Shown one piece after another: positions 1-64,000 of a stretch of DNA of 64,000 nt. Source of the DNA: Streptomyces ortus (GTDB lineage Bacteria; Actinomycetota; Actinomycetes; Streptomycetales; Streptomycetaceae); NCBI RefSeq assembly GCF_026341275.1, contig NZ_JAIFZO010000002.1, positions 6,292,118 to 6,356,117 of the forward strand, in the 5' to 3' direction. The notes under the pieces are model-generated. The model was not told where the DNA came from and did not search any database. It saw only the letters and a list, made by a program, of their open reading frames with translations. A program made the position numbers and the translations under genes. How positions within the stretch are numbered: the stretch's first letter is position 1; each line of letters begins with the position of its first letter.

Positions 1-120
1 GTCATGGCCGAGATCGGACTGACCGCGCCGGACATCGCCCGGCAGGTCACCGGGCTCGTCTCCAAGCTCGACGGCAGGTACGACCAGGCCCACGCCACAC
101 CGGAACCCGCCCGCGACTGA
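1..120 (+). CDS. C-terminal end of an unidentified protein (partial)
   Basis: The reading frame is open from the window edge to a TGA at 118-120 and gives 39 residues ending in PEPARD. The last stretch (AEIGLTAPDIARQVTGLV) looks like an ordinary amphipathic helix of a soluble protein. No domain can be named from so little sequence. A strong hairpin begins 13 bases after the stop and supports this being a true gene end. The gene belongs to the neighbouring upstream region and I do not assign a function. Confidence 0.6.
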   Translation, partial: VMAEIGLTAPDIARQVTGLVSKLDGRYDQAHATPEPARD

Positions 121-133
121 GACACGCCCGAGT

Positions 134-173
134 GGGCCGGTTCCAGCACCCTTTACGGTGGTGGAACCGGCCC
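134..173 (+). terminator. Intrinsic-type hairpin after the first gene
   Basis: Two 17-base arms (134-150 and 157-173, starting GGGCCGGTTCCA and ending TGGAACCGGCCC) pair with a single mismatch around a 6-base loop. There is no long T tract, as is usual in this GC-rich genus. It separates the partial gene from the permease. Confidence 0.75.
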
Positions 174-259
174 ATTCGCGTTAACACGCCCGAGCCGGGG
201 CAGACGGACCACACCGCCTCTCGATCATGTCGAGGACGACAAGCGTGGGAGGTACGCCC

Positions 260-1753
260 GTGAGCAACACCCTCTTCAGGACGAAGAAGATCGAGCAGTC
301 CATCCAGGACACCGAGGAACCGGAGCACGCGCTCAAGAAATCCCTGTCCGCCCTGGATCTGACCGTCTTCGGCGTCGGTGTCATCATCGGCACCGGCATC
401 TTCGTCCTCACCGGCACGGTCGCCAAGAACAACGCCGGCCCCGCCGTCGCCCTGGCCTTCGTGGTGGCCGGGGTCGTCTGCGCGCTCGCTGCGCTCTGCT
501 ACGCCGAGTTCGCGTCCACGGTCCCGGTGGCCGGCTCCGCGTACACCTTCTCGTACGCCTCCCTCGGCGAACTGCCCGCCTGGATCATCGGCTGGGACCT
601 CGTGCTGGAGTTCGCGCTCGGCACCGCGGTGGTCGCGGTCGGCTGGTCCGGCTACATCGCCTCGCTGCTCGACAACGCGGGCTGGCACCTGCCCGCGGCG
701 CTCAGCGGCAGGGAGGGGGCCGACGGCTTCGGCTTCGACATCCTCGCCGCCGCCCTCGTCCTGGTGCTCACCGGCATCCTCGTGGTGGGTACGAAGCTCT
801 CCGCGCGGGTCACCACCGTCGTGGTCGCCATCAAGGTGACCGTCGTCCTCGTCGTGATCATCGCCGGTGCCTTCTTCGTCAAGGGTGACAACTACGACCC
901 GTTCGTCCCGAAGGCGAAGCCCGTGGAGGCGGGCAGCGGTCTCGACTCGCCGCTCATCCAGCTGATGTTCGGCTGGGCCCCCTCGAACTTCGGCGTGATG
1001 GGCATCTTCACCGCCGCCTCCGTCGTCTTCTTCGCCTTCATCGGCTTCGACGTCGTGGCCACGGCCGCCGAGGAGACGAAGAACCCCCAGCGGGACATGC
1101 CCCGCGGCATCCTCGGCTCCCTGCTCATCTGTACGACGCTGTACGTGGCGGTGTCGGTCGTCGTGACCGGCATGCAGCACTACACCGAGCTGTCCGTGGA
1201 CGCCCCGCTCGCCGACGCCTTCAAGGCCACCGGGCATCCCTGGTACGCGGGCTTCATCAGCTTCGGCGCCGCCGTCGGCCTCACGACCGTCTGCATGATC
1301 CTGCTGCTCGGCCAGACCCGGGTCTTCTTCGCGATGAGCCGCGACGGACTGCTGCCGCGCTTCTTCTCGCACGTCCACCCGCGCTTCCGGACCCCGCACC
1401 GGCCGACCATCCTGCTCGGCGTGATCATCGCGATCGTGGCCGGCTTCACCAGCCTGAGCGAGCTGGCCGAGCTGGTGAACATCGGCACGCTGTTCGCGTT
1501 CGTCGTCGTCGCGGTCGGCGTGATCATCCTGCGCCGCACCCGCCCGGACCTGCCCCGCGCCTTCCGTACCCCGCTGGTCCCGATCCTGCCGATCGTCTCC
1601 GTCGCGGCCTCGCTGTGGCTGATGCTGAACCTGCCGGCCGAGACCTGGCTGCGGTTCGCGATCTGGATGGCCCTCGGCTTCCTCGTCTACTTCCTGTACG
1701 GCCGCTCGCACAGCCGCCTCGCCCGGGACAAGAAGGCGGCCGAAACCCCCTAG
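260..1753 (+). CDS. APC-family amino acid permease (cationic amino acid transporter type)
   Basis: About 497-residue integral membrane protein with roughly twelve hydrophobic segments beginning near LTVFGVGVIIGTGIFVLTG, the glycine-rich first helix of the amino acid-polyamine-organocation superfamily. The extended loops and the FIGFDVVATAAEETKNPQRDMPRGI segment fit the cationic amino acid transporter subgroup, so proton-coupled uptake of a basic or other amino acid is likely; the exact substrate cannot be read. I prefer the GTG at 260, because GGGAGGT lies 6 bases before it, over the in-frame ATG at 227, which has no ribosome site. It stands alone between a terminator and a convergent NYN gene. 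Confidence 0.88.
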   Translation: MSNTLFRTKKIEQSIQDTEEPEHALKKSLSALDLTVFGVGVIIGTGIFVLTGTVAKNNAGPAVALAFVVAGVVCALAALCYAEFASTVPVAGSAYTFSYASLGELPAWIIGWDLVLEFALGTAVVAVGWSGYIASLLDNAGWHLPAALSGREGADGFGFDILAAALVLVLTGILVVGTKLSARVTTVVVAIKVTVVLVVIIAGAFFVKGDNYDPFVPKAKPVEAGSGLDSPLIQLMFGWAPSNFGVMGIFTAASVVFFAFIGFDVVATAAEETKNPQRDMPRGILGSLLICTTLYVAVSVVVTGMQHYTELSVDAPLADAFKATGHPWYAGFISFGAAVGLTTVCMILLLGQTRVFFAMSRDGLLPRFFSHVHPRFRTPHRPTILLGVIIAIVAGFTSLSELAELVNIGTLFAFVVVAVGVIILRRTRPDLPRAFRTPLVPILPIVSVAASLWLMLNLPAETWLRFAIWMALGFLVYFLYGRSHSRLARDKKAAETP

Positions 1754-1786
1754 GGGCGGGCACGGGATCACGGGCGGACCGCGAGG

Positions 1787-2161
1787 TCACGGGCGTACGG
1801 TCCGCGGGCCCGTGACCTCGGCGCCCAACTCCGTCACCCTGCGCCGCAGTTCCCGGTCCGCCGTGACCACCAGGCGCGCACGGTCCGGGTGTTCGGCCAC
1901 CAGCTCCACGATCCGGTCGTCCCCGCTGCCGGGCGCCGCCTCGACCCGGACGCCCGGCACGGACGTCACCCCGCGGGCGCCGCCCTCGACCACGAGGACC
2001 AGCTCCAGGGGCCCCGGGAGGCCCGGGAGGCCTTCGGCCGCGTACGGGACGAGCAGGTCCCGTACGCGCTCCGCGGCACCCCGGCGGTCGCGCCACCAGC
2101 CGTCGGGGACGGACCCCACCACGTTGGCGGCGTCGACGATCACTAGCGGGGCAGCGTCCAT
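1787..2161 (-). CDS. NYN/PIN-like domain protein
   Basis: A 124-residue protein whose N-terminus (LVIVDAANVVGSVPDGWWRDR) carries the Asp-Ala-Asn motif of NYN/PIN-like nuclease folds. A later GDDRIVELV segment and VVTADRELRRRV supply further acidic residues of the kind that bind metal in this fold. Family knowledge suggests a small metal-dependent ribonuclease; activity is inferred only. It converges on the permease and its start is 57 bases from the divergent propeller gene. ATG start, no clear ribosome site, so it may be leaderless. Confidence 0.7.
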   Translation of the reverse strand: MDAAPLVIVDAANVVGSVPDGWWRDRRGAAERVRDLLVPYAAEGLPGLPGPLELVLVVEGGARGVTSVPGVRVEAAPGSGDDRIVELVAEHPDRARLVVTADRELRRRVTELGAEVTGPRTVRP

Positions 2162-2218
2162 ACGGCCAGGGTCGCACGGAGGGCGATCACCCGGCCCGAT
2201 TAGAGTGGGGGAGTGTCA

Positions 2219-3250
2219 ATGGCCCGCACACTCAACGGCAGCTGGCTCATACGGGGCCGGGACGGCAGACTCAGCGCCTACGCTCCGACGGACGAAGCGG
2301 TGTGGTGCTGGGCCGAGCAGCGTCCCGGCGGCCCCTGGGTGGCCCCCCGCCCCGTCGGCGGCGACCAGCGCCTCCACCCGGTGCTCGCCGTCGGCCAGGG
2401 CGCCGACGACTACGCCCACCTGGTCTCCTGGCGTCCGACGGGCGCCGACGAGGCGGGCCTCGTCCACTCCACCCACTTCCGGCCGCACCTCGCCGCGCTC
2501 GACTGGGAACGGCTCGGACACCCCAACACGAAGGGCGCGCAGACCGGCGTACCGGCCGTCACGGTGGACGCCGAGGGCCGCGCGCACGTCTTCGTACGCA
2601 ACAGGGGCGGCGGGGTCAGCATGCGCGGCCAGAAGGAGCGCGGCGGCTGGGGCCCCTGGCGCGACCTCAAGGGCCGCGAGGTCACCGGCGAACTCGCCGC
2701 CGTCACCCGCGTGTCCGGACTCGTGGAGCTGTACGCGGCCACGCCGGCCGGCATCCTGCGCTGGACGCAGGCCGGGCCCGGTCACATCCCCGCGCTCGAC
2801 GAGGAGCCGCTGAAGGCGGGGGTCCGGCCGGGCACCCTCCGGGCCCTGGCCACCTCCGACGAACACGTGACGCTTTTCTACACGGACGACAACGACATGG
2901 TGTGCGCGTGGCGGGCCGGCGCTGAACCGGCCGAACTCCTCCGGTGCGCCGGGCCCGGGCCGGTGTCCGCGATCCGGTGCACGCTCGACGGGGTCGACTG
3001 CACGCTGCTCGCGCAGCGGTCGTCGGGTGGGCGGGTCGCCTTCGCGGCGTATCCCACGGAGCAGGAGACGGCGGGGGCGTGGTGGACGGACTCGGGTCCG
3101 CAGCTTCCCGCTGACGCGGGGGTGTCGCTGGCGGAGGACGCGGCGGGGCGGGTGGTCGCGGCGTCCCTGGCGCCGTCCACGGGAGCCCTGCTCCTCACCC
3201 ACCGCAAACCGGAACCGGGCCTGGCACTCGAAGCCTGGCAAAGCGTTTAG
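2219..3250 (+). CDS. Hypothetical protein, predicted beta-propeller-like repeats
   Basis: About 343 residues with no signal peptide or membrane segment. Recurring blocks of Gly/Trp and short beta-like stretches (GSWLIRGRDGRLSAYAP, GGWGPWRDLKG, LVELYAATPAGILRWTQAG, RVVAASLAPSTGALLLTHR) resemble the blades of sialidase-like or lectin-type propellers in actinobacteria. I cannot name a function. The ATG at 2219 sits 7 bases after a GTGGGGGAG site; the GTG at 2213 lies too close to that site to use it. The gene is transcribed away from the NYN gene and is followed by a strong inverted repeat. Confidence 0.7.
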   Translation: MARTLNGSWLIRGRDGRLSAYAPTDEAVWCWAEQRPGGPWVAPRPVGGDQRLHPVLAVGQGADDYAHLVSWRPTGADEAGLVHSTHFRPHLAALDWERLGHPNTKGAQTGVPAVTVDAEGRAHVFVRNRGGGVSMRGQKERGGWGPWRDLKGREVTGELAAVTRVSGLVELYAATPAGILRWTQAGPGHIPALDEEPLKAGVRPGTLRALATSDEHVTLFYTDDNDMVCAWRAGAEPAELLRCAGPGPVSAIRCTLDGVDCTLLAQRSSGGRVAFAAYPTEQETAGAWWTDSGPQLPADAGVSLAEDAAGRVVAASLAPSTGALLLTHRKPEPGLALEAWQSV

Positions 3251-3297
3251 CCGCCCCCGCCGCCCCTACCCTCGCCCCCTGTCGCGCTGCGCGCTCG

Positions 3298-3347
3298 TCC
3301 TCGAACGCCGGACGGGCTGGAAATCCAGCCCGTCCGGCGTTTGAGGA
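3298..3347. repeat. Dispersed intergenic inverted repeat, copy 1 (terminator-like)
   Basis: Arms 3298-3321 and 3324-3347 are complementary over 24 bases with one G-T wobble and a 2-base loop; the core is CGCCGGACGGGCTGGA. It lies between the convergent propeller gene and fadB and could terminate both. A second copy with nearly the same core and the same following sequence (gaccgggggttcggggg) occurs at 61507-61560, so this is a repeat family and not a one-off terminator. Confidence 0.85.
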
Positions 3348-3416
3348 CCGGGGGTTCGGGGGCAGCGCCCCCATGCGTGGACGGGAACGGGTAGGGGCGG
3401 CGGGGGCGAGGAAGCC

Positions 3417-5543
3417 CTACGCCGGGACCGACGCCACTCCCGGTGCCAGGAACGGCTTGCCGTTCACGCGCTGGGAGACGCCCTCGCGGTCCAGGTACGG
3501 CGTGATGCCGCCCAGGTGGAACGGCCACCCCGCACCCGTGATCAGGCACAGGTCGATGTCCTGCGCCTCGGCCACGACCCCCTCGTCGAGCATGAGCCCG
3601 ATCTCCTGAGCGACGGCGTCGAGGACGCGAGCACGGACCTGCTCCTCGCTCAGGACGACATCGCCCTGCCGCAGCAGCGCCGCGACCTCCGGGTCCAGCT
3701 CCGGCTTCCCGGAGTCGTACACGTAGAAGCCCCGCTTGCCCGCCTTCACGACCGCCGCCAGGTTCGGCGAGACCGTGAAGCGGTCCGGGAAGGCCCGGTG
3801 GAGCGTCTCGGAGACGTGCAGACCGATCGCGGGACCGACCAGTTCGAGAAGGACCAGCGGAGACATCGGCAGCCCCAGCGGTTCGACCGCCTTCTCGGCG
3901 ACCGCGACCGGCGTGCCCTCGTCGATGACGTTCTGGATCTCTCCCATGAAGCGGGTGAGGATGCGGTTGACGACGAACGCCGGGGCGTCCTTCACCAGGA
4001 CCGCGGTCTTCTTCAGCTTCTTGGCGACACCGAAGGCGGTCGCGAGCGAGGCGTCGTCCGTCGCCTCGCCCCGCACGATCTCCAGGAGCGGCAGGACCGC
4101 GACCGGGTTGAAGAAGTGGAAGCCCACGACCCGCTCGGGGTGCTTGAGCTTCGACGCCATCTCGGTCACCGACAGCGAGGAGGTGTTGGTGGCGAGGATC
4201 GCGTGCGCCGGGGCGACCGCCTCGACCTCCGCGAACACCTGCTGCTTGACGCCGATCTCCTCGAAGACGGCCTCGATGACGAAGTCGGCGTCGGAGAAGC
4301 CCTCGGCCTTGTCCAGGACGCCCGTGACGAGGGCCTTCAGGCGGTTGGCCTTGTCCTGGTTGACGCGGCCCTTGCCGAGCAGCTTGTCGATCTCGGCGTG
4401 GACGTAGCCCACACCCTTGTCGACCCGCTCCTGGTCGATGTCGGTCAGCACGACCGGCACCTCAAGGCGGCGCAGGAAGAGCAGGGCGAGCTGCGAGGCC
4501 ATCAGACCGGCGCCGACGACACCGACCTTGGTGACCGGACGCGCGAGGGACTTGTCCGGGGCCCCGGCGGGACGCTTGCCGCGCTTCTGCACGAGGTTGA
4601 ACGCGTAGATGCCGGAGCGCAGTTCACCGCCCATGATCAGGTCGGCGAGCGCCTTGTCCTCGGCGTCGAAGCCCTGCTGCAGGTCGCCGTTCTTCGCGGC
4701 GGCGATGATGTCGAGCGCGCGGTACGCGGCCGGGGCCGCCCCGTGCACCTTGCTGTCCGCGATGAAGCGGCCCTTGGCGACGGCCTGGTCCCAGGCCTCG
4801 CCGCGGTCGATGACCGGGCGGTCGACGACGATCTCGCCCTTGAGGACGGACGCCGTCCAGATCAGCGACTGCTCAAGGAAGTCCGCGCCCTCGAAGAGCG
4901 CGTCGGCGATCCCCAGCTCGTAGACCTGCACGCCCTTGAGCTGCTTGTTCTGGTTGAGCGAGTTCTCGATGATCACCGAGACGGCCTTGTCGGCGCCGAT
5001 CAGGTTCGGCAGCAGGGCGCAGCCGCCCCAGCCGGGCACCAGACCGAGGAAGACCTCGGGGAGCGAGAAGGCGGGCAGGGACGCGGACACCGTGCGGTAG
5101 CTGCAGTGCAGACCGACCTCGACACCGCCGCCCATGGCCGCGCCGTTGTAGTACGCGAAGGTCGGCACCGCGAGTGCGGACAGCCGCTTGAAGACCTCGT
5201 GGCCGCCCTTGCCGATGGCGAGCGCGTCCTTGTGCTCCTTGAGCAGCTCGACGCCCTTCAGGTCCGCGCCGACGGCGAAGATGAACGGCTTGCCGGTGAC
5301 GCCGACACCGACGATCTCGCCGGCCGAGGCCTCCTTCTCCACCTGGTCGATCGCGGCGTCGAGGTTCGCCAGCGAGGCCGGGCCGAAGGTGGTCGGCTTG
5401 GTGTGGTCGAAGCCGTTGTCCAGCGTGACGAGCGCGAAGCGCCCGGCGCCGAACGGCAGGTCGAGGTGGCGTACGTGCGCCGACGTCACGACCTCGTCGG
5501 GGAACAGCTCCGCTGCGCCCTTCAGGAGTTCAGTGGTGCTCAC
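3417..5543 (-). CDS. fadB: Fatty acid oxidation complex alpha subunit: enoyl-CoA hydratase / 3-hydroxyacyl-CoA dehydrogenase
   Basis: A 708-residue bifunctional beta-oxidation enzyme. The N-terminal crotonase domain (about residues 1-300) hydrates trans-2-enoyl-CoA; Glu142 (MGGGVEVGLHCSYR) and Glu163 (LPEVFLGLVPGWGG) sit where catalytic glutamates are expected. From about residue 335 the NAD-binding motif VGVVGAGLMASQ opens the 3-hydroxyacyl-CoA dehydrogenase part, with the signature VVGFHFFNPV and a C-terminal HAD domain. The chosen GTG overlaps the fadA stop as GTGA, so the two are translationally coupled. A longer frame upstream runs through fadA and is not used. Length and arrangement fit the actinobacterial FadB form. 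Confidence 0.95.
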   Translation of the reverse strand: MSTTELLKGAAELFPDEVVTSAHVRHLDLPFGAGRFALVTLDNGFDHTKPTTFGPASLANLDAAIDQVEKEASAGEIVGVGVTGKPFIFAVGADLKGVELLKEHKDALAIGKGGHEVFKRLSALAVPTFAYYNGAAMGGGVEVGLHCSYRTVSASLPAFSLPEVFLGLVPGWGGCALLPNLIGADKAVSVIIENSLNQNKQLKGVQVYELGIADALFEGADFLEQSLIWTASVLKGEIVVDRPVIDRGEAWDQAVAKGRFIADSKVHGAAPAAYRALDIIAAAKNGDLQQGFDAEDKALADLIMGGELRSGIYAFNLVQKRGKRPAGAPDKSLARPVTKVGVVGAGLMASQLALLFLRRLEVPVVLTDIDQERVDKGVGYVHAEIDKLLGKGRVNQDKANRLKALVTGVLDKAEGFSDADFVIEAVFEEIGVKQQVFAEVEAVAPAHAILATNTSSLSVTEMASKLKHPERVVGFHFFNPVAVLPLLEIVRGEATDDASLATAFGVAKKLKKTAVLVKDAPAFVVNRILTRFMGEIQNVIDEGTPVAVAEKAVEPLGLPMSPLVLLELVGPAIGLHVSETLHRAFPDRFTVSPNLAAVVKAGKRGFYVYDSGKPELDPEVAALLRQGDVVLSEEQVRARVLDAVAQEIGLMLDEGVVAEAQDIDLCLITGAGWPFHLGGITPYLDREGVSQRVNGKPFLAPGVASVPA

Positions 5544-6766
5544 TTGTCGCCTCCGGCGTCCTTGTGGTGCGGGTTCTCCCAGATCACCGTGGCGCCCATG
5601 CCGAAGCCGACGCACATGGTGGTGAGGCCGTAACGGACCTCCGGCTGCTCCTCGAACTGGCGGGCCAGCTGCGTCATCAGCCGGACGCCGGAGGAGGCCA
5701 GCGGGTGGCCGTACGCGATGGCGCCGCCGTACTGGTTGACGCGCGTGTCGTCGTCGGCGATGCCGTAGTGCTCCAGGAACGCGAGGACCTGGACGGCGAA
5801 GGCCTCGTTGATCTCGAAGAGGTTGATGTCCTCGATCGACAGACCGGCCTTCGCGAGGGCCTTCTCGGTGGCCGGGATCGGGCCGTAGCCCATGACCTCC
5901 GGCTCGACGCCCGCGAAGGCGTACGAGACGAGCCGCATCCGTACGGGCAGGTCGTGCTCGCGGGCGAACTCCTCGGACGCGATGATCGAGGCGGTGGCGC
6001 CGTCGTTCAGACCGGCCGCGTTGCCGGCGGTGACCCGGCCGTGCACGCGGAACGGGGTCTTGAGGCCGGCCAGGTTCTCCAGGGTGGTACCCGGGCGCAT
6101 CGGCTCGTCGGCGGTGACCAGGCCCCAGCCCGTCTCACCGACCTCCGCGTTGGTGTTGCGCACCGAGATCGGCACCAGGTCCTGCTGGATCTTGCCGTTG
6201 GCGTACGCCTTGGCGGCCTTCTCCTGCGAGCGCACGGCGTACTCGTCGGCGCGGAGCTTGGTGATCGTGGGGTAGCGGTCGTGCAGGTTCTCCGCGGTCA
6301 TGCCCATGAAGAGGGCCGACTCGTCGACGAGCTTGTCGCTGACGAAGCGGGGGTTCGGGTCGACGCCCTCGCCCATGGGGTGGCGGCCCATGTGCTCGAC
6401 ACCGCCGGCGATGACGGCGTCGTACGCGCCGAAGGCGACGGAGCCGGCCGCGGTCGTCACGGCGGTCAGCGCGCCGGCGCACATGCGGTCGATCGAGTAG
6501 CCGGGCACGGACTGGGGCAGCCCGGCGAGGATGCCGGCCGTGCGGCCCAGCGTCAGGCCCTGGTCGCCGATCTGCGTGGTCGCGGCGATGGCGACCTCGT
6601 CGATCTTCTTCGGGTCGAGTCCGGGGTTGCGTCGCAGCAGCTCCCGGATCGCCTTCACGACGAGGTCGTCGGCGCGGGTCTCGTGGTAGATGCCCTTCGG
6701 GCCCGCCTTGCCGAACGGGGTGCGGACGCCGTCGACGAAGACGACGTCCCTGACGGTACGAGGCAC
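5540..6766 (-). CDS. fadA: Acetyl-CoA C-acyltransferase (thiolase)
   Basis: A 408-residue thiolase that cleaves 3-ketoacyl-CoA with CoA, the last step of beta-oxidation. The nucleophile is Cys96 in SIDRMCAGAL, and the acid/base pair is His354 in AYGHPLASSG and Cys385 in TTMCVGFGMG; all three are intact. The GTG start follows a strong GGAGGAGAG site. It is the first gene of a two-gene operon with fadB (4-base overlap), so the two proteins are probably made in fixed ratio and form the trifunctional complex. Two palindromes lie in its leader and are listed separately. Confidence 0.95.
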   Translation of the reverse strand: MPRTVRDVVFVDGVRTPFGKAGPKGIYHETRADDLVVKAIRELLRRNPGLDPKKIDEVAIAATTQIGDQGLTLGRTAGILAGLPQSVPGYSIDRMCAGALTAVTTAAGSVAFGAYDAVIAGGVEHMGRHPMGEGVDPNPRFVSDKLVDESALFMGMTAENLHDRYPTITKLRADEYAVRSQEKAAKAYANGKIQQDLVPISVRNTNAEVGETGWGLVTADEPMRPGTTLENLAGLKTPFRVHGRVTAGNAAGLNDGATASIIASEEFAREHDLPVRMRLVSYAFAGVEPEVMGYGPIPATEKALAKAGLSIEDINLFEINEAFAVQVLAFLEHYGIADDDTRVNQYGGAIAYGHPLASSGVRLMTQLARQFEEQPEVRYGLTTMCVGFGMGATVIWENPHHKDAGGDK

Positions 6767-7110
6767 GATGGCTCTCCTCCAGATGCGGATTGCACTACTG
6801 CGATGCGCTGAGCGCGCGCTCAGGAACCATGCTACTTACGAGTAACGTAGCTGCCCAGCCCCGCGGCCCGGAGCGGCGAAGGTCACACTTCCAGGGTGGC
6901 GGGATGCGCCGTTCACCGCTTCCTTCGAAAGGCGCGTCCGCGGGCCCGCTGCCGCAGGGGTGCGTGGTTCCCCGCGCTCCTGGCCCCGGTCCGCCTGCCG
7001 TCCGAGGATCTTGGCGTGATCTCGACGTCGCTGTTCCGCCGCGAGGGCCCGCTCGGGGGCGTTCACGTGGGGCGCGGCGAACGGCGCGCGCCCCACGTGG
7101 AAGCCGAGCC
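6767..7110. promoter_or_regulatory. fadA leader with two palindromes; no gene
   Basis: This 344-base gap holds no convincing gene. Nearest fadA is a perfect 16-base palindrome at 6808-6823 (CTGAGCGCGCGCTCAG). At 6831-6851 an operator-like element contains nested inverted repeats: TTAC-GA-GTAA inside GCTAC...GTAGC. Such TetR-type sites commonly control fatty-acid degradation genes in actinobacteria, so acyl-CoA-responsive repression is a reasonable inference. The rest (about 6900-7110) follows RNase D and includes one degraded copy of the ttccccgcgc repeat near 6966. Confidence 0.6.
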
Positions 7111-8397
7111 TCAGTCCTTGGTCTTGGGCTTCGCGGCCAGTGCGGCGACCAGTACGGGCGTGACCTGCGCGACCTGCCAGGCCCGGGCCCCGTACCCGGC
7201 GAGAGCGGCAGCGACGGAGGCCGCGTCCGGTGTCGACGGCGGCTCCCAGCAGACCCGCCGGACCGTGTCCGGGGTGATCAGGTTCTCCTGCGGCATGTGC
7301 AGGCTCTCCGCCAGTGCGGAGACCGCGGCCCGCGCGGCCGACAGCCGCGCCGCGGCGGCCGGGTCCTTCTCGGCCCAGGCGCGCGGCGGAGGCGGCCCGG
7401 TCAGCGGCTGGCCCGGCTGCGGCAGCTCGGCGTCGGGCAGTTCCTTCGCCCGGTCCACGGCCGCCTGCCACTGCTCCAGCTGGCGCCGGCCCATGCGGTG
7501 CCCGAAGCCGTTCAGCGCGGCGAGCGCGTGCACATTGGCCGGTACGGCCAGCGCGGCCTCGACGATCGCCCCGTCGCCGAGGATCTTGCCCGGCGAGATG
7601 TCCCGGCGCCGCGCGGCCCGGTCCCTGGTCTCCCACAGCTCCCGTACGACGGCCATCTGCCGGCGGCGGCGCACCTTGTGCATGCCCGACGTGCGGCGCC
7701 ACGGGTCCTTGCGGGGCTCCGGCGGGGGTGCCGAGGCGATCGCGTCGAACTCCTCGCGGGCCCACTCCAGCTTGCCCTGCCGGTCGAGTTCCTTCTCCAG
7801 TGCGTCCCGCAGGTCGACGAGGAGTTCCACGTCGAGCGCGGCGTAGCGCAGCCACGGCTCGGGCAGCGGGCGGGTCGACCAGTCGACGGCCGAGTGCCCC
7901 TTCTCCAGTACGAAGCCCAGGACGCCCTCGACCATCGCGCCGAGCCCGACCCGCGGGAACCCGGCGAGGCGGCCGGCCAGCTCGGTGTCGAACAGGCGGG
8001 TGGGGACCATACCTATCTCCCGCAGGCACGGCAGGTCCTGGGTGGCCGCGTGCAGCACCCACTCCACTCCGGAGAGCGCCTCGCCGAGGCCCGACAGATC
8101 GGGGCAGGCGACGGGGTCGATGAGCGCGGTGCCCGCGCCCTCACGGCGCAGTTGCACCAGATACGCGCGCTGGCCGTAGCGGTAGCCGGACGCCCGCTCG
8201 GCGTCGACGGCGACGGGGCCGGTGCCGGCCGCGAAGGCGGCGATCGTCTCGGCGAGGGCGTCCTCGTCGGTGATCACCGGCGGAATTCCGTCGCGGGGCT
8301 CCAGCAAGGGGATCGGCGCCGGTTCGACGTCGTCCGGAGGAGCGCCTCCGGTGGTTCGCAGTGAACTGTCTGCTGCGGTCTCTTGGGCGTCGGTCAC
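7111..8397 (-). CDS. rnd: Ribonuclease D family 3'-5' exonuclease with HRDC region
   Basis: 428 residues. The DEDDy exonuclease domain spans roughly 40-210: Asp65 and Glu67 (VAVDAERASGY), Asp121 (HAATQDLPCL), then YAALDVELL with Tyr185 and Asp189 as the last motif. The C-terminal half (RRRRQMAVVRELWETRDRAARRRD, then ALNGFGHRMGRRQLEQW) fits tandem HRDC-type nucleic-acid binding. The family trims structured RNA such as tRNA precursors. An acidic, low-complexity N-terminal extension of about 40 residues precedes the catalytic domain. GTG start; the ribosome site is weak, so the start is less certain than the identity. Confidence 0.88.
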   Translation of the reverse strand: MTDAQETAADSSLRTTGGAPPDDVEPAPIPLLEPRDGIPPVITDEDALAETIAAFAAGTGPVAVDAERASGYRYGQRAYLVQLRREGAGTALIDPVACPDLSGLGEALSGVEWVLHAATQDLPCLREIGMVPTRLFDTELAGRLAGFPRVGLGAMVEGVLGFVLEKGHSAVDWSTRPLPEPWLRYAALDVELLVDLRDALEKELDRQGKLEWAREEFDAIASAPPPEPRKDPWRRTSGMHKVRRRRQMAVVRELWETRDRAARRRDISPGKILGDGAIVEAALAVPANVHALAALNGFGHRMGRRQLEQWQAAVDRAKELPDAELPQPGQPLTGPPPPRAWAEKDPAAAARLSAARAAVSALAESLHMPQENLITPDTVRRVCWEPPSTPDAASVAAALAGYGARAWQVAQVTPVLVAALAAKPKTKD

Positions 8398-8420
8398 CTG
8401 TCAAGGGTATCTGTGTATGG

Positions 8421-8460
8421 CAGACGCCCGTCGACGGAACGTTCCGTCGACGGGCGTCTG
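8421..8460. terminator. Perfect 40-base palindrome between RNase D and the regulator gene
   Basis: Bases 8421-8460 read the same on both strands: the left half begins CAGACGCCCGTCGACGGAAC and the right half is its exact complement, with no loop. It sits downstream of the LuxR-type regulator and 24 bases before the RNase D start, so it probably ends the regulator transcript. A site this symmetrical could also bind a dimeric protein. Confidence 0.75.
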
Positions 8461-8563
8461 GGGGTCGTAAACCAGTCAGGTCGGTGAATCCTGCATCAGC
8501 CGAGCGTCCTGGTCCGTGCGGAGGGGGGATTAGGTTCGGGTGAAGGGGACGATTCGGCGGGGG

Positions 8564-9226
8564 TCAGTGGATGATTCCCGTGCGCAGGGCCACCGCCACC
8601 ATGCCGGCGCGGTCGCCCGTGCCGAGCTTGCGGGCGATGCGGGCGAGGTGGCTCTTGACGGTCAGCGCGGACAGGCCCATCGAGACGCCGATGGCCTTGT
8701 TCGACTGGCCCTCGGCCACCAGCCGGAGCACCTCGACCTCGCGGCCGGACAGCTCGCGGTAGCCGCCCGGGTGGCTCGGGGAACCCGGGGGGCGGCGGTG
8801 CATGCGGGCGGCGGCCGAGCCGATGGGGGCGACGCCCGGCCGGGTGGGAAGCCCGACGTTCGTACGGGTGCCGGTGACGACGTAGCCCTTGACGCCGCCC
8901 GCGAGGGCGTTGCGTACGGCGCCGATGTCGTCGGCGGCGGACAGGGCCAGGCCGTTCGGCCAGCCCGCGGCGCGGGTTTCGGACAGGAGGGTGAGGCCGG
9001 AGCCGTCGGGGAGATGGACGTCCGCGACACAGATGTCGCGGGGGTTGCCGATGCGGGGACGAGCCTCCGCGACGGACGAAGCCTCGATCACGTCGCGAAC
9101 ACCGAGCGCCCACAGATGGCGGGTGACGGTGGACCGCACGCGGGGGTCGGCCACGACCACCATCGCGGTCGGCTTGTTCGGGCGGTAGGCGACCAGGCTT
9201 GCGGGCTGCTCAAGGAGAACGGACAC
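8564..9226 (-). CDS. LuxR/NarL-type response regulator
   Basis: 220 residues. The first part (MVVVADPRVRSTVTRHLWALG, then ICVADVHLPDGSGL) is a receiver-like domain with the presumed phospho-acceptor Asp in VADVHLPD, but the usual paired N-terminal acidic residues are reduced to ADP, so phosphorylation may be altered. The C-terminal helix-turn-helix is clear: LSGREVEVLRLVAEGQSNKA, then LSALTVKSHLARIARKLGTGDR. The GTG at 9226 has GGAGG 6 bases before it and is preferred over an upstream in-frame ATG at 9382. No sensor kinase lies beside it, so it is an orphan. Conserved in streptomycetes (SCO6029-like, from memory). Confidence 0.87.
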   Translation of the reverse strand: MSVLLEQPASLVAYRPNKPTAMVVVADPRVRSTVTRHLWALGVRDVIEASSVAEARPRIGNPRDICVADVHLPDGSGLTLLSETRAAGWPNGLALSAADDIGAVRNALAGGVKGYVVTGTRTNVGLPTRPGVAPIGSAAARMHRRPPGSPSHPGGYRELSGREVEVLRLVAEGQSNKAIGVSMGLSALTVKSHLARIARKLGTGDRAGMVAVALRTGIIH

Positions 9227-9731
9227 CAGGCCTCCGGGGGTGCGGGACGGGGGACCGGCTGTGGGGATGAAGCCGGGACGAACCGTGCTTTCAAGGTCAC
9301 AGAGGTCTTCGGCAGCAAACCCGTCCGCCTTTAGAGAATGATCACGATGTGGTGAGTAATAATGCGTGCAATTCGGACGCACGATCGATCATCCGAAGAT
9401 CGAAACGAGTCCGCTCCGCTTCGATACGAGGCCGAAAGTGGTCGTATCGATAAAAGGGCAAACGTGTTTTCGTGCAGGCCGCGGGTGGTCCGGGGGCGCG
9501 TGCGGGGGTCACGGGAGCGCGCTCGGGGCGCAGAAGTGACAGGCCACCCTCCGGAGGTCCCCCGGAAGGGGGAGGCCGGACGGAGGGTTGACGACGCCCC
9601 TCACCACACGACTGAAGCCGCGCCTCCCAGGAGGCGCGGCTTCGGACGGGGTGCCCCATCAGGGGCGCGGGGAACTGCGCGACCAGCCACGACGTACCCG
9701 CGGACAGAATCCGGGCCGCCGCGCGGAGCGC
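9227..9731. promoter_or_regulatory. 505-base gap: regulator promoter region with an inverted repeat; no gene
   Basis: Between about 9335 and 9470 the sequence is unusually AT-rich for this chromosome, as expected of the regulator's promoter. It contains a perfect 9-base inverted repeat, TCGATACGA at 9421-9429 and TCGTATCGA at 9442-9450, with a 12-base spacer; this may bind a dimeric regulator. A hairpin and a copy of the ggggcgcggggaac repeat (9662-9684) occupy the distal end. Short open frames here look like chance frames in GC-rich DNA. Confidence 0.5.
9614..9643 (-). terminator. Hairpin downstream of the DUF3000 gene
   Basis: Arms 9614-9627 and 9630-9643 (GAAGCCGCGCCTCC and its complement) form a perfect 14-bp stem with a 2-base loop, about 90 bases past the DUF3000 stop on the reverse strand. 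Confidence 0.75.
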
Positions 9732-10397
9732 TCAGCGCGACTGGGGCCCCCGCCGCTGCGGCAGCGTCACCACAGACGCATCGCCGGGCGCGGCCGGTGG
9801 CAGGCCGGCGATCTGGGCGAGCAGATCGCACCAGGAGGCCAGATGTGACGCCGTGTCCGGAACCCCGCCCAGACCCTCGCGCGGAGTCCAGGACGCCCGG
9901 ATCTCGATCTGCGACGCCGGGAGCCGCTCGGACAGGCCGCCGAAGTAGTGCGAGCCGGCCCGGGTGACCGTGCCGCTGGGCTCGCCGTACGACAGACCAC
10001 GGGCCTGCAGCGCACCCGTCAGCCAGGACCAGCAGACTTCGGGGAGCAGCGGATCGGAGGCCATCTCCGGCTCCAGTTCCGCACGGACCAGCGTCACCAG
10101 GCGGAACGAGCCCTGCCAGGCGTCGTGTCCCGCCGGGTCGTGCAGCAGGATCAGCCGGCCGTCCGCCAGATCCTCGTCACCGTCGACGACGGCCGCCTCC
10201 AGTGCGTACGCGAACGGTGCGAGCCGTCGCGGTGCCTTCGTGGGATCGATCTCGATCTGCGGCCGCAACCGCGCGGCCCTCAACGCATCGACGGCGGCTC
10301 GAAAAGGCAGCGGAGCCCCCTCCGTCGTATCCCGCTCCCCCTCCTTCGGGTCGTTCGTTCCAGCGCCGTTCGACAGTCGTCCCTCAGCCGCAGCCAT
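9732..10397 (-). CDS. DUF3000 domain-containing protein
   Basis: 221 residues, soluble, no signal peptide. The core (LPFRAAVDALRAARLRPQIEIDPTKAPRRLAPFAYALEA ... WQGSFRLVTLVRAELEPEM) matches the actinobacterial DUF3000 family as I know it; function unknown. The ATG at 10397 gives the conserved length; there is no strong ribosome site. It is divergent from hemE with 204 bases between starts, and this neighbourhood is kept in streptomycetes. A hairpin follows its stop. Confidence 0.78.
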   Translation of the reverse strand: MAAAEGRLSNGAGTNDPKEGERDTTEGAPLPFRAAVDALRAARLRPQIEIDPTKAPRRLAPFAYALEAAVVDGDEDLADGRLILLHDPAGHDAWQGSFRLVTLVRAELEPEMASDPLLPEVCWSWLTGALQARGLSYGEPSGTVTRAGSHYFGGLSERLPASQIEIRASWTPREGLGGVPDTASHLASWCDLLAQIAGLPPAAPGDASVVTLPQRRGPQSR

Positions 10398-10601
10398 GCG
10401 GGGAAGATTAAGGGGAACAGAGCCTTTGCGCAGGGAGAGACACCCGTGCGCCGGACCACTGTCCGGATCGTGTTGCCGTGAAGCGCCCCCGAACGTGCCG
10501 TTTCGCGTGGGTACGGGACGGAGTGCGACGAGTGGCCGCGGGTCCGTCCCCGCGTCGGACCCCGGCTCCCGGTGCCCGCGGACCGTGCGAGACTTTTCGG
10601 T

Positions 10602-11669
10602 GTGAGCGTCATTGACCGCCCCAAGGGCCAGCAGCCGACCGCGACCTACGACTCCGCCTTCCTCAAGGCGTGCAGGCGTGAACCCGTGCCGCACACGCCC
10701 GTGTGGTTCATGCGGCAGGCCGGACGCTCACTGCCCGAGTACCTGAAGGTGCGCGAGGGCATCCCCATGCTGGAGTCCTGCATGCGGCCCGAGCTGGTCG
10801 CCGAGATCACCCTCCAGCCGGTCCGCCGGCACAAGGTGGACGCGGCGATCTACTTCAGCGACATCGTCGTACCGCTGAAGGCCATCGGTGTCGACCTGGA
10901 CATCAAGCCCGGCGTGGGCCCCGTCGTCGAGAAGCCGATCCGCACCCGCGCCGACCTCGACCAGCTGCGCGACCTCACGCCGGACGACGTCTGGTACGTC
11001 ACCGAGGCGATGGGGCTGCTCACCCGTGAGCTGGGCGGCACCCCCCTCATCGGCTTCGCGGGCGCGCCCTTCACCCTCGCGAGCTACCTCGTGGAGGGCG
11101 GCCCGTCCCGCAACCACGAGCACACCAAGTCCCTCATGTACGGCGATCCGCAACTCTGGGCAGACCTGCTCGACCGGCTCGCCGACATCACCGCCGCCTT
11201 CCTGAAGGTGCAGATCGAGGCGGGCGCCTCCGCCGTCCAGCTCTTCGACTCCTGGGTCGGCGCCCTCGCCCCCGCCGACTACCGGCGCTCGGTGCTGCCC
11301 GCCTCCGCGAAGGTCTTCCGGGCCGTCGAGTCGTACGGCGTTCCGCGCATCCACTTCGGGGTGGGTACGGGTGAGCTGCTGGGTCTGATGGGCGAGGCGG
11401 GCGCGGATGTCGTGGGCGTCGACTGGCGGGTGCCGCTGGACGAGGCGGCCCGGCGGGTCGGCCCCGGCCGGGCCCTTCAGGGCAACCTCGACCCCGCCGT
11501 GCTCTTCGCTCCGACCGAGGTCGTGGAGGCGAAGGCGCAGGAGGTGCTCGACGCCGCCGCGGGGCTTGAGGGGCATGTGTTCAACCTGGGGCACGGCGTG
11601 CTGCCGTCGATGGATCCGGACGCGTTGTCCCGGCTCGTGGAGTACGTGCAGACGAGTTCGGTCCGCTAG
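10602..11669 (+). CDS. hemE: Uroporphyrinogen decarboxylase
   Basis: About 355 residues. It removes the four acetate carboxyls of uroporphyrinogen III to give coproporphyrinogen III in haem synthesis; no cofactor is needed. The signature [14 protein letters not shown] near the N-terminus provides the substrate-binding Arg residues, [14 protein letters not shown] follows, and the C-terminal [13 protein letters not shown] motif is intact. I chose the GTG at 10602 (SVIDRPKG); an earlier in-frame ATG at 10572 has no support. The ribosome site is weak. It belongs with the oxidase and hemQ found 4-6 kb downstream. Confidence 0.95.
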
Positions 11670-11738
11670 ACGCTCACGGGTGCGGCTCCGCCGGGGCCCG
11701 CCGCGTGGTTTCCCGCACCCCTCCCGGGCGCGGGTCGC

Positions 11739-12566
11739 TCACCAGCGGTGGCTGGCCCTTCTGCCCCACAGGAGGCCGCGCGGCTGCGGTGGGGGCGGGG
11801 TGCCCCGGCGCAGGGGCCAGGCCAGGAGCATGCCCGTCAGGAAGCCGACCACGTGGGCCACGTACGCGACGGTGCCGGCCTCGGAGACGCCCCGGCCGGA
11901 CGAGTACACCGCCTGCAGGCCGAACCAGAAGCCCAGCACGATCCAGGCGGGCAGCCGCAGCGGCAGGAAGATCAGGAACGGGACCAGGACCCAGACCCTG
12001 GCCCGTGGGTAGAGGACCAGATACGCGCCCAGCACTCCGGCGATCGCACCCGACGCGCCGATCAGCGGGTCGGTCGAGTCGGCGTTGACCAGCGCGAAGC
12101 CGTAGGCCGCCGCGTAGCCGCAGGCCACGTAGAACAGCGCGTAGCGGACGTGGCCGAGGCGGTCCTCGATGTTGTTGCCGAAGATCAGCAGGAAGAGCAT
12201 GTTGCCGAGCAGGTGCACCCAGCCGCCGTGCACGAACATCGCCGTGAGGACCGACAGCTGCGGTGACTTGTCGTAGCCCGGCGGGCCGACGGCACAGCCT
12301 CGGCCGGTGGCGCCCACCCCCACGTCACCGGTGGGGACCGTCGCCGGGAGGTGCCCGTGGATCAGCTCCCGCGGGATCGCCGCCCAGTGCTCCAGGAAGG
12401 CGTGCAGCTGGCACAGCTGCGCCAGCTGGGACGGAGCGCTCTCGCCGGTGAGCGAACTCGCCACGCCCGGAGTGGCCAGGAAGACCACGAAGTTGGCGGC
12501 GATCAGCGCGTACGTCACATAGGGCGTGCGGCGGGCCGGGTTCACGTCATGGACGGGTATGACCAC
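11739..12566 (-). CDS. Rhomboid-family intramembrane serine protease
   Basis: About 275 residues with six or more hydrophobic helices. The catalytic Ser lies in IGASGAIAGVLGAYL (GxSG), the His in YVAHVVGFLTGML, and the upstream FVHGGWVHLLGNMLFL motif is typical of rhomboids. They cut single-pass membrane proteins within the bilayer; the substrate here is unknown. A long Cys- and Gly-containing loop between helices 1 and 2 is the odd feature. The GTG at 12566 has AGGA 7 bases upstream. It is divergent from a small hypothetical gene with 101 bases between starts. Confidence 0.92.
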   Translation of the reverse strand: MVIPVHDVNPARRTPYVTYALIAANFVVFLATPGVASSLTGESAPSQLAQLCQLHAFLEHWAAIPRELIHGHLPATVPTGDVGVGATGRGCAVGPPGYDKSPQLSVLTAMFVHGGWVHLLGNMLFLLIFGNNIEDRLGHVRYALFYVACGYAAAYGFALVNADSTDPLIGASGAIAGVLGAYLVLYPRARVWVLVPFLIFLPLRLPAWIVLGFWFGLQAVYSSGRGVSEAGTVAYVAHVVGFLTGMLLAWPLRRGTPPPPQPRGLLWGRRASHRW

Positions 12567-12667
12567 GAGGGAATCCTGCCCCGGTTCGGGGAGTCTGAAC
12601 GGGCGCGGGGTCGCGTGCGTATGTTTCGGCAACCGCCAGTGATCCCGCAATACGTGAGGAACAGGTC

Positions 12668-13018
12668 ATGAACGACCGAGCCGCTCAGCCGTTGATCGCC
12701 ACGCCGGACGGCGAGGCGGAACTCGCCGTGGTCCTCAGGCTGTCCTGGGAGGACGTGGCCGCCCTGGGCCAGGAGGCGGGGCGGCTCGCCGCGAGCATGC
12801 AGCGGCCCGTGACGCTGGACGAGGCGGCGAGCCATCGGCTGCGGGCGCGGCAGGTGGGATCGCACGCGCGGCCCGCCGCCGCTGCCTCCGCCATGCCGGC
12901 GGCGGCGCCCGCCGTGGGCGGGCCCCAGGTCTCCGCGGTGTCGTCGTTGTCGCGGACGCCGGGGGAACAGGCCCGGCAGGCCATAGAGAAGATAAACGGC
13001 AACGCGCAGGGGGCTTGA
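12668..13018 (+). CDS. Small conserved hypothetical protein
   Basis: 116 residues, no signal or membrane helix. The N-terminal half (LIATPDGEAELAVVLRLSWEDVAALGQEAGRLAASM) is a plausible folded helix-strand unit, and the C-terminal half is an Ala/Pro/Ser-rich linker ending QARQAIEKINGNAQGA. A GAGGA site precedes the ATG. I do not recognise a function. It is divergently paired with the rhomboid gene and convergent with the flavoprotein gene. Confidence 0.65.
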   Translation: MNDRAAQPLIATPDGEAELAVVLRLSWEDVAALGQEAGRLAASMQRPVTLDEAASHRLRARQVGSHARPAAAASAMPAAAPAVGGPQVSAVSSLSRTPGEQARQAIEKINGNAQGA

Positions 13019-13036
13019 GGGGCCGCGGACCCGGTC

Positions 13037-14437
13037 CTACCGCGCCGACTTGCGGACCGCTGTCACCGCCTTGCGGGCCGCCACCAGGATCGGGTCCCAG
13101 ACCGGGGAGAACGGCGGGGCGTAGCCGAGGTCCAGGGCCGTCATCTGTTCCACCGTCATACCCGCCGTGAGGGCGACGGCGGCGATGTCCACACGCTTGG
13201 CGGCGCCCTCCCGGCCGACGATCTGGACACCCAGGAGGCGGCCGGTGCGCAGCTCGGCGAGCATCTTGACCGTCATGAGGTCGGCCTTCGGGTAGTAACC
13301 CGCGCTGTTCGTCGACTCGATCGTGACCGCCTCGAAGCGCAGCCCCGCCCGGTGCGCGTCCTTCTCGCGCAGACCGGTGCGGGCGATCTCCAGGTCGCAG
13401 ACCTTGCTGACCGCCGTGCCCACGACACCGGGGAAGGTGGCGTAGCCGCCGCCGACGTTCGAACCGATCACCTGGCCGTGCTTGTTGGCGTGGGTGCCCA
13501 GCGCGATGTGGCGCTCGCTGCCCGACACCAGGTCCAGCACCTCGACGCAGTCGCCGCCCGCCCAGATGTTCTCGTGGCCGCGCACCCGCATGGCCAGGTC
13601 CGTCAGTAGTCCCCGGTGGTCGCCGAGCGGCAGCCCCGCGGCTTCGGCGAGCGCCGTCTCCGGCCGGACGCCGATGCCGAGGACCACGACGTCCGCCGGG
13701 TACTCGGCGTCCTCCGTGACGACCGCGCGCACCCGGCCGTCGTCACCGGTGAGGATCTTGGTGACCTCGGCGTCGTTCACCATGGTGATGTTCATGCCCT
13801 CCATGGCGTCGTGCACCAGGCGGCCCATGTCCGGGTCGAGCGTGGCCATCGGCTCCCTGCCGCGGTTGACGACCGTCACCTCGTACCCGCGGTTGATCAG
13901 CGCCTCGGCCATCTCCACACCGATGTAGCCCGCGCCGATCACGACCGCGCGCCGGCCCTCCGTACGGCTCAGCGTGTCGATGAGGGCCTGTCCGTCGTCG
14001 AGGGTCTGCACCCCGTGCACCCCGGGCGCGTCGATGCCGGGCAGCGGCGGACGCACCGGACGGGCGCCCGTCGCGATCACGAGCTTGTCGTACGACGTCC
14101 ACGCCTCGGTCCCGGAGTCCAGGTCGCGGGAGCGCACCCGGCCGCCGTCGACGTCGAGTTCCGTTACCTCCGTACGCATCCGCAGGTCGATCCCGCGTTC
14201 CCGGTGCTCCTCGGGCGAGCGGGCGATCAGCTTGTCCCGGTCGTCGACCTCGCCGCCCACCCAGTACGGGATGCCGCACGCGGAGAAGGAGCTGAAGTGC
14301 CCCCGCTCGAAAGCGATGATCTCCAATGCGTCGGGGCCCTTCAGCCTGCGCGCCTGGGACGCGGCGGACATGCCCGCCGCGTCCCCTCCGACGACCACCA
14401 GACGCTCTTTCGTACGGTTCTCGCGACTCATAGTCAT
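13037..14437 (-). CDS. FAD-dependent pyridine nucleotide-disulfide oxidoreductase (CoA-disulfide reductase/NADH oxidase-like)
   Basis: 466 residues. N-terminal FAD site VVVGGDAAGMSAASQARR, then SFSACGIPYWVGG, whose single active Cys is the hallmark of the CoA-disulfide reductase/Nox group. A second Rossmann site for NAD(P)H is AVVIGAGYIGVEMAEAL, and GIGVRPETALAEAAG...IWAGGDCVEVLD is the FAD-binding end. The C-terminal dimerisation domain is present. Likely roles are reduction of CoA or low-molecular-weight disulfides or of oxygen; the sequence does not decide between them. ATG at 14437, with a second ATG two codons later. It ends 18 bases from the convergent small gene. Confidence 0.88.
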   Translation of the reverse strand: MTMSRENRTKERLVVVGGDAAGMSAASQARRLKGPDALEIIAFERGHFSSFSACGIPYWVGGEVDDRDKLIARSPEEHRERGIDLRMRTEVTELDVDGGRVRSRDLDSGTEAWTSYDKLVIATGARPVRPPLPGIDAPGVHGVQTLDDGQALIDTLSRTEGRRAVVIGAGYIGVEMAEALINRGYEVTVVNRGREPMATLDPDMGRLVHDAMEGMNITMVNDAEVTKILTGDDGRVRAVVTEDAEYPADVVVLGIGVRPETALAEAAGLPLGDHRGLLTDLAMRVRGHENIWAGGDCVEVLDLVSGSERHIALGTHANKHGQVIGSNVGGGYATFPGVVGTAVSKVCDLEIARTGLREKDAHRAGLRFEAVTIESTNSAGYYPKADLMTVKMLAELRTGRLLGVQIVGREGAAKRVDIAAVALTAGMTVEQMTALDLGYAPPFSPVWDPILVAARKAVTAVRKSAR

Positions 14438-14464
14438 GCGAACACGCTACGGCGGTCCGGCATT

Positions 14465-15484
14465 TCAGTCCCGCTCAGGCTCGCCGCCCGTCGTCGGGGC
14501 CGGGGCCGGGGCCGGGGCCGGGCCCGGAGTCGCGGTCGCGGTCACCGTCGCGGGGCGCGGTGTCCGGCCGCGCAGGAAACGCGCCCAGAGGAACAGCAGC
14601 AGCGCCGCGCCCACCAGGAAGGGCAGCACCGCGCCCAGCGCCAGCGCGATCCAGCGGAACATCGTGACGAACGCGTCCCAGCCGCCCCCGAGCGCGTCGG
14701 CGAAACCGGGGTCGTCGTCCTCGGCGGCCTTCTTCACCGGTGTCTCGGACAGCGACAACGTGATCGTGGCCAGGCTCGTACGGTCCTTCAGGGAGGCCTG
14801 CTGGGCCAGCAGCGACTCCAGGTCGGCCTGGCGGGTGCTCAACTCGCCCTCCAGGGTGACCACATCGCTCAGCTTGGAGGCCCGGTCCATCAGCTCGCGG
14901 ATCCGCGCCACGCTGGCCCGCTGCGTCTTGACGCGGCTCTCCACGTCGACGACCTGCCCGGTGACGTCCTCCGCCTTCGCCTTGAGGTCGAGGAGCTTGC
15001 CCGTGCCCGCCAGTTCGGTGCGGACCTCCTCGTACTTCTCCGCCGGGACCCGCAGGACGACACGGGACCGCTCGTGGCCCGCGGAGTCGCGGTCCGTGGT
15101 CTCGTCGCCGACCATGCCGCCGGCGTTCTCGACCACGGTGCGGGCCTCGGCGAGCGACTTCGGTACGTCCTTGACCCGCACGGTCAGCGAGGCGGTGTGG
15201 ATGATGTGGGCGGTCGGGCCGGGCACCGGAGCGGTCTGCTCGCCCTTGCCGCCGCCCGCGCCGCTGTCGGCCGCGCTGCCGTCGGCCGCCGCGCCCGCTC
15301 CCGTGTCCCTGGCGTCCGAGCGGGCGGCCTTGTCGCCGGCCGAGCTGTCCGCCCCGCCGTCGGCCGGGCTGCTGCACCCGGTGAGGGCGAGGGCGCCGGA
15401 GAGCAGCAGCACCGCCAGCCCCTGTACGGGCCGGCCGGGCCGGACGGACCGGTGTCGAGTCGTGCCACTGCCGTGTGTCCGCAT
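14465..15484 (-). CDS. DUF4349 domain-containing membrane lipoprotein
   Basis: 339 residues. A signal peptide ends in the lipobox ALTGC, with Cys37 as lipidation site. A Gly/Ala/Asp-rich linker (about 40-90) is followed by the DUF4349 domain (IIHTASLTVRVKDVPKSLAEA...) with a coiled-coil stretch around ELMDRASKLSDVVTLEGELSTRQADL. A C-terminal helix (WIALALGAVLPFLVGAALLLFLWA) re-enters the membrane, and the last 30 residues are a Pro/Ala repeat encoded by short ccgggg tandem units. The function of the family is not established. It is upstream of and same-strand with the flavoprotein gene. Confidence 0.82.
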   Translation of the reverse strand: MRTHGSGTTRHRSVRPGRPVQGLAVLLLSGALALTGCSSPADGGADSSAGDKAARSDARDTGAGAAADGSAADSGAGGGKGEQTAPVPGPTAHIIHTASLTVRVKDVPKSLAEARTVVENAGGMVGDETTDRDSAGHERSRVVLRVPAEKYEEVRTELAGTGKLLDLKAKAEDVTGQVVDVESRVKTQRASVARIRELMDRASKLSDVVTLEGELSTRQADLESLLAQQASLKDRTSLATITLSLSETPVKKAAEDDDPGFADALGGGWDAFVTMFRWIALALGAVLPFLVGAALLLFLWARFLRGRTPRPATVTATATPGPAPAPAPAPTTGGEPERD

Positions 15485-15676
15485 GTCGGTGTACCCCCGA
15501 GGTGTCGTGATGAGCGTCGTGACGACTTACGTTCCTTCGACGCCCGAGCACCGCAGGACGTTGGCCGGTTCCGGTCCCGAAGAGGTCACGGTCCGGCCTC
15601 GTCACGGACACCCTCGTCGCGCGCCGGGGCGCCGGGGGCCCGGGAGAGGGCGTGCCGGGTCTGGGACAGTGGACAC

Positions 15677-17170
15677 ATGCACGCAGACACACCTACGGGC
15701 CCGGGGCACGTCGTCGTCATCGGGGGCGGCATCGCCGGTCTGGCCGCCGCGCACCGGCTGCTGGACGGCGGCGCGCACGTGACCGTCCTGGAGGCCTCCG
15801 ACCGGCTCGGCGGCAAGCTGCTGCCGGGCTCGATCGCGGGCGCCCGGGTCGACCTCGGCGCCGAGTCGATGCTCGCGCGACGGCCCGAGGCGGTCGCGCT
15901 GGCCCGCCGGGTCGGTCTCGCCGACCGGCTCCGGCCGCCGAACACGGCGGGCGCCTCGATCTGGACGCGCGGGGCCCTGCGGCCCATGCCCAAGGGACAC
16001 GTCATGGGGGTCCCCGCCGACGCGGCGGCCCTCTCCGGGGTGCTCTCCGACGAAGGACTGCGCCGCATCGAGCGCGACCGCGAACTGCCGCGCACGGAGG
16101 TCGGCGACGACGTGGCGGTGGGCGCCTTCGTCGCCGAGCGCCTCGGCCGCGAGGTCGTCGACCGGCTCGTCGAGCCCCTGCTCGGCGGGGTCTACGCGGG
16201 CGACGCGTACCGCATTTCGATGCGTTCGGCCGTCCCGCAGCTCTTCGAGGCCGCCCGTGCGCACGCCTCGCTGACGGAGGCGGTCCGCGAGATCCAGGCG
16301 AAGGCCGCGCGCGGCCTCAGGCCGGACCAGCCGGCCGGCCCGGTCTTCATGGGCATCGAGGGCGGCGTCGGCCGACTGCCGCTCGCGGTCGCCGAGTGGG
16401 TACGCGCCCGGGGCGGGGAGATCGTCACGGGAGCGCCGGTCACGGAGCTGCGACGGGTCACGGGCGACGCGGCCGGCGCGGCACGGCGGGAGGGCTGGCG
16501 GGTCGTCACGGCCGACCGGACCCTGGTGGCCGACGCCGTCGTCGTGGCGGTCCCCGCGGGCGCCGCCGCCGCACTGCTCGCCGCCGAGGCCCCCGCCGCG
16601 GCGGCCGAGGTCGCGGCCGTCGAGTACGCCTCCATGGCGCTGATCACCCTCGCCTACCGCCGGGACGGGACCGCCCTCCCCGAAGGCAGCGGTTTCCTGG
16701 TCCCGCCCGTCGACGGGCGGACCATCAAGGCGTCGACGTTCGCGTCCCAGAAGTGGGGCTGGATCGCCGAGGAGAACCCGGACACGGTGGTCCTGCGCAC
16801 CTCCGTGGGCCGCTACGGGGAGACGGAGATCCTCGGCCGCGAGGACGCCGACCTCGTCGAGGTGTCCCGGCACGACCTGCGCGAGGCCACCGGCCTCACC
16901 GCGGAGCCCTTGGAGACCCGGGTGACCCGCTGGGACGACGGCCTGCCCCAGTACCCGGTCGGGCACCACGCGCGCGTGGCCCGCATCCGCGAACACGTCG
17001 CGAAGCTGCCGGGCCTCGCCGTGTGCGGAGCGGCGTACGACGGGGTGGGCATCCCGGCCTGCGTCGCGAGCGCGAACGCCGCCGTGGACCGGCTGCGGGG
17101 CGACGACCGGCTGACGGACGCGCTGACCGCCGACCCGGTGCAGAGCCTGCACGGCGGAGCGGGAGAATAG
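15677..17170 (+). CDS. hemG: HemY-type protoporphyrinogen/coproporphyrinogen oxidase
   Basis: About 497 residues. The N-terminal [18 protein letters not shown] binds FAD, and [11 protein letters not shown] continues the amine-oxidase fold; the C-terminal [20 protein letters not shown] closes the FAD site. Because the next gene is hemQ, this enzyme most likely oxidises coproporphyrinogen III to coproporphyrin III (the CgoX role of Gram-positive bacteria). The ATG at 15677 is 4-5 codons before the FAD motif. The frame stays open over 2 kb upstream but that part is antisense to two real genes. Confidence 0.92.
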
Positions 17171-17174
17171 CCCC

Positions 17175-17906
17175 ATGAGTGACGACGCCCCCACCACCGG
17201 CCCGGCCAGGACCCCGAACGCCGGCAAGAAGGCCAAGGACCTCAACGAGGTCATCCGCTACACCCTGTGGTCCGTGTTCAAACTGCGCGACGTGCTCCCC
17301 GAAGACCGTGCCGGTTACGCGGACGAGGTCCAGGAGCTGTTCGACCAGCTCGCAGCCAAGGACGTCACGGTCCGCGGCACGTACGACGTGTCCGGGCTGC
17401 GCGCCGACGCCGACGTCATGATCTGGTGGCACGCCGAGACCGCCGACCAGCTGCAGGAGGCGTACAACCTCTTCCGGCGTACGAAGCTGGGGCGCGCGCT
17501 GGAGCCGGTCTGGTCGAACATGGCGCTGCACCGGCCGGCGGAGTTCAACCGCTCGCACGTGCCGGCGTTCCTCGCAGACGAGACGCCGCGCGACTACATC
17601 AGCGTGTATCCGTTCGTGCGCTCCTACGACTGGTACCTGCTGCCGGACGAGGACCGCCGCCGGATGCTCGCGGACCACGGGAAGATGGCGCGCGGCTACC
17701 CGGACGTGCGGGCCAACACGGTCGCGTCGTTCTCGCTGGGCGACTACGAGTGGATCCTCGCGTTCGAGGCGGACGAGCTGTACCGCATCGTGGACCTGAT
17801 GCGCCACCTCCGCGCGTCGGAGGCCCGCATGCACGTCCGCGAGGAGGTCCCGTTCTACACGGGCCGCCGAAAGTCGGTAACGGAACTGGTAGCGGCCCTG
17901 GCCTGA
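17175..17906 (+). CDS. hemQ: Coproheme decarboxylase HemQ/ChdC
   Basis: 243 residues of the chlorite-dismutase-like family. It converts coproheme to haem b using peroxide, the last step of the coproporphyrin-dependent pathway. His168 ([12 protein letters not shown]) is at the axial-ligand position and Tyr145 ([12 protein letters not shown]) at the position of the radical-forming Tyr known from Firmicute ChdC. The stop of the oxidase and the ATG here are 4 bases apart, with a CGGGAGA ribosome site inside the oxidase tail, so the two are co-transcribed. Coproporphyrin ferrochelatase is not in this window. Confidence 0.94.
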
Positions 17907-17930
17907 CCCCTTCAGGGGCAGGGCTTTTCG

Positions 17931-18064
17931 GGGGCGCGGGGAACGGCGCAGTCTTTTGTCTTTAGGGGCGCGGGGAACGGCGCAGTCTTTGGCTTGTAGG
18001 GGGCGCGGGGAACGGCGCAGTCCTTCGCCCACGCGCCGCCGACCGCACCGTTCCCCGCGCCCCC
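17931..18064. repeat. Array of three direct and one inverted copies of the ggggcgcggggaac repeat
   Basis: The unit GGGGCGCGGGGAACGGCGCA (followed by GTC) occurs at 17931-17953, 17965-17987 and 18000-18022, with an inverted copy (ccgttccccgcgcccc) at 18049-18064. The third and inverted copies can pair into a long hairpin between the convergent hemQ and hydrolase genes, so the block probably serves as a bidirectional terminator. Related copies lie near 6966, 9662, 24843-24953 and 35070-35176. Confidence 0.85.
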
Positions 18065-18075
18065 GAAGGGCGCCC

Positions 18076-19653
18076 CTAGCGGGGCTCCGGGGGCGCGTGC
18101 GGACCGCAGGTCGCCCGGGCCCCCGGAACCCGCCCCTCCAACAGGTACGCCTCCAAGTGGGCGTTCACGCACGCGTTCGGCCCGCCCCCGATCCCGTGCG
18201 ACCCGGCCCCCGACTCCGTGACCAGGGAGGACCCCGCCAGACGCCGGTGCATCTCCACCGCCCCCGCGTACGGCGCCGCCGCGTCCCGTTCCGCCGCGAG
18301 GACGAGCGTGGGTGCCAGTTCACCCGGGAACGTACGGACGTCGAGCGGCCGTTGGCGCGGCAGCGGCCAGTAGGCGCACGGCAGGTTCGTCCAGACGTTG
18401 GACCACGTCTCGAAGGGCGCCACGCGCGCGAGACGCGTGTTGTCGCGGTCCCAGGTGTGCCAGGCCCGCGGCCAGGGCGCGTCGTTGCACTCGATCGCGG
18501 TGTAGACGGCCTTGCTGTTCTCCGCCTCCTTCACCGCGTCCTCGTGCGGCCCCGCCTGCCGGATCAGCTGTTTCGGATCGCCCTTCAGATACGCGGAGAG
18601 CGCCCGCGCGCGGTGCGGCCAGTAGTCGTCGTAGTACCCGGCCTGCAGGAACGCGCCCTGCAGCTGCCCCGGTCCGACCACACCGCCCGCCGGTTCCGCC
18701 GCGAGCCGCGCCTCCGCCCGCTCGTAACTGCGCTGCACCTCCCGTGCCGTGTGGCCCAGCCCGTACACCGTGTCGTGCCGGGCGGTCCAGGCGCGGAAGT
18801 CGGCCCAGCGGCCCTCGAAGGCGGCCGACTGGTCGAGGTTGTTGCCGTACCAGACCTTCGCCGGGTCCGGGTTCACGGCCGAGTCGAGGACCATCCGGCG
18901 TACGTGCGAGGGGAACAGCTCCGCGTACAGGGCCCCGAAGTAGGTGCCGTAGGACGCCCCCATGAAGGTCAGCCTCCGCTCGCCCAGGGCCGCGCGCAGG
19001 ACGTCCAGGTCGCGGGCGTTGTTGACTGAGGTGAAGTGCCTGATCGCGCGGCCCGACCGCTCGACACAGCCCCGCGCGTATGCCTTCGCCCGGGCGACGC
19101 GCTCCTCCTTGTACGCCGGCGAGGGGTTCGTCGGCGACGGCGTGGGCCCCCTCAGGAGCCGCTTCGGGTCCTGGCAGGACAGCGGGGCCGAGCGGGCCAC
19201 CCCGCGCGGGGCGTACCCGACGAGGTCGTACGCCGACGCGATGCGCTTCCACTCCGGGACCATGCCGATCAGCGGGAAGTACATGCCGGACGCGCCGGGG
19301 CCGCCAGGGTTGTAGACGAGCGCGCCCTGCCGGGGGACGGAGCGTTCGCGGTGTGCGGCGTCCTTGCCGGTCGCCCGCACCCGGCTGACGGTCAGCTCGA
19401 TCTGCTCGCCGTCGGGGTGCGCGTAGTCGAGCGGGACCCGCACCGTGCCGCACCGCAGGGTGGCCGGCCCCTCCTCGTCCTCGGAACACCTCCCGAAGCG
19501 GATGCCTTCGACGGCGGCGCGTTCGGCGGCGACCGCCGTGCCGTGCCGCTCGGCCCAGCCGGACGAGGCCCGGGCGCTTCCCGCCGGTGCGACGGCGAGG
19601 ACGGCGGTCAGGAGCAGGGACCCGGCCGTTCCCCGGAGGACGGCAGCTCGCAT
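18076..19653 (-). CDS. Secreted tripeptidyl aminopeptidase-like alpha/beta hydrolase
   Basis: 525 residues. The first 29 residues are a Sec signal peptide (GSLLLTAVLAVAPAGSARA). The alpha/beta-hydrolase core has the oxyanion region YNPGGPGASGM, nucleophile Ser234 in FMGASYGTYFG, Asp in LVLAAERDAAAPY and His in SGAGSHGIGGG, in the order and with the TAP-like C-terminal domain of Streptomyces tripeptidyl aminopeptidases. It would release short peptides outside the cell. The usual FDPRGVG element reads YAPRGVARS here. The ATG follows GAAGGGA. The frame remains open far upstream; that part is antisense to or overlaps the next genes and is not coding. Confidence 0.87.
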   Translation of the reverse strand: MRAAVLRGTAGSLLLTAVLAVAPAGSARASSGWAERHGTAVAAERAAVEGIRFGRCSEDEEGPATLRCGTVRVPLDYAHPDGEQIELTVSRVRATGKDAAHRERSVPRQGALVYNPGGPGASGMYFPLIGMVPEWKRIASAYDLVGYAPRGVARSAPLSCQDPKRLLRGPTPSPTNPSPAYKEERVARAKAYARGCVERSGRAIRHFTSVNNARDLDVLRAALGERRLTFMGASYGTYFGALYAELFPSHVRRMVLDSAVNPDPAKVWYGNNLDQSAAFEGRWADFRAWTARHDTVYGLGHTAREVQRSYERAEARLAAEPAGGVVGPGQLQGAFLQAGYYDDYWPHRARALSAYLKGDPKQLIRQAGPHEDAVKEAENSKAVYTAIECNDAPWPRAWHTWDRDNTRLARVAPFETWSNVWTNLPCAYWPLPRQRPLDVRTFPGELAPTLVLAAERDAAAPYAGAVEMHRRLAGSSLVTESGAGSHGIGGGPNACVNAHLEAYLLEGRVPGARATCGPHAPPEPR

Positions 19654-19805
19654 CAGGTTCCCTTCATCACACGACAGTAATAAAAGGGATATTTGGTTCG
19701 GGGCTCCGTGAAGTAAAGAACCGGCCCGCGGATGTCGGCCCAGTGACCCCGATGCGCACCCGTCACGCGCCGGTGGCGCCCCCCTTCGGACCGTTCGGAC
19801 CGACG

Positions 19806-20579
19806 CTAGAGATGCGGCTCGCGGTGTCCGAAAGCCGCCCGCAGGTTGGGTTCGCCGACCGCCCGGATGCCGCGCACGGCCACGGTGGTGAGGTACGTAC
19901 GGTCGTCGCAGCCGGCGTCCGCCCGGTGGGCCAGGGAACTGAGCAGGTGCTGGCCGGCCGGGGACGCCCAGCGGGTGTAGGGGTGCACCTCGATCCGCGC
20001 GATGGCCAGACAGCTCATGGTGAGGATGAGGGGCAGCGTGAACCAGACGGCCACCAGCGCCCGCTCCTGCTGGGCCTGCGCGGGCATCAGCAGGGCCACG
20101 GCGGCCAGCACCAGGACGGCCACCGTGGCCGACCGCACCTGGCGCACGGCGCCCGCGACGGTGGTGCGCGCCCCGTCCGGCACGGCGAGGCCGGCCGCGA
20201 TCAGCCGGTCCGCGAGCACACGTACGGACTCCGCGGCGGCGGCGCTCCTGCGGACCGGCGCTATCCGGGACTGTCCGTCGGGGCCGATCGCGCCCAGGAC
20301 GGAACACTCCATCTCGTCCCGGCCGCACGGGTCCACGACGGTCGCCCAGCCGGTGTGGGCGAGCAGCAGCCGGCGCTGGCGGGCCATCGACACGAGCGTC
20401 AGATCGGCGACCCTGGCGGGGCCGCCCGACAGGAACGCGGCCTCGTAGAGAGTCAGACCGCGCCCGTCGAGCGTGTGCGTGTCGTCCGCGGCGGCGGCAC
20501 GGACCGAGGCCAGGCACAGGCGCGTACAGGCCGTGCCCGCCACGGCCCAGGCGAGGAGAAGGAGGAGGACCCAGAACAT
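19806..20579 (-). CDS. TIGR04222 domain-containing membrane protein
   Basis: 257 residues. An N-terminal membrane helix (FWVLLLLLAWAVAGTACTRLCLA) is followed by the conserved LTLYEAAFLSGGPARVADLTLVSMARQRRLLL block, which I recognise as the TIGR04222 pattern, then two more helices near 155-172 and 180-200. Members often end in a Gly/Cys-rich tail; this one ends instead at FGHREPHL with no such tail. Function unknown. Genes of this family often sit near DUF692 enzymes, as here, which suggests a shared process. Ribosome site weak. Confidence 0.75.
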   Translation of the reverse strand: MFWVLLLLLAWAVAGTACTRLCLASVRAAAADDTHTLDGRGLTLYEAAFLSGGPARVADLTLVSMARQRRLLLAHTGWATVVDPCGRDEMECSVLGAIGPDGQSRIAPVRRSAAAAESVRVLADRLIAAGLAVPDGARTTVAGAVRQVRSATVAVLVLAAVALLMPAQAQQERALVAVWFTLPLILTMSCLAIARIEVHPYTRWASPAGQHLLSSLAHRADAGCDDRTYLTTVAVRGIRAVGEPNLRAAFGHREPHL

Positions 20580-20623
20580 GCCGGATTTCTATGCGAAGCG
20601 GGACCGGCCCCGCCACGGCTTGT

Positions 20624-21514
20624 TCACAATTTGGACGAAGCATCACCAAGGTGTGACGTTTCGCGTCGGCGGTCCTTCGGTTGCTTGGACTTGTTGTCGC
20701 TGTCTCCCGGCCCGTCCCTGCCCTCCGCCCCGTCCCTGCCCTCCGCGCCGGGCCCGTCCTCGGCCGGCGGGGCGGTCGCGGCCGGGGGCAGGGAGTAGGT
20801 CGGGGTGGGTGTGGCGGGGACGGGGGGACGGGGAGAGGCCTTCGGGCCGGGGGGTGCGGGGGAGTGGGTGAGCGGGGGCGCGCTCGCGGAGGCCGCGTCA
20901 CGGGCCAGGGCGTCGAAGTCGACCAGACCGGTCGCCTCCAGGACCGTGATGTGGTCCAGCACCGTGGTGTTCGCGTCGTTGGCGAGGTCCCGGACGAGTG
21001 AGTTGCGCGTGTTCGCGCGGATCTGGGCGACCAGGCCGAACACCTTGCCGTGCGCGGCGCGGAGGATGTTCGCGAACTGCCGGTCGTACTCCTCGCCCCG
21101 CGCCGCGCTCAGCGTGGCGAGCCAGGCGCGCTGCTGTTCGCTGGGCTGGTTGGGCAGTTCGAGGCCGAGCCGCGCGGCCACGTCGCGTACGCGCGCGTCC
21201 AGGAACGTATGGCCCTCGACGAGGTGCTCGCCCGCCGTCCGTACGGCCTTGGTGGTGCCGCGGTCCTCGGCCTGCTGGCCGGCGGGCAGTTCCCACAGGC
21301 CCGCGAGCCGGACCTTCGTGACGAAGTCCCGGTCCTGCGCGGACAGGGGGCCGAAACTCGTCGACACGCTCTCGGCGTTCAGGGTGTCCACGCCCGTGCC
21401 CGACCGGTCCGCGTACGACCAGAGCGGGAAGAACAGTGCCACGAGGGTCGTCGTCAGACCCGCGATGATGAGCCCGGTGCCGGTGAACGGTCCGCGGCCG
21501 TTGATGGATCGCAT
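20624..21514 (-). CDS. DUF4142 domain protein A (membrane-anchored, exported)
   Basis: 296 residues. A helix at about 12-33 (GLIIAGLTTTLVALFFPLWSYA) anchors or exports the protein. The DUF4142 domain (about 55-205) is four-helix in character, with conserved AGEHLVEGHTFLDARV, RAAHGKVFGLV and VLDHITVLEATGLVDF, giving several His and acidic residues. The last 90 residues are a Pro/Ser/Ala then charged, low-complexity tail. An ideal GGAGG site precedes the ATG. A paralogue lies on the other side of the DUF692 gene. The family's function is unknown; a ferritin-like fold has been proposed for it as far as I recall. Confidence 0.82.
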   Translation of the reverse strand: MRSINGRGPFTGTGLIIAGLTTTLVALFFPLWSYADRSGTGVDTLNAESVSTSFGPLSAQDRDFVTKVRLAGLWELPAGQQAEDRGTTKAVRTAGEHLVEGHTFLDARVRDVAARLGLELPNQPSEQQRAWLATLSAARGEEYDRQFANILRAAHGKVFGLVAQIRANTRNSLVRDLANDANTTVLDHITVLEATGLVDFDALARDAASASAPPLTHSPAPPGPKASPRPPVPATPTPTYSLPPAATAPPAEDGPGAEGRDGAEGRDGPGDSDNKSKQPKDRRRETSHLGDASSKL

Positions 21515-21580
21515 GGTGCCTCCTGGTGCGGCACCGCACGTTAGTGCGCTTCTGGTGGAGAGATTGGCATATTACTTCGT

Positions 21581-21604
21581 GCCGTACGACACCTGTGGTA
21601 CGGC
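21581..21604 (-). promoter_or_regulatory. Inverted repeat upstream of DUF4142-A
   Basis: GCCGTAC (21581-21587) and GTACGGC (21598-21604) form a perfect 7-base inverted repeat with a 10-base spacer, about 70 bases before the DUF4142-A start in an AT-rich patch. On the reverse strand a TAATAT hexamer follows at 21574-21569. It may be an operator, or the terminator of the DUF692 transcript. Confidence 0.4.
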
Positions 21605-21686
21605 GTCGGACGTATGAAGTATGCGATCTGCCCGGCCGGCGGAAGCCTTCCCCGCCGTCCGCCGACGGGTTCTCGCCGACCGGTCC

Positions 21687-23009
21687 TCAACGCCTCAGCA
21701 GGACCCGGCGCGTGGCGCGGGCCAGCCGGGCCGCCGGGCGCCGCGACAACGGCGCCGGGCCCGAACGCTCCAGCCACCAGTCGCTCAGCGCGCGCCGCTC
21801 GACCGTGTCCCGCAGACCTCCCTCGAACAGCAGGTGCTCGGCGAAGTCCAGCGCGTCCCGCCGGTAGCCGGCCGTCATCGGGTGGCCCTGCGCGTACGCC
21901 AGGAACGCCTTCCGGTAGGACCGCGCCAGGATTTCCGGCAGCTCCGGAGCGACCTTGGCCACGACATCGGCCCGCTTGCCCGCCAGCGCCCGCGCCTGCA
22001 CGGCCAGCCGGGTCCGGTCGAAGCCCTCGGGCACGGGCGTCCCGGCGACGAGCGCGGACAGCAGCGCGGCCTGCGCGAGCGCGAGCCGCTGCCGGGCGGG
22101 GCCGGTGGAAGCGGCGACGGCCGAACCGCTGCCGGTCGGCGGCGCGTCGGCCGCGGCCTCACGTGCCGTCGCCGCTTCGGGCGCGGCGCCCTTCTCGACC
22201 GTTTCGCGGATCGCGATCAGTTCGCGTTCCAGCTCGGCCGGTTCGGGGAAGTTCTCGTCGCGCTCCAGGAGCACGCCAGGCGGGCGGACCCGGGAGGCCA
22301 GTTCGGCGAGCACGTCCAGGACCGCCGGGGGCACGGGGTGCGCGTGGCTGTCGTGCCAGACGCCGTCCCGCTCGAAGCCGCCGGCGACATGCACGTACGC
22401 GATGGCCTCGACGGGCAGTTCGTCGAGCGCCCGGGCCGGGTCCTCGCCGCGGTTGACGTGGTTGGTGTGGAGATTGGCCACGTCGATGAGCAGCCGTACG
22501 CCGGTGCGGTCGACCAGGTCGTACAGGAACTGCCCCTCGGTCATCTCCTCGCCCGGCCAGCAGATCAGTGCCGCGATGTTCTCCACCGCGAGCGGCACGG
22601 GCAGCGCGTCCTGGGCGATCCGGACGTTCTCGCACAGGACGTCGAGGGCGTCCCGGGTGCGGGGGACGGGCAGCAGGTGCCCGGCCTCCAGCAGCGGCGA
22701 GGCGGTCAGCGCCCCGCCCGCCCGGACGAACGCGATGTGCTCGGTGACCAGCGGGGAGCCGAGGGCCTCGGCGCGGGCCGCCAGGTCGGCGAGTTTCCCC
22801 TCGGCGGGGCGGTCGGCGCCGCCGAGCCCGAGCGACACCCCGTGCGGGACCACGGTCACCCCGCGCTCCCGCAACCGCACCAGGGATGCGGGGAGATGGC
22901 CGGGACAGATGTTCTCGGCGACGGCCTCGACCCAGTCGATGCCGGGCATGCGCTCCACGGCCTCGGCGATCTCCGGCCGCCACCCGATTCCCGTACCCAG
23001 GTTCCTCAT
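21687..23009 (-). CDS. DUF692 (MNIO) multinuclear iron oxidase-like protein with SCO6045-type C-terminal domain
   Basis: 440 residues. The N-terminal TIM-barrel (about 1-270) has the metal-ligand pattern of DUF692/MNIO enzymes such as MbnB and TglH: His56 ([11 protein letters not shown]), His91 (VTEHIAF), Glu143 (AVENIA), Asp176 and His181 ([10 protein letters not shown]), His207 (YVHVAGG), the DSHAHP pair and Glu249 (LLERDENF). Known relatives modify peptide cysteines using two or three iron atoms. After an Ala-rich linker a helical domain (about 310-420: [15 protein letters not shown]...[26 protein letters not shown]) matches the SCO6045-like C-terminal family. The ATG at 23009 has GGAGGTGGGG just upstream; 9 codons earlier a GTG is possible. 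No peptide precursor gene is evident beside it. Confidence 0.88.
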
Positions 23010-23164
23010 CGTCCCCCACCTCCGCTGCTCCACCACGACTTCACCAGGACCTTGCGCGTCTCCTTCGACGGACCTGTGTTCCGGCGTGACGGGGTGATGG
23101 CCCCGTCAGGCGGGGCCGAACCCATCGGCGGGGACGTTCAGAGCAACATTTGAGGTTCCGGCCG

Positions 23165-23959
23165 TCACTGCGAGGTGGGGGTGGCGTCCGGGTCCTCGGG
23201 GTCGGGGCGGTTCGTGTTGACCGTGCCCGGCGCCCCGGGGGAGGGCCGTGACGTGGTGCTGACGTCACCGGTGGCCGCGGCGGGCGGCGCCGAGCTGGGG
23301 ACCACTCCGGGGACCGGTGCCGCCGGACCGGACGGGCTGGCCGTCGTTCCGGCGACCGAGTCGTTGGCGATCGCCTCGAAGTCGACGGCGCCGGTCTTCT
23401 CCAGCACCGTGATGTGGTCGAGCACGGTCTGGTTGGCATCCGAGGCGAGCTGCCGCACCAGCGTGTTGCGCGTCTGGTTCCGTACCGCTCCGATCGCCGG
23501 GAAGATCTTGCCGTGTGCGGAGCGCAGGAGGTTCGCCCACACCTTGGGGTAGTCCGCGTCGCTCGCGTTGGTCATCTGCTGCAGCCAGCCCTGCTGCTGC
23601 TCGTTCGGCTGGTTCGGCAGCTCGACGCCGAGATCCCGCGCGACCCCCCGCACCCGCTTGTCGAGGTCGGTGTGGCCGACGATCAGGTGGTCGGCGGCCT
23701 CCTTCATCGCGGGACTGGGGCTGCGTTCGAGGGCCTGCTGCCCGGCCGGCAGTTCCCACAGACCCGCCAGCCGCACCCGGACGATGAGGTCACGGTCGGT
23801 GGCGGTCAGGGGCCCCCACTTCGTCTGTACGGTCCCGGCGGCGAGGTTCGCCGGTCCCGTCCCGGCGCGGTCGGCGTACGACCACACGGGAAAGGCGAGC
23901 GCGCCGAGCGTTCCGACGAGTGCCACGATGACGAGGGCCGTACCGTTGATACGCCGCAC
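23165..23959 (-). CDS. DUF4142 domain protein B (membrane-anchored, exported)
   Basis: 264 residues, a clear paralogue of the DUF4142 protein at 20624-21514: same anchor layout (ALVIVALVGTLGALAFPVWSYADRAGTG), same VRLAGLWELPAGQQA block, ADHLIVGHTDLDKRV, RSAHGKIFPAIGAV and VLDHITVLEKTGAVDF. The C-terminal 60 residues are Pro/Ser/Thr-rich and probably exposed outside the membrane. GTG start with GGAGG 6 bases upstream. It is upstream of and same-strand with the DUF692 gene, 155 bases apart. Duplication around the enzyme suggests a functional link. Function unknown. Confidence 0.82.
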   Translation of the reverse strand: MRRINGTALVIVALVGTLGALAFPVWSYADRAGTGPANLAAGTVQTKWGPLTATDRDLIVRVRLAGLWELPAGQQALERSPSPAMKEAADHLIVGHTDLDKRVRGVARDLGVELPNQPNEQQQGWLQQMTNASDADYPKVWANLLRSAHGKIFPAIGAVRNQTRNTLVRQLASDANQTVLDHITVLEKTGAVDFEAIANDSVAGTTASPSGPAAPVPGVVPSSAPPAAATGDVSTTSRPSPGAPGTVNTNRPDPEDPDATPTSQ

Positions 23960-24102
23960 AGGTGCCTCCGGATTTTAACCAACTGGTCGTTGGGAATCTG
24001 TACTTGGCCAGCGCCAGAAGGTACGTGCGGGACGGCGGATGTGTTCAACGGTTCATGTCTGCCGCGTCACAGGCCTTTCACGGCTCCGGCACAGTCCTGC
24101 GC

Positions 24103-24816
24103 CTACCGCCGGTCCAGGCGCAGTGCCGGGTGGTCGGCGACCACCGTGCACGAACCCGGGGCGATCTCCGTGAAGCCGGCGTCGCGCACCAGCGGCAGGC
24201 CGCTCGTGACGAGGCGCTCCCAGTGCTCGGCGTCGGCCGTGCGGACGGCGAGCGGGAAGCCGGCCTCGCGCCAGGCCGCGCGGTCCTCGCCGGACAGCTC
24301 CCACCAGGCCAGTTGGGCGCCGTGGCCGGCCTGGGCCATCGCCTTGCCCGCCGACATGTCCAGGTCCGGGCTCAGCCACAGCACGGGCGTGGCCGCGTCG
24401 GGGTCGGCGGGCGGCTCCGGGTCGTCGAGGTCCGTGCCGGAGACCTGGAGGCGGGCCAGGTCCTTGGGCCAGCCGTCGAGCGGGACCGGCGGGAAGACGC
24501 GGACCTCGGCGGACTTGCCGGTGACGGTGATGCCGGGCAGTGCCTCCGCCCGGCGCCACTCGGCGCCGCGGGCCCGGCGGACGACCTTGCGGATGCGGGC
24601 GTCCTGCCAGTCGTGGACGGCCCGCGCCCACTCGCCCTCGCCGAGAGCGCGCTCGTCGCTGAGGAGGACCAGGACGGCGCGGGCGGCGGTCTCCAGCGCG
24701 TCCGTGCGGGCGGGGGGATCGGTCCGCTCGATACGGGCGACCAGGGGCAGTACGAACTGCGGGGCCTCGTCGCGGGCGGTGCGGTCGGGCTGGAAGGGGG
24801 TTGCGTCGCTGCTCAC
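24103..24816 (-). CDS. PTH2-like peptidyl-tRNA hydrolase family protein
   Basis: 237 residues. The segment LDMSAGKAMAQAGHGAQLAW is the signature of the PTH2 (archaeal/eukaryotic-type) peptidyl-tRNA hydrolase fold, which uses the conserved Lys and His. The N-terminal 130 residues (QFVLPLVARIERTDPPARTD..., AVHDWQDARIRKVVRRARGAEW) are an actinobacterial extension. It may recycle peptidyl-tRNA or act on a related ester bond; bacteria use the unrelated Pth for the housekeeping role, so this is probably accessory. GTG start. It is upstream of and same-strand with DUF4142-B. Confidence 0.75.
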   Translation of the reverse strand: MSSDATPFQPDRTARDEAPQFVLPLVARIERTDPPARTDALETAARAVLVLLSDERALGEGEWARAVHDWQDARIRKVVRRARGAEWRRAEALPGITVTGKSAEVRVFPPVPLDGWPKDLARLQVSGTDLDDPEPPADPDAATPVLWLSPDLDMSAGKAMAQAGHGAQLAWWELSGEDRAAWREAGFPLAVRTADAEHWERLVTSGLPLVRDAGFTEIAPGSCTVVADHPALRLDRR

Positions 24817-24842
24817 GCACGCAGTCTGCCAGGGGGTCGGTC

Positions 24843-24953
24843 GCGTAGTTCCCCGCGCCCCTCAAAGGCAAAAGACTGCGGCGTTCCCCGCGCCCCTGAA
24901 AGATTGCGCGGTTCCCCGCGCCCCTTGAGCGGGGCGCGGGGAACCGCGCAGTC
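24843..24953 (-). terminator. Repeat-derived terminator between aldo/keto reductase and PTH2-like genes
   Basis: Three inverted-orientation copies of the ttccccgcgcccc repeat lie at about 24850-24861, 24884-24896 and 24911-24924. The last pairs perfectly over 20 bases with a forward copy (24905-24924 with 24931-24950, loop TTGAGC). The stem begins 6 bases after the aldo/keto reductase stop, so it acts as that gene's terminator. Confidence 0.85.
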
Positions 24954-24955
24954 CG

Positions 24956-25816
24956 TTACGCCGCGTCCAGGCGGGACAGTTCCTCCGGGGACAGCGACAG
25001 GCTCGCCGCCGCGGCCGAGTCGCGGATCGTCTCCGGACGGGAGGAGCCCGGGATCGGAATCGTCACCGGCGCCTTCGCGAGGATCCACGCCAGGCAGACC
25101 TGCTGCGGACTCACCCCGTGCGCGCTCGCCACCTCCGCGAACACGGCGTACCGCGAACCCAGTTCACCCGCCTTGGAGATACCGCCCAGCGGACTCCACG
25201 GCAGGAACGCGATGCCCAGTTCCGCGCACAGCTCCAACTCCGGCTCGCTGGAGCGGAAGGCGGGCGAGAACTGGTTCTGCACGCTCACCAGCCGCCCGCC
25301 GAGGATCTCGTTCGCCTGCCGGATCTGGCCGGGGTCCGCGTTGGAGACCCCCGCGAAACGGATCTTCCCCGCGTCCAGCAGATCGCGGATCGCGCCGACC
25401 GACGCCGCGTAGGGGACCTTCGGGTCCGGCCGGTGGAACTGGTACAGCCCGATGGCCTCGACGCCGAGCCGTTCCAGTGACGCGTCGCACGCCTTCTTCA
25501 GGTACTCCGGCGAGCCGTTCAGCGTCCATGAGCCGTCGCCCGGCCGCAGATGCCCGCCCTTCGTCGCGATCAGCACGTCCGAGGTGTCACCGCCGTACGA
25601 CGCCACCGCGCGGGCGATCAGCGACTCGTTGTGCCCTACCTCGTCGGCGTCCCGGTGATAGGCGTCCGCGGTGTCGAAGAGCGTGACACCCTCGTCCAGC
25701 GCCGCGTGCACGGCCGCGACCGAACGCGCTTCGTCCGGGCGCCCCTCGATGGACATCGGCATCCCGCCCAGACCGATCGCTCCGACCCTGACGTCACCGA
25801 TGGTGCGTGTCTGCAT
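24956..25816 (-). CDS. Aldo/keto reductase
   Basis: 286 residues of the NAD(P)H-dependent aldo/keto reductase barrel. The catalytic set is present: Asp and Tyr in LFDTADAYH, Lys in LIATKGGH and His in LYQFHRPD. C-terminal IPGSSRPETIRDS binds the cofactor phosphate. The substrate is unknown. The ATG at 25816 follows AGGAGGAG and is preferred over a GTG or ATG a dozen codons earlier. It is a single-gene unit with its own repeat-type terminator. Confidence 0.9.
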   Translation of the reverse strand: MQTRTIGDVRVGAIGLGGMPMSIEGRPDEARSVAAVHAALDEGVTLFDTADAYHRDADEVGHNESLIARAVASYGGDTSDVLIATKGGHLRPGDGSWTLNGSPEYLKKACDASLERLGVEAIGLYQFHRPDPKVPYAASVGAIRDLLDAGKIRFAGVSNADPGQIRQANEILGGRLVSVQNQFSPAFRSSEPELELCAELGIAFLPWSPLGGISKAGELGSRYAVFAEVASAHGVSPQQVCLAWILAKAPVTIPIPGSSRPETIRDSAAAASLSLSPEELSRLDAA

Positions 25817-25921
25817 GGAGGCTCCTCCTGGGGGTTCGTTCGGTACGTTCAAGCGTCCACCGTGACGTTTGTGCCGTCCAACAAGAGAACGCGATCGCTC
25901 TGAGCGCTGCGGGTGATGAAT

Positions 25922-25960
25922 CGGATCCGGGGGGTCCGGTGCGTGCGGTGCCTCCGGATC
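25922..25960 (-). terminator. Hairpin downstream of the polysaccharide deacetylase gene
   Basis: Arms 25922-25932 (GGATCCGGGGG) and 25950-25960 (CCTCCGGATCC) pair with one mismatch, 25 bases past the deacetylase stop. Confidence 0.55.
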
Positions 25961-25984
25961 CTCCGGTGCCTCCGTCGCGTCCGG

Positions 25985-26821
25985 TCAGAGGAGCTCGGAG
26001 ACCCGGACGAACCGGTAGCCGCGCTTCCGCAGTTCGGGAACGATCGTCCGCAGGGCCTCCTCCGTCGCCGGGGCCGCGCTGCGCGTGCAGTGCATGACGA
26101 CCACGGAACCGGGCCGTACGCCGTCCAGCACCTGCCGCGCCACCGCCCCCGCGTCCGTCGCGAACGCGTCCCCGCTCACCACGTCCCACTGCACGGCCGT
26201 CACACCGGTGCCGTTCAGCGCCTTCAGCGCCCGCCGGTCGTAACAACCGCCCGGGAAGCGGAAGTACGGCATCGGATGCTCGATCCCCGCCCTGCGGAAC
26301 GCGCCGAACGCCCTCTCCACGTCCGCACGCATCCCCGAGGCGGGCACGGTCGGCAGCCCGTAGCAGTCCTCGGTGAAGGCGTGATGGCTGTAGGAGTGGT
26401 TGGCGACCTCGAAGAGCGGGTCGCGCCCGATGGCCCGCGCCTGCCGGGGGTACTCCTCGGCCCAGCGCCCCGTCATGAACACGGTCGCCGGCACCTTCAG
26501 CCGCCGCAGAGTCCCGATCAGCCGCGGGTTGTCGAAACGTTCCCCGGCGGCGGCCCGCGGCCCCTGGTCGGCCGTCATGTCGGCGTCGAAGGTCAGGGCG
26601 ACCGTCCTGTCGCGCGCCCCGGCCGCCCTCATGAAGACGGGGGTCAGTCCGCTCGGGCCGGGGGCGAGCGTCGGTGGCCGGGATGGCGTACCGACCGCGG
26701 GCGCGGGGACCGTGGCGGCGCGGGGGGCCTCGGGAGCGCCGCACGCCGCGAGGGCGAGCGCGCCCACCGCCGTCAGCAGGCCGGCGGCGGTCGCCCTCTT
26801 CAGGAACGGGAAGGTGTTCAC
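25985..26821 (-). CDS. Polysaccharide deacetylase (NodB domain) lipoprotein
   Basis: 278 residues. The signal peptide ends in the lipobox LAAC with Cys27. The NodB domain carries VALTFDADMT (general base Asp and metal Asp), VANHSYSHHAF (metal His pair), RFPGG and DVVSGDA. Such enzymes remove acetyl groups from peptidoglycan or other glycans at the cell surface, with a bound divalent metal. A Pro/Ala linker of about 35 residues follows the lipid anchor. GTG start without a clear ribosome site; the upstream DNA (26822-26870) is AT-rich and likely the promoter. Confidence 0.88.
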   Translation of the reverse strand: MNTFPFLKRATAAGLLTAVGALALAACGAPEAPRAATVPAPAVGTPSRPPTLAPGPSGLTPVFMRAAGARDRTVALTFDADMTADQGPRAAAGERFDNPRLIGTLRRLKVPATVFMTGRWAEEYPRQARAIGRDPLFEVANHSYSHHAFTEDCYGLPTVPASGMRADVERAFGAFRRAGIEHPMPYFRFPGGCYDRRALKALNGTGVTAVQWDVVSGDAFATDAGAVARQVLDGVRPGSVVVMHCTRSAAPATEEALRTIVPELRKRGYRFVRVSELL

Positions 26822-26870
26822 GAGGGCGACATTAACCCCATGAATAAGTAAAACGGATTATATGTACCCC

Positions 26871-26940
26871 GGTGTCATCCGGTGTCATCCGGTGTCATCC
26901 GGAGTGATCCCGAGTCATCCGGTGTCACCCCGTGTTGCTC
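26871..26940. repeat. 10-bp tandem repeat (minisatellite), about seven units
   Basis: The unit GGTGTCATCC is repeated exactly three times from 26871 to 26900, then decays (GGAGTGATCC, CGAGTCATCC, GGTGTCACCC, CGTGTTGCTC). It lies between the PPK2 stop and the deacetylase promoter; the last unit touches the PPK2 stop codon. Confidence 0.9.
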
Positions 26941-27859
26941 AGCCCTCCTCCTGCAGCCGCTTCCGGCACGCCTCCACATCGAAGTCCGGCTGCGGATACC
27001 GCGGATCCAGCGCCGTCAGGTGCTCCAGCAGCAGCCGGCTGATCGCCCAGTTCCGGTACCACTTGCGGTCGGCGGGGATCAGATACCAGGGGGCGACGTC
27101 CGAGGAGCAGCGTTCGAGGGCGATCTCGTACGCCTCCTGATAGGCGGGCCACAGGGCCCGGTCGTCGATGTCCGACGGGCTGAACTTCCAGTGCTTGTCG
27201 GGGTTGGCGAGCCGGCGCAGCAGCCGCAGCCGCTGTTCCTCGAACGAGATGTGCAGGAAGCACTTGACGAGCGTCGTGCCGTCGTCGGCGAGGGCCCGCT
27301 CGAAGTCGTTGATCCGGTCGTACCGGGACTCGATCTCGGCGCGCGGGGCCAGCTCCCGGACGCGGCCGACGAGGACGTCCTCGTAATGGGAACGGTCGAA
27401 GACGCCCAGCTCACCGTGGTGGGGGAGCTGCCTTCTGATCCGCCAGAGGAAGTCGTGCTGCCGTTCCTCGGGGGTCGGCGCCTTGAAGTTGCGGACGCGG
27501 CAGCCGACGGGGTTGAAGAGCCCGATGACGTGCTTGACCGTGCCGCCCTTGCCGCTGGTGTCCATGCCCTGGAGGACCAGGAGGATCCGGCGGCGATCAC
27601 CCGCGGTGCTCGACGCCCACAGGCGTTCCTGCAGCCCGGCGAGGGGTTCGGCCATCCGGGTGATGGCGGCGAGGCCGTCGGACTTGGACCTGGGCGCGGT
27701 CGCCCCGTCGGGGGGCGCGGAGGTGTCGTACGAGGAGAGGGAGATCCGTTCGCCGACCGGGAGGCGCAGCACCTCGTGCACGGCGGCGCCGCCCTTCCCG
27801 CCCTTCTTCCGCTCCCCTTCCTCCCCGTTCTTCCTGCCCTTGCTGTCCTTCTTGGCCAT
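26939..27859 (-). CDS. ppk2: Polyphosphate kinase 2 family protein
   Basis: 306 residues. The Walker A motif is LQGMDTSGKGGTVKHV, followed by VFDRSHYEDVLVGRV and a lid rich in Arg (RLRLLRRLANPDKHWKF), the layout of PPK2 enzymes that move phosphate between polyphosphate and nucleoside mono- or diphosphates. The class cannot be fixed by eye. The N-terminus is a Lys/Gly-rich disordered stretch of about 25 residues. The ATG at 27859 has AGGGA upstream. Single gene, downstream of the PhoX-type phosphatase on the same strand, which hints at shared phosphate metabolism. Confidence 0.9.
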   Translation of the reverse strand: MAKKDSKGRKNGEEGERKKGGKGGAAVHEVLRLPVGERISLSSYDTSAPPDGATAPRSKSDGLAAITRMAEPLAGLQERLWASSTAGDRRRILLVLQGMDTSGKGGTVKHVIGLFNPVGCRVRNFKAPTPEERQHDFLWRIRRQLPHHGELGVFDRSHYEDVLVGRVRELAPRAEIESRYDRINDFERALADDGTTLVKCFLHISFEEQRLRLLRRLANPDKHWKFSPSDIDDRALWPAYQEAYEIALERCSSDVAPWYLIPADRKWYRNWAISRLLLEHLTALDPRYPQPDFDVEACRKRLQEEG

Positions 27860-27981
27860 CGCGCATCCCTTCGGGGCGGTTCCCTCGATCGTGCGCCGCG
27901 GGGGCGGGGGCCGCCACCCGCGGCGCACCCGCCCCGGACCCGGCGACCGCTACGGCCGCCGGGTGCCCCGCGCGGCGCGGA

Positions 27982-29346
27982 TCAGTGCCTGCTCCAGGGG
28001 CCCGTCACCGCGAACGTCGTCCCCGGCGTATAGCAGTTCACGTACATCGTCCGGCCGTCGGGCGCGAAGGTGACGCCCGCGAACTCGCCCCACTCCGGGG
28101 CGTCCGGCGTGCCGATGTTCTGCCGGTTGCGGGCCATCGGGTACACCTCGCCCCGCCGGGTCACACCGAACACGTGCTGCGCGCCCCCGCCGTCCTCGCA
28201 GACCATCAGGCCGCCGCTGGGGGCGAGGCAGATGTTGTCGGGGGACTCGCCGGGCAGCTGTACGTCGGTGTCGGGACCGAAGACGATCACCAGCGTGAGC
28301 CGGCGGGCAGCGGGCTCGTACCGCCAGATCTGGCCGTAGTGGTCGGCCGCGGAGCCCTCGCTGCTGTGCGCGAAGGAGGACACGAAGTAGACGGACGAGC
28401 CGCCCCAGTAGCAGCCCTCCAGCTTCTGCGCGTGGGTGATGCCCTTGGGGCCGAAGTCCTGGTCGCGAATGGGGGTCCCGCTCGCCAGCGGGTCCGGTAC
28501 GTCCACCCACTCGATGCGGTCGAAGCTCGCGCCCGTCTCCTGGATCGAGGAGAGATCCGGGACGCCCGGTACGCGCATCGCCTGGAGCCGGCCGCCCGCG
28601 CGCAGCGAACCGCGCCCGCCCTCCGGCTTGTTGGGCAGGAACCGGTAGAAGAGGCCGAAGGGCTTGAGGAACGCGTCCTCGGTCTCGTAGACGATGCCGC
28701 GCTTGGGGTCGACGGCGATCGCCTCGTGCTGGAAGCGGCCCATCGCGGTCAGCGGTACCGCCCCGGTGCGGTGGGGGTCCACCGGGTCGACCTCGAAGAT
28801 GAAACCGTGGTCCTTGGTGTAGCCGTTCGTGCCGGCCTTGTCCTCGGTCTCCTCGCAGGTCAGCCAGGTGCCCCAAGGTGTGGGGCCGCCCGCGCAGTTG
28901 ACGGCCGTACCGGCGATCGCGACCCGTTCGCCGACCACGTCGCCCCGCTGGTCGAGGGTCAGCGCCGTACAGCCGCCCTTGCCCATCGGGTCGTAGGTGA
29001 GGCCGTCGACCGTGGGGACGCCGATCTTGCCGGTGACGCGGTTCTCATGGTTGCGGACGAGGTGGACGCGGCCGTGTCTGCCGGCGAAGGCGGACATGCC
29101 GTCGTGGTTGCTCGGTACCTGGCCCTCGCCGGAGCGCAGTTCGTCGCCCTCGCGGGACAGCACCCGGTAACGGAAACCTTTCGGCAGGTCCAGCAGACCG
29201 TCCGGGTCGGGGAGCAGGGGGCCGTATCCGGAGTGGCCCAGTGCGGCGGCCGTACCCGTGAAGAGCTCCGATACGGCACCGGTGAAGGCGATGCCGACTC
29301 CCAGGGCTCCGGAGCGGGCCAGCACCTCGCGTCGTGTTGCGGACAT
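27982..29346 (-). CDS. PhoX family (DUF839) alkaline phosphatase, Tat-exported
   Basis: 454 residues. The N-terminus TRREVLARSGALGVGIAFTGA is a twin-arginine signal. The body (PNKPEGGRGSLRAGG, ITHAQKLEGCYWGG, PGESPDNICLAPSGGLMVCEDG, GVTFAPDGRTMYVNCYTPGTTFAVTGPW) matches the PhoX/DUF839 propeller, which releases phosphate from organic esters outside the cell using iron and calcium. Export folded by Tat fits a metal-loaded enzyme. The ATG has AAGG about 8 bases before it. PPK2 lies just downstream. Confidence 0.9.
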   Translation of the reverse strand: MSATRREVLARSGALGVGIAFTGAVSELFTGTAAALGHSGYGPLLPDPDGLLDLPKGFRYRVLSREGDELRSGEGQVPSNHDGMSAFAGRHGRVHLVRNHENRVTGKIGVPTVDGLTYDPMGKGGCTALTLDQRGDVVGERVAIAGTAVNCAGGPTPWGTWLTCEETEDKAGTNGYTKDHGFIFEVDPVDPHRTGAVPLTAMGRFQHEAIAVDPKRGIVYETEDAFLKPFGLFYRFLPNKPEGGRGSLRAGGRLQAMRVPGVPDLSSIQETGASFDRIEWVDVPDPLASGTPIRDQDFGPKGITHAQKLEGCYWGGSSVYFVSSFAHSSEGSAADHYGQIWRYEPAARRLTLVIVFGPDTDVQLPGESPDNICLAPSGGLMVCEDGGGAQHVFGVTRRGEVYPMARNRQNIGTPDAPEWGEFAGVTFAPDGRTMYVNCYTPGTTFAVTGPWSRH

Positions 29347-29473
29347 GGGGCAACCTTCCTGTTGGCGGACAGGAGTATGTGACCCGCCTGTGTGTATCAC
29401 GTGGCCTCGATCACGTGAACCACGCGCGTAGCGTGGCGTTCTCACGGGCCGCGGGACGACCCGGACAGCCCGA

Positions 29474-29516
29474 AGGGCCCGGCGCGGGACTCGGGAGGAG
29501 TCCCGCACCGGGCCCT
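29474..29516. terminator. Strong hairpin between SulP and PhoX-type genes
   Basis: Arms 29474-29492 and 29498-29516 (AGGGCCCGGCGCGGGACTC with its complement) pair over 19 bases with one wobble and a 5-base loop. It lies about 100 bases past the SulP stop and so ends the carbonic anhydrase-SulP transcript. Confidence 0.85.
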
Positions 29517-29563
29517 GGGGCGGCGGTTCCGGTTCAGGTTCCGGTTCAGATGCAGGCGCCTGA

Positions 29564-29599
29564 GCCAGTGCCAGTGCCAGTGCCAGTGCCAGTGCCAGT
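29564..29599. repeat. Hexanucleotide microsatellite, six copies of GCCAGT
   Basis: Six perfect GCCAGT units run from 29564 to 29599, 20 bases after the SulP stop codon. A further imperfect doublet of ggttccggttca lies at 29525-29548. Such tracts can change length by slippage. Confidence 0.95.
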
Positions 29600-29619
29600 A
29601 CCTGCGCCTGCGCCGGTGC

Positions 29620-31134
29620 CTACGGAGCCGGAGTGGTGACCTTCACCGGCTCGGTGCCCTTCTCGCTGTGCCGCTGCGACCAGTTCTCCAGCGCCGTCCG
29701 GCACGCATGGTCCAGGTGATGCAGCCCGGACAGGTCCACCGTCACCGGGCGGTCCTTCGGCAGCGCCTCCAGGTCGTCCAGTATCTTCGGCAGCCGCAGG
29801 AAGGTGGCGTTGCCCGACAGGTACGCCTGTACCGGACCGGCTCCCTTGTCTATGACCTCCAGCTTGATGTGCGAGGCCTCCCAGGCGGTCTTGGCGACGG
29901 CGAGGGCGAGCCCGATCAGCACACCCTCGAACATGTTCACCGCGACGATCGACACGGCCGTGACCACGAGGATCAGCGCCTCGCCCCGGTGCCCGCGCCA
30001 CAGCGCCGCGATCGAGCGCAGCGGGATCAGCTTCCAGCCCGCGTGCACCAGGATGCCCGCCAGCGCGGGCAGCGGGATGTAGGCCAGCACGCCCGGCAGC
30101 AGCGCCGCGAACAGCAGCAGCCACACCCCGTGCATGACCCGGGACGCCTTCGTACGGGCGCCCGCGGACACGTTCGCCGAGCTGCGCACGATCACGGCGG
30201 TCATCGGCAACGCGCCGAGCAGCCCGCAGACCGTGTTGCCCGCGCCCTGCGCCATCAGCTCCTTGTCGTACTCGGTGCGCGGCCCGTCGTGCAGCCGGTC
30301 CACGGCGGCGGCGCTGAACAGCGACTCCGCCGACGCGATCAGCACGAACGCCAGGACCGTCCCGAGCACCCCCACGCTCGCCAGCCCGCCGACGGCTTCG
30401 AGCCCCGGCAGCTGGATCGAGTCGAGCAGTCCGCGTACCTCCACCGTCGCGACGGGCAGGTCGAAGGCGAGGGCCGCGAGCGTGGCGAGCGCCACGGCGG
30501 CCAGCGCGCCCGGCACCGTACGGACCTTGGCCGGCAGGTGCTTCCACAGCACGAGCACGGCGACGGTGGCGGCGCCGAGCCCGAAGGAGATGAGAGCGGT
30601 GGTGGATCCGGCGGAGTCGGCGACCAGACCGGGGAGCCCGGCGAGCTTGTCAAGACCCGAGGCCGGGGCCTCGGCGCCGGCCACCGAGTAGAGCTGGCCG
30701 GCGATCAGGACCAGGCCGATGCCCGCCAGCATGCCCTCCACGACGGCCACCGAGATGGCCCGGAAGTAGCGCCCCAACCTCATGGCACCCATGGCGAGTT
30801 GGATCAGACCGGTGGCCAGGACGATGACACCGAGCACGGCCAGTCCGTACTCGCGTACCGCCTCGAAGACCAGCACGGTCAGCCCCGCGGCCGGGCCCGA
30901 GACCTGGAGGCTGCTGCCGGGCAGCAGCCCGGTGACCAGGCCGCCCACGATGCCGGTGATCAGACCGAGTTCGGCGGGCACGCCCGACGCCACGGCCACG
31001 CCCACGCACAGCGGCAGGGCCACCAGGAAGACGACCAGCGAGGCGGCGAAGTCCTGCCGCAGGAAGGGGAAGCGCGCACGCCGGCCGGGCTCGGCCCCGC
31101 CGGTGGTGCCGGGCGTGCCCGTCGCGGCGCTCAC
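29620..31134 (-). CDS. SulP family inorganic anion transporter (probable bicarbonate or sulfate)
   Basis: 504 residues. Some ten to twelve membrane helices beginning DFAASLVVFLVALPLCVGVAVASG, the SulP signature region GLITGIVGGLVTGLLPGSSLQVSGPAAG, and a C-terminal STAS-like end (RPVTVDLSGLHHLDHACRTALENW). The GTG overlaps the stop of the carbonic anhydrase gene as GTGA, so translation is coupled. Pairing with a beta-carbonic anhydrase is known for SulP bicarbonate transporters and makes bicarbonate the favoured substrate here. An in-frame extension upstream is antisense-free but lies inside the anhydrase and is rejected. Confidence 0.92.
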   Translation of the reverse strand: MSAATGTPGTTGGAEPGRRARFPFLRQDFAASLVVFLVALPLCVGVAVASGVPAELGLITGIVGGLVTGLLPGSSLQVSGPAAGLTVLVFEAVREYGLAVLGVIVLATGLIQLAMGAMRLGRYFRAISVAVVEGMLAGIGLVLIAGQLYSVAGAEAPASGLDKLAGLPGLVADSAGSTTALISFGLGAATVAVLVLWKHLPAKVRTVPGALAAVALATLAALAFDLPVATVEVRGLLDSIQLPGLEAVGGLASVGVLGTVLAFVLIASAESLFSAAAVDRLHDGPRTEYDKELMAQGAGNTVCGLLGALPMTAVIVRSSANVSAGARTKASRVMHGVWLLLFAALLPGVLAYIPLPALAGILVHAGWKLIPLRSIAALWRGHRGEALILVVTAVSIVAVNMFEGVLIGLALAVAKTAWEASHIKLEVIDKGAGPVQAYLSGNATFLRLPKILDDLEALPKDRPVTVDLSGLHHLDHACRTALENWSQRHSEKGTEPVKVTTPAP

Positions 31135-31721
31135 AGCGCCTCGAAGGAGTCGGAGCGGACGTCGTGCGCGAGGACGGACCCGGTGTGGACCTCGTAGAAC
31201 CAGCCGTGCAGGCGCAGTCGGCCTGCTGTCAGCCGCCGTTCCACGCACGGGTAGGAGCGCAGCCGCAGGAGTTGGGTCAGGACGTGGTTCTGCACGGCCT
31301 CGGTGACCGCCGGGTCCTCCGTCGCCCCGTCGGGCCGTGGGGTCGAGTGCGCGAGCCAGTCGCGGACGGCGGGTACGGCGGTCAGGTCGTCGCCGCGTAC
31401 CAGCGCGCCGACGGCGCCGCAGTGGGAGTGGCCGCAGACGACGACGTCCGTGACTCCGAGCACCTCCACCGCGTACTCGACGGTGGCGGCCTCACTGGTG
31501 GGCTGCGAAGAGGTGTGCGGGGGGACGATGTTGCCCGCGGTGCGCAGTTCGAAGAGTTCACCGGGCCGGGCTCCGGTGATCAGGGCCGGGACGACCCGCG
31601 AGTCGGAGCAGGTGATGAACAGGACCTGCGGGGACTGGCCTTCGGCGAGACGGGCGAACTCCTCCGGGCGGTCCGCGGACTGCTTGCGGAAGGAGCGTGC
31701 GTGATCGATGAGGGGCTGCAT
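31131..31721 (-). CDS. Beta-class carbonic anhydrase
   Basis: 196 residues. Zinc site residues Cys38, His98 and Cys101 (FITCSDSRV and VVCGHSHCGA) with the Asp40-Arg42 gate pair are all present; AGNIVPP follows as usual. It interconverts carbon dioxide and bicarbonate in the cytoplasm. ATG with an AGGAGGAA site about 9 bases upstream. First gene of a two-gene unit; its stop overlaps the SulP start by 4 bases, supplying or consuming bicarbonate at the transporter. Confidence 0.95.
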   Translation of the reverse strand: MQPLIDHARSFRKQSADRPEEFARLAEGQSPQVLFITCSDSRVVPALITGARPGELFELRTAGNIVPPHTSSQPTSEAATVEYAVEVLGVTDVVVCGHSHCGAVGALVRGDDLTAVPAVRDWLAHSTPRPDGATEDPAVTEAVQNHVLTQLLRLRSYPCVERRLTAGRLRLHGWFYEVHTGSVLAHDVRSDSFEAL

Positions 31722-31891
31722 GTGTCAGTTCCTCCTGGCGCGCGTATGCGAGCGCGTCGGTGTACAAAACGGAGCGCATGCGGGTACGGCGACATGACCC
31801 CACGTCGACGCGCTCGGCGGACGTGGCGTGGTGAGGGGTGGGTCAGGTCGGAGTCGCTTCGTGCCCGGTGTTCAGATCGGAGCCGGTGCTC

Positions 31892-32302
31892 TCAGCAGCG
31901 GAAGACCTGGAGAGCCGCTGTGGAGTGGGCCGCCGAGGATCTCGTCGGACGGTGGTGCGCCGCGGAGGCCGCGGTGTGCGACGGGTCCTCGCGGACGACC
32001 GCGACGTCCTTGGAGAGCAGGAGGCGCGCGGCGGCGGGGGCGACGTGGTCCGCGACCCGGATCCGCTCGCGGGTGCGCAGCGGGCCGGTCGGGCCGTGCG
32101 AGCGCGAGGTGTCGCCACAGGTGACGAACTCGGCGGTGGCTCCGGGGCCCGCTTCAGGCCGGACCTCGGGGTCGGCGGACCCGGGTGTGTGCGCGGATGC
32201 GAACGCCGGTGCGAACGCTGTGGTGGTGGCGGAGAGCTGCAGGGCCAGGAGGACGGCGGCGAGAACGGCGAACAGTGTCCGGACCGTCGTACCTCGTCGC
32301 AT
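31892..32302 (-). CDS. Small secreted hypothetical protein
   Basis: 136 residues. The N-terminus MRRGTTVRTLFAVLAAVLLALQ is a Sec signal peptide. The mature part is Ala/His/Ser-rich with a single Cys near the middle and an ending AHSTAALQVFRC that I recognise in other streptomycete secreted proteins. I prefer the ATG at 32302, after a GAGAGGGGG site, to an ATG 11 codons earlier. No function is known. It lies between the carbonic anhydrase promoter and zapE. Confidence 0.6.
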   Translation of the reverse strand: MRRGTTVRTLFAVLAAVLLALQLSATTTAFAPAFASAHTPGSADPEVRPEAGPGATAEFVTCGDTSRSHGPTGPLRTRERIRVADHVAPAAARLLLSKDVAVVREDPSHTAASAAHHRPTRSSAAHSTAALQVFRC

Positions 32303-32486
32303 GGGCCCCCTCTCGGCCGGTTCCAGGTCACACATTCCCTTGCTGACACGAACGTTAACGCGGGAAGTTGTTTGCTGGGTTAACTTAACGTTTCACCCTG
32401 AAGAGAGCCTGAAGAGGGCCGAAAGAGCGACGGCGGCAGGCCGGAAATCGCCGAACGGGAGGGTGCGCGGGCGGGCGGCGGGACGA

Positions 32487-33596
32487 TCAGTCCTGTACGA
32501 GTCCCTTGGCGTCCCGGGCCAGTGCCGTGAGCCGGGAGATCGCCCGGAAGTACTTCTTGCGGTAGCCGCCGTTCAGCATCTCCTCGCCGAACAGCCGGTC
32601 GAACGGCATCCCCGAGGCGAGCACCGGCACCTCGCGGTCGTACAGCCGGTCGGCGAGGACCACCAGCCGCAGCGCGGTGGACTGGTCGGGCACGGGCTGC
32701 ACATCCGTCAGGCAGACCGCCTCGACGCCGTCCGTCAGCGCGCCGTACCGGCTGGGGTGCACCCGGGCCAGATGGTCGAGCAGCTGCGGGAAGTCGTCGA
32801 GCGAGGCGCCCGGCGTCGCGTACGCGGCCTTCGTGACCTGCTCGTCCGAGTACGGGGCCGGGGCCTCGGGCAGTCCGCGGTGGCGGTAGTCGTCGCCGTC
32901 GATGCGCAGCGACCTGAAGTGGGCGGACAGGCCCTGGATCTCGCGCAGGAAGTCGACCGAGGCGAACCGGCCCTCGCCGAGCTTGCCCGGCAGGGTGTTG
33001 GAGGTCGCGGCGAGTGCCACCCCCGCCTCGACCAGCCGGCCGAGCAGGCTGGACACCAGGACGGTGTCGCCGGGGTCGTCGAGCTCGAACTCGTCGATGC
33101 AGAGCAGCCGGTGGCCGCTCAGCGTCCGCACGGTCTGCTGGAAACCGAGGGCGCCGACCAGGTTCGTCAGCTCCACGAACGTGCCGAAGGCCTTGAGTCC
33201 GGGCTCCGCCGGGGTCGCGTGCCAGAGGGAGGCGAGCAGGTGCGTCTTGCCGACGCCGTAACCGCCGTCCAGGTAGACACCGCGGGGGCCGTCCGGGGTC
33301 TTTGCGGACTTCTTGCCGAAGCCGAGCCCGAGCCCGAGGAAACCGCGCTTGCCCGCGTCGGCCGGTGCCCCGCCGAGACCCGCCGCGAAATCGGCCAGCA
33401 CGCGCACGGCCTCGGTCTGGCTGGGCTGGTTCGGATCCGGGATGTACGTGTCGAAGCGGACCGAGTCGAAGCGCGGCGGCGGGACCATCTCGGCGACCAG
33501 CCGGTCCGCGGGGACCCGCGGCTCGCGGGCGCACAGGGACGACGGGGTCGCGTCGGCTGTCGGGCCGGCTCCGGAGGCGGTGGTGGAGGTTGACAC
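32487..33596 (-). CDS. zapE: AFG1/ZapE-like ATPase
   Basis: 369 residues. Walker A is LDGGYGVGKTHLLASLW, Walker B LLCIDEFELDDPGDT, and the sensor region VALAATSNTLP is intact; the C-terminal YGALTDGVEAVCLTDVQPV and LYDREVPVLASGMPF are typical. In proteobacteria ZapE affects Z-ring stability; AFG1 relatives work in protein quality control, so the actinobacterial role is uncertain. The GTG at 33596 has GTGGGGAAC just before. Divergent from the reductase gene with 37 bases between starts, so the two share a promoter region. Confidence 0.88.
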   Translation of the reverse strand: MSTSTTASGAGPTADATPSSLCAREPRVPADRLVAEMVPPPRFDSVRFDTYIPDPNQPSQTEAVRVLADFAAGLGGAPADAGKRGFLGLGLGFGKKSAKTPDGPRGVYLDGGYGVGKTHLLASLWHATPAEPGLKAFGTFVELTNLVGALGFQQTVRTLSGHRLLCIDEFELDDPGDTVLVSSLLGRLVEAGVALAATSNTLPGKLGEGRFASVDFLREIQGLSAHFRSLRIDGDDYRHRGLPEAPAPYSDEQVTKAAYATPGASLDDFPQLLDHLARVHPSRYGALTDGVEAVCLTDVQPVPDQSTALRLVVLADRLYDREVPVLASGMPFDRLFGEEMLNGGYRKKYFRAISRLTALARDAKGLVQD

Positions 33597-33633
33597 GGTT
33601 CCCCACTCTACGTCTCGTGCCAGACTGCACGAC

Positions 33634-34413
33634 ATGCGACGCCTGTTCCCTGTGACCGACGAGACAGCGGCCCCGGCCGGAGCCGATCGCGAATGGGGTC
33701 TCGACGAACTCGCCGAGGCGTACGCCTATCCGGTGGACGTCGCGGGACCCGGGCCGTGGTTGCGGGCCAACATGGTCTCCACGCTCGACGGGGCCGCCCA
33801 GCACGAGGGGCGTTCGCAGCCGATCTCCTGCGCCGCCGACATGCGGATCTTCGGCACGCTGCGCGGCCTCGCGGACGTCGTGATCGTCGGTGCGGAAACG
33901 GTACGGCAGGAGGGGTACCGGCCCGCGCGGGCCCGTGACGACTTCGCCGCCCGCCGGGCCGCCGCCGGACAGGGCCCGGCGCCCGCGATCGCCGTGGTGA
34001 GCGCAAGCCTCGACCTGGACTTCTCGCTTCCGCTCTTCACCTCGCCGCTGCTTCCCACGCTGGTGCTCACGGGTGCCGCGGCGGCGCCCGACCGGATCGC
34101 CGCCGCCGAGAAGGCCGGGGCGCGGGTCGTGATCGCGGGCGACGGCGCGGGGGTGGACCCCGCACGGGCCGTCCGCGCCCTCGCCGGCCTCGGCCTGTAC
34201 CGGCTCCTGACGGAGGGCGGGCCCCGGCTGCTCGGCCAGCTGGTCGCGGCCGGTGTCCTCGACGAGCTCTGTCTGACGGTGTCCCCGATGCTCACCGCCG
34301 GGGACGCCCAGCGCATCGCCGGCGGCCCGTCCGTCGCGGTGCCGAGCCGGTTCGAACTGACGTCCTTGCTGGAGGAGGCCGGGTTCCTCTTCAGCCGTTA
34401 CCGCCGGCCCTGA
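33634..34413 (+). CDS. RibD C-terminal domain (pyrimidine reductase-like) protein
   Basis: 259 residues. The RibD_C/dihydrofolate-reductase-like fold shows WLRANMVSTLDGAAQHEGRSQPIS, VVIVGAETVRQEGYRPAR and RLLTEGGPRLLGQLVAAGVLDELCLTVSPML, which form the NADPH and substrate pocket. The deaminase half of RibD is absent, so a reductase outside or accessory to riboflavin synthesis is likely. The ATG at 33634 begins MRRLFPVTD; upstream in-frame sequence is antisense to zapE. Divergent from zapE. Confidence 0.87.
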   Translation: MRRLFPVTDETAAPAGADREWGLDELAEAYAYPVDVAGPGPWLRANMVSTLDGAAQHEGRSQPISCAADMRIFGTLRGLADVVIVGAETVRQEGYRPARARDDFAARRAAAGQGPAPAIAVVSASLDLDFSLPLFTSPLLPTLVLTGAAAAPDRIAAAEKAGARVVIAGDGAGVDPARAVRALAGLGLYRLLTEGGPRLLGQLVAAGVLDELCLTVSPMLTAGDAQRIAGGPSVAVPSRFELTSLLEEAGFLFSRYRRP

Positions 34414-34565
34414 TCAAGGAACCGAGCCCGGACGAAGAAGTGGAATCGACTGTTCCGGTTAGCTTTCGCCGGGCACACTGAAAAGCGCAGTCCCCGTGCG
34501 GTCACGGGGCAGGATGGTTTCCGCAGGGGTCTACGAACGGCCCACGGATGAGAAGGGCGTTTGTC

Positions 34566-35039
34566 GTGTTCACGAGCGTATTGATGATCGAGAAGGCCCT
34601 CACCTCCGCGGACGTGGAATTCGTCACCACCTTGCACGGCGAGGAGGACGTGGACTTCCACGTACTGCTCCAGCCCCGCGGTGACCAGGCGGACCGGCTC
34701 CTGCGGGCGATCGACGACGTGGCGCTCGGGGAGCTGGACGAGGCGGCCCGTGAGAACGAGACGCCCGAGGGCGCGGAGGCCGCCGGCCAGGGGCAGCGGG
34801 CCCTGGAGGTGTCGCTGGTGGCGCTGCGGGGCACCGGCAGCGCGGCGCGGGGGCGGCTGATCGAGGCGCATCCGCTGGACGCGCTGAAGGCGCTCGTCGA
34901 CGAGGTGGGGGCGGACGAGGTCATCGTGCTGACCGATCCGCACTACGTGGAGGAGTTCTTCCACCGGGACTGGGCCTCCCGGGCGCGGCACAAGGTGGGG
35001 GTGCCGGTCCTGAAGCTGTTCTCCCACAGCAAGGCGTAA
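34566..35039 (+). CDS. Conserved hypothetical protein (often mislabelled indole-3-glycerol phosphate synthase)
   Basis: 157 residues, soluble. The sequence LMIEKALTSADVEFVTTLHGEEDVDFHVLL ... EVIVLTDPHYVEEFFHRDWASRARHKVGVPVLKLFSH is strongly conserved in streptomycetes. The strand-helix pattern and C-terminal end look like a small nucleotide-binding-like alpha/beta domain. Annotators have called it indole-3-glycerol phosphate synthase, but none of that enzyme's motifs are visible. The GTG at 34566 has AGAAGGG 8 bases upstream; an ATG at 34548 has none. Upstream of murC on the same strand. Confidence 0.75.
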   Translation: MFTSVLMIEKALTSADVEFVTTLHGEEDVDFHVLLQPRGDQADRLLRAIDDVALGELDEAARENETPEGAEAAGQGQRALEVSLVALRGTGSAARGRLIEAHPLDALKALVDEVGADEVIVLTDPHYVEEFFHRDWASRARHKVGVPVLKLFSHSKA

Positions 35040-35098
35040 CGCTCGCCGCTGCGGCTCGCCCAGGCGTGCGCAGTTCCCCGCGCCCCTGGAAAGCGACA

Positions 35099-35176
35099 AG
35101 ATTGCGCCGTTCCCCGCGCCCCTGGGTGGGACGGGGCGGGGCCCCTCCTCGAGGGGCGCGGGGAACGGCGCAATCT
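35099..35176 (+). terminator. Perfect 25-bp hairpin formed by inverted ggggcgcggggaac repeats
   Basis: Arms 35099-35123 and 35152-35176 are fully complementary over 25 bases with a 28-base loop and are followed by TTTTG, the closest thing to a T tract in this window. A further inverted copy precedes it at about 35070-35086. It separates the hypothetical gene from murC. Confidence 0.9.
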
Positions 35177-35268
35177 TTTGCCCGTGAAGGCCGCGGAGCC
35201 GCTCAGGTGGGCGTAGCGAATAGGGTGGGGCCGCTCACCGTCACACCCGCATCCTGGGAGAAACACGT

Positions 35269-36669
35269 ATGGCACCCGGCCTTCCTACCGCCATGGATCG
35301 ACCGCACTTCATCGGCATCGGCGGCGCCGGGATGTCGGGGATCGCGAAGATCCTCGCGCAGCGCGGAGCCGCGGTGGCGGGCAGCGACGCGAAGGACTCC
35401 GCGACCGCCGAGGCCCTGCGCGCGCTGGGCGCCACCGTCCACCTCGGGCACGCCGCCGACCACCTGGCGTCGGACGCCACCTGCGTGGTCGTCTCCTCGG
35501 CGATCCGCGCGGACAACCCGGAGCTGGCCCGCGCCGCCGAACTGGGCATCCCGGTCGTCCACCGCTCGGACGCCCTCGCCCGCCTGATGGACGGCCTGCG
35601 GCCCATCGCGGTGGCCGGCACGCACGGCAAGACGACCACGACGTCGATGCTGGCGGTCTCCCTGTCGACCCTCGGCCTGGACCCGTCGTACGCGATCGGC
35701 GGCGACCTCGACGTCCCCGGCTCCAACGCCCTGCACGGCGAGGGCGAGATCTTCGTCGCCGAGGCCGACGAATCGGACCGCAGCTTCCACAAGTACGCGC
35801 CCGAGGTGGCGATCGTGCTGAACGTGGAGCTGGACCACCACGCCAACTACGCGTCCATGGACGAGATCTACGAGTCCTTCGAGACGTTCGCCGGCCGGAT
35901 CGTGCCGGGCGGGACCCTGGTGGTCGCCGCGGACCAGGAGGGCGCGCGGGAGCTGACCCGACGGCTGCCGGCCGACATCACGGACGCCATCGAGGTGGTG
36001 ACGTACGGCGAGTCCGAGGACGCCGACGTACGCGTCCTGTCCGTGGTCCCGCAGGGCCTGAAGAGCGAGGTGACCGTCGAGCTGCACGGCTCCGAGCTCA
36101 CCTTCACCGTCTCGGTCCCCGGCCGCCACTACGCCCACAACGCGGTGGCGGCGCTCGCGGCGGGCGTGGCCCTGGGCATCCCCGCGGCCGAACTGGCCCC
36201 CGCCCTCGCCTCGTACACGGGGGTGAAGCGGCGCCTGCAGCTCAAGGGTGAGGAGGCGGGCGTGCAGGTCATCGACTCGTACGCACACCACCCGACCGAG
36301 ATGACGGCGGACCTGGAGGCGATGCGGGCGGCGGCGGGCGACTCGCGCATCCTGGTCGTCTTCCAGCCCCACCTCTTCTCGCGCACCCAGGAACTGGGCA
36401 AGGAGATGGGCCAGGCCCTGTCGCTGGCGGACGCCTCGCTGGTCCTGGACATCTACCCGGCCCGCGAGGACCCGATCGAGGGCGTGACGAGCGAGCTGAT
36501 CATCGACGCGGCGTGGGCGGCCGGCGCGGACGTGACGCCCGTGCACGACATGTCACAGGTACCCGCGGTGGTGGCGGGAATGGCGAAGCCCGGTGATCTC
36601 GTTCTCACCATGGGCGCGGGAGACGTGACGGACCTCGGACCCGAGATCCTGACGCGCCTGTCGAAGTAG
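35269..36669 (+). CDS. murC: UDP-N-acetylmuramate--L-alanine ligase
   Basis: 466 residues. MurC adds L-Ala to UDP-MurNAc using ATP, the first peptide step of peptidoglycan synthesis in the cytoplasm. The N-terminal FIGIGGAGMSGIAKIL binds the UDP sugar, AVAGTHGKTTTTSML (about 114-128) is the P-loop, and EADESDRSFHKY, LNVELDHHANY and DSYAHHPTEM are family motifs. The ATG follows GGGAGA. It is unlinked to the division/cell-wall cluster; msrB follows closely. Length agrees with other MurC proteins. Confidence 0.95.
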   Translation: MAPGLPTAMDRPHFIGIGGAGMSGIAKILAQRGAAVAGSDAKDSATAEALRALGATVHLGHAADHLASDATCVVVSSAIRADNPELARAAELGIPVVHRSDALARLMDGLRPIAVAGTHGKTTTTSMLAVSLSTLGLDPSYAIGGDLDVPGSNALHGEGEIFVAEADESDRSFHKYAPEVAIVLNVELDHHANYASMDEIYESFETFAGRIVPGGTLVVAADQEGARELTRRLPADITDAIEVVTYGESEDADVRVLSVVPQGLKSEVTVELHGSELTFTVSVPGRHYAHNAVAALAAGVALGIPAAELAPALASYTGVKRRLQLKGEEAGVQVIDSYAHHPTEMTADLEAMRAAAGDSRILVVFQPHLFSRTQELGKEMGQALSLADASLVLDIYPAREDPIEGVTSELIIDAAWAAGADVTPVHDMSQVPAVVAGMAKPGDLVLTMGAGDVTDLGPEILTRLSK

Positions 36670-36697
36670 CGGTACCTGAGCAGAGGGGTTGAGCTTC

Positions 36698-37105
36698 ATG
36701 TCGTACGACATCGAGAAGCCGGACGAGCAATGGCGTGCGGAGCTGAGCCCGGCCGAGTACACCGTCCTGCGGCAGGCCGGCACGGAGCCGGCGTTCCGCG
36801 GCGAATACACCGACACCAAGACGGCGGGCGTCTACTCCTGCCGGGCCTGCGGCGCCGAGCTCTTCACCTCCACGGAGAAGTTCGAGTCGCACTGCGGCTG
36901 GCCGTCCTTCTACGACCCGAAGGACACCGACGCGGTCGAGCTGATCGAGGACCGTTCGCACGGGATGTCGCGGACCGAGGTGCGATGTGCCCGGTGCGGA
37001 TCGCACCTGGGGCACGTCTTCGAGGGTGAGGGCTATGCGACGCCGACCGACCAGCGCTACTGCATCAACAGCATCTCGCTGCGGCTGACACCGACCGAGG
37101 ACTGA
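36698..37105 (+). CDS. msrB: Peptide-methionine (R)-S-oxide reductase
   Basis: 135 residues. It repairs Met-R-sulfoxide in oxidised proteins. Zinc Cys48, Cys51, Cys97 and Cys100 (YSCRACG and RCARCG), substrate residues in ESHCGWPSFYD and catalytic Cys122 in RYCINS are all present. I chose the ATG at 36698 (MSYDIEKPDEQW); an upstream TTG at 36689 is nearer the AGAGGGG site, so the start may be three codons earlier. It lies 28 bases after murC and could be co-transcribed. Confidence 0.94.
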   Translation: MSYDIEKPDEQWRAELSPAEYTVLRQAGTEPAFRGEYTDTKTAGVYSCRACGAELFTSTEKFESHCGWPSFYDPKDTDAVELIEDRSHGMSRTEVRCARCGSHLGHVFEGEGYATPTDQRYCINSISLRLTPTED

Positions 37106-37513
37106 CCCGGCCGCACACGCCGGCCCGGTACGCCACCGGACGCACCGGGCCCGCGCATCCACCCCCGCGCGGGCCCGGGACCGGTAGGTCCTCGGCCGGC
37201 GATGTCCGGGGCCTACTCGATCCGCTGGTCGCAGCCGGGTACGCCGGGCTCACTCGTCGAGCCGGGTCGCCGGCCGTTCCTGGAGGCGGGCGGTTCGACC
37301 GCCGTCGCCAGTTGTTCGGCGCGCGCGTCCAACGTCTCGGCCGGTGAGGGCCGTTGTCCGACGCTCCCCCTCGCGCCTGTGCCAGTGCCTGTTTCGGAGA
37401 ACGCGCCCGGGTGGTGCGGCGGGATCCCGTCCGCCGGGGTCGTGCCGGGCCCGCCCGCGGGGATCAGGCCCGGGGGCGGGCGGTCCGGTTCGGACGGCGG
37501 GGCCGAGGTCTCC
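37106..37513. other. Gap of 408 bases between msrB and terD; hairpin only
   Basis: A perfect 12-bp hairpin (arms 37145-37156 and 37167-37178, CCGGGCCCGCGC and its complement, 10-base loop) terminates msrB. From there to the terD stop I see only chance open frames of Pro/Gly-rich composition; no gene is supported. Confidence 0.6.
37145..37178 (+). terminator. msrB terminator hairpin
   Basis: Perfect 12-bp stem with 10-base loop, 40 bases after the msrB stop, between two convergent units (msrB and terD). Confidence 0.8.
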
Positions 37514-38089
37514 TCAGACGCTGACGCCGAAGTCGGAGGCGATGCCCGCGAGTCCGGACGCGTAGCCCTGGCCCACGGCGCGGAACTTCCACTCGGTGCC
37601 GTGGCGGTACAGCTCGCCGAAGACCATCGCGGTCTCGGAGGCGGCGTCCTCGGACAGGTCGTAGCGGGCGATCTCGGCGCCGCCCGCCTGGTTCACGACG
37701 CGGATGAAGGCGCCCCGGACCTGCCCGAAGCTCTGCCCGCGGGCCTGGGCGTCGTGGATGGAGACCGGGAAGACGATCCGGTCGACCTCGGCCGGTACGC
37801 CCGCGAGGTTCACCTTGATGGACTCGTCGTCGCCCTCGCCCTCACCGGTGAGGTTGTCGCCGGTGTGCTCCACCGAGCCGTCCGGGCTCGTCAGGTTGTT
37901 GTAGAAGACGAAGTGCTGGTCGGAAAGGACCTTGCCGGAGGTGTCGAGCAGCAGGGCCGAGGCGTCGAGGTCGTAGTCGGCGCCGGTCGTGGTCCGCACG
38001 TCCCAGCCGAGGCCGACGAGCACGGCGGTCAGGCCGGGCGCCTCCTTGCTGAGCGAGACGTTGCCGCCTTTGGACAGGGAAACTCCCAC
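37514..38089 (-). CDS. terD: TerD family protein
   Basis: 191 residues, the normal single-domain TerD length. [32 protein letters not shown] opens the fold; [12 protein letters not shown] and [17 protein letters not shown] supply the two acidic calcium sites, and [23 protein letters not shown] closes it. TerD proteins bind calcium and are linked to tellurite and stress resistance and, in Streptomyces, to differentiation. The GTG at 38089 has AAGGAG 7 bases before. A perfect 16-bp palindrome lies 59 bases upstream of the start, toward the divergent blaI gene. Confidence 0.93.
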
Positions 38090-38147
38090 TGCGTACTCCT
38101 TCTCGATACGTGCCGGGCGGGGACCCGTCCGGGACCCCGAAATAAAA

Positions 38148-38163
38148 TCTACAACACTGTAGA
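38148..38163. promoter_or_regulatory. BlaI-type operator 1 (TCTACA-N4-TGTAGA)
   Basis: TCTACAACACTGTAGA is a perfect inverted repeat in an AT-rich island between terD and blaI. It has the TACA/TGTA core recognised by BlaI/MecI/CopY repressors. It is 59 bases from the terD start and 222 from the blaI start, so it most directly controls terD and probably blaI too. A sister site lies at 39827-39842. Confidence 0.75.
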
Positions 38164-38384
38164 AAAAGAGGAAGAGGGGACGTGCCCGCGGCTCACCCGC
38201 GGTGCGGGGCGGCGGAGGGAGGCGGGGCCCGCGGGGCGCAGGGGGCACGCAGGGGCGGTCGGTGCCGGGCGCCCGGAGGGGTCCGGCCCTCCGGGCGGGG
38301 GTGGGTGTGGGCGGCGTGGTGGAGGGCTTGGCGTCGATACGATGGGGCGCCTGTGGGTTGGAGTCGGCGGAAGGGAGGCAGGGC

Positions 38385-38774
38385 GTGGCGGACCAGCGAC
38401 AGCGCCCCCCGCGACGGGGACAGGGTGAGCTGGAGGCCCAGATCCTGTCGGCCCTGCGCGCGGCGGAGGGGCCCGCGACGGCGGGCTGGGTCCAGGAGCG
38501 GCTCGGTGGTGACCTCGCCTATACGACGGTCATCACGATCCTGACCCGGCTGCTCGCCAAGGGCGCGGTGACGCGGGAGCGCGTCGGCCGGTCCTTCGCG
38601 TGGACCCCGGCGTCGGACGAGGCGGGCCTGGCCGCCCGCCGCATGCGCCGCGTCCTGGACGGCGAACAGGACCGCGAGGCCGTACTCGCCAGCTTCGTGA
38701 CGTCCCTGGAGCCGGACGACGAGCGCCTGCTGCGCGAACTGCTCGCCCACCCCGAGGCGGAGAGGGAAGACTGA
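38385..38774 (+). CDS. blaI: BlaI/MecI/CopY family transcriptional repressor
   Basis: 129 residues. The winged helix ([30 protein letters not shown], then [32 protein letters not shown]) and the C-terminal dimer helix ([14 protein letters not shown]) are typical. These repressors are cut by a partner M56 protease when a cell-wall signal arrives, freeing the operator. The partner gene follows after 6 bases. The GTG at 38385 has GGGAGG 6 bases upstream; longer in-frame Gly/Arg-rich starts are rejected. Operators are described at 38148 and 39827. Confidence 0.92.
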
Positions 38775-38780
38775 AGCCGC

Positions 38781-39713
38781 ATGGGGGTGTTCGTCTTTCT
38801 GCCGCTGGTCCTGCCGTTGACGGCCTGGCCGATCGCCCGCCTCGCCGAGCAGCGGCTGTACCCGCGGACCGCGACCCGGCTGCTGACCGGCCTCGCCGTG
38901 GTCATGGCGGTGTGCAGCACGGTGTGCCTGGGACTCCTGATGGTGGTCGGCACGGCACAGCTGCCCGGCAACCCGCTCCCCGACGGCTGGTCCGATCCCG
39001 AGGTGCGCGCGGCCGTCCCGTACGACGAGATCGCCGGGAAGCTGGCCATCCCGGCGCTCCTCGCGGTGCTGCTGGTCTGCGTCCGCACCCTGTGGCGCCA
39101 CGGACGCGTACGCCACCGCGCCCACCTGGCGCTCGCCGACCTGCCCGGCACCGAGGTGGCCGTCCTGCCCGACGAGGTCCCGTACGCCTACGCCCTCCCC
39201 GGCGGAAAGCGGGACCGGGTGGTGGTGACCACCGCGCTCCTCTCCTGCCTCGAACCGGCCGAGCGGCGCGCCCTGTTCGCCCACGAGCGCGCCCATCTCG
39301 CCGCCCGGCACCACCGGTTCCTGCTCGCCGCCCAACTGGCCGCGCGCGCCAACCCGTTCCTGCGCCCGCTGTGCACCGCCGTGTCCTACACGGCGGAACG
39401 GTGGGCCGACGAGGAGGCCGCCCAGGTGGTCGGCAGCCGCCGGGCCGTGGCGTGCGCCATCGGCAAGGCCGCCCTGGTCTCGCGCGGCACCCCGGTGTCC
39501 ACGCTCGCGGGCCTCGCCGCGCCGGGACCGGTGCCGCGCCGGGTCGCCGCGCTGCTCGGCCCCGCGCCCGTGCCGCGCACCTGGCCGTCGGTGTTCACCT
39601 CGGTGGGCCTCGCCGCCTGGGGCGCGGCGGCCGGGACCGCGGTGTCCGCCCTGTCCTCCGCGAACTCCGCGGTGACGATGGTCCTCATCCTGCGTGCGGC
39701 GACGCCCCTGTGA
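38781..39713 (+). CDS. M56 family (BlaR1-like) membrane metallopeptidase
   Basis: 310 residues with membrane helices at the N-terminus (two to three before residue 115) and near the C-terminus. The zinc motif is HERAH in LFAHERAHLAARHH (HExxH), with a downstream WADEEAAQ glutamate as third ligand. There is no penicillin-binding sensor domain, so this is a short M56 protease and the signal it senses is unknown. It lies 6 bases after blaI and probably cleaves that repressor. Confidence 0.9.
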   Translation: MGVFVFLPLVLPLTAWPIARLAEQRLYPRTATRLLTGLAVVMAVCSTVCLGLLMVVGTAQLPGNPLPDGWSDPEVRAAVPYDEIAGKLAIPALLAVLLVCVRTLWRHGRVRHRAHLALADLPGTEVAVLPDEVPYAYALPGGKRDRVVVTTALLSCLEPAERRALFAHERAHLAARHHRFLLAAQLAARANPFLRPLCTAVSYTAERWADEEAAQVVGSRRAVACAIGKAALVSRGTPVSTLAGLAAPGPVPRRVAALLGPAPVPRTWPSVFTSVGLAAWGAAAGTAVSALSSANSAVTMVLILRAATPL

Positions 39714-39826
39714 GGACGCGCCCGTGGCGGGACCACGGTGGACACGCGACGGCGGCCACGCCGCCGGGGGGGACGAGCTGAGCGGCGGACCGGCCGGGTG
39801 AGCAGTACCCGCCTTCCCGTCGTATC

Positions 39827-39842
39827 TCTACATGAATGTAGA
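39827..39842. promoter_or_regulatory. BlaI-type operator 2 (TCTACA-N4-TGTAGA)
   Basis: TCTACATGAATGTAGA, extended to an 18-base palindrome CTCTACATGAATGTAGAG at 39826-39843, lies 87 bases upstream of the LCP-family gene. It shares both half-sites with operator 1 and differs only in the 4-base centre, so the same repressor probably binds both. Confidence 0.75.
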
Positions 39843-39928
39843 GTTTCGCCGTTCGGATTACGGGGGCGCCGAGCGCTCATGAGTTCAGGGGTCGGCCGAA
39901 CGCGGCCGACCGGAGGAAAGGGGCGCCC

Positions 39929-41353
39929 GTGGGCGGTAGGGGACAGCGGCGGCAGGCGCCGGCCGGAAGCAGGCCGGCGCGGCCTGTGCGGCCGACCGGC
40001 TCGGCACGGCCGACGAGGCTGACGCGGCGGGGCCGGATCGTCGTATGGACGGCGGGGGTGTTCGCCGCGCTCGTCCTCGGCACGGCCGGGGTCGGCGCCT
40101 GGATATACCAGGACCTGGACGGCAACATCGGCGCCGCCGACATAGACGACAAGCTCGGCGGGGACCGCCCCGAGAACCTCAGCCCCGGCTCGAAGAACAT
40201 CCTGGTCGTCGGCTCGGACAGCCGTGACGGGGACAACGCCAAGTACGGCAAGGACCTGACCACCATGCAGTCGGACACCCTGATGGTGATGCACGTCCCC
40301 GCCAACAGGAAATGGGCGACCGTGGTGTCCTTCCCGCGGGATTCCTGGGTGCGGATATCCGCGTGCGACAAGGGCGACGACAGCACCTCCGCGGCCCACC
40401 ACGCCAAGATCAACGAGGCGTTCGCGATCGGCGGGAGCACCGGCGAGGTGGCCGGCGCCGCCGCCTGCACCATCAAGACGGTCGAGGCCAACACCGGACT
40501 GCGGATCGACCACTTCATGTCCGTCGACTTCCAGGGCTTCAAGGGCATGGTCAACGCCCTGGGCGGCATCGAGGTCTGCCCCGAGCAGGCCATCCACGAC
40601 GAGAAGGCCCACCTGGACCTGGAGGCCGGCTGCCAGACCGTCAAGAACGAGGAGGCGCTCGGCTACGTACGCGCCCGTTACAGCGTCGGTGACGGCTCCG
40701 ACCTCGGACGCATCGGCCGCCAGCAGGAGTTCATGGAGGCGCTGGCCGAGAAGGCGCAGTCCAAGCTGACCAGCCCGGCCTCGCTCTACGACTTCCTGCA
40801 GTCGGCCACCAAGTCCCTGACCACGGACGAGGACCTGGCCGGGATCAAGCCGCTGTACGGTCTGGCGTCCGAGGTGAAGGGCATCCCGAGCAAGAGGCTC
40901 ACCTTCCTCACCGTGCCCAACTATCCGCGTGAGGCGGACGTGGCCGCCGACAAGGCCAACGTCGTGTGGCAGTACCCGCAGGCCGACGACCTGTTCACCT
41001 CCCTGGCCAAGGACAAGGAGGTCGACAAGAAGGCCCTGCAGGCGGAGGCCGAGGACGACCTGATCTACGCGTCCGGTGTCCGCGTCCAGGTCCTCAACGG
41101 CACCGGTGTCTCGGGGCGGGCCGCCGTCGTCGCCGCGAAACTGCGCCAGGCCGGGTTCACCGTCGTCGGCACGGGCAACGCCCCGGAGACGACCCGTGCC
41201 ACCACGGCCACCTACCCGCAGGGTATGGACGCGCAGGCGAAGGTGCTCGCGTCGCGGCTGCCCGACACACGGGCCGCGCGGGGGACGGACGCCGCCGCGG
41301 GCGTGGTGACCCTCGTGGTCGGCACCGGTCTCGACCCCGACGGCATCCTGTGA
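39929..41353 (+). CDS. LytR-CpsA-Psr (LCP) family protein with LytR_C domain
   Basis: 474 residues. A basic cytoplasmic N-terminus, one membrane helix (IVVWTAGVFAALVLGTAGVGAWI), then an extracytoplasmic LCP domain: NILVVGSDSRDGDN, QSDTLMVMHVPANRKWATVVSFPRDSWV, and VDFQGFKGMVNALGGIEVCPEQ, with the Arg and Asp residues that hold the polyprenyl diphosphate. A C-terminal LytR_C domain begins near VRVQVLNGTGVSGRAAVVAAKL. LCP enzymes join glycopolymers to peptidoglycan. GTG start after AAAGGGG. Preceded by a BlaI-type operator, which suggests control by cell-wall stress. Confidence 0.92.
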   Translation: MGGRGQRRQAPAGSRPARPVRPTGSARPTRLTRRGRIVVWTAGVFAALVLGTAGVGAWIYQDLDGNIGAADIDDKLGGDRPENLSPGSKNILVVGSDSRDGDNAKYGKDLTTMQSDTLMVMHVPANRKWATVVSFPRDSWVRISACDKGDDSTSAAHHAKINEAFAIGGSTGEVAGAAACTIKTVEANTGLRIDHFMSVDFQGFKGMVNALGGIEVCPEQAIHDEKAHLDLEAGCQTVKNEEALGYVRARYSVGDGSDLGRIGRQQEFMEALAEKAQSKLTSPASLYDFLQSATKSLTTDEDLAGIKPLYGLASEVKGIPSKRLTFLTVPNYPREADVAADKANVVWQYPQADDLFTSLAKDKEVDKKALQAEAEDDLIYASGVRVQVLNGTGVSGRAAVVAAKLRQAGFTVVGTGNAPETTRATTATYPQGMDAQAKVLASRLPDTRAARGTDAAAGVVTLVVGTGLDPDGIL

Positions 41354-41414
41354 CCCTGCCGGAACGGACTGGCGGGGGTGTACGACTTCATGAAGAGGGA
41401 GCTGGAAGCGCGCG

Positions 41415-42413
41415 ATGACGGATGACGCGGCCACACACTTATCCGGGACCGGCCGTTCCCGGACCGCTCGGGCCGTCCTGGCCGAGCGCTGCCGCGGTGT
41501 CACCGGAGCCCGCTGGTTCGCCGTCGCGGTCTTCGCGCTGATCATCGCCAACGCGCTGGTCCTCGGCATCGAGACCTACACGGGCGTCGTCCACCGCTGG
41601 CCCGGTCAGCTCAAGATCGTCGAACAATGCTTCCTGGCGGCCTTCACGGTGGAGATCCTGCTGCGCGCGGGCGCCCACGCGGACCGCCCGCGGGACTTCT
41701 TCCGCGATCCGTGGAACCTGTTCGACCTGGCCGTCGTGTTCTCCGCGTTCCTGCCCGTCGTCCGCGAGAACGGCACCGTCCTGCGGCTGCTGCGCCTGGC
41801 CCGCGTCCTGCGCACGGCCAGGTTCCTGCCCCAACTGCGCGTCTTCCTCGTCGCCGTGGGCCGCAGCCTGCCCGGCACCCTGAGCTTCCTGATCGTGGGC
41901 GCCCTGCTGCTCTACGTCTACGCGATGGTGGGCTGGGTCGCCTTCGCCGAGAGCGACCCCGAGCACTTCGGCTCGCTCGGCCGCGCCGTGCTCACCCTCT
42001 TCCTCCTGATGACCCTGGACGGCCTGGGCGACTCGGTCCGCGCGGGCCTGGAGATCTCCCGCTGGAGCATCGTCTACTACGCCTCCTATGTGCTGCTCGC
42101 CTCCTTCGTCCTCGTCAACGTGCTCATCGGGGTCGTCATCAGCTCCCTGGACGAGGCCCGCGATCTGGAGCGCGAGCAGGAGGAGGCGCGCGGGACGGCC
42201 GACGCCGTACTTCCGGCAACGGCGTTGCCGTTGCCGGTGCGGTCGGCGGGGATCGAGGCCGAACGCGAGCTGCGCGAGCGGATCCTGACCGCGCGACGGG
42301 CCCTGGACGACCTCGAAGCGGGTCTTCAGCGCGTCTTCGCGCCCCCGCCGCAGGGGGCGGAGGGAATCCCTCCGGGTCCGGACCCCCTCACCCGCGAGCC
42401 GCGTCCGGGGTGA
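41415..42413 (+). CDS. Voltage-gated ion channel (single-domain, BacNav-like) with TLDGLGD pore motif
   Basis: 332 residues, one six-helix unit. S4 has five arginines every third residue (Arg124, 127, 130, 133, 136 in LRLLRLARVLRTARF), so voltage sensing is intact. The pore is LFLLMTLDGLGDSV: residues 200-206 read T-L-D-G-L-G-D where the sodium channel NaChBac has TLESWAS. The conserved Trp is missing and two Asp flank the filter. The C-terminal tail (DEARDLEREQEEARG, then LRERILTARRALDDLEAGLQRV) is a coiled coil that would hold a tetramer. ATG at 41415. It lies 61 bases after the LCP gene and may be co-transcribed. Confidence 0.88.
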   Translation: MTDDAATHLSGTGRSRTARAVLAERCRGVTGARWFAVAVFALIIANALVLGIETYTGVVHRWPGQLKIVEQCFLAAFTVEILLRAGAHADRPRDFFRDPWNLFDLAVVFSAFLPVVRENGTVLRLLRLARVLRTARFLPQLRVFLVAVGRSLPGTLSFLIVGALLLYVYAMVGWVAFAESDPEHFGSLGRAVLTLFLLMTLDGLGDSVRAGLEISRWSIVYYASYVLLASFVLVNVLIGVVISSLDEARDLEREQEEARGTADAVLPATALPLPVRSAGIEAERELRERILTARRALDDLEAGLQRVFAPPPQGAEGIPPGPDPLTREPRPG

Positions 42414-42419
42414 ACGCGC

Positions 42420-42794
42420 TCACAGCCAGGTCGTCGCCGACCAGGCGGTCACGGCGGCGGTGAGGAGAAGCGTGATGTTGAGGGCGATCCGCCGGTCCCC
42501 GAGCTTCAGATGCACCCTGGTCGCGCCGATCTGCAGGACCACGAACCCGATGGCCGCCGCCAGGGCCAGCCAGGGCGCGATGCCGGTCAGCGGTGGGAGG
42601 ATCAGGCCGATCGCGCCCAGGACCTCGATCACGCCGATCGCCCTGACGGCCGGCATCGGCGTGCTGTCCACCCAGGCCATCATCGGGCGCAGCCCCTCAC
42701 GGCTCCTGACCACCTTCACCCCGCCCCCGTAGAGGTAGAAGAGGGCGAGCAGGCCGGCGACGATCCAGTAGGCGGGTTCGAGTGCGTCAGTCAT
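42420..42794 (-). CDS. DoxX family membrane protein
   Basis: 124 residues with four membrane helices (WIVAGLLALFYLYGGGVKV, AIGVIEVLGAIGLILPPLTG, LALAAAIGFVVLQ, ALNITLLLTAAVTAWSA). The RAIGVIEVLGAIGLILP pattern marks the DoxX group, small membrane proteins of poorly defined role that have been tied to thiol or oxidative stress in mycobacteria. It converges on the ion channel (6 bases) and is divergent from the LysR gene, whose putative operator lies between the starts. ATG at 42794 with an AAGG site. Confidence 0.82.
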   Translation of the reverse strand: MTDALEPAYWIVAGLLALFYLYGGGVKVVRSREGLRPMMAWVDSTPMPAVRAIGVIEVLGAIGLILPPLTGIAPWLALAAAIGFVVLQIGATRVHLKLGDRRIALNITLLLTAAVTAWSATTWL

Positions 42795-42848
42795 GCCTTG
42801 ATCACACTGCGGGTGCACCCCGGCTGTCCAAGACCCGTTCCGGCACCT

Positions 42849-42867
42849 CGATACCGTACGGGTATCG
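42849..42867. promoter_or_regulatory. LysR-type T-N11-A palindrome between doxX and lysR
   Basis: CGATACC (42849-42855) and GGTATCG (42861-42867) form a 7-bp inverted repeat around GTACG. Within it ATAC...GTAT gives an exact T-N11-A spacing (42852 to 42864), the hallmark of LysR-regulator sites. It is 21 bases from the lysR start and 55 from the doxX start. Confidence 0.7.
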
Positions 42868-42887
42868 GCCCGGATATCGTGGCGCGC

Positions 42888-43736
42888 ATGGAGCTACGCA
42901 CGCTGCGCTACTTCGTGGCGGTCGCCGAGGAACTCCACTTCGGCCGGGCCGCCACCCGGCTGCACATCAGCCAGCCGCCGCTGAGCCGGGCGATCCAGCG
43001 CCTGGAGAGCGAGCTGGGCGCGGCGCTGTTCGACCGCTCCTCCGCCGGGGTCGCGCTCACCACGGCGGGGGCACTGCTGCTCGACGAGGCGCGCGACCTG
43101 CTCGGCCGGGCCGACCGGATCCGCGAACGCGTGGCCGCGGCGGCCGGTGCCGCGCTCCTCACCGTCGGCATCCTCGGGGACAGCACGGACCCCGGCGCGC
43201 TCAGGCTGGCCGCCGCCCATCGACGGCTGCACCCGCACGTCGAGGTCCGGATCCGCGAGACCGACCTCACCGATCCGACCTGCGGACTGCGTGCCGGATC
43301 GGTCGACATCGCCCTGACCCGCGCGCCGTTCGACGAGACCGGCCTGGCCGTACGCGAACTGCGGGCCGACCCCGTGGGTGCCCTGCTGCGCGCCGACGAT
43401 CCGCTGGCCCGCCGCGAGAGCCTGAAAACGGCCGACCTGACGGGCCGCCACTGGTTCCGGTTCCCGGCGGGCACCGACCCGCTCTGGCAGTCGTACTGGA
43501 ACGGCGGGGAGCCCCGCGAGGGGCCCGTGGTGCGAGCGGTGCAGGAGTGCCGGCAGGCGGTGCTGTGGAACGGCACGGTCGGTATGACGCTCCTGGACCA
43601 CGAGCCGCCGCCGGGGCTCACGGTGGTGCCGCTGACCGACATGCCGCCGAGCCGCGTGGTGCTGGCCTGGAACCAGGGCGACCCGCACCCCGTACTCCGC
43701 TCGTTCGTCCGGCTCGCGGTCGCCGCCTACCGATGA
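42888..43736 (+). CDS. LysR family transcriptional regulator
   Basis: 282 residues. The winged helix-turn-helix (MELRTLRYFVAVAEELHFGRAATRLHISQPPLSRAIQRLESELG) is textbook; the effector-binding domain follows from about residue 85 (LTVGILGDST...). The effector is unknown. The ATG at 42888 begins directly with the conserved helix; the longer in-frame upstream sequence is rejected because it is antisense to doxX. Divergent from doxX, which is probably a target. The rpiB-like gene follows after about 40 bases. Confidence 0.9.
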   Translation: MELRTLRYFVAVAEELHFGRAATRLHISQPPLSRAIQRLESELGAALFDRSSAGVALTTAGALLLDEARDLLGRADRIRERVAAAAGAALLTVGILGDSTDPGALRLAAAHRRLHPHVEVRIRETDLTDPTCGLRAGSVDIALTRAPFDETGLAVRELRADPVGALLRADDPLARRESLKTADLTGRHWFRFPAGTDPLWQSYWNGGEPREGPVVRAVQECRQAVLWNGTVGMTLLDHEPPPGLTVVPLTDMPPSRVVLAWNQGDPHPVLRSFVRLAVAAYR

Positions 43737-43777
43737 CGAGCAGCGACGGATGTCCGCCGCCGGGTAGTCTCCGGCGC

Positions 43778-44233
43778 ATGCGGATCTCCGTCTCCTCCGA
43801 CATGGACGAACCCGTGGCCCGCGCGCTGGTCACGGAACTGCGCGAGCGCGGCCACGAAGTGCGGGCGTACGGGGCGTTGCGGCCCGGCGGCGACGCGCGG
43901 TGGGCGGTCTGTTCGGAGGCGGCGGCCCGTGATGTCGCCGCCGGGCGGGCCGACCAGGCCGTCGTGTGCTGCTGGACCGGCACCGGCGCCTGCCTCGCCG
44001 CGAACAAGGTGACGGGCGTACGGGCCGCCCTGTGCACGGACGCCTACACGGCCGACGGCGCCCGCCGCTGGAACGACGCCAACGTGCTGGCCCTCGGACT
44101 GCGGCTGACGTCCGGGCCGCTGCTCCAGGAGATCCTCGACGCCTGGTTCGACGCCGAGCCCAGCACGGACGCCGACGACCGCGAGAACATGTCCCACGTG
44201 ACGGAGATCGACCGCGGAGAAACCGGCTCGTAG
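43778..44233 (+). CDS. RpiB/LacA/LacB family sugar-phosphate isomerase-like protein
   Basis: 151 residues. MRISVSSDMDEPVARALVTELRERGHEVRAYG opens the fold, and AVVCCWTGTGACLAANKVTGVRAALC corresponds to the active-site loop (GxGTGIG... in RpiB), with the Cys general base in place. RARRWNDANVLALGLR holds the conserved Asn-Asp-Ala-Asn. Family enzymes interconvert aldose and ketose phosphates such as ribose-5-phosphate and ribulose-5-phosphate; the substrate here is unknown. The C-terminal tail is acidic and extended. ATG at 43778. Confidence 0.85.
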   Translation: MRISVSSDMDEPVARALVTELRERGHEVRAYGALRPGGDARWAVCSEAAARDVAAGRADQAVVCCWTGTGACLAANKVTGVRAALCTDAYTADGARRWNDANVLALGLRLTSGPLLQEILDAWFDAEPSTDADDRENMSHVTEIDRGETGS

Positions 44234-44234
44234 C

Positions 44235-44252
44235 CGGGGCCGTACGGCCCCG
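44235..44252. terminator. Palindromic hairpin between convergent rpiB-like and flippase-like genes
   Basis: CGGGGCCGTACGGCCCCG is a perfect 18-base palindrome directly after the rpiB stop and just before the stop of the convergent gene; it can end both transcripts. Confidence 0.7.
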
Positions 44253-44256
44253 CCGT

Positions 44257-45309
44257 TCACAGCACCTTGCGGTGCACCAGGGCCGACAGCACCAGCGCGC
44301 CCGGCAGCAGCGGCAGCCAGACCGTCAGGACGCGATAGCCGACGACGGTCGCCGCGGCGATCCCCACGGGCGCGCCGAACGCGACCATGGTGAACACCAG
44401 CGCCGCGTCCACGGGCCCGATCCCGCCGGGCGCGGGGACGGCCCCGACCGCCGTACTGGCCAGCAGCAGGGCGAGGACCACCTGGGTCCAGGACAGCGGC
44501 AGCCCGAGCGAGAAGCCGACCGTGGCGATCACGCTCCCCTGCAGCAGCGGGGTCGCCGCCGCCCCGCCCCAGAGGGCGATGATCCGGGCGGGCCGCCGGT
44601 GCAGCAGCCGTACGTCGGTCAGGGCGGTGCGTACGCAGTCCAGGGCCGGGCGGCGCAGCGGACGTACGGTCGTCACGAGCAGGGCGGCCGTGCCGAACCC
44701 GGCGGCGACGGAACCGGCGACCAGGGCCATGGTCCGTTCGTCCGGGACCAGTTCGGCGAGGTGCAGCAGGTCCGGATGGGCCACCACGAAGACCAGCAGC
44801 ACCATCGTCTTGGCGATCGGTCTGACCAGGGAGTACAGCGCGAGCGAGGCGGTGGCGCGCGGCAGGGGGATGCCCCGGCGCCGGAGGAAGCGCAGGGTGA
44901 CGGCGTGGGCGCCGATGCTCGCCGGGAGCACGTGGTTCGCGGCACCGGCGGCGAACTGCGAGGCGAGCAGCGGCCCCGGCGGCAGCCGGTCCGGCAGGGC
45001 GCCCTGGCGGGCGCACGCGGCGGCCACCCAGCCCAGGCAGGTGCACAGGACCGCGGCCAGCAGCCACCAGGGGTCGGCGGCGGCCAGCCGGACGGTTCCG
45101 TCGCGGACGGCCCGCCAGTCGGCCGCCGCCCAGGCCGCGATCAGCAGCAGGGGGAGCAGGGTCAGGGCCCAGCGGACCGCGCGCCCGACCGGGGGCAGGG
45201 GTGCGGGAGCCGGATCGGGGGCGGGCCCGGGGCAGGCGGGGGAGAGGCCCGGAGCGGGGTCGGGCGCGGCGAGCGCCCGGGGGACGGATTCGAGCGGGGG
45301 CGAGGACAC
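44257..45309 (-). CDS. Lysylphosphatidylglycerol synthase-type/flippase-like integral membrane protein (UPF0104)
   Basis: 350 residues with about eight membrane helices and a Pro/Ala-rich N-terminal tail of 40 residues. The late motif TAVGAVPAPGGIGPVDAALV, with QFAAGAANHVLPASIGAHAVTLRFL earlier, identifies the UPF0104 family, the membrane half of MprF-like proteins and related lipid flippases. There is no synthetase domain. A role in moving a lipid or lipid-linked sugar is an inference from the family. GTG start. Convergent with the rpiB-like gene. Confidence 0.85.
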   Translation of the reverse strand: MSSPPLESVPRALAAPDPAPGLSPACPGPAPDPAPAPLPPVGRAVRWALTLLPLLLIAAWAAADWRAVRDGTVRLAAADPWWLLAAVLCTCLGWVAAACARQGALPDRLPPGPLLASQFAAGAANHVLPASIGAHAVTLRFLRRRGIPLPRATASLALYSLVRPIAKTMVLLVFVVAHPDLLHLAELVPDERTMALVAGSVAAGFGTAALLVTTVRPLRRPALDCVRTALTDVRLLHRRPARIIALWGGAAATPLLQGSVIATVGFSLGLPLSWTQVVLALLLASTAVGAVPAPGGIGPVDAALVFTMVAFGAPVGIAAATVVGYRVLTVWLPLLPGALVLSALVHRKVL

Positions 45310-45528
45310 GGCGCACGTCGTCCTTCCGCGTCATACCCGCGCGGAGCGGGCGGACGGTCACGGCGAGACAGGCGGGGACTGCCGAAACATGCCCACCCGG
45401 TGTGACGCCATGGTGTCCGCAAGCCGACGGGGCGTGGACGGCCCGCCGTCGCGCACACGGCTCCGGCTCCTTTGTTGTGCCCACGCCCACCGACTCTCAA
45501 GCCCTCCCGCTGCCGGGCCCTTCCACTC

Positions 45529-46143
45529 TCAGGCCGGAGTGCCGGACTGCCCGCGTCCCTGGCTCCGGGCCGAGGTCGCTATCAGCTGGTCGATCAGCGC
45601 GATCAGTACGTCCCGGCACGATTCCCGGTCCCGGGCGTCGCAGAGCAGCACGTGCGCGTTGTCCGGCAGGGCCAGGGCCTCCCGGATCTCCTCCGGCGCG
45701 TACGGATGCTCGCCGTGGAAGCCGTTGACGCCGACGACGAACGGGATGCCCCGCCGCTCGAAGAAGTCGATGGCGGCGAAACTGGACTCCGGGCGGCGGA
45801 CGTCGACCAGCACCACGGCCCCCAGGGCGCCGATAGCCAGGTCGTTCCACATGAACCAGAACCGCTGCTGCCCGGGCGTGCCGAAGAGATACAGCACGAG
45901 TTCCTGGCTGAGCGTGATCCGCCCGAAGTCCAGGGCCACCGTGGTGGCGTGCTTCTCCGGGATACCGCCCAGGTCGTCGACCCCCAGGCCGGCCGCGGTG
46001 AGCGGTTCCTCGGTGCGCAGCGGCACGATCTCGCTGACCGAGCCGACCATGGTGGTCTTGCCCACGCCGAACCCGCCGGCGATCAGGATCTTCACCGTGT
46101 CGGGTGCTGAGGTGCCCTGGATGACGGGGCTAGAGCCGGCCAA
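45529..46143 (-). CDS. cvnD: Conservon GTPase-like protein CvnD
   Basis: 204 residues. P-loop GGFGVGKTTMVGSVSEI at about 23-39, switch region LFGTPGQQRFWFMW (the usual Asp of DxxG is Gly here, as in other CvnD proteins), and base-recognition region VVGVNGFHG in place of NKxD. It is thought to act as a small G-protein in a membrane complex with CvnA-C. The start is a TTG 5 bases after GAGGGA and overlaps the cvnC stop by 14 bases, which implies coupled translation. Confidence 0.92.
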   Translation of the reverse strand: MAGSSPVIQGTSAPDTVKILIAGGFGVGKTTMVGSVSEIVPLRTEEPLTAAGLGVDDLGGIPEKHATTVALDFGRITLSQELVLYLFGTPGQQRFWFMWNDLAIGALGAVVLVDVRRPESSFAAIDFFERRGIPFVVGVNGFHGEHPYAPEEIREALALPDNAHVLLCDARDRESCRDVLIALIDQLIATSARSQGRGQSGTPA

Positions 46144-46486
46144 GGCCGTCCCTCACTTTCTGCAGCAGGTCCAAGTCCGAGGTGCGGGAGATCTCACGCG
46201 GTGCCCTGGCGGTGATCCGCCCCGCCTCCAGCAGGTCGCTGAGCATGATGCAGACCACGCTCACCGGCAGATCGAGCTGGGCGGCCAGCTCCGCCACCAC
46301 GAGCGGCCGGACGCACAGCCGCAGGATCCGCGCCTGTTCGGGCTGCGGCCGCGCGGCCCGGGCGGGCGGCGGATCCACCGTGGTGACCGACGTGATGAGT
46401 GTGAAGTCGGCGCGGCTGGGCCGGGTGCGCCCGCCGGTCAGCGTGAACGGCCGGACGAGACGGCCCGCCGAGTCGCCTCCGTTCAC
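46130..46486 (-). CDS. cvnC: Conservon DUF742 protein CvnC
   Basis: 118 residues. LVRPFTLTGGRTRPSRADFTLITSV is the DUF742 opening; a winged-helix-like core follows (ILRLCVRPLVVAELAAQLDLPVSVVCIMLSDLLEAGRI). It belongs to the four-gene conservon and is believed to link the CvnA sensor to CvnD. GTG start one base after the cvnB stop. Confidence 0.93.
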   Translation of the reverse strand: MNGGDSAGRLVRPFTLTGGRTRPSRADFTLITSVTTVDPPPARAARPQPEQARILRLCVRPLVVAELAAQLDLPVSVVCIMLSDLLEAGRITARAPREISRTSDLDLLQKVRDGLGRL

Positions 46487-46487
46487 C

Positions 46488-46913
46488 TCACTCGCCAGTG
46501 TCGGTGGCGACGCCGGCCCGAGGTGCCGCGCTGAGGTGCTCGCCGATCTTCTTCACGAGCATGTTCATCTGGTACGCGACCACTCCGACGTCCGCGCCCC
46601 GGTTGGTGAGCACGGCCAGATGGGCACCGGGCCCGGCCGTGGTGAGGATCAGATAGCTGTTGGCCATCTCGATGAGCGCCTGCCGTACGGGTCCGCCGCG
46701 GAAGTCCATGCTGACGCCCTTGCTGAGGCTCATCAGGCCGGACGCGGTCGCCGCCAGCCGCTCGGCGTCGTCGCGCAGGAATCCCGTGGACCTGCTGACG
46801 ACCAGTCCGTCCTCGGAGAGCACGACGGCTTGGTTCACCTCGGCGACCCGGTCCACCAGTCCGGTGAGCAGCTGGTCGAGCTGACTGTGCGTGGCAGGGA
46901 TGGGGCGTGTCAT
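46488..46913 (-). CDS. cvnB: Conservon roadblock/LC7 protein CvnB
   Basis: About 141 residues of a single roadblock/LC7 domain (LDQLLTGLVDRVAEVNQAVVLSEDGLVVSRS ... YLILTTAGPGAHLAVLTNRGADVGVVAYQMNMLVKKIG). Such domains scaffold small GTPases, here CvnD. I prefer the ATG at 46913 (MTRPIPATH), which has AGGAC upstream; an ATG at 46928 overlaps the cvnA stop as ATGA and is possible instead. Confidence 0.93.
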   Translation of the reverse strand: MTRPIPATHSQLDQLLTGLVDRVAEVNQAVVLSEDGLVVSRSTGFLRDDAERLAATASGLMSLSKGVSMDFRGGPVRQALIEMANSYLILTTAGPGAHLAVLTNRGADVGVVAYQMNMLVKKIGEHLSAAPRAGVATDTGE

Positions 46914-46924
46914 TTCTCTGTCCT

Positions 46925-49420
46925 TCATGAGCGGTCAGCGGGCGGAGTCGAGGTGACGGAAGCGCCTTCGGGAGCGGCTTCTTCCCCTTGGTCGTACGAC
47001 GGATCCGCGTCGTTGTCACGCGCCTGGAGTGTTCCGCGCTGGAATCCGGCTAGGGAGGAGGCCGCGCGTTCCGCGGTGAAGTCGTCCAGGGAGCTGTCGG
47101 TCTCGTCGGCAGTGCCGGTCGAGGAGTCCTCACGCAACTCCGCGGCCAGGCTGGTCTGCGGCACCCGGCGCGGCAGCGCCCTGAGGCCGTCGCGCGCCGG
47201 GAGACCGCCCGGCCCGGAACGGCCCGCGTCGGAGCGGCCCGCCTCGGGACGGGGTCCGGCGGTGCCGGTCCGGGGGGCGGGCACCTCGGCCGTCCGCGCG
47301 CGGGCGACGGGCTGCGGCTCCCGTGAGCGTTCGTGCGTGGGCCCGTCCGGCTCGGCGTCCTCGGCGTTCCCGGTGTCCCGGGCGGTCGCGCTCTTCACGG
47401 CGACGGCTGCGGCGACGGCGCCCCGGGCCGGCTCCCCGGCCGCCCCGCGCGTCTCGCCGGCTTCCCGCGCGCCCCCGGCGGCGGACTCCGGGACCTCGCG
47501 CACCACGATCTCGTACGGGATCAGCACGATCGCGGTCGTGCCCCCGTACGGGGAGGGGCGCAGCGTGACGGTGATGCCGTGCCGGTTGGCGAGGCGGGCG
47601 ATCACGAACATGCCGAGCCGCAGGTCGTCGGCGAGGGCCACCACGTCGAACTGCGGGGGCACAGCCAACTGGGCGTTGAACGACGCGTAGTCGTCCTCGG
47701 ACATGCCGAGCCCGCGGTCCTCGATCTCCACCGCGAGGCCCTTGGCCACCAGCCCGGCCCGCACTCCGACGGGGCTGGGCGCGGGGGAGTACGTGGTCGC
47801 GTTGTCGATGAGCTCGGCGAGCAGGTGGATGACGTCGGCCACCGCGGGCGGCGCGAGGGCGACCTCCTCGTCGGTCTGCACCTCGACGCGCTGGTACTCG
47901 GCGACCTCGCCGACCGAGCTGCGCAGGATGTCGATCAGGGCGACCGGCTCGGTCCAGCTGCGGCCGGGCCGCTCACCGCTGATGATGACCAGGTTCTCCT
48001 CGTAGCGGCGCAACTGGGACGCCGTGGAGTCGAGTTCGTACAGGCCCTTGAGGATGTCCGGGTCCTGGTGCCTGCGCTCCAGCGCGTCGAGCTTGGTGAG
48101 CTGGAGGTTGACCAGGTTCTGGCTCTGCCGGGCGATGCCCAGGATGACCTTCTGGAAACCGCGCCGGGTGTCGGCCAGTTCCACCGCGGTGTTGACCGCC
48201 GTGCGCTGCGCGGTGTTGAACGCCTGCGCCACCTGGCCGAGTTCGTCGCGGCCGTAGTCCAGCTCGGGCGTCGCTGACTCCACGTCGACCGTCTCGCCGC
48301 GGTCGAGCCGCGCGACCACGTCGGGCAGCCGCTCCTCGGCCAGGCCGAGGGTGGCGAGCCGCAGTCCGCGCAGTCGGCGGGACAGCGAGCGGGTGATGCG
48401 CCAGGACATGAAGACGCACACCAGCAGGGCGACGAGTCCGGCGGCGCTCAGCGCGGCGGCCTTGATCAGCAGCGCCTCGGCCTGGTCGTCACTGCGCTGC
48501 AGCAGCGCCGACGTCTCCCGCTGGATCAGGGTGGAGTACTGCAGCCGGAGCTTGTCGTACGCCGAGGTCCAGCGCTTCTCCGCGTCCGGGAGGTCGATCC
48601 GGCCGCCGTCGCCGCCCTTCGCGCGGGCCGCGAGCACCTGCTCCTCGACGGTCTCCAGGGACTTCCAGTCCGAGCCCTGGAGGATCCGCTCGGTCTGGGT
48701 CTTGACCGAGCCGCGCAGCGACGGGATGAGCTGGTCCTCGACGAGGAAGCGCCGGGCGTTGACCAGCTGTGTGAAGTGGCTCCACGACTCGTCGTCGAGC
48801 TTGCCCGCCGGCCACACCAGGTGGAGCTGGGCGTCCTCCTGGGAGACCAGCTCCGCCGAGTGTTCGAGGGCGACGAGCGGGCCCGCCTGCGAGGTGAGTT
48901 CGCCGTCGTCGACCTGCGAGATCTCCTGGAAGGCGTGGATCTGGTCGTCGATGATCGCGGTGTACTGGTCCAGCGCCTGCTCGGGGGTGATGTCGGTGGG
49001 GTTGTCCACCTGCCCCCGGTAGTACTCCAGGCTGCCCACCGACGCGATGACCGAGTACATCCGGTCGCGGATACGGGCGGGTGCCTCCCGGATCCGGTCG
49101 GACTGGCCGACCAGCGTGGCGATGGCCTTGTCGGTACGCTCCCGCTGTGCGTCCAGCTCGGTGCGTGGGCCGTCGGGCGAGGCCAGCAGGACGGCCGACA
49201 GGCTGCGTTCCTTCTGCAGCGCCAGTGCCGCGTCGGTGCCCATGGCCCCGGTCGAGCGGCTGAGCCCGGTCTGGTCCCGCAGCCGCAGGCCCTCGGAGAA
49301 CATCTGGATCGTCGTCACACCCCACATGGCGGCGAGGGTGACGCTAGGAACCAGGGCCAGCAGGATCAGCGAGAGACGTATGGAGCCGAGACGGCGGCGG
49401 GAGCCGGTCCGTGGAGACAT
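46925..49420 (-). CDS. cvnA: Conservon sensor kinase-like protein CvnA (NIT domain, HATPase)
   Basis: 831 residues. Helix 1 (SLILLALVPSVTLAAMWGV), an extracellular nitrate/nitrite-sensing NIT-type domain (about 60-310), helix 2 (ALSAAGLVALLVCVFMSW), HAMP, then a dimer region and HATPase_c. The N box is AELIDNATTYSPAPS and G1 is EIEDRGLGMSE. In the dimer region the place where related kinases have LDHLATRMRR reads LDSTASQLRRYEENLV, so the canonical phospho-His is replaced. The last 190 residues are disordered and Pro/Ala/Arg-rich. ATG at 49420; cvnB overlaps or follows closely. Confidence 0.92.
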   Translation of the reverse strand: MSPRTGSRRRLGSIRLSLILLALVPSVTLAAMWGVTTIQMFSEGLRLRDQTGLSRSTGAMGTDAALALQKERSLSAVLLASPDGPRTELDAQRERTDKAIATLVGQSDRIREAPARIRDRMYSVIASVGSLEYYRGQVDNPTDITPEQALDQYTAIIDDQIHAFQEISQVDDGELTSQAGPLVALEHSAELVSQEDAQLHLVWPAGKLDDESWSHFTQLVNARRFLVEDQLIPSLRGSVKTQTERILQGSDWKSLETVEEQVLAARAKGGDGGRIDLPDAEKRWTSAYDKLRLQYSTLIQRETSALLQRSDDQAEALLIKAAALSAAGLVALLVCVFMSWRITRSLSRRLRGLRLATLGLAEERLPDVVARLDRGETVDVESATPELDYGRDELGQVAQAFNTAQRTAVNTAVELADTRRGFQKVILGIARQSQNLVNLQLTKLDALERRHQDPDILKGLYELDSTASQLRRYEENLVIISGERPGRSWTEPVALIDILRSSVGEVAEYQRVEVQTDEEVALAPPAVADVIHLLAELIDNATTYSPAPSPVGVRAGLVAKGLAVEIEDRGLGMSEDDYASFNAQLAVPPQFDVVALADDLRLGMFVIARLANRHGITVTLRPSPYGGTTAIVLIPYEIVVREVPESAAGGAREAGETRGAAGEPARGAVAAAVAVKSATARDTGNAEDAEPDGPTHERSREPQPVARARTAEVPAPRTGTAGPRPEAGRSDAGRSGPGGLPARDGLRALPRRVPQTSLAAELREDSSTGTADETDSSLDDFTAERAASSLAGFQRGTLQARDNDADPSYDQGEEAAPEGASVTSTPPADRS

Positions 49421-49656
49421 CGTCGTCCTAGAGCGATCAGCGGTGAGCAGGGGTCAGTCGCGGGGGAGTCGGGCGGGCGCGGGGTGTCGGATCGGCGTCG
49501 GGGCAGGGGACATCCGCGCAGGGTGAGCGCGTGTCCTGTACACACAGGGGGTCCGCAGGATGCTATCCGTACAAGTGACCGTACGTACCGTGAGTACCCC
49601 AAACCTTGTCACCGCCGTTATACGACGATCTCGGTCCGACGGCTTCGGCGGGCGGT

Positions 49657-50673
49657 TCAGCGGGTCCCGTTGGCCGCGTACTCGGCGACCGAGGCGACGT
49701 TCTCCCTCGTGACGAACGCCGGTCCGGTGAGCACCGGTTCCTCCCCGCCGCCGCTGACGTTGCCGTTGGTCTCGTACAGCCAGAACGCGTCCACGGCCAG
49801 GTATCCCTGCAGGTAGGGCTGCTGGTCCACGGCGAACTGGACGTCGCCGCTCTGCACGGACTTGACGATGTCGTTGTTGAGGTCGAAGGTGGCGATCTTC
49901 GCCTTGCTGTCCGCCTCCTTCACCGACTTCACGGCCGCGAGGGCGAACTGGGCGCCGTTCATCACGACTTCGTCGATGGTCGGGTCCTGGCGCAGCGCGG
50001 CGGCGACGGACTCGATCAGGGCGTCCTCGTCGGTGCCGTCCACGTAGACCAGGTCGGTACGGCCGCCGAAGGTCTTCTTGACGCCGGCGCAGCGGGCCTC
50101 CACGGCGACGTTGCCGCGCTCGTGGATGACGCACAGGGCGTGCTTGGCGCGCAGGGAGTCCAGCTTGTCGCCGACGGCCCGGCCCGCGACACTCTCGTCC
50201 TGGCCGAAGTACTGCATGAGGCCGCCGGGCTTCCAGGCGTCGATCCCGGAGTTGAGGCCGACCACCGGGATGCCCGCCGCCTTGGCCGCGGCGACCGCGC
50301 CCTTCATCGCCTCGGGCTTGGCGAGGGTGACCGCGATGCCGTCGACCTTGTCGGCGACCGCCTCGCGCACCAGCTTGGCCTGTCCGGCGGCGTCCGGGTC
50401 GCTCTGGTACGCCAGGTCGATGCCGTCCTTGGCGGCGGCGGCCTCGGCGCCCTTGCGCACCCGCTCCCAGAACGCGTCGTCCGGGGCGCTGTGGGTGATC
50501 AGGGCGACCTTGATCCCGGAGCCGCCCGCCTTGCCCGCCGTGGTGGCGTCCGAGTCGGTCCCGTCCGAGCCGGTGCAGCCGGACGCGAGCAGGGAGGCGG
50601 CGGCGCAGGCGGCGAGGGCGGCGGTGCCGCGCGCGGATCTGCCGGAAAGGGGGCGGGAGGGGGTGTGGGTCAT
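49657..50673 (-). CDS. Sugar ABC transporter-type substrate-binding lipoprotein (solitary)
   Basis: 338 residues. The lipobox is LASGC with Cys33. The mature part is a type-I periplasmic-binding fold of the ribose/LuxP group (IKVALITHSAPDDAFWERVRKGAEAAA, DGIAVTLAKPEAMKGAVAAAKAAGIPVVGLNSGID, IDEVVMNGAQFALAAVKSV, VQFAVDQQPYLQGYLAVD). No permease or ATPase gene is nearby. It lies 236 bases upstream of cvnA on the same strand, so it may feed a sensor and not a transporter. ATG at 50673. Confidence 0.88.
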   Translation of the reverse strand: MTHTPSRPLSGRSARGTAALAACAAASLLASGCTGSDGTDSDATTAGKAGGSGIKVALITHSAPDDAFWERVRKGAEAAAAKDGIDLAYQSDPDAAGQAKLVREAVADKVDGIAVTLAKPEAMKGAVAAAKAAGIPVVGLNSGIDAWKPGGLMQYFGQDESVAGRAVGDKLDSLRAKHALCVIHERGNVAVEARCAGVKKTFGGRTDLVYVDGTDEDALIESVAAALRQDPTIDEVVMNGAQFALAAVKSVKEADSKAKIATFDLNNDIVKSVQSGDVQFAVDQQPYLQGYLAVDAFWLYETNGNVSGGGEEPVLTGPAFVTRENVASVAEYAANGTR

Positions 50674-51002
50674 GGGGGAACAGCACCTCGCTGTGCGGCC
50701 GACAAGCGGACGGGGGGCGTCAAGTCGCTGTGACAGGCGGCGGGAGGAGGGTGCCGACCGTCCGACTTTTGCTGGCCGGAGCCAACCGTGTGTGACGCCC
50801 GGTCGTCAAGTGAGTGACCGCATGGCCCGAGTTGTGTGCTTTTGATTTGAGCGAGGGCTGAGCCTGAAGCCCCGGCGGGGGGCGGGGAACCGCGCGGCTT
50901 GCCCCCACCGGCCCGCGGACGTCGTCGGACGGTCCGCGGGCCGGCCTCGCACCGGATCGGCCCGGCCGCACGCCGAACCCGAACCCGCTCACGGCGGCGG
51001 CG
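50674..51002. other. 329-base gap; terminator hairpin and promoter, no gene
   Basis: A perfect 13-bp hairpin (arms 50908-50920 and 50932-50944, CCGGCCCGCGGAC, 11-base loop) ends the methyltransferase transcript. The AT-richer 50820-50860 stretch probably holds the promoter of the binding-protein gene. I see no open frame that looks coding. Confidence 0.55.
50908..50944 (-). terminator. Hairpin after the SAM-dependent methyltransferase gene
   Basis: Perfect 13-bp stem with 11-base loop, about 60 bases past the stop of the methyltransferase. Confidence 0.8.
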
Positions 51003-51851
51003 TCACCCCTTGCGGGCGATCGCCCCGTACATCGCGATGTCCTCGTCCCGGACACCCTCCTCGCCCGTGCCGTCCGGATGCCACTTGTGCACCTGGACGA
51101 TGCCGGGCTCGACCAGGTCGAGACCATCGAAGAACTCCTCGGCCTCGCCGAGCGTCCGCAGCCGCATCGGCATGCCGCGCGCCGCGTACTCGCGGGCGAC
51201 CCGTCCGACCTCCTCCGGCGCGAACTCGGCCGTGCCGATGGTCATCGCCAGATAGCTGCCCGAGGGCAGGGAGTCCAGCAGACGGCGGACGATACCGACC
51301 GCGTCGTCCTCGTCCAGTACGAAGTGGACGATCGCGATGACGGTCAGCGCGACCGGCTTGTCCAGGTCCAGGGTCTCCAGGAACTCCGCGGAGCCCAGCA
51401 CGGCCTCCGGGTGCTGGAAGTCGGCCTCGATGTACGCCGTCCTGCCCTCGGGGGTGCTGGCGAGCAGCCCCTGGGACAGGGTGAGGACGATGGGGTCGTT
51501 GTCCACGTAGACCACCCGGGACTCGGGGGCCACCGACTGGGCGATCTCGTGGAGGTTCGGCGAGGTGGGGATACCGGTGCCGATGTCCAGGAACTGGCGT
51601 ATCCCCGCGCTCTCGGCGAGCCAGCGCACCGCGCGGTTCATCCAGTCGCGGTTGGCACGCATGTGCACGGGCATGGCGGGCCACTCCCGCACCATGGCGT
51701 CGCCCGCCTCCTTGTCGGCGGGGTAGTAGTCCTTGCCGCCCAGGATGTAGTCGTAGATGCGGGCCGAGTGCGCGCTCTCGGTGTCGATCCGGTCGGCAGG
51801 CCATCCGTCGTTGTCGGGCAACGCCGATCTCCCATCATGTCGTCGGTTCAC
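51003..51851 (-). CDS. SAM-dependent methyltransferase (DUF574 / Methyltransf_19)
   Basis: 282 residues. HSARIYDYILGGKDYYPADKEAGD is the DUF574 opening; IRQFLDIGTGIPTSPNLHEIAQ binds SAM, VVYVDNDPIVLT carries the ribose-binding Asp and VIAIVHFVLDEDD follows. The substrate is unknown. Genes of this family lie beside XRE and DUF397 genes in many Streptomyces loci. GTG at 51851 is listed; a TTG at 51821 (MPDNDGWPADRID) has a better GGGAGA site and may be the true start. The DUF397 gene is 40 bases upstream on the same strand. Confidence 0.88.
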   Translation of the reverse strand: MNRRHDGRSALPDNDGWPADRIDTESAHSARIYDYILGGKDYYPADKEAGDAMVREWPAMPVHMRANRDWMNRAVRWLAESAGIRQFLDIGTGIPTSPNLHEIAQSVAPESRVVYVDNDPIVLTLSQGLLASTPEGRTAYIEADFQHPEAVLGSAEFLETLDLDKPVALTVIAIVHFVLDEDDAVGIVRRLLDSLPSGSYLAMTIGTAEFAPEEVGRVAREYAARGMPMRLRTLGEAEEFFDGLDLVEPGIVQVHKWHPDGTGEEGVRDEDIAMYGAIARKG

Positions 51852-51892
51852 GGTGAACGCTCAAGCACCAGCAGGAGTTTCGGAACAGCGGT

Positions 51893-52129
51893 TCAGAGCA
51901 GGAAGTCCGCGCGGCCGGCCTTCACGCCCGCGAGGAAACTCGTCATCTCACGCGGGGTGAAGACCAGCGCCGGACCGTCGGGGTCGGTGGACTGGCGCAG
52001 CGCGACCCGGCCGTCGCCGAGCTTCTTCGCCTCGACGCAGGCACCGCCCGCGTCGTCGCTCCACGGCTTGTACCAGCCGCGGTTGCCGAGTTCGCGGGAC
52101 GGAATGCCGTTGCGTATGTGGTGGTGCAC
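51893..52129 (-). CDS. DUF397 domain-containing protein
   Basis: 78 residues of a single DUF397 domain: RGWYKPWSDDAGGACVEAKKLGDGRVALRQSTDPDGPALVFTPREMTSFLAGVKAGRADFL, with the SxxxGxCVEVA-like core. Members (BldB- and WhiJ-associated) pair with an adjacent XRE regulator and antagonise or modulate it during differentiation. The GTG at 52129 has AAGGAG 7 bases upstream and comes one base after the stop of the XRE gene, so the pair is co-translated. Confidence 0.92.
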   Translation of the reverse strand: MHHHIRNGIPSRELGNRGWYKPWSDDAGGACVEAKKLGDGRVALRQSTDPDGPALVFTPREMTSFLAGVKAGRADFLL

Positions 52130-52130
52130 G

Positions 52131-53006
52131 TCAGAGCTCCTTGCGGATCGCACCGAGGAGGGCCTCGGTCTTTCTGGCGGGCGCCGACTGGGCGCCCAGC
52201 CGGTCCAGGGCCTCGCGGTAGACCACGACGTCGTCGTCCTTGTCCAGGTACACAGCGCCCACCAGGCCGCTGAGATAGACGATGTCGGGCAGCTCGCGCG
52301 CCCGGAACCGGAAGAGGTGGAACGCGCCGGCCCGCATGGCCGGGTGCGGACCGTTCGCGAACGGCATGACCTGCAACGTCACATGGGGCAGCGAGTTGAC
52401 CTCGATCAGACGGTCGATCTGGGCGCGCATCACCTCGGGGCCGCCGACCGGCCACCGCAGCACCGTCTCGTCCATCACGATCCACACCCGCGGCGGCGAG
52501 TCCCTGGTGAGCAGTTCCTGGCGACGCATGCGCAGGGCCACGCGGCGGTCCGTCGCCTCGCCCGAGGCGTGCGGGTTGCCGGCGCCCAGCAGGGCGCGCG
52601 CGTACTGCTCGGTCTGCAGCAGCCCCGGCACGAACTGCGCCTCGTAGGCGCGGATCTGCAGCGCCGCCTGCTCCAGGCTCAGATAGGCGGAGAACCAGTC
52701 GGGCAGCACATCGCGGTAGGTGTGCCACCAGCCGCGCTTGTTCGCCTCACGGACCGACTTCAGGAAGGTGTCGATCTCCTGCTGGTCACTCACCCCGTAG
52801 ATCTGGAGCAGCTTCTCCGCGTCGGGGAGCCGCAGCCGGGCCACCTTGGCGGCCTCCATGCGGCGGATCGTGGAGTGGCTGACCCCGATCGCCGCACCGG
52901 CCTGCTCGAACGTCAGTCCGGCGCGAGTGCGCAGCTCCTCCAGTTGCCTGCCGAGGATCATGCGCAGGACGGAGGGCGCGCCACCCCAGTCGGTCTCCGC
53001 GGTCAC
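52131..53006 (-). CDS. XRE family regulator with DUF5753 ligand-like domain (WhiJ-type)
   Basis: 291 residues. The helix-turn-helix is ILGRQLEELRTRAGLTFEQAGAAIGVSHSTIRRMEAAK (about 20-58); the rest (VPGLLQTEQYARALL ... IVMDETVLRWPVGGPEVMRAQIDRLIEV ... VTLQVMPF ... HLFRF) is the DUF5753 domain of the WhiJ-like family. The GTG at 53006 has GGGGAAGGC before it. It is coupled to the DUF397 gene and divergent from the HATPase gene, the classical arrangement of these developmental modules in Streptomyces. Confidence 0.92.
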   Translation of the reverse strand: MTAETDWGGAPSVLRMILGRQLEELRTRAGLTFEQAGAAIGVSHSTIRRMEAAKVARLRLPDAEKLLQIYGVSDQQEIDTFLKSVREANKRGWWHTYRDVLPDWFSAYLSLEQAALQIRAYEAQFVPGLLQTEQYARALLGAGNPHASGEATDRRVALRMRRQELLTRDSPPRVWIVMDETVLRWPVGGPEVMRAQIDRLIEVNSLPHVTLQVMPFANGPHPAMRAGAFHLFRFRARELPDIVYLSGLVGAVYLDKDDDVVVYREALDRLGAQSAPARKTEALLGAIRKEL

Positions 53007-53315
53007 GCCTTCCCCCCTCACAGCGGGCTTCGAGGTCGCAGTCTGTCACGATCACCCGTTCGACAGACGAAGCATGCACCCGCTGAATTGCAATTTTCAA
53101 CTTGCCGGTTGCGAGGTGATGTTGGCAGGTGTCACAGTGGGGCGTACCGTCACGGCCCGGTGAACACGCTGACGACGCGGCCCAGTTGGGGGAGAACGGC
53201 CCGCGTACCGTCACTGTCCGCAACGGGGTGCTCGCACCCCTCCGCGCAGCGGATCCGTGGAGGTACCGGCACCGGTCTGACCCCCGGTGCGAAGGCAGAC
53301 GAAAGGCGAACGGCG
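53007..53315. promoter_or_regulatory. Divergent promoter region between XRE regulator and HATPase genes
   Basis: 309 bases with no gene. An AT-rich island at about 53085-53105 contains the perfect palindrome AATTGCAATT (53088-53097), a plausible regulator site. The remainder up to the HATPase start is GC-rich and shows no coding signal. Confidence 0.45.
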
Positions 53316-54401
53316 ATGGCTCCGCCCTCTCTCCCCAAGCCATTGGGCCGACTGCCCGCGGACGAACCCACCCCCGGCCCGACCGACAGGACAGGCATGT
53401 TCGGCCTGCCCCCGACCCCCGCCTCGGTCGGCCTCGCCCGCCGGAACGTGACCGAGCTGCTCACCGCGTGGGGCACGGATCCCGAGGCATGCGACAACGC
53501 TGTCCTGGTGACCTCCGAGCTGGTCACCAACGCGCTCACGCACACGGCGAGCGAGCGGATCGTGTGCCGACTCCGCTCGGACGGACAGCGGATCCAGCTG
53601 GAGGTCGAGGACCAGAACCGCGGTCTGTCGATCCCCGCCCAGCGCACCGCCCGGCTCGACGACCAGGGCGGTCGCGGACTCATGCTGGTCGCCGTGCTCA
53701 GCACCGACTGGGGCACGCGGGACACCGCGCACGGCTCCGGCCGCGTCGTCTGGGCCGTCCTGTCGGCCCGATCGGTGACGGTCCCCCGCCGTCCGCCCTG
53801 TCGTCCAGGTCGTCGGACAGACGGGCACCGGCCTCCGCCGGGCCCGTGTCCACCCGCACCCACCCGGCCCGCCCCCACTCGGCCGAAGGATCCCAGCCTC
53901 ATGGAACTGCAGCACGCCCCTGAACCCTGGCCCCACGACCGTGACGTCCCCGTCCGAACGCCCCATCCGCCTGGTCATACCGGCACAGTTGCGCACCGGT
54001 CTGGGGTGCGACGTCGTGGGTACCTCCAAGGAACACGGCCAACGCATCCTGGACTGTCTGCCCCGTATCGGCTGTGTCTTCGCCGACGACTCCGACAGCG
54101 GCGCCGCGGACGGCGGGCGCTGGTGGTGGGTCGTCCCGGGCGGCTCCCACATCGGCGTCAGCTGGCCGCCCTCCGTCACCTACACGGTCGGCGCCCGCCG
54201 GGCCGACCCGTCCTGGACCCGGGCCCGCCGCGGCCGGTTCTCCTTGAAACCCCGGCTGATCCACAGCCCCACGGGCGACTCGCCCTACACCCCGCCGATC
54301 CCCCTGTACTTCCTGGCGTGCCGCCTGGCCGGCCGCGTGCCGAGCTGGTCCCTCGCCGCGGGGGCCTGAGCGGCGCCCGCGGCGGCCCCTCCCCGGTCTG
54401 A
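53316..54401 (+). CDS. HATPase domain (anti-sigma factor-like) protein; frame continues abnormally
   Basis: The recognisable protein is an RsbW-like GHKL ATPase: VTSELVTNALTHT is the N box (about 65-77), QLEVEDQNRG is G1 and DDQGGRGLMLVAVLS is G2. The domain ends near residue 150 (about base 53770), where relatives stop. Here the frame stays open to 54401, adding 210 Pro/Arg-rich residues and running straight through the next gene in another frame. The other two frames stop at 53776-53778 and 53921-53923, so a frameshift or real extension is possible. ATG at 53316; ATG at 53397-53399 is an alternative. Divergent from the XRE regulator. Confidence 0.72.
   Translation: MAPPSLPKPLGRLPADEPTPGPTDRTGMFGLPPTPASVGLARRNVTELLTAWGTDPEACDNAVLVTSELVTNALTHTASERIVCRLRSDGQRIQLEVEDQNRGLSIPAQRTARLDDQGGRGLMLVAVLSTDWGTRDTAHGSGRVVWAVLSARSVTVPRRPPCRPGRRTDGHRPPPGPCPPAPTRPAPTRPKDPSLMELQHAPEPWPHDRDVPVRTPHPPGHTGTVAHRSGVRRRGYLQGTRPTHPGLSAPYRLCLRRRLRQRRRGRRALVVGRPGRLPHRRQLAALRHLHGRRPPGRPVLDPGPPRPVLLETPADPQPHGRLALHPADPPVLPGVPPGRPRAELVPRRGGLSGARGGPSPV
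53941..54369 (+). CDS. Conserved hypothetical protein accompanying HATPase genes
   Basis: 142 residues. IRLVIPAQLRTGLGCDVVGTSKEHGQRILDCLPRIGCVFADD, WWWVVPGGSHIGVSWPPSVTYTVGA and TPPIPLYFLACRLAG form a coherent protein with strong codon bias in this frame and it closely resembles small proteins encoded beside HATPase genes in Streptomyces. Function unknown. GTG start without a good ribosome site. The HATPase frame overlaps it completely, and the two cannot both be full-length genes of normal type. Confidence 0.7.
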   Translation: MTSPSERPIRLVIPAQLRTGLGCDVVGTSKEHGQRILDCLPRIGCVFADDSDSGAADGGRWWWVVPGGSHIGVSWPPSVTYTVGARRADPSWTRARRGRFSLKPRLIHSPTGDSPYTPPIPLYFLACRLAGRVPSWSLAAGA

Positions 54402-54529
54402 ACGGGGCCGTCCCCTGTGACGTAGACGTATGCGGACGCGACGGAGCGAACGCCGTACGCGTCGCGCCGTGACGCGAAATGATGTGACGTGACGCCCGGC
54501 GTAGCGACGGGCGCGGGGGAGGACGGCGG

Positions 54530-55381
54530 ATGACCGTGCCGGGTGACCGGGCGACGCGGGGCGAAGGCCGGGGCGTCGGCCCCGTGCCGGGTTCCGTGGC
54601 GGCCGTGGTCCGGGCCGTGACCTTCGCCGTCGTCGGCAGTGTGCTCTCGGCCGTCGGCCATCACGCGGTCGACGGCGGGCAGGTGCCGTGGCGGTTCGTG
54701 GCCGTCCTCGCCGTCGCGCAGTTCGTCGCCGTACTGCCCCTCGCGCGCCGCCGCCCCGGACTGCTCACGGTCGTCGCGTGCACGCTCACCGCGCAGGGCG
54801 CGACGCATCTCGCGCTGGGCACGGTCGCCGGAGCCGGCCACCACGGCACGGGGCACGCCGGTACGGAGCACCTGGCGCACGCCGGTCGTTCCGCGACGGC
54901 GGCGGACGGCGGCGGTCACGCCTGGCAGCACGCCGCCGGGGCGATGACGGCCGCCCATGCCGCCGCCGCCCTCCTGGTCGCCTGGCTGCTCCACCGGGCC
55001 GACGCGGCCCTCGCGGCGGCGCTGGTCACCGGCCGTACGCTGCGGGCCCTCGCGGCGGCGGTACTGTCCCGGCTCCTGCCGGGCACCACGGCCGCCGTCC
55101 ACGAACCGCCGCCCGCCCCGCCGGCCCGCTTCCTCGGCCGCCCGGCGGCAACACGGACGAGCACGCTGGAACACGCGCTGGTGCGCAGAGGACCTCCGGG
55201 ACGCAGGCCCGTCCCGCTCGTCCCCTTCACCCGGGTCCGGCCCCCGCGGCCCGCCCGGTTCCACCAGCAAGGAGTTCCGCTGTGCCCACGTTCACGACGT
55301 CCTCGTTCCCGTCCTCGTTCCCGTCCGCCTTCCTGTCCACGAACCGCCGCCGTGCCGGGCTGGCCGGCGCCGCCGCGCTGA
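54530..55381 (+). CDS. Histidine-rich integral membrane protein
   Basis: 283 residues, with about four hydrophobic helices (VVRAVTFAVVGSVLSAVGHHAV, FVAVLAVAQFVAVLPLA, LLTVVACTLTAQGATHLALGTVAG, AAHAAAALLVAWLLHRADAALAAAL). Between helices 3 and 4 is a His cluster (GAGHHGTGHAGTEHLAHAG...HAWQHAAG) that could bind copper or another metal. The C-terminal 80 residues are Pro/Arg-rich and the last 100 bases overlap the YcnI-like gene. The ATG follows GAGGACGG. Pairing with a YcnI-like gene suggests copper handling; this is inference. Confidence 0.78.
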   Translation: MTVPGDRATRGEGRGVGPVPGSVAAVVRAVTFAVVGSVLSAVGHHAVDGGQVPWRFVAVLAVAQFVAVLPLARRRPGLLTVVACTLTAQGATHLALGTVAGAGHHGTGHAGTEHLAHAGRSATAADGGGHAWQHAAGAMTAAHAAAALLVAWLLHRADAALAAALVTGRTLRALAAAVLSRLLPGTTAAVHEPPPAPPARFLGRPAATRTSTLEHALVRRGPPGRRPVPLVPFTRVRPPRPARFHQQGVPLCPRSRRPRSRPRSRPPSCPRTAAVPGWPAPPR

Positions 55382-56052
55382 CGGCCGTCCTCGCGCTCGC
55401 GGGACCCGCCGCCGCGCACGCGGAGGTCGAGGCCGACAAGGCGCAGGCCCTCGCCGAGAACGTCACCCTCACCTTCGTCTCCGAGGCGGAGTCCGCCTCC
55501 GCGGGCTTCCGCGAGGTGCGGGTCGTCCTGCCCGAGGGGATCGCGCCGGCCGACGTGTCGCTCGGCAAGGCGCCCAAGGGCTGGACCCTCAAGACCACCG
55601 CCGACGGTTACGTGGTCGGCGGCCCGGCGCTGAAGACCGGGGTCGACGCCGAGTACGAGGTGAAGGTCCGCCAGCTCCCGGACGCCGACGAGGTGGCGTT
55701 CAAGACCGTGGAGACCTACGGCGACGGCGAGATCTCCCGCTGGATCGAGCTGCCCACGGACGGGGAGGAGGCGGAACAGCCCGCTCCGCTCCTCAAGCTG
55801 AAGGCCGCCGCACCGGGCGCGACGCCCGTCGCGCCCGCCCCGAGCGCGAGTCCGGCCCCCAGCCCCAGCCCGTCGGCGAACGCGTCGGTGTCCGTCTCCG
55901 CGGCCACGGCCACCGAGGCCGCGGAGAAGAAGAAGGACGACGACGGCTCCTCCACGGGACTCCTCGTCGGCGGCGCGATCGCCGCGGTGCTCGTCCTCGG
56001 CGGCGGGGCGTGGTGGCTGGTCAAGCGCCGCGCCTCCGCCACCGGCGGCTGA
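55282..56052 (+). CDS. YcnI-like (DUF1775) copper-binding-type membrane protein
   Basis: 256 residues. A signal peptide (RAGLAGAAALTAVLALAGPAAA) is cut before HAEVEADKAQALAENVTLTFVSEAE, so His would be residue 1 of the mature protein, as in the YcnI His-brace copper site. The domain (GFREVRVVLPEGIAPADVSLGKAPKGW ... FKTVETYGDGEISRWIELP) runs to about 165. An Ala/Pro/Ser linker leads to a C-terminal helix (GLLVGGAIAAVLVLGGGAWWLV) that anchors it. GTG at 55282 with AAGGAG 7 bases upstream, inside the tail of the preceding gene. Confidence 0.88.
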   Translation: MPTFTTSSFPSSFPSAFLSTNRRRAGLAGAAALTAVLALAGPAAAHAEVEADKAQALAENVTLTFVSEAESASAGFREVRVVLPEGIAPADVSLGKAPKGWTLKTTADGYVVGGPALKTGVDAEYEVKVRQLPDADEVAFKTVETYGDGEISRWIELPTDGEEAEQPAPLLKLKAAAPGATPVAPAPSASPAPSPSPSANASVSVSAATATEAAEKKKDDDGSSTGLLVGGAIAAVLVLGGGAWWLVKRRASATGG

Positions 56053-56142
56053 CCCCCACCCGGCCCGTGGGACGCGCAACGCCCCACGGGCCGGGTGCGG
56101 GGGCGGGTTCACGGGCGGGCCGGCCGCCGTCGGCGAGCGGCG

Positions 56143-56667
56143 TCAGGGACGCGGCCAGGGGCGCTCGTCCAGGTTCTCGATGTCCGTGTTGAACCGCTTG
56201 AGGTACGCGGCGAAGGCGGCGACCTCCTGCGGCTCCCACCCCGCCATGACCCTCTCCAGCCCTTGGACGCTCTCCCGGCGGTGGGCGTCGAGCCGGCGCT
56301 CGCCCTCCGCGGTGATCCGGAACTTGCGGGCGATGCCGCCCTCGGGATCCGCGATGCGCTCGACGAGGTGGGCGCGCAGCATGGCCGCGGTCTGCCGGTT
56401 GAGCGTGGAGGCGTCCAGGCCGAACGCGTCGCTGAGCTGGCCGATGGACATCGGGCCTTCCATCCGGATGCGGCTGAGCACGATGTACGCGCTGCGTTCG
56501 AGACGGCCCCCGGCCCGGGGCGAGTTCAGATAGAGGTGCCGCCCGAGCAGCATCGTCTCGAACTCGATCAAGTGCGTGGGCCTGTCCATGTCGGTCGCCG
56601 GTCCTTCCCCGGAGCTGGCTCTCGCCCCGGCCCTGCGTCCGGTCCCGCGGCCAGGGGCATCGGACAT
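56143..56667 (-). CDS. MarR family transcriptional regulator
   Basis: 174 residues. The winged helix (RSAYIVLSRIRMEGPMSIGQLSDAFGLDASTLNRQTAAMLRAHLVERIADPEGGIARKFRITAEGERRLDAHR) is complete. The first 26 residues are disordered, and an internal ATG at 56589 (MDRPTHLIEFE) would give the normal length. It is divergent from the ABC exporter gene, with about 114 bases between, and probably regulates it. Effector unknown. Confidence 0.88.
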   Translation of the reverse strand: MSDAPGRGTGRRAGARASSGEGPATDMDRPTHLIEFETMLLGRHLYLNSPRAGGRLERSAYIVLSRIRMEGPMSIGQLSDAFGLDASTLNRQTAAMLRAHLVERIADPEGGIARKFRITAEGERRLDAHRRESVQGLERVMAGWEPQEVAAFAAYLKRFNTDIENLDERPWPRP

Positions 56668-56675
56668 GACATCAA

Positions 56676-56710
56676 ATATGCATCCGCCACGTGTTGTGCA
56701 TGGTGCATAT
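56676..56710. promoter_or_regulatory. Inverted repeat between marR and ABC exporter genes
   Basis: ATATGCA (56676-56682) and TGCATAT (56704-56710) are perfect inverted copies 21 bases apart in an AT-richer patch, with an extra TGCATGGTGCA in between. It is a candidate MarR operator region controlling both genes. Confidence 0.5.
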
Positions 56711-56780
56711 CCGGCGGCTCTGTCAGTGGCATCGGCGATACTTCACCGAACCGAGAGCCGACCGTTCCAGGGGGAGCACC

Positions 56781-58565
56781 GTGCCGCAGTCCCAGTCGCC
56801 CGACCCGGCAGCCACACCGTCGTGGCGGCTGCTCCTCGCCTACGTACGGCCGTACCGCTGGACGCTGTTGCTCGGTGCCGTGCTGTCGTTGCTGACCGGC
56901 GCCGCCGGGCTCGCGCTGCCGCTGGTCGCCAGGACACTGATCGACGACCTGGGACACGACCGGGCCGTCACCGGCGCGCTGCTGGCCATGTCGGCGCTCG
57001 TCGTCGCCAACGCCGCGATCGGCGCACTGGGCTCGTACGTGCTGCGGTACACCGCCGAGTCCGTCGTGCTCGGAGCGCGGCGCGGGCTCGTCTCACATCT
57101 GCTGCGGCTGCGGATATCGGCCGTCGACAAGAGCGAACCCGGCGACCTGATGGCCCGGATCACCTCGGACACCACCCTGCTGCGGGAGGTCACCACCGAC
57201 TCCCTGGTGGGGCTCGGCACGGGCGGGCTCACCCTGCTCGCCACGCTGGTGATGATGGGGTTCGTCGACCCGGTGCTGACGGCCGTCACGCTGGGCGTCG
57301 TGGTGGGCGCGGGCACCGTGATCGGCGTGATCGTGCCGCGCATCAACCGCGCCAGCCGGCGCGCCCAGGACGCGGTCGGGGCCATGGGCGCCTCGCTGGA
57401 GCGGACCCTGGGCGCGCTGCGGACCATCAAGGCGTCCGGCGCCGAGCACCGCGAGGAGAGGGCCGTGCACGCGGCGGCCGAGGAGTCCTGGCGGCAGAGC
57501 GTCCGGGCCGCCAAGTGGGCGGCGCTGGCGGGGAACACGGCCGGACTCTCGATGCAGATCGCGTTCATCACCGTCCTCGCCGTGGGCGGGGCGCGGGTCG
57601 CGACCGGGGCCGTCGACATCGGCACCCTCGTCGCCTTCCTGCTGTACGTCTTCTTCCTGATGTCGCCGATCCAGCAGGTCGTCGGAGCGGTCGCCCAGTA
57701 CCAGACAGGGTCGGCCGCGCTGGCCCGCATCGAGGAGGCCCGCCGGCTGCCCGCCGAACCGGCCACCGCCCCCGCGCCCCTGCCGGGCCCCGGCGCCGAA
57801 CCGGCCTCCATAGCCTTCGACGACGTCCGCTTCCGGTACGCCGAGGACCTGCCGTACGTCCACCACGGCGTGACCTTCGCCGTGCCCCCGCGCGGCATGA
57901 CCGCCTTCGTGGGGCCCTCGGGCGCCGGCAAGACCACCGTGTTCTCGCTCATCGAGCGGTTCTACGACCCCGACCGGGGGACCATCGAGCTGGACGGCCG
58001 CGACCTCACCGACTGGGACGTCTCCGCGCTCCGGTCGGCCATCGGCTATGTCGAGCAGGACGCGCCCGTCCTCTCCGGCAGCCTCCGCGACAACCTCCTG
58101 CTGGGCAACCCCGACGCCGCCGAGGACGAACTGCTCCGCGCGCTCAAGACCACCCGGCTCGACGCGCTCGTCGAGAAACTGCCGAACGGCGTGGACACGC
58201 TCGTCGGCCACCGCGGCACCAAGCTCTCCGGCGGTGAGCGCCAGCGCGTCGCCATCGCCCGCGCCCTGCTGCGACGGCCCCGGCTGCTGCTCCTCGACGA
58301 GGCCACCAGCCAGCTCGACGCGGTCAACGAGGCCGCGCTGCGGGACACGGTCGCCGATGTCGCCCGCACCACCACGGTCCTGGTCGTCGCCCACCGGCTG
58401 TCCACCGTCACCATGGCCGACCGCATCGTCGTCATGGACGCCGGGCGGGTACGGGCCGTGGGCACCCACCGCGAACTCGTCGCGGGCGACCCGCTGTACG
58501 CCGAACTCGCCGCCACGCAGTTCCTCGCGGCCGACGACGACGCCCGCGCGCCGGAGAACGTCTGA
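56781..58565 (+). CDS. ABC transporter, fused membrane and ATPase domains (exporter)
   Basis: 594 residues of a half-size type-IV exporter. Six membrane helices (about 20-310) are followed by the nucleotide-binding domain: Walker [17 protein letters not shown] loop EQDAPVLSG, signature [17 protein letters not shown], Walker [13 protein letters not shown] and H loop VVAHRLSTV. It would homodimerise and export a drug, lipid or peptide. The GTG at 56781 has AGGGGGAG 5 bases upstream. Divergent from marR, a common arrangement for drug-responsive efflux. Confidence 0.93.
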
Positions 58566-58639
58566 CAGCCTGTGTCCTGTCCCCGGCCGGGTCCGGCCCG
58601 CCTCGATCGCCGGGCCGGGATCCGGTTGCGGGACAGCCC

Positions 58640-59650
58640 TCAAGCCACCGTGAGCACGATCTTGCCCCGGAGATGTCCCCGGGCGGCCCGCTCGTGCGCG
58701 GCACGGGCGTCCGCGAGCGCGTACGTGCTGTCGATCGCGACGCGCACCGTGCCCGCGTCGAGCAGCCGCCCCAGTTCGGCGAGTTGCGCGCTGTCCGAGC
58801 GGACCTGCGCGGTCGAGACCGTGACGCCCAGCTTCGTGACCTCCTCGTCGTCGAACTCGCCGAGGAACACCGGGAAGAGGGCGCCACCGCGCTTGAGCGT
58901 GCGCAGGAAACGGCGGCTGTGGGGCCCGCCGACGGTGTCGAGCACGAGGTCGGCGTCGTGGACGAGTTCCTCGGGGCGGCTCGTGGTGTAGTCGATGAAC
59001 CGGTCGGCGCCCAGTTCGTCCAGGAACGACGCGTGCGCGCCCGAGGCCACCGCGACGACCCGCGCTCCCTTCCACTTCGCCAGTTGCACCGCGAAGTGCC
59101 CGACGCCGCCCGCCGCGCCGTTGACGACCACCGTCGAGCCGGCGCCGAGTGCTGTCGGGCGATGCCGTGCCTCCTGGAAGGGCGACGGATGATCGTGTCC
59201 GACCTCGATCAGGAACTGCCATGCCGTCAGCCCGGCCATGGGAGCCCCGGCGGCGTGCACATGGTCGACGCCGGCCGGCTTGCGGGCGAGGTCCGAGGCC
59301 CGGGCGGCCACGTACTCGGCGTACGCGCGGCCGTCGAAACCGGGGAACCGCAGCAGCCCGAAGACCTCGTCGCCCACGGCGAGGCCGTCCACGTCCGCGG
59401 CGACGGCTTCGACGACGCCCGAGACGTCCGTCCCCGGGATCACCGGCAGGCTGACCGTGGAATCCGGCTCCCCGGGCACGCTGGTCAGTCCGCCGCGCAG
59501 ATACCGGTCCGGTGGATTGACGCCGACCGCGCGCACGCGGACGAGCACCTCACCCGGGCCCGGCACGGGCACTGGCACCTTGTCGTACCTGAGCACTTCG
59601 GGGCCGCCGTGCTCATGCAGCCGGATCGCCCTCATCGTGTGTGCAGCCAT
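58640..59650 (-). CDS. NADP-dependent zinc-free alcohol dehydrogenase/quinone oxidoreductase (MDR family)
   Basis: 336 residues. MRAIRLHEHGGPEVLRYDKVPVP and GEVLVRVRAVGVNPPDRYLRGG open the MDR fold, and STVVVNGAAGGVGHFAVQLAKWKGARVVAVAS binds NADP(H). Zinc ligands are absent, as in quinone oxidoreductases. The substrate is unknown. An insertion (EVGHDHPSPFQEARHRPTALGAG) before the Rossmann domain is unusual. Of adjacent ATG codons I chose 59650, 6 bases after GGAGA. It is divergent from a TetR gene; three operator-like half-sites lie between. Confidence 0.9.
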   Translation of the reverse strand: MAAHTMRAIRLHEHGGPEVLRYDKVPVPVPGPGEVLVRVRAVGVNPPDRYLRGGLTSVPGEPDSTVSLPVIPGTDVSGVVEAVAADVDGLAVGDEVFGLLRFPGFDGRAYAEYVAARASDLARKPAGVDHVHAAGAPMAGLTAWQFLIEVGHDHPSPFQEARHRPTALGAGSTVVVNGAAGGVGHFAVQLAKWKGARVVAVASGAHASFLDELGADRFIDYTTSRPEELVHDADLVLDTVGGPHSRRFLRTLKRGGALFPVFLGEFDDEEVTKLGVTVSTAQVRSDSAQLAELGRLLDAGTVRVAIDSTYALADARAAHERAARGHLRGKIVLTVA

Positions 59651-59688
59651 CATGCTCTCCTGTCGGCGCCGCGGGATAGACTCATCCG

Positions 59689-59741
59689 GATCAGCGGTCC
59701 ACATAAATGGACCACTGATCCGAATATATGGACCACTGATC
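59689..59741. promoter_or_regulatory. Three-copy operator (TGGACCACTGATC) between oxidoreductase and TetR genes
   Basis: GATCAGCGGTCCA (59689-59701) is an inverted copy, and TGGACCACTGATC occurs twice (59708-59720 and 59729-59741). The first two form a 13-bp inverted repeat with one mismatch and a 6-base spacer; the second and third are direct repeats 21 bases apart, two turns of helix. It is 20 bases from the TetR start and 39 from the oxidoreductase start. Confidence 0.8.
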
Positions 59742-59761
59742 CGGATAGTCAAGGGGGACAG

Positions 59762-60367
59762 GTGCGGGCCGACGCCAGGAAGAACCGCGACCATGTGCTC
59801 GCCGTGGCGGGTGCCGCCCTCGCCGAGCACGGAGTCGACGTGTCGCTGCGCGACATCGCGCGCCGGGCGGACGTCGGGCTCGCCACTCTGCTCCGGCACT
59901 TCCCGACACGCGAGGCGCTGCTCGAAGCCCTGCTCCACACGAGTTTCGAGGAGCTGACCGCGCGGGCGGACGCCCTCGAAGCGTCGGGCTCGCCCGAGGA
60001 GGCGCTGGTGGTGTGGCTGCGTGACTGCGTCGGCTGGACCACCGAGTACCGGGGCGTGACCGTGCTGATGGCCGCCGCCATCGAGGACACCGAGTCCGCG
60101 CTGCACGCCTCGTGCGTCACCCTGCGGGCGGCCGGCGCGCGGCTCCTCACGCGCGCGCAGGCCGTGGGCGCGGCGCGCGCCGACATCGACGGCACCGATC
60201 TGTTCGCACTGATCGCGGCGCTCGCCTGGCTCGGCGACCAGCCGGCGCTCGCGCCGCGCGCCGGTCGCCTCTTCGACGTGGTCGCGAGCGCCGTCCTGAC
60301 CGGTGCGGCGGCTGGCGACGACAGCGCGGCGGGCGGCGCGAAGAGCGTCGCGAAGGGCATCGTGTAG
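59762..60367 (+). CDS. TetR family transcriptional regulator
   Basis: 201 residues. The helix-turn-helix is VRADARKNRDHVLAVAGAALAEHGVDVSLRDIARRADVGLATLLRHFPTREALLEALL; the C-terminal domain (EELTARADALEASGSPEEALVVWLRD...) binds the unknown ligand. The GTG at 59762 follows AAGGGGGA. It is divergent from the oxidoreductase gene and sits beside three repeat operators, so it very likely represses both. Longer in-frame starts are antisense to that gene. Confidence 0.92.
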   Translation: MRADARKNRDHVLAVAGAALAEHGVDVSLRDIARRADVGLATLLRHFPTREALLEALLHTSFEELTARADALEASGSPEEALVVWLRDCVGWTTEYRGVTVLMAAAIEDTESALHASCVTLRAAGARLLTRAQAVGAARADIDGTDLFALIAALAWLGDQPALAPRAGRLFDVVASAVLTGAAAGDDSAAGGAKSVAKGIV

Positions 60368-60730
60368 GGCTTCAGGAGGGCGCCGCGAAGGGTGGTTCCC
60401 AAGGGCGGGATCGGGGGCCCCGGGGGTCCTCCGTCGCGGATCGAGGGTTTTCCCCGTATCCGAGGGCCGGGGATGCCGCCTATCGTCGTTCGAGCCACGT
60501 CCGAACCGTGGGTAACACCCTGAACGGTCGCCGCGCACGGCCGGTGGACGGCTGACCGGGAACCGATGACCACCCCCCACAGGGTGGGGCCGAAAGGCCC
60601 CGTGGGGGCGGCCGGCGCGAGCGGGCGCCGGCCGCCCCCGCCTTTCGTCGTACGGGTGGATACCTTCGCTGGCGCCTTTTCTCCTGTTGAGGGATGGTGC
60701 GAGGGGTGTCCGGCGGGAAAGGATGCCCCG
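60368..60730. other. 363-base gap with TetR terminator and AIM24 leader
   Basis: A perfect 15-bp hairpin (arms 60604-60618 and 60625-60639, GGGGGCGGCCGGCGC, 6-base loop) followed by a CTTTCG tract ends the TetR transcript; ggggccgaaaggcccc just before it adds a smaller stem. The rest carries no convincing gene; the AIM24 ribosome site is at its end. Confidence 0.6.
60604..60639 (+). terminator. Hairpin after TetR gene
   Basis: Perfect 15-bp GC stem with 6-base loop and a following CCTTTCG; about 240 bases after the TetR stop. Confidence 0.75.
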
Positions 60731-61408
60731 ATGAAGGGTGATCTGTTTTCCAGCGAGTACATGGTGCAGCCGGCCGCCACGGCGGGCATGAGCGTGCAGA
60801 ACGCCAAGTCGATCAGGTACGCCGTCAACGGCGAGATGCTGGCCCGGCAGGGCGCGATGATCGCCTACCGGGGCAGTCTGCAGTTCGAGCGCAAGGGCCA
60901 AGGGGTCGGCGGCATGCTCAAGCGTGCGGTCACCGGCGAGGGCCTGCCGCTCATGACGGTGCGCGGGCAGGGGGAGGCGTGGTTCGCGCACGAGGCGCAG
61001 AACTGCTTCATCATCGACATCGACTCCGGTGACGTCTTCACCGTCAACGGCCGCAACATCCTGTGCTTCGACGCCTCGTTGACGTACGAGATCAAGACGG
61101 TGAAGGGGGCGGGCATCTCCGGCGGCGGACTGTTCAACAGCGTCTTCACCGGGCAGGGCAGGCTCGGTCTGGTCTGCGAGGGCAACCCGCTGGTCATCCC
61201 GGTCTCCCCGCAGTGGCCGGTGTACGTCGACACGGACGCGGTCGTCGGCTGGACGGCCAGTCTCCAGACCTCGCTGCACCGTTCGCAGTCCATCGGGTCG
61301 ATGATCCGCGGGGGCTCGGGCGAGGCCGTGCAGCTGATGCTCCAGGGGGAGGGGTTCGTCGTCGTACGGCCGAGCGAGGCCACACCGCAGAAGGCCCAAC
61401 AGCACTGA
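60731..61408 (+). CDS. AIM24 family protein
   Basis: 225 residues. MKGDLFSSEYMVQPAATAGMSVQNAKSIRYAVNGEMLARQGAMIAYRGSLQFERKG and EAWFAHEAQNCFIIDIDSGDVFTVNGRNILCFD are the AIM24 pattern, a double-stranded beta-helix protein of unknown bacterial function; the yeast relative lies in mitochondria. The ATG at 60731 has AAAGGA 8 bases before; an upstream in-frame ATG at 60566 is not supported. It lies alone between the TetR terminator and a dispersed repeat. Confidence 0.9.
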   Translation: MKGDLFSSEYMVQPAATAGMSVQNAKSIRYAVNGEMLARQGAMIAYRGSLQFERKGQGVGGMLKRAVTGEGLPLMTVRGQGEAWFAHEAQNCFIIDIDSGDVFTVNGRNILCFDASLTYEIKTVKGAGISGGGLFNSVFTGQGRLGLVCEGNPLVIPVSPQWPVYVDTDAVVGWTASLQTSLHRSQSIGSMIRGGSGEAVQLMLQGEGFVVVRPSEATPQKAQQH

Positions 61409-63896
<2,488 letters not shown>

Positions 63897-63985
63897 GCCG
63901 GGGCGCAGGACGGGCAAGCGGTATCACCCGTTCGGGGATCGTCGCGAGCAGGTACGGAGGGTAGGGCTCCGGCCGGAGGCGATCC

Positions 63986-64000
63986 ATGGAACAGACAGTG
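63986..64000 (+). CDS. Start of an unidentified gene (partial)
   Basis: ATG at 63986 (M-E-Q-T-V) has an ideal GGAGG 6 bases upstream (63975-63979) and lies 90 bases after geosmin synthase. The frame is cut by the window edge after five codons, so the product is unknown. Confidence 0.5.

Follow-up and report, generated by a model that had tools for sequence, protein, structure and literature searches.

A natural fusion of an MNIO to a partner-like domain in Streptomyces and the likely loss of its putative linked substrate gene in one clade

MNIOs form a fast-growing enzyme family, and most of them need a separate partner protein. The closest described systems to the locus studied here are the MNIO-TIGR04222 clusters of Antoine et al. 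2025 (PMC12452194), which share its enzyme family and neighbours and include the 'adjamnio-II' arrangement of peptidyl-tRNA hydrolase, MNIO and TIGR04222. That paper proposes Cys-tailed TIGR04222 proteins as MNIO substrates, notes tail-less ones, and gives the position directly after the MNIO as the usual one for a partner gene. Many of its clusters seemingly have no partner gene, and how these work is left open there. None of the literature consulted shows modification of a TIGR04222 protein. Known partners of PME-type 1 consist of DUF2063 and an RRE, and those of PME-type 2 are structurally related to NGO1945/TglI without the DUF2063 signature. An extra C-terminal domain is likewise found in the MNIOs ChrH/DybH (a helical bundle) and MovX (a fused RRE/wHTH), and PMC12636315 describes the ChrH bundle as a separate protein in cyanobacteria.

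We analysed a 64,000-nucleotide stretch of the Streptomyces ortus genome, hereafter the window. Four genes on its minus strand encode a TIGR04222 membrane protein (19806..20579, NCBIfam E 3.4e-41), a DUF4142 protein (DUF4142a, 20624..21514, Pfam E 2.4e-22), a 440-aa MNIO of the DUF692 family with a C-terminal domain (21687..23009, PF05114 E 9.1e-75) and a second DUF4142 protein (DUF4142b, 23165..23959, Pfam E 2.3e-17). This gene set, as named in the first-pass annotation, was borne out by Pfam and NCBIfam matches above the cut-offs. Two flanking genes are common to relatives, namely a TAP-like alpha/beta hydrolase (18076..19653, minus strand) and a plus-strand gene (17175..17906) whose product we take to be HemQ-like and whose homologues were located. 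Whole-genome matches comprised one MNIO, one TIGR04222 and seven DUF4142 proteins. The MNIO start is the gene caller's choice, and the ATG at 23009 is more likely than a longer GTG form.

The catalytic TIM-barrel domain (residues 6-270, 22200..22994, minus strand) scored 251.7 bits against PF05114 (cut-off 25) and matched the solved DUF692-family chains 8hci and 8hi7/8hi8, which are TglHI entries (E 5.4e-21), and 3bww (E 2.5e-19). The highest-scoring NCBIfam model for the MNIO was MNIO_BufB (NF050167, E 8.8e-51) of the bufferin BGCs (BufABC), but at 172.7 bits it fell below the equivalog cut-off of 310; the ChrH model gave 37.2 against a cut-off of 600. Across 120 MNIO domains, the window's included, 16 D/E/H/N positions were at least 97% conserved, so that the metal-ligand motifs noted at first pass are indeed kept. 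The conserved residues include H56, H91, E143, D176, N179, H207, D220, H222, E249 and D251. Alignment to the solved chains, together with what is known of the family, predicts them to be iron ligands, and the MNIO is probably an iron enzyme that chemically alters proteins.

TIGR04222 proteins beside the MNIO

We defined TIGR04222 proteins with at least three Cys in the tail as type A and their tail-less paralogues as type B. Weak, partial and weaker-scoring homology matches were left out of the locus sample, as were loci with only ~1.5-kb flanks (L001-L022, L036-L063) from the counts. Type A was present in 43/73 Streptomyces loci and in 33/47 other loci. In Streptomyces it starts -7 to +7 nt from the MNIO stop in 35 of the 38 measured cases. 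Spacing between TIGR04222 and MNIO outside Streptomyces varies widely (-46 to 1540 nt), and 13 of the 47 non-Streptomyces loci had no TIGR04222 near the MNIO. None of eight MNIO-less Streptomyces carried type A at this locus; the fragmented MNIO-less genome G705 has a TIGR04222 with three Cys at another locus. Judging from these sequence patterns, the MNIO of most Streptomyces outside the clade of the window, like that of several related families, very likely has the Ser/Gly/Cys-rich tail of the adjoining TIGR04222 as its substrate. The tail Cys would probably be oxidised before or during membrane insertion, perhaps to thiooxazole-type metal-binding groups if the chemistry resembles that of bufferins and oxazolins.

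The window's MNIO belongs to a 29-member Streptomyces clade (SH-aLRT 96), in which type A was found in a single member (L160), versus 42 of the 44 other Streptomyces. Of the 28 clade loci that could be judged, 27 had no tailed TIGR04222 next to the MNIO, and no TIGR04222 was detected in three clade genomes. In the window, the gap between DUF4142a and the MNIO (21515..21686, minus strand) is where most Streptomyces outside the clade have type A. The window's TIGR04222, which lies beside the alpha/beta hydrolase and is the only one found in its genome, is type B: all six Cys fall inside the domain match and the protein ends 16 residues after it, as expected from the earlier remark that it lacks a Cys-rich tail.

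Type B might instead be modified on its own Cys in the window's lineage. Of 48 type B proteins, 41 keep Cys 18, 44 keep Cys 22 and 45 keep Cys 190, and 12 of the 29 clade genomes have a single TIGR04222 match (25 candidates scored per genome). These Cys lie, however, within hydrophobic stretches (1-24 and 173-196) that a soluble enzyme would find hard to reach, and type B requires 14 changes on the tree. Enzyme and protein also occur apart: tail-less TIGR04222 persists in three of the eight MNIO-less Streptomyces (G488, G658 and G708), whereas G182, G023, G656 and G634 have the MNIO without any detected TIGR04222. We consider type B an unlikely substrate.

A partner-like domain fused to the MNIO

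The C-terminal domain (residues ~297-440, 21690..22121, minus strand) had been given the putative label 'SCO6045-type' at first pass. Against the Pfam and NCBIfam copies searched, the window's domain gave no match above cut-off. Using our own profiles, which were trained iteratively on the same loci in which they were counted, we recovered it as a real extra domain in 120 of 134 neighbourhoods, whether as part of the MNIO or as an independent ORF; the other 14 large loci were kept apart from the counts. In 77/120 loci it forms one chain with the MNIO and in 43/120 it is encoded by its own downstream ORF, and the profiles of the two forms match at E 2.3e-29. In 33 of the 43, a potential start codon of the separate ORF lies no more than 14 nt from the stop codon of the MNIO, often overlapping it, although this measure takes the nearest possible start and is biased towards small gaps. 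The fused or separate state requires seven changes on the MNIO tree, and the natural one-chain form was found in 66/77 Streptomyces loci sampled. Distances of the catalytic and C-terminal domains correlate (r = 0.85, 60 loci, not corrected for phylogeny).

DUF2063 was the top Pfam family for the domain, with E<=1 in 14/86 family members (best E 2.7e-4); the next family reached 2/86. In hhalign, the score with DUF2063 was 27.5 (86 columns), whereas the highest among 29 negative controls was 15.8. Its absolute strength was weak, both overall (probability 25%, E 7.7e-4, one comparison) and for the separate (15%, E 0.0019) and fused (4%, E 0.01) sets alone. The domain alignment (A1) left out near-duplicates, sequences with masked residues, and L074, L092 and L108 of 89 sequences. 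The window's own domain had no DUF2063 match in Pfam at E<=1 and thus lacks the PME-type 1 signature. Searches of solved structures with the domain and DUF2063 profiles gave no match, which leaves the domain without a direct link by sequence to the structures of TglI and NGO1945. No DUF2063 gene was found in the window's genome, and in the class such genes are present in 3/394. The domain appears to be weakly but specifically related to DUF2063, the known MNIO partner domain.

Like the PME partners TglI, HvfC and BufC, the family shows a DUF2063-like profile and a position after the MNIO gene. Unlike them, the window's domain is fused to the enzyme and is not recognised by Pfam DUF2063, and unlike PME-type 1 partners the Streptomyces form has no evident RRE half, judged by length and eye. 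That weak score and missing half would fit an extension that serves a structural or substrate-specific role and has no relation to MNIO partners, comparable to the helical bundle of ChrH, whose relative DybH is described as working without a partner (PMC12636315). Against this, the domain is directly homologous to a small protein encoded right after the MNIO, which is the usual partner-gene position according to PMC12452194, and DUF2063 is the sole family matched by more than two of its members. We regard an unrelated extension as improbable. Because of this homology and the DUF2063 relation, the earlier proposal that the fused domain replaces a separate partner gains support. The partner is not universal, or has diverged beyond the profile, since five loci (L070, L082, L084, L085, L157) combine a Cys-tailed TIGR04222 with an MNIO but show no detectable C-terminal domain.

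By analogy with TglI on TglH and HvfC on HvfB, the fused partner-like domain would dock on the barrel, complete the active-site cavity and keep the iron cluster active. An engineered HvfB-HvfC fusion is active, and reported as highly active, in PMC13419390, and its domains follow the same order, with the partner joined by its N-terminus to the C-terminus of the MNIO. It differs in being artificial, in belonging to the oxazolin pathway and in having a partner that contains an RRE; the protein from Streptomyces would be its natural counterpart. Such a fusion suggests how MNIO-TIGR04222 clusters that puzzlingly lack a partner gene may work, and it provides a simple single-protein system for structural and spectroscopic studies.

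DUF4142 and other neighbouring genes

The two DUF4142 proteins of the window (80.1 and 64 bits, Pfam cut-off 27) are 53% identical over 247 columns. Each has one N-terminal hydrophobic stretch (10-34 in DUF4142a, 3-29 in DUF4142b) and no Cys. A solved-structure search with DUF4142 gave nothing credible, and the family is absent from the main text of PMC12452194. The first-pass annotation had suggested an exported neighbour as the substrate, and one or both DUF4142 proteins could be modified on non-Cys residues and exported: MNIOs can modify Asp, Asn and Phe, according to PMC12636315, and downstream DUF4142 is commoner in Streptomyces loci without type A (17/30) than in those with it (4/43). 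We did not count the corresponding Fisher link (uncorrected p 1.6e-5) as evidence because the tree leaves two supported independent pairs (four in all). DUF4142 lies beside the MNIO in 36/73 Streptomyces loci, being absent from the other 37, and in 0/47 others, and its gain and loss require 10 (downstream) and 12 (upstream) tree changes. Two genomes, G656 (L141) and G634 (L159), have the MNIO without a nearby DUF4142. In loci without type A, 127-1050 bp separate the MNIO stop from the start of DUF4142a (172 bp in the window), in contrast to the at most 7 nt of nearly all measured type A genes. The Pro-rich tails of the window's copies were inspected by eye only. Co-occurrence, spacing and tree changes disfavour DUF4142 as a substrate, which we consider quite improbable. 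The co-occurrence check proposed at first pass thus found genes that largely separate across genomes, and the suggestion of an exported neighbour as substrate was not upheld. Both DUF4142 proteins, like the tail-less TIGR04222, are most likely neighbours and not substrates.

Near the locus, 42/73 Streptomyces encode a zinc-ribbon-like small protein with six Cys and no Pfam or NCBIfam match. It was found in 9/18 genomes tested, all nine of which have the MNIO, and in none of six MNIO-less Streptomyces tested. We rejected it as a precursor in the window because it is absent from the window's genome. Beside the window's enzyme, tblastn with four type A proteins hit only the type B gene (E<1e-4) and revealed no type A remnant, nor was a bufferin-like precursor seen, in agreement with the first observation that no Cys-rich precursor adjoins it. 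A whole-genome search with the Cys-rich tail returned only its own source; it missed the tail carriers G630, G703 and G104 and is hence uninformative, so that the window's genome may still encode an unlinked Cys-rich protein.

The window also encodes a PTH2-like protein (24103..24816, minus strand), comparable to the 'adjamnio-II' neighbour of PMC12452194. Since PTH2-like proteins occur in 4/8 MNIO-less Streptomyces and, in two genomes from other families, on a contig that does not carry the MNIO, their association is probably independent of the MNIO, and we rejected this neighbour as a functional partner.

Retention of the enzyme in the window's clade

The fusion and all 16 conserved D/E/H/N positions are kept in 29/29 clade members, and the median dN/dS of the enzyme is 0.12 in the clade (14 pairs) versus 0.15 elsewhere (18 other pairs). 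That the enzyme is a functionless relic of a pathway since lost, as the near-complete absence of the tailed gene in the clade might suggest, is very improbable given this conservation and a dN/dS not above that of lineages that have the substrate. With the probable ancestral substrate gene lost and the enzyme intact and under strong purifying selection, the retained enzyme most likely acts on an unlinked substrate. For the window's lineage, the present substrate is probably unlinked, which favours the option, raised at first pass, that it could be encoded elsewhere.

We think it likely overall that the window encodes a single-chain TIM-barrel iron oxidase and partner, the latter made separately by other actinomycetes; that a tailed TIGR04222 was the ancestral substrate and was lost in the clade; that the substrate is now unlinked; and that DUF4142 and type B are mere neighbours. 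More tentatively, the clade's enzyme may have outlived its Cys-tailed membrane substrate to become a stand-alone housekeeping oxidiser of at least one unlinked protein, acting in trans and outside a RiPP cluster. A clade that has kept the enzyme without the tailed protein makes the question of MNIO targets beyond RiPP precursors experimentally direct in a tractable genus.

SCO6045 is a possible orthologue of the window's enzyme. It is induced by peroxide along with genes of cysteine biosynthesis (PMC4991794, Table 1), which, if the orthology holds, would place the enzyme in thiol or oxidative-stress physiology.

The MNIO locus and its fused C-terminal domain

The MNIO (DUF692, PF05114) of the window is a 440-aa enzyme with a barrel and a C-terminal domain (C-domain), encoded in a row of minus-strand genes. 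In transcription order, these encode a PTH2-like protein (24103-24816), DUF4142b (23165-23959), the MNIO (21687-23009), DUF4142a (20624-21514), a TIGR04222 membrane protein (19806-20579) and an alpha/beta hydrolase (18076-19653). This confirmed the gene layout described in the first-pass annotation, namely an MNIO, a DUF4142 pair and a TIGR04222 membrane protein. The plus-strand genes that follow the hydrolase are presumably HemQ-like and HemY-like. In the whole genome, MNIO and TIGR04222 were each matched once and DUF4142 seven times, and DUF2063, the domain that defines MNIO partners, was not matched.

PF05114 was matched in 14/246 genomes at phylum level, 99/394 at class level and 95/101 at genus level. 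We took neighbourhoods of 8-19 kb (mostly 15 kb) around 133 of these matches, namely 13 from the phylum set, 52 from the class set and 68 from the genus set, the last mostly stronger matches. Together with the window these made 134 loci, 77 from Streptomyces and 57 from others. Using profiles built iteratively from these same loci, we detected the C-domain in 120 of the 134. It was in frame with the MNIO in 77 loci (66/73 in Streptomyces and 11/47 in others, these 11 all from family group f75), and formed its own ORF downstream of the MNIO in the other 43. Of the separate ORFs, which include the pairs at L066 and L024, 33 have a possible start no more than 14 nt from the end of the MNIO gene, and 25 of these 33 overlap the stop by 4 or 8 nt; the nearest possible start was used, which biases these spacings toward small gaps.

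Profiles of the fused (15 sequences) and separate (17 sequences) C-domains aligned over 115 columns with an E-value of 2.3e-29. The presence of homologous separate ORFs after the MNIO supports the earlier suggestion that the fused C-domain stands in place of a separate partner, and by sequence homology we conclude that the C-domain is probably a fused MNIO partner. The fused or separate state required seven changes on the MNIO tree (125 rows), and four when Streptomyces alone was considered. Barrel and C-domain distances were correlated across 60 loci (r = 0.85, not corrected for shared phylogeny). In a second set of 24 named Streptomyces and Actinacidiphila loci, which partly overlaps the main sample, 23 held an MNIO domain, and the C-domain was fused in 19 and separate in four of these. 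The C-domain was not detected in five loci with a tailed TIGR04222 protein and an MNIO. Four of these (L070, L082, L084 and L085) make up one branch of family f3, in which a Cys-tailed TIGR04222 protein and an MNIO occur together and neither a fused nor a separate partner domain was detected.

A Pfam search of 86 C-domain members matched DUF2063 in 14 at E ≤ 1 (best E-value 2.7e-4), and no other family was matched by more than two members. We also compared the C-domain by hhalign to nine partner sequences, of which two are Pfam-confirmed DUF2063 proteins; the others are related to one of these by tblastn, except for the L035 sequence, which was placed by position. The resulting match was weak but nearly full-length (score 27.5, 86 columns, E-value 7.7e-4, probability 25%), while controls with eight unrelated families, a reversed alignment and 20 column shuffles reached at most a score of 15.8 and 23 columns. 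With the two sets taken singly, the E-value was 0.0019 for the separate C-domains and weakened to 0.01 for the fused ones. Because searches of solved structures with the C-domain and DUF2063 profiles yielded no match, a DUF2063-like fold of the C-domain can only be inferred.

The barrel carries conserved ligand-like residues and matches two solved DUF692-family chains, one from the TglHI entries. The N-terminal helical domain of the TglHI partner docks on the barrel, with a cavity built from both proteins (PMC10880893), and HvfBC requires its partner for the active mixed-valent diiron state (PMC13419390). An engineered HvfBC construct, in which the C-terminus of the MNIO is joined to the N-terminus of its partner, is described there as highly active, and the natural domain order of the Streptomyces MNIO is the same as in this HvfBC construct. 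A docking domain and a ligand-bearing barrel on one chain would make a self-contained holoenzyme. This is how the Streptomyces MNIO is best read, since its conserved barrel and putative docking domain share one chain, as counterparts of the TglHI and HvfBC pairs. Known MNIOs with additional domains are ChrH, whose extra helical bundle is separate in cyanobacteria, and MovX, which has a fused RRE (PMC12636315, PMC13419390). In literature-search listings and the portions consulted of PMC12452194, PMC13174530, PMC12636315, PMC13060819, PMC13419390 and PMC12710340, we found no report of a natural fusion of an MNIO to a DUF2063-like partner.

Tailed TIGR04222 proteins beside the MNIO

MNIOs, their partner proteins and the MNIO-TIGR04222 link are already known. 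Antoine et al. 2025 (PMC12452194) suggested that Cys-tailed TIGR04222 proteins serve as MNIO substrates, listed the gene order peptidyl-tRNA hydrolase, MNIO, TIGR04222, and noted many MNIO-TIGR04222 clusters seemingly without a partner gene. The C-domain fusion is a candidate explanation for these missing partner genes in Streptomyces.

We classified as type A those TIGR04222 proteins whose tail is rich in Ser and Gly and contains three or more Cys. Their tails have medians of eight Cys in 96 residues in Streptomyces and four in 58 elsewhere. Type A genes were near the MNIO in 43/73 Streptomyces and 33/47 other loci, and tailed TIGR04222 was found in eight of the 23 MNIO-holding loci of the second set. 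Of 38 spacings measured in Streptomyces, 35 put the type A start between -7 and +7 nt relative to the MNIO stop; outside Streptomyces, type A was mostly upstream with more variable spacing. S. griseus (L211) is among the Streptomyces with a type A gene. A Nonomuraea locus (L199, Streptosporangiaceae) has the separate-partner layout and two Cys-tailed TIGR04222 genes. We found no type A gene at this locus in any of eight MNIO-less Streptomyces (G162, G422, G488, G621, G658, G693, G705 and G708), three of which retain a tail-less paralogue. The fragmented assembly G705, one of the eight, encodes at a different place a further TIGR04222 protein whose C-terminal end contains three Cys. We propose type A TIGR04222 as the likely MNIO substrate in most relatives.

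Loss of type A in the window lineage and its candidate substrates

The window has a single TIGR04222 gene, which lies next to the hydrolase and encodes a tail-less paralogue (type B); in the window, tblastn with four type A proteins (E < 1e-4) matched only this gene. The window MNIO falls within a clade of 29 Streptomyces MNIOs (SH-aLRT 96). Type A was missing beside the MNIO in 27 of the 28 members that could be judged (L150 is cut by a contig end) and present in one, L160; outside the clade, 42/44 Streptomyces loci have it. Another clade member, the S. sulfonofaciens locus L203, shows neither TIGR04222 nor DUF4142 next to its MNIO. With 25 candidates scored per genome, 12 clade genomes had a single TIGR04222 match; with all candidates scored, none was detected in G656, G182 and G023. 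We read this as loss of the putative ancestral type A substrate in the window lineage. All 29 members kept the fusion and 16 conserved D/E/H/N positions, and median dN/dS was 0.12 (14 clade pairs) versus 0.15 (18 other Streptomyces pairs). These features indicate that the clade enzyme is under selection though its putative ancestral substrate is not beside it.

The first-pass annotation had suggested an exported neighbour as the substrate, which was not borne out. Type B might be modified at its three Cys, kept in 41, 44 and 45 of 48 proteins, but these sit in hydrophobic stretches, tail-less TIGR04222 copies exist without an MNIO, and four genomes have an MNIO without any detected TIGR04222, two of them (G656 and G634) also without a nearby DUF4142. 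The DUF4142 proteins are likewise not favoured: they are commoner in type A-less loci (17/30 versus 4/43, inseparable from descent), but adjoin the MNIO in 36/73 Streptomyces loci (both sides in six) and 0/47 others, need 10 and 12 changes of adjacency on the tree, start 127-1050 bp past the MNIO in type A-less loci (17 cases), and lack Cys in the window. On this evidence, we favour an unlinked substrate in the window lineage. A tail-based genome search for one missed its own positive controls.

Physiology and other neighbouring genes

SCO6045 is a putative orthologue of the window MNIO. PMC4991794 reports its 3-fold induction by peroxide in the wild type, with cysteine biosynthesis genes, and loss of this induction in a mutant without HbpS-SenS-SenR.

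A PTH2-like protein is near the MNIO in 57/73 Streptomyces loci and also present in 4/8 MNIO-less Streptomyces. In several relatives, including L027 (10605-12235, plus strand) and L164 (9495-11029, plus strand), an opposite-strand two-gene pair, presumably ABC-transporter-like, lies between the PTH2-like gene and what we take to be a polysaccharide deacetylase-like gene; the window gene at this position is presumably aldo/keto reductase-like.

A conserved six-Cys protein (62-81 aa, CxxC...CxxC, zinc-ribbon-like by eye; e.g. L027 12326-12526, minus strand) is near the MNIO in 42/73 Streptomyces loci. It had no Pfam or NCBIfam match and was absent from the window genome and the six MNIO-less Streptomyces tested. 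Near an MNIO-TIGR04222 pair of another actinomycete family, L104 has a His-rich 66-aa ORF (6104-6304, minus strand) that is possibly metal-binding. A second actinomycete cluster type (L114 6153-9819, L115 6013-9401, L035 8577-12123) encodes in a row an 8-9 Cys protein (174-214 aa), an MNIO, a partner, confirmed as DUF2063 in L114 and L115, and a 392-436 aa protein that we take to be ferritin-like.
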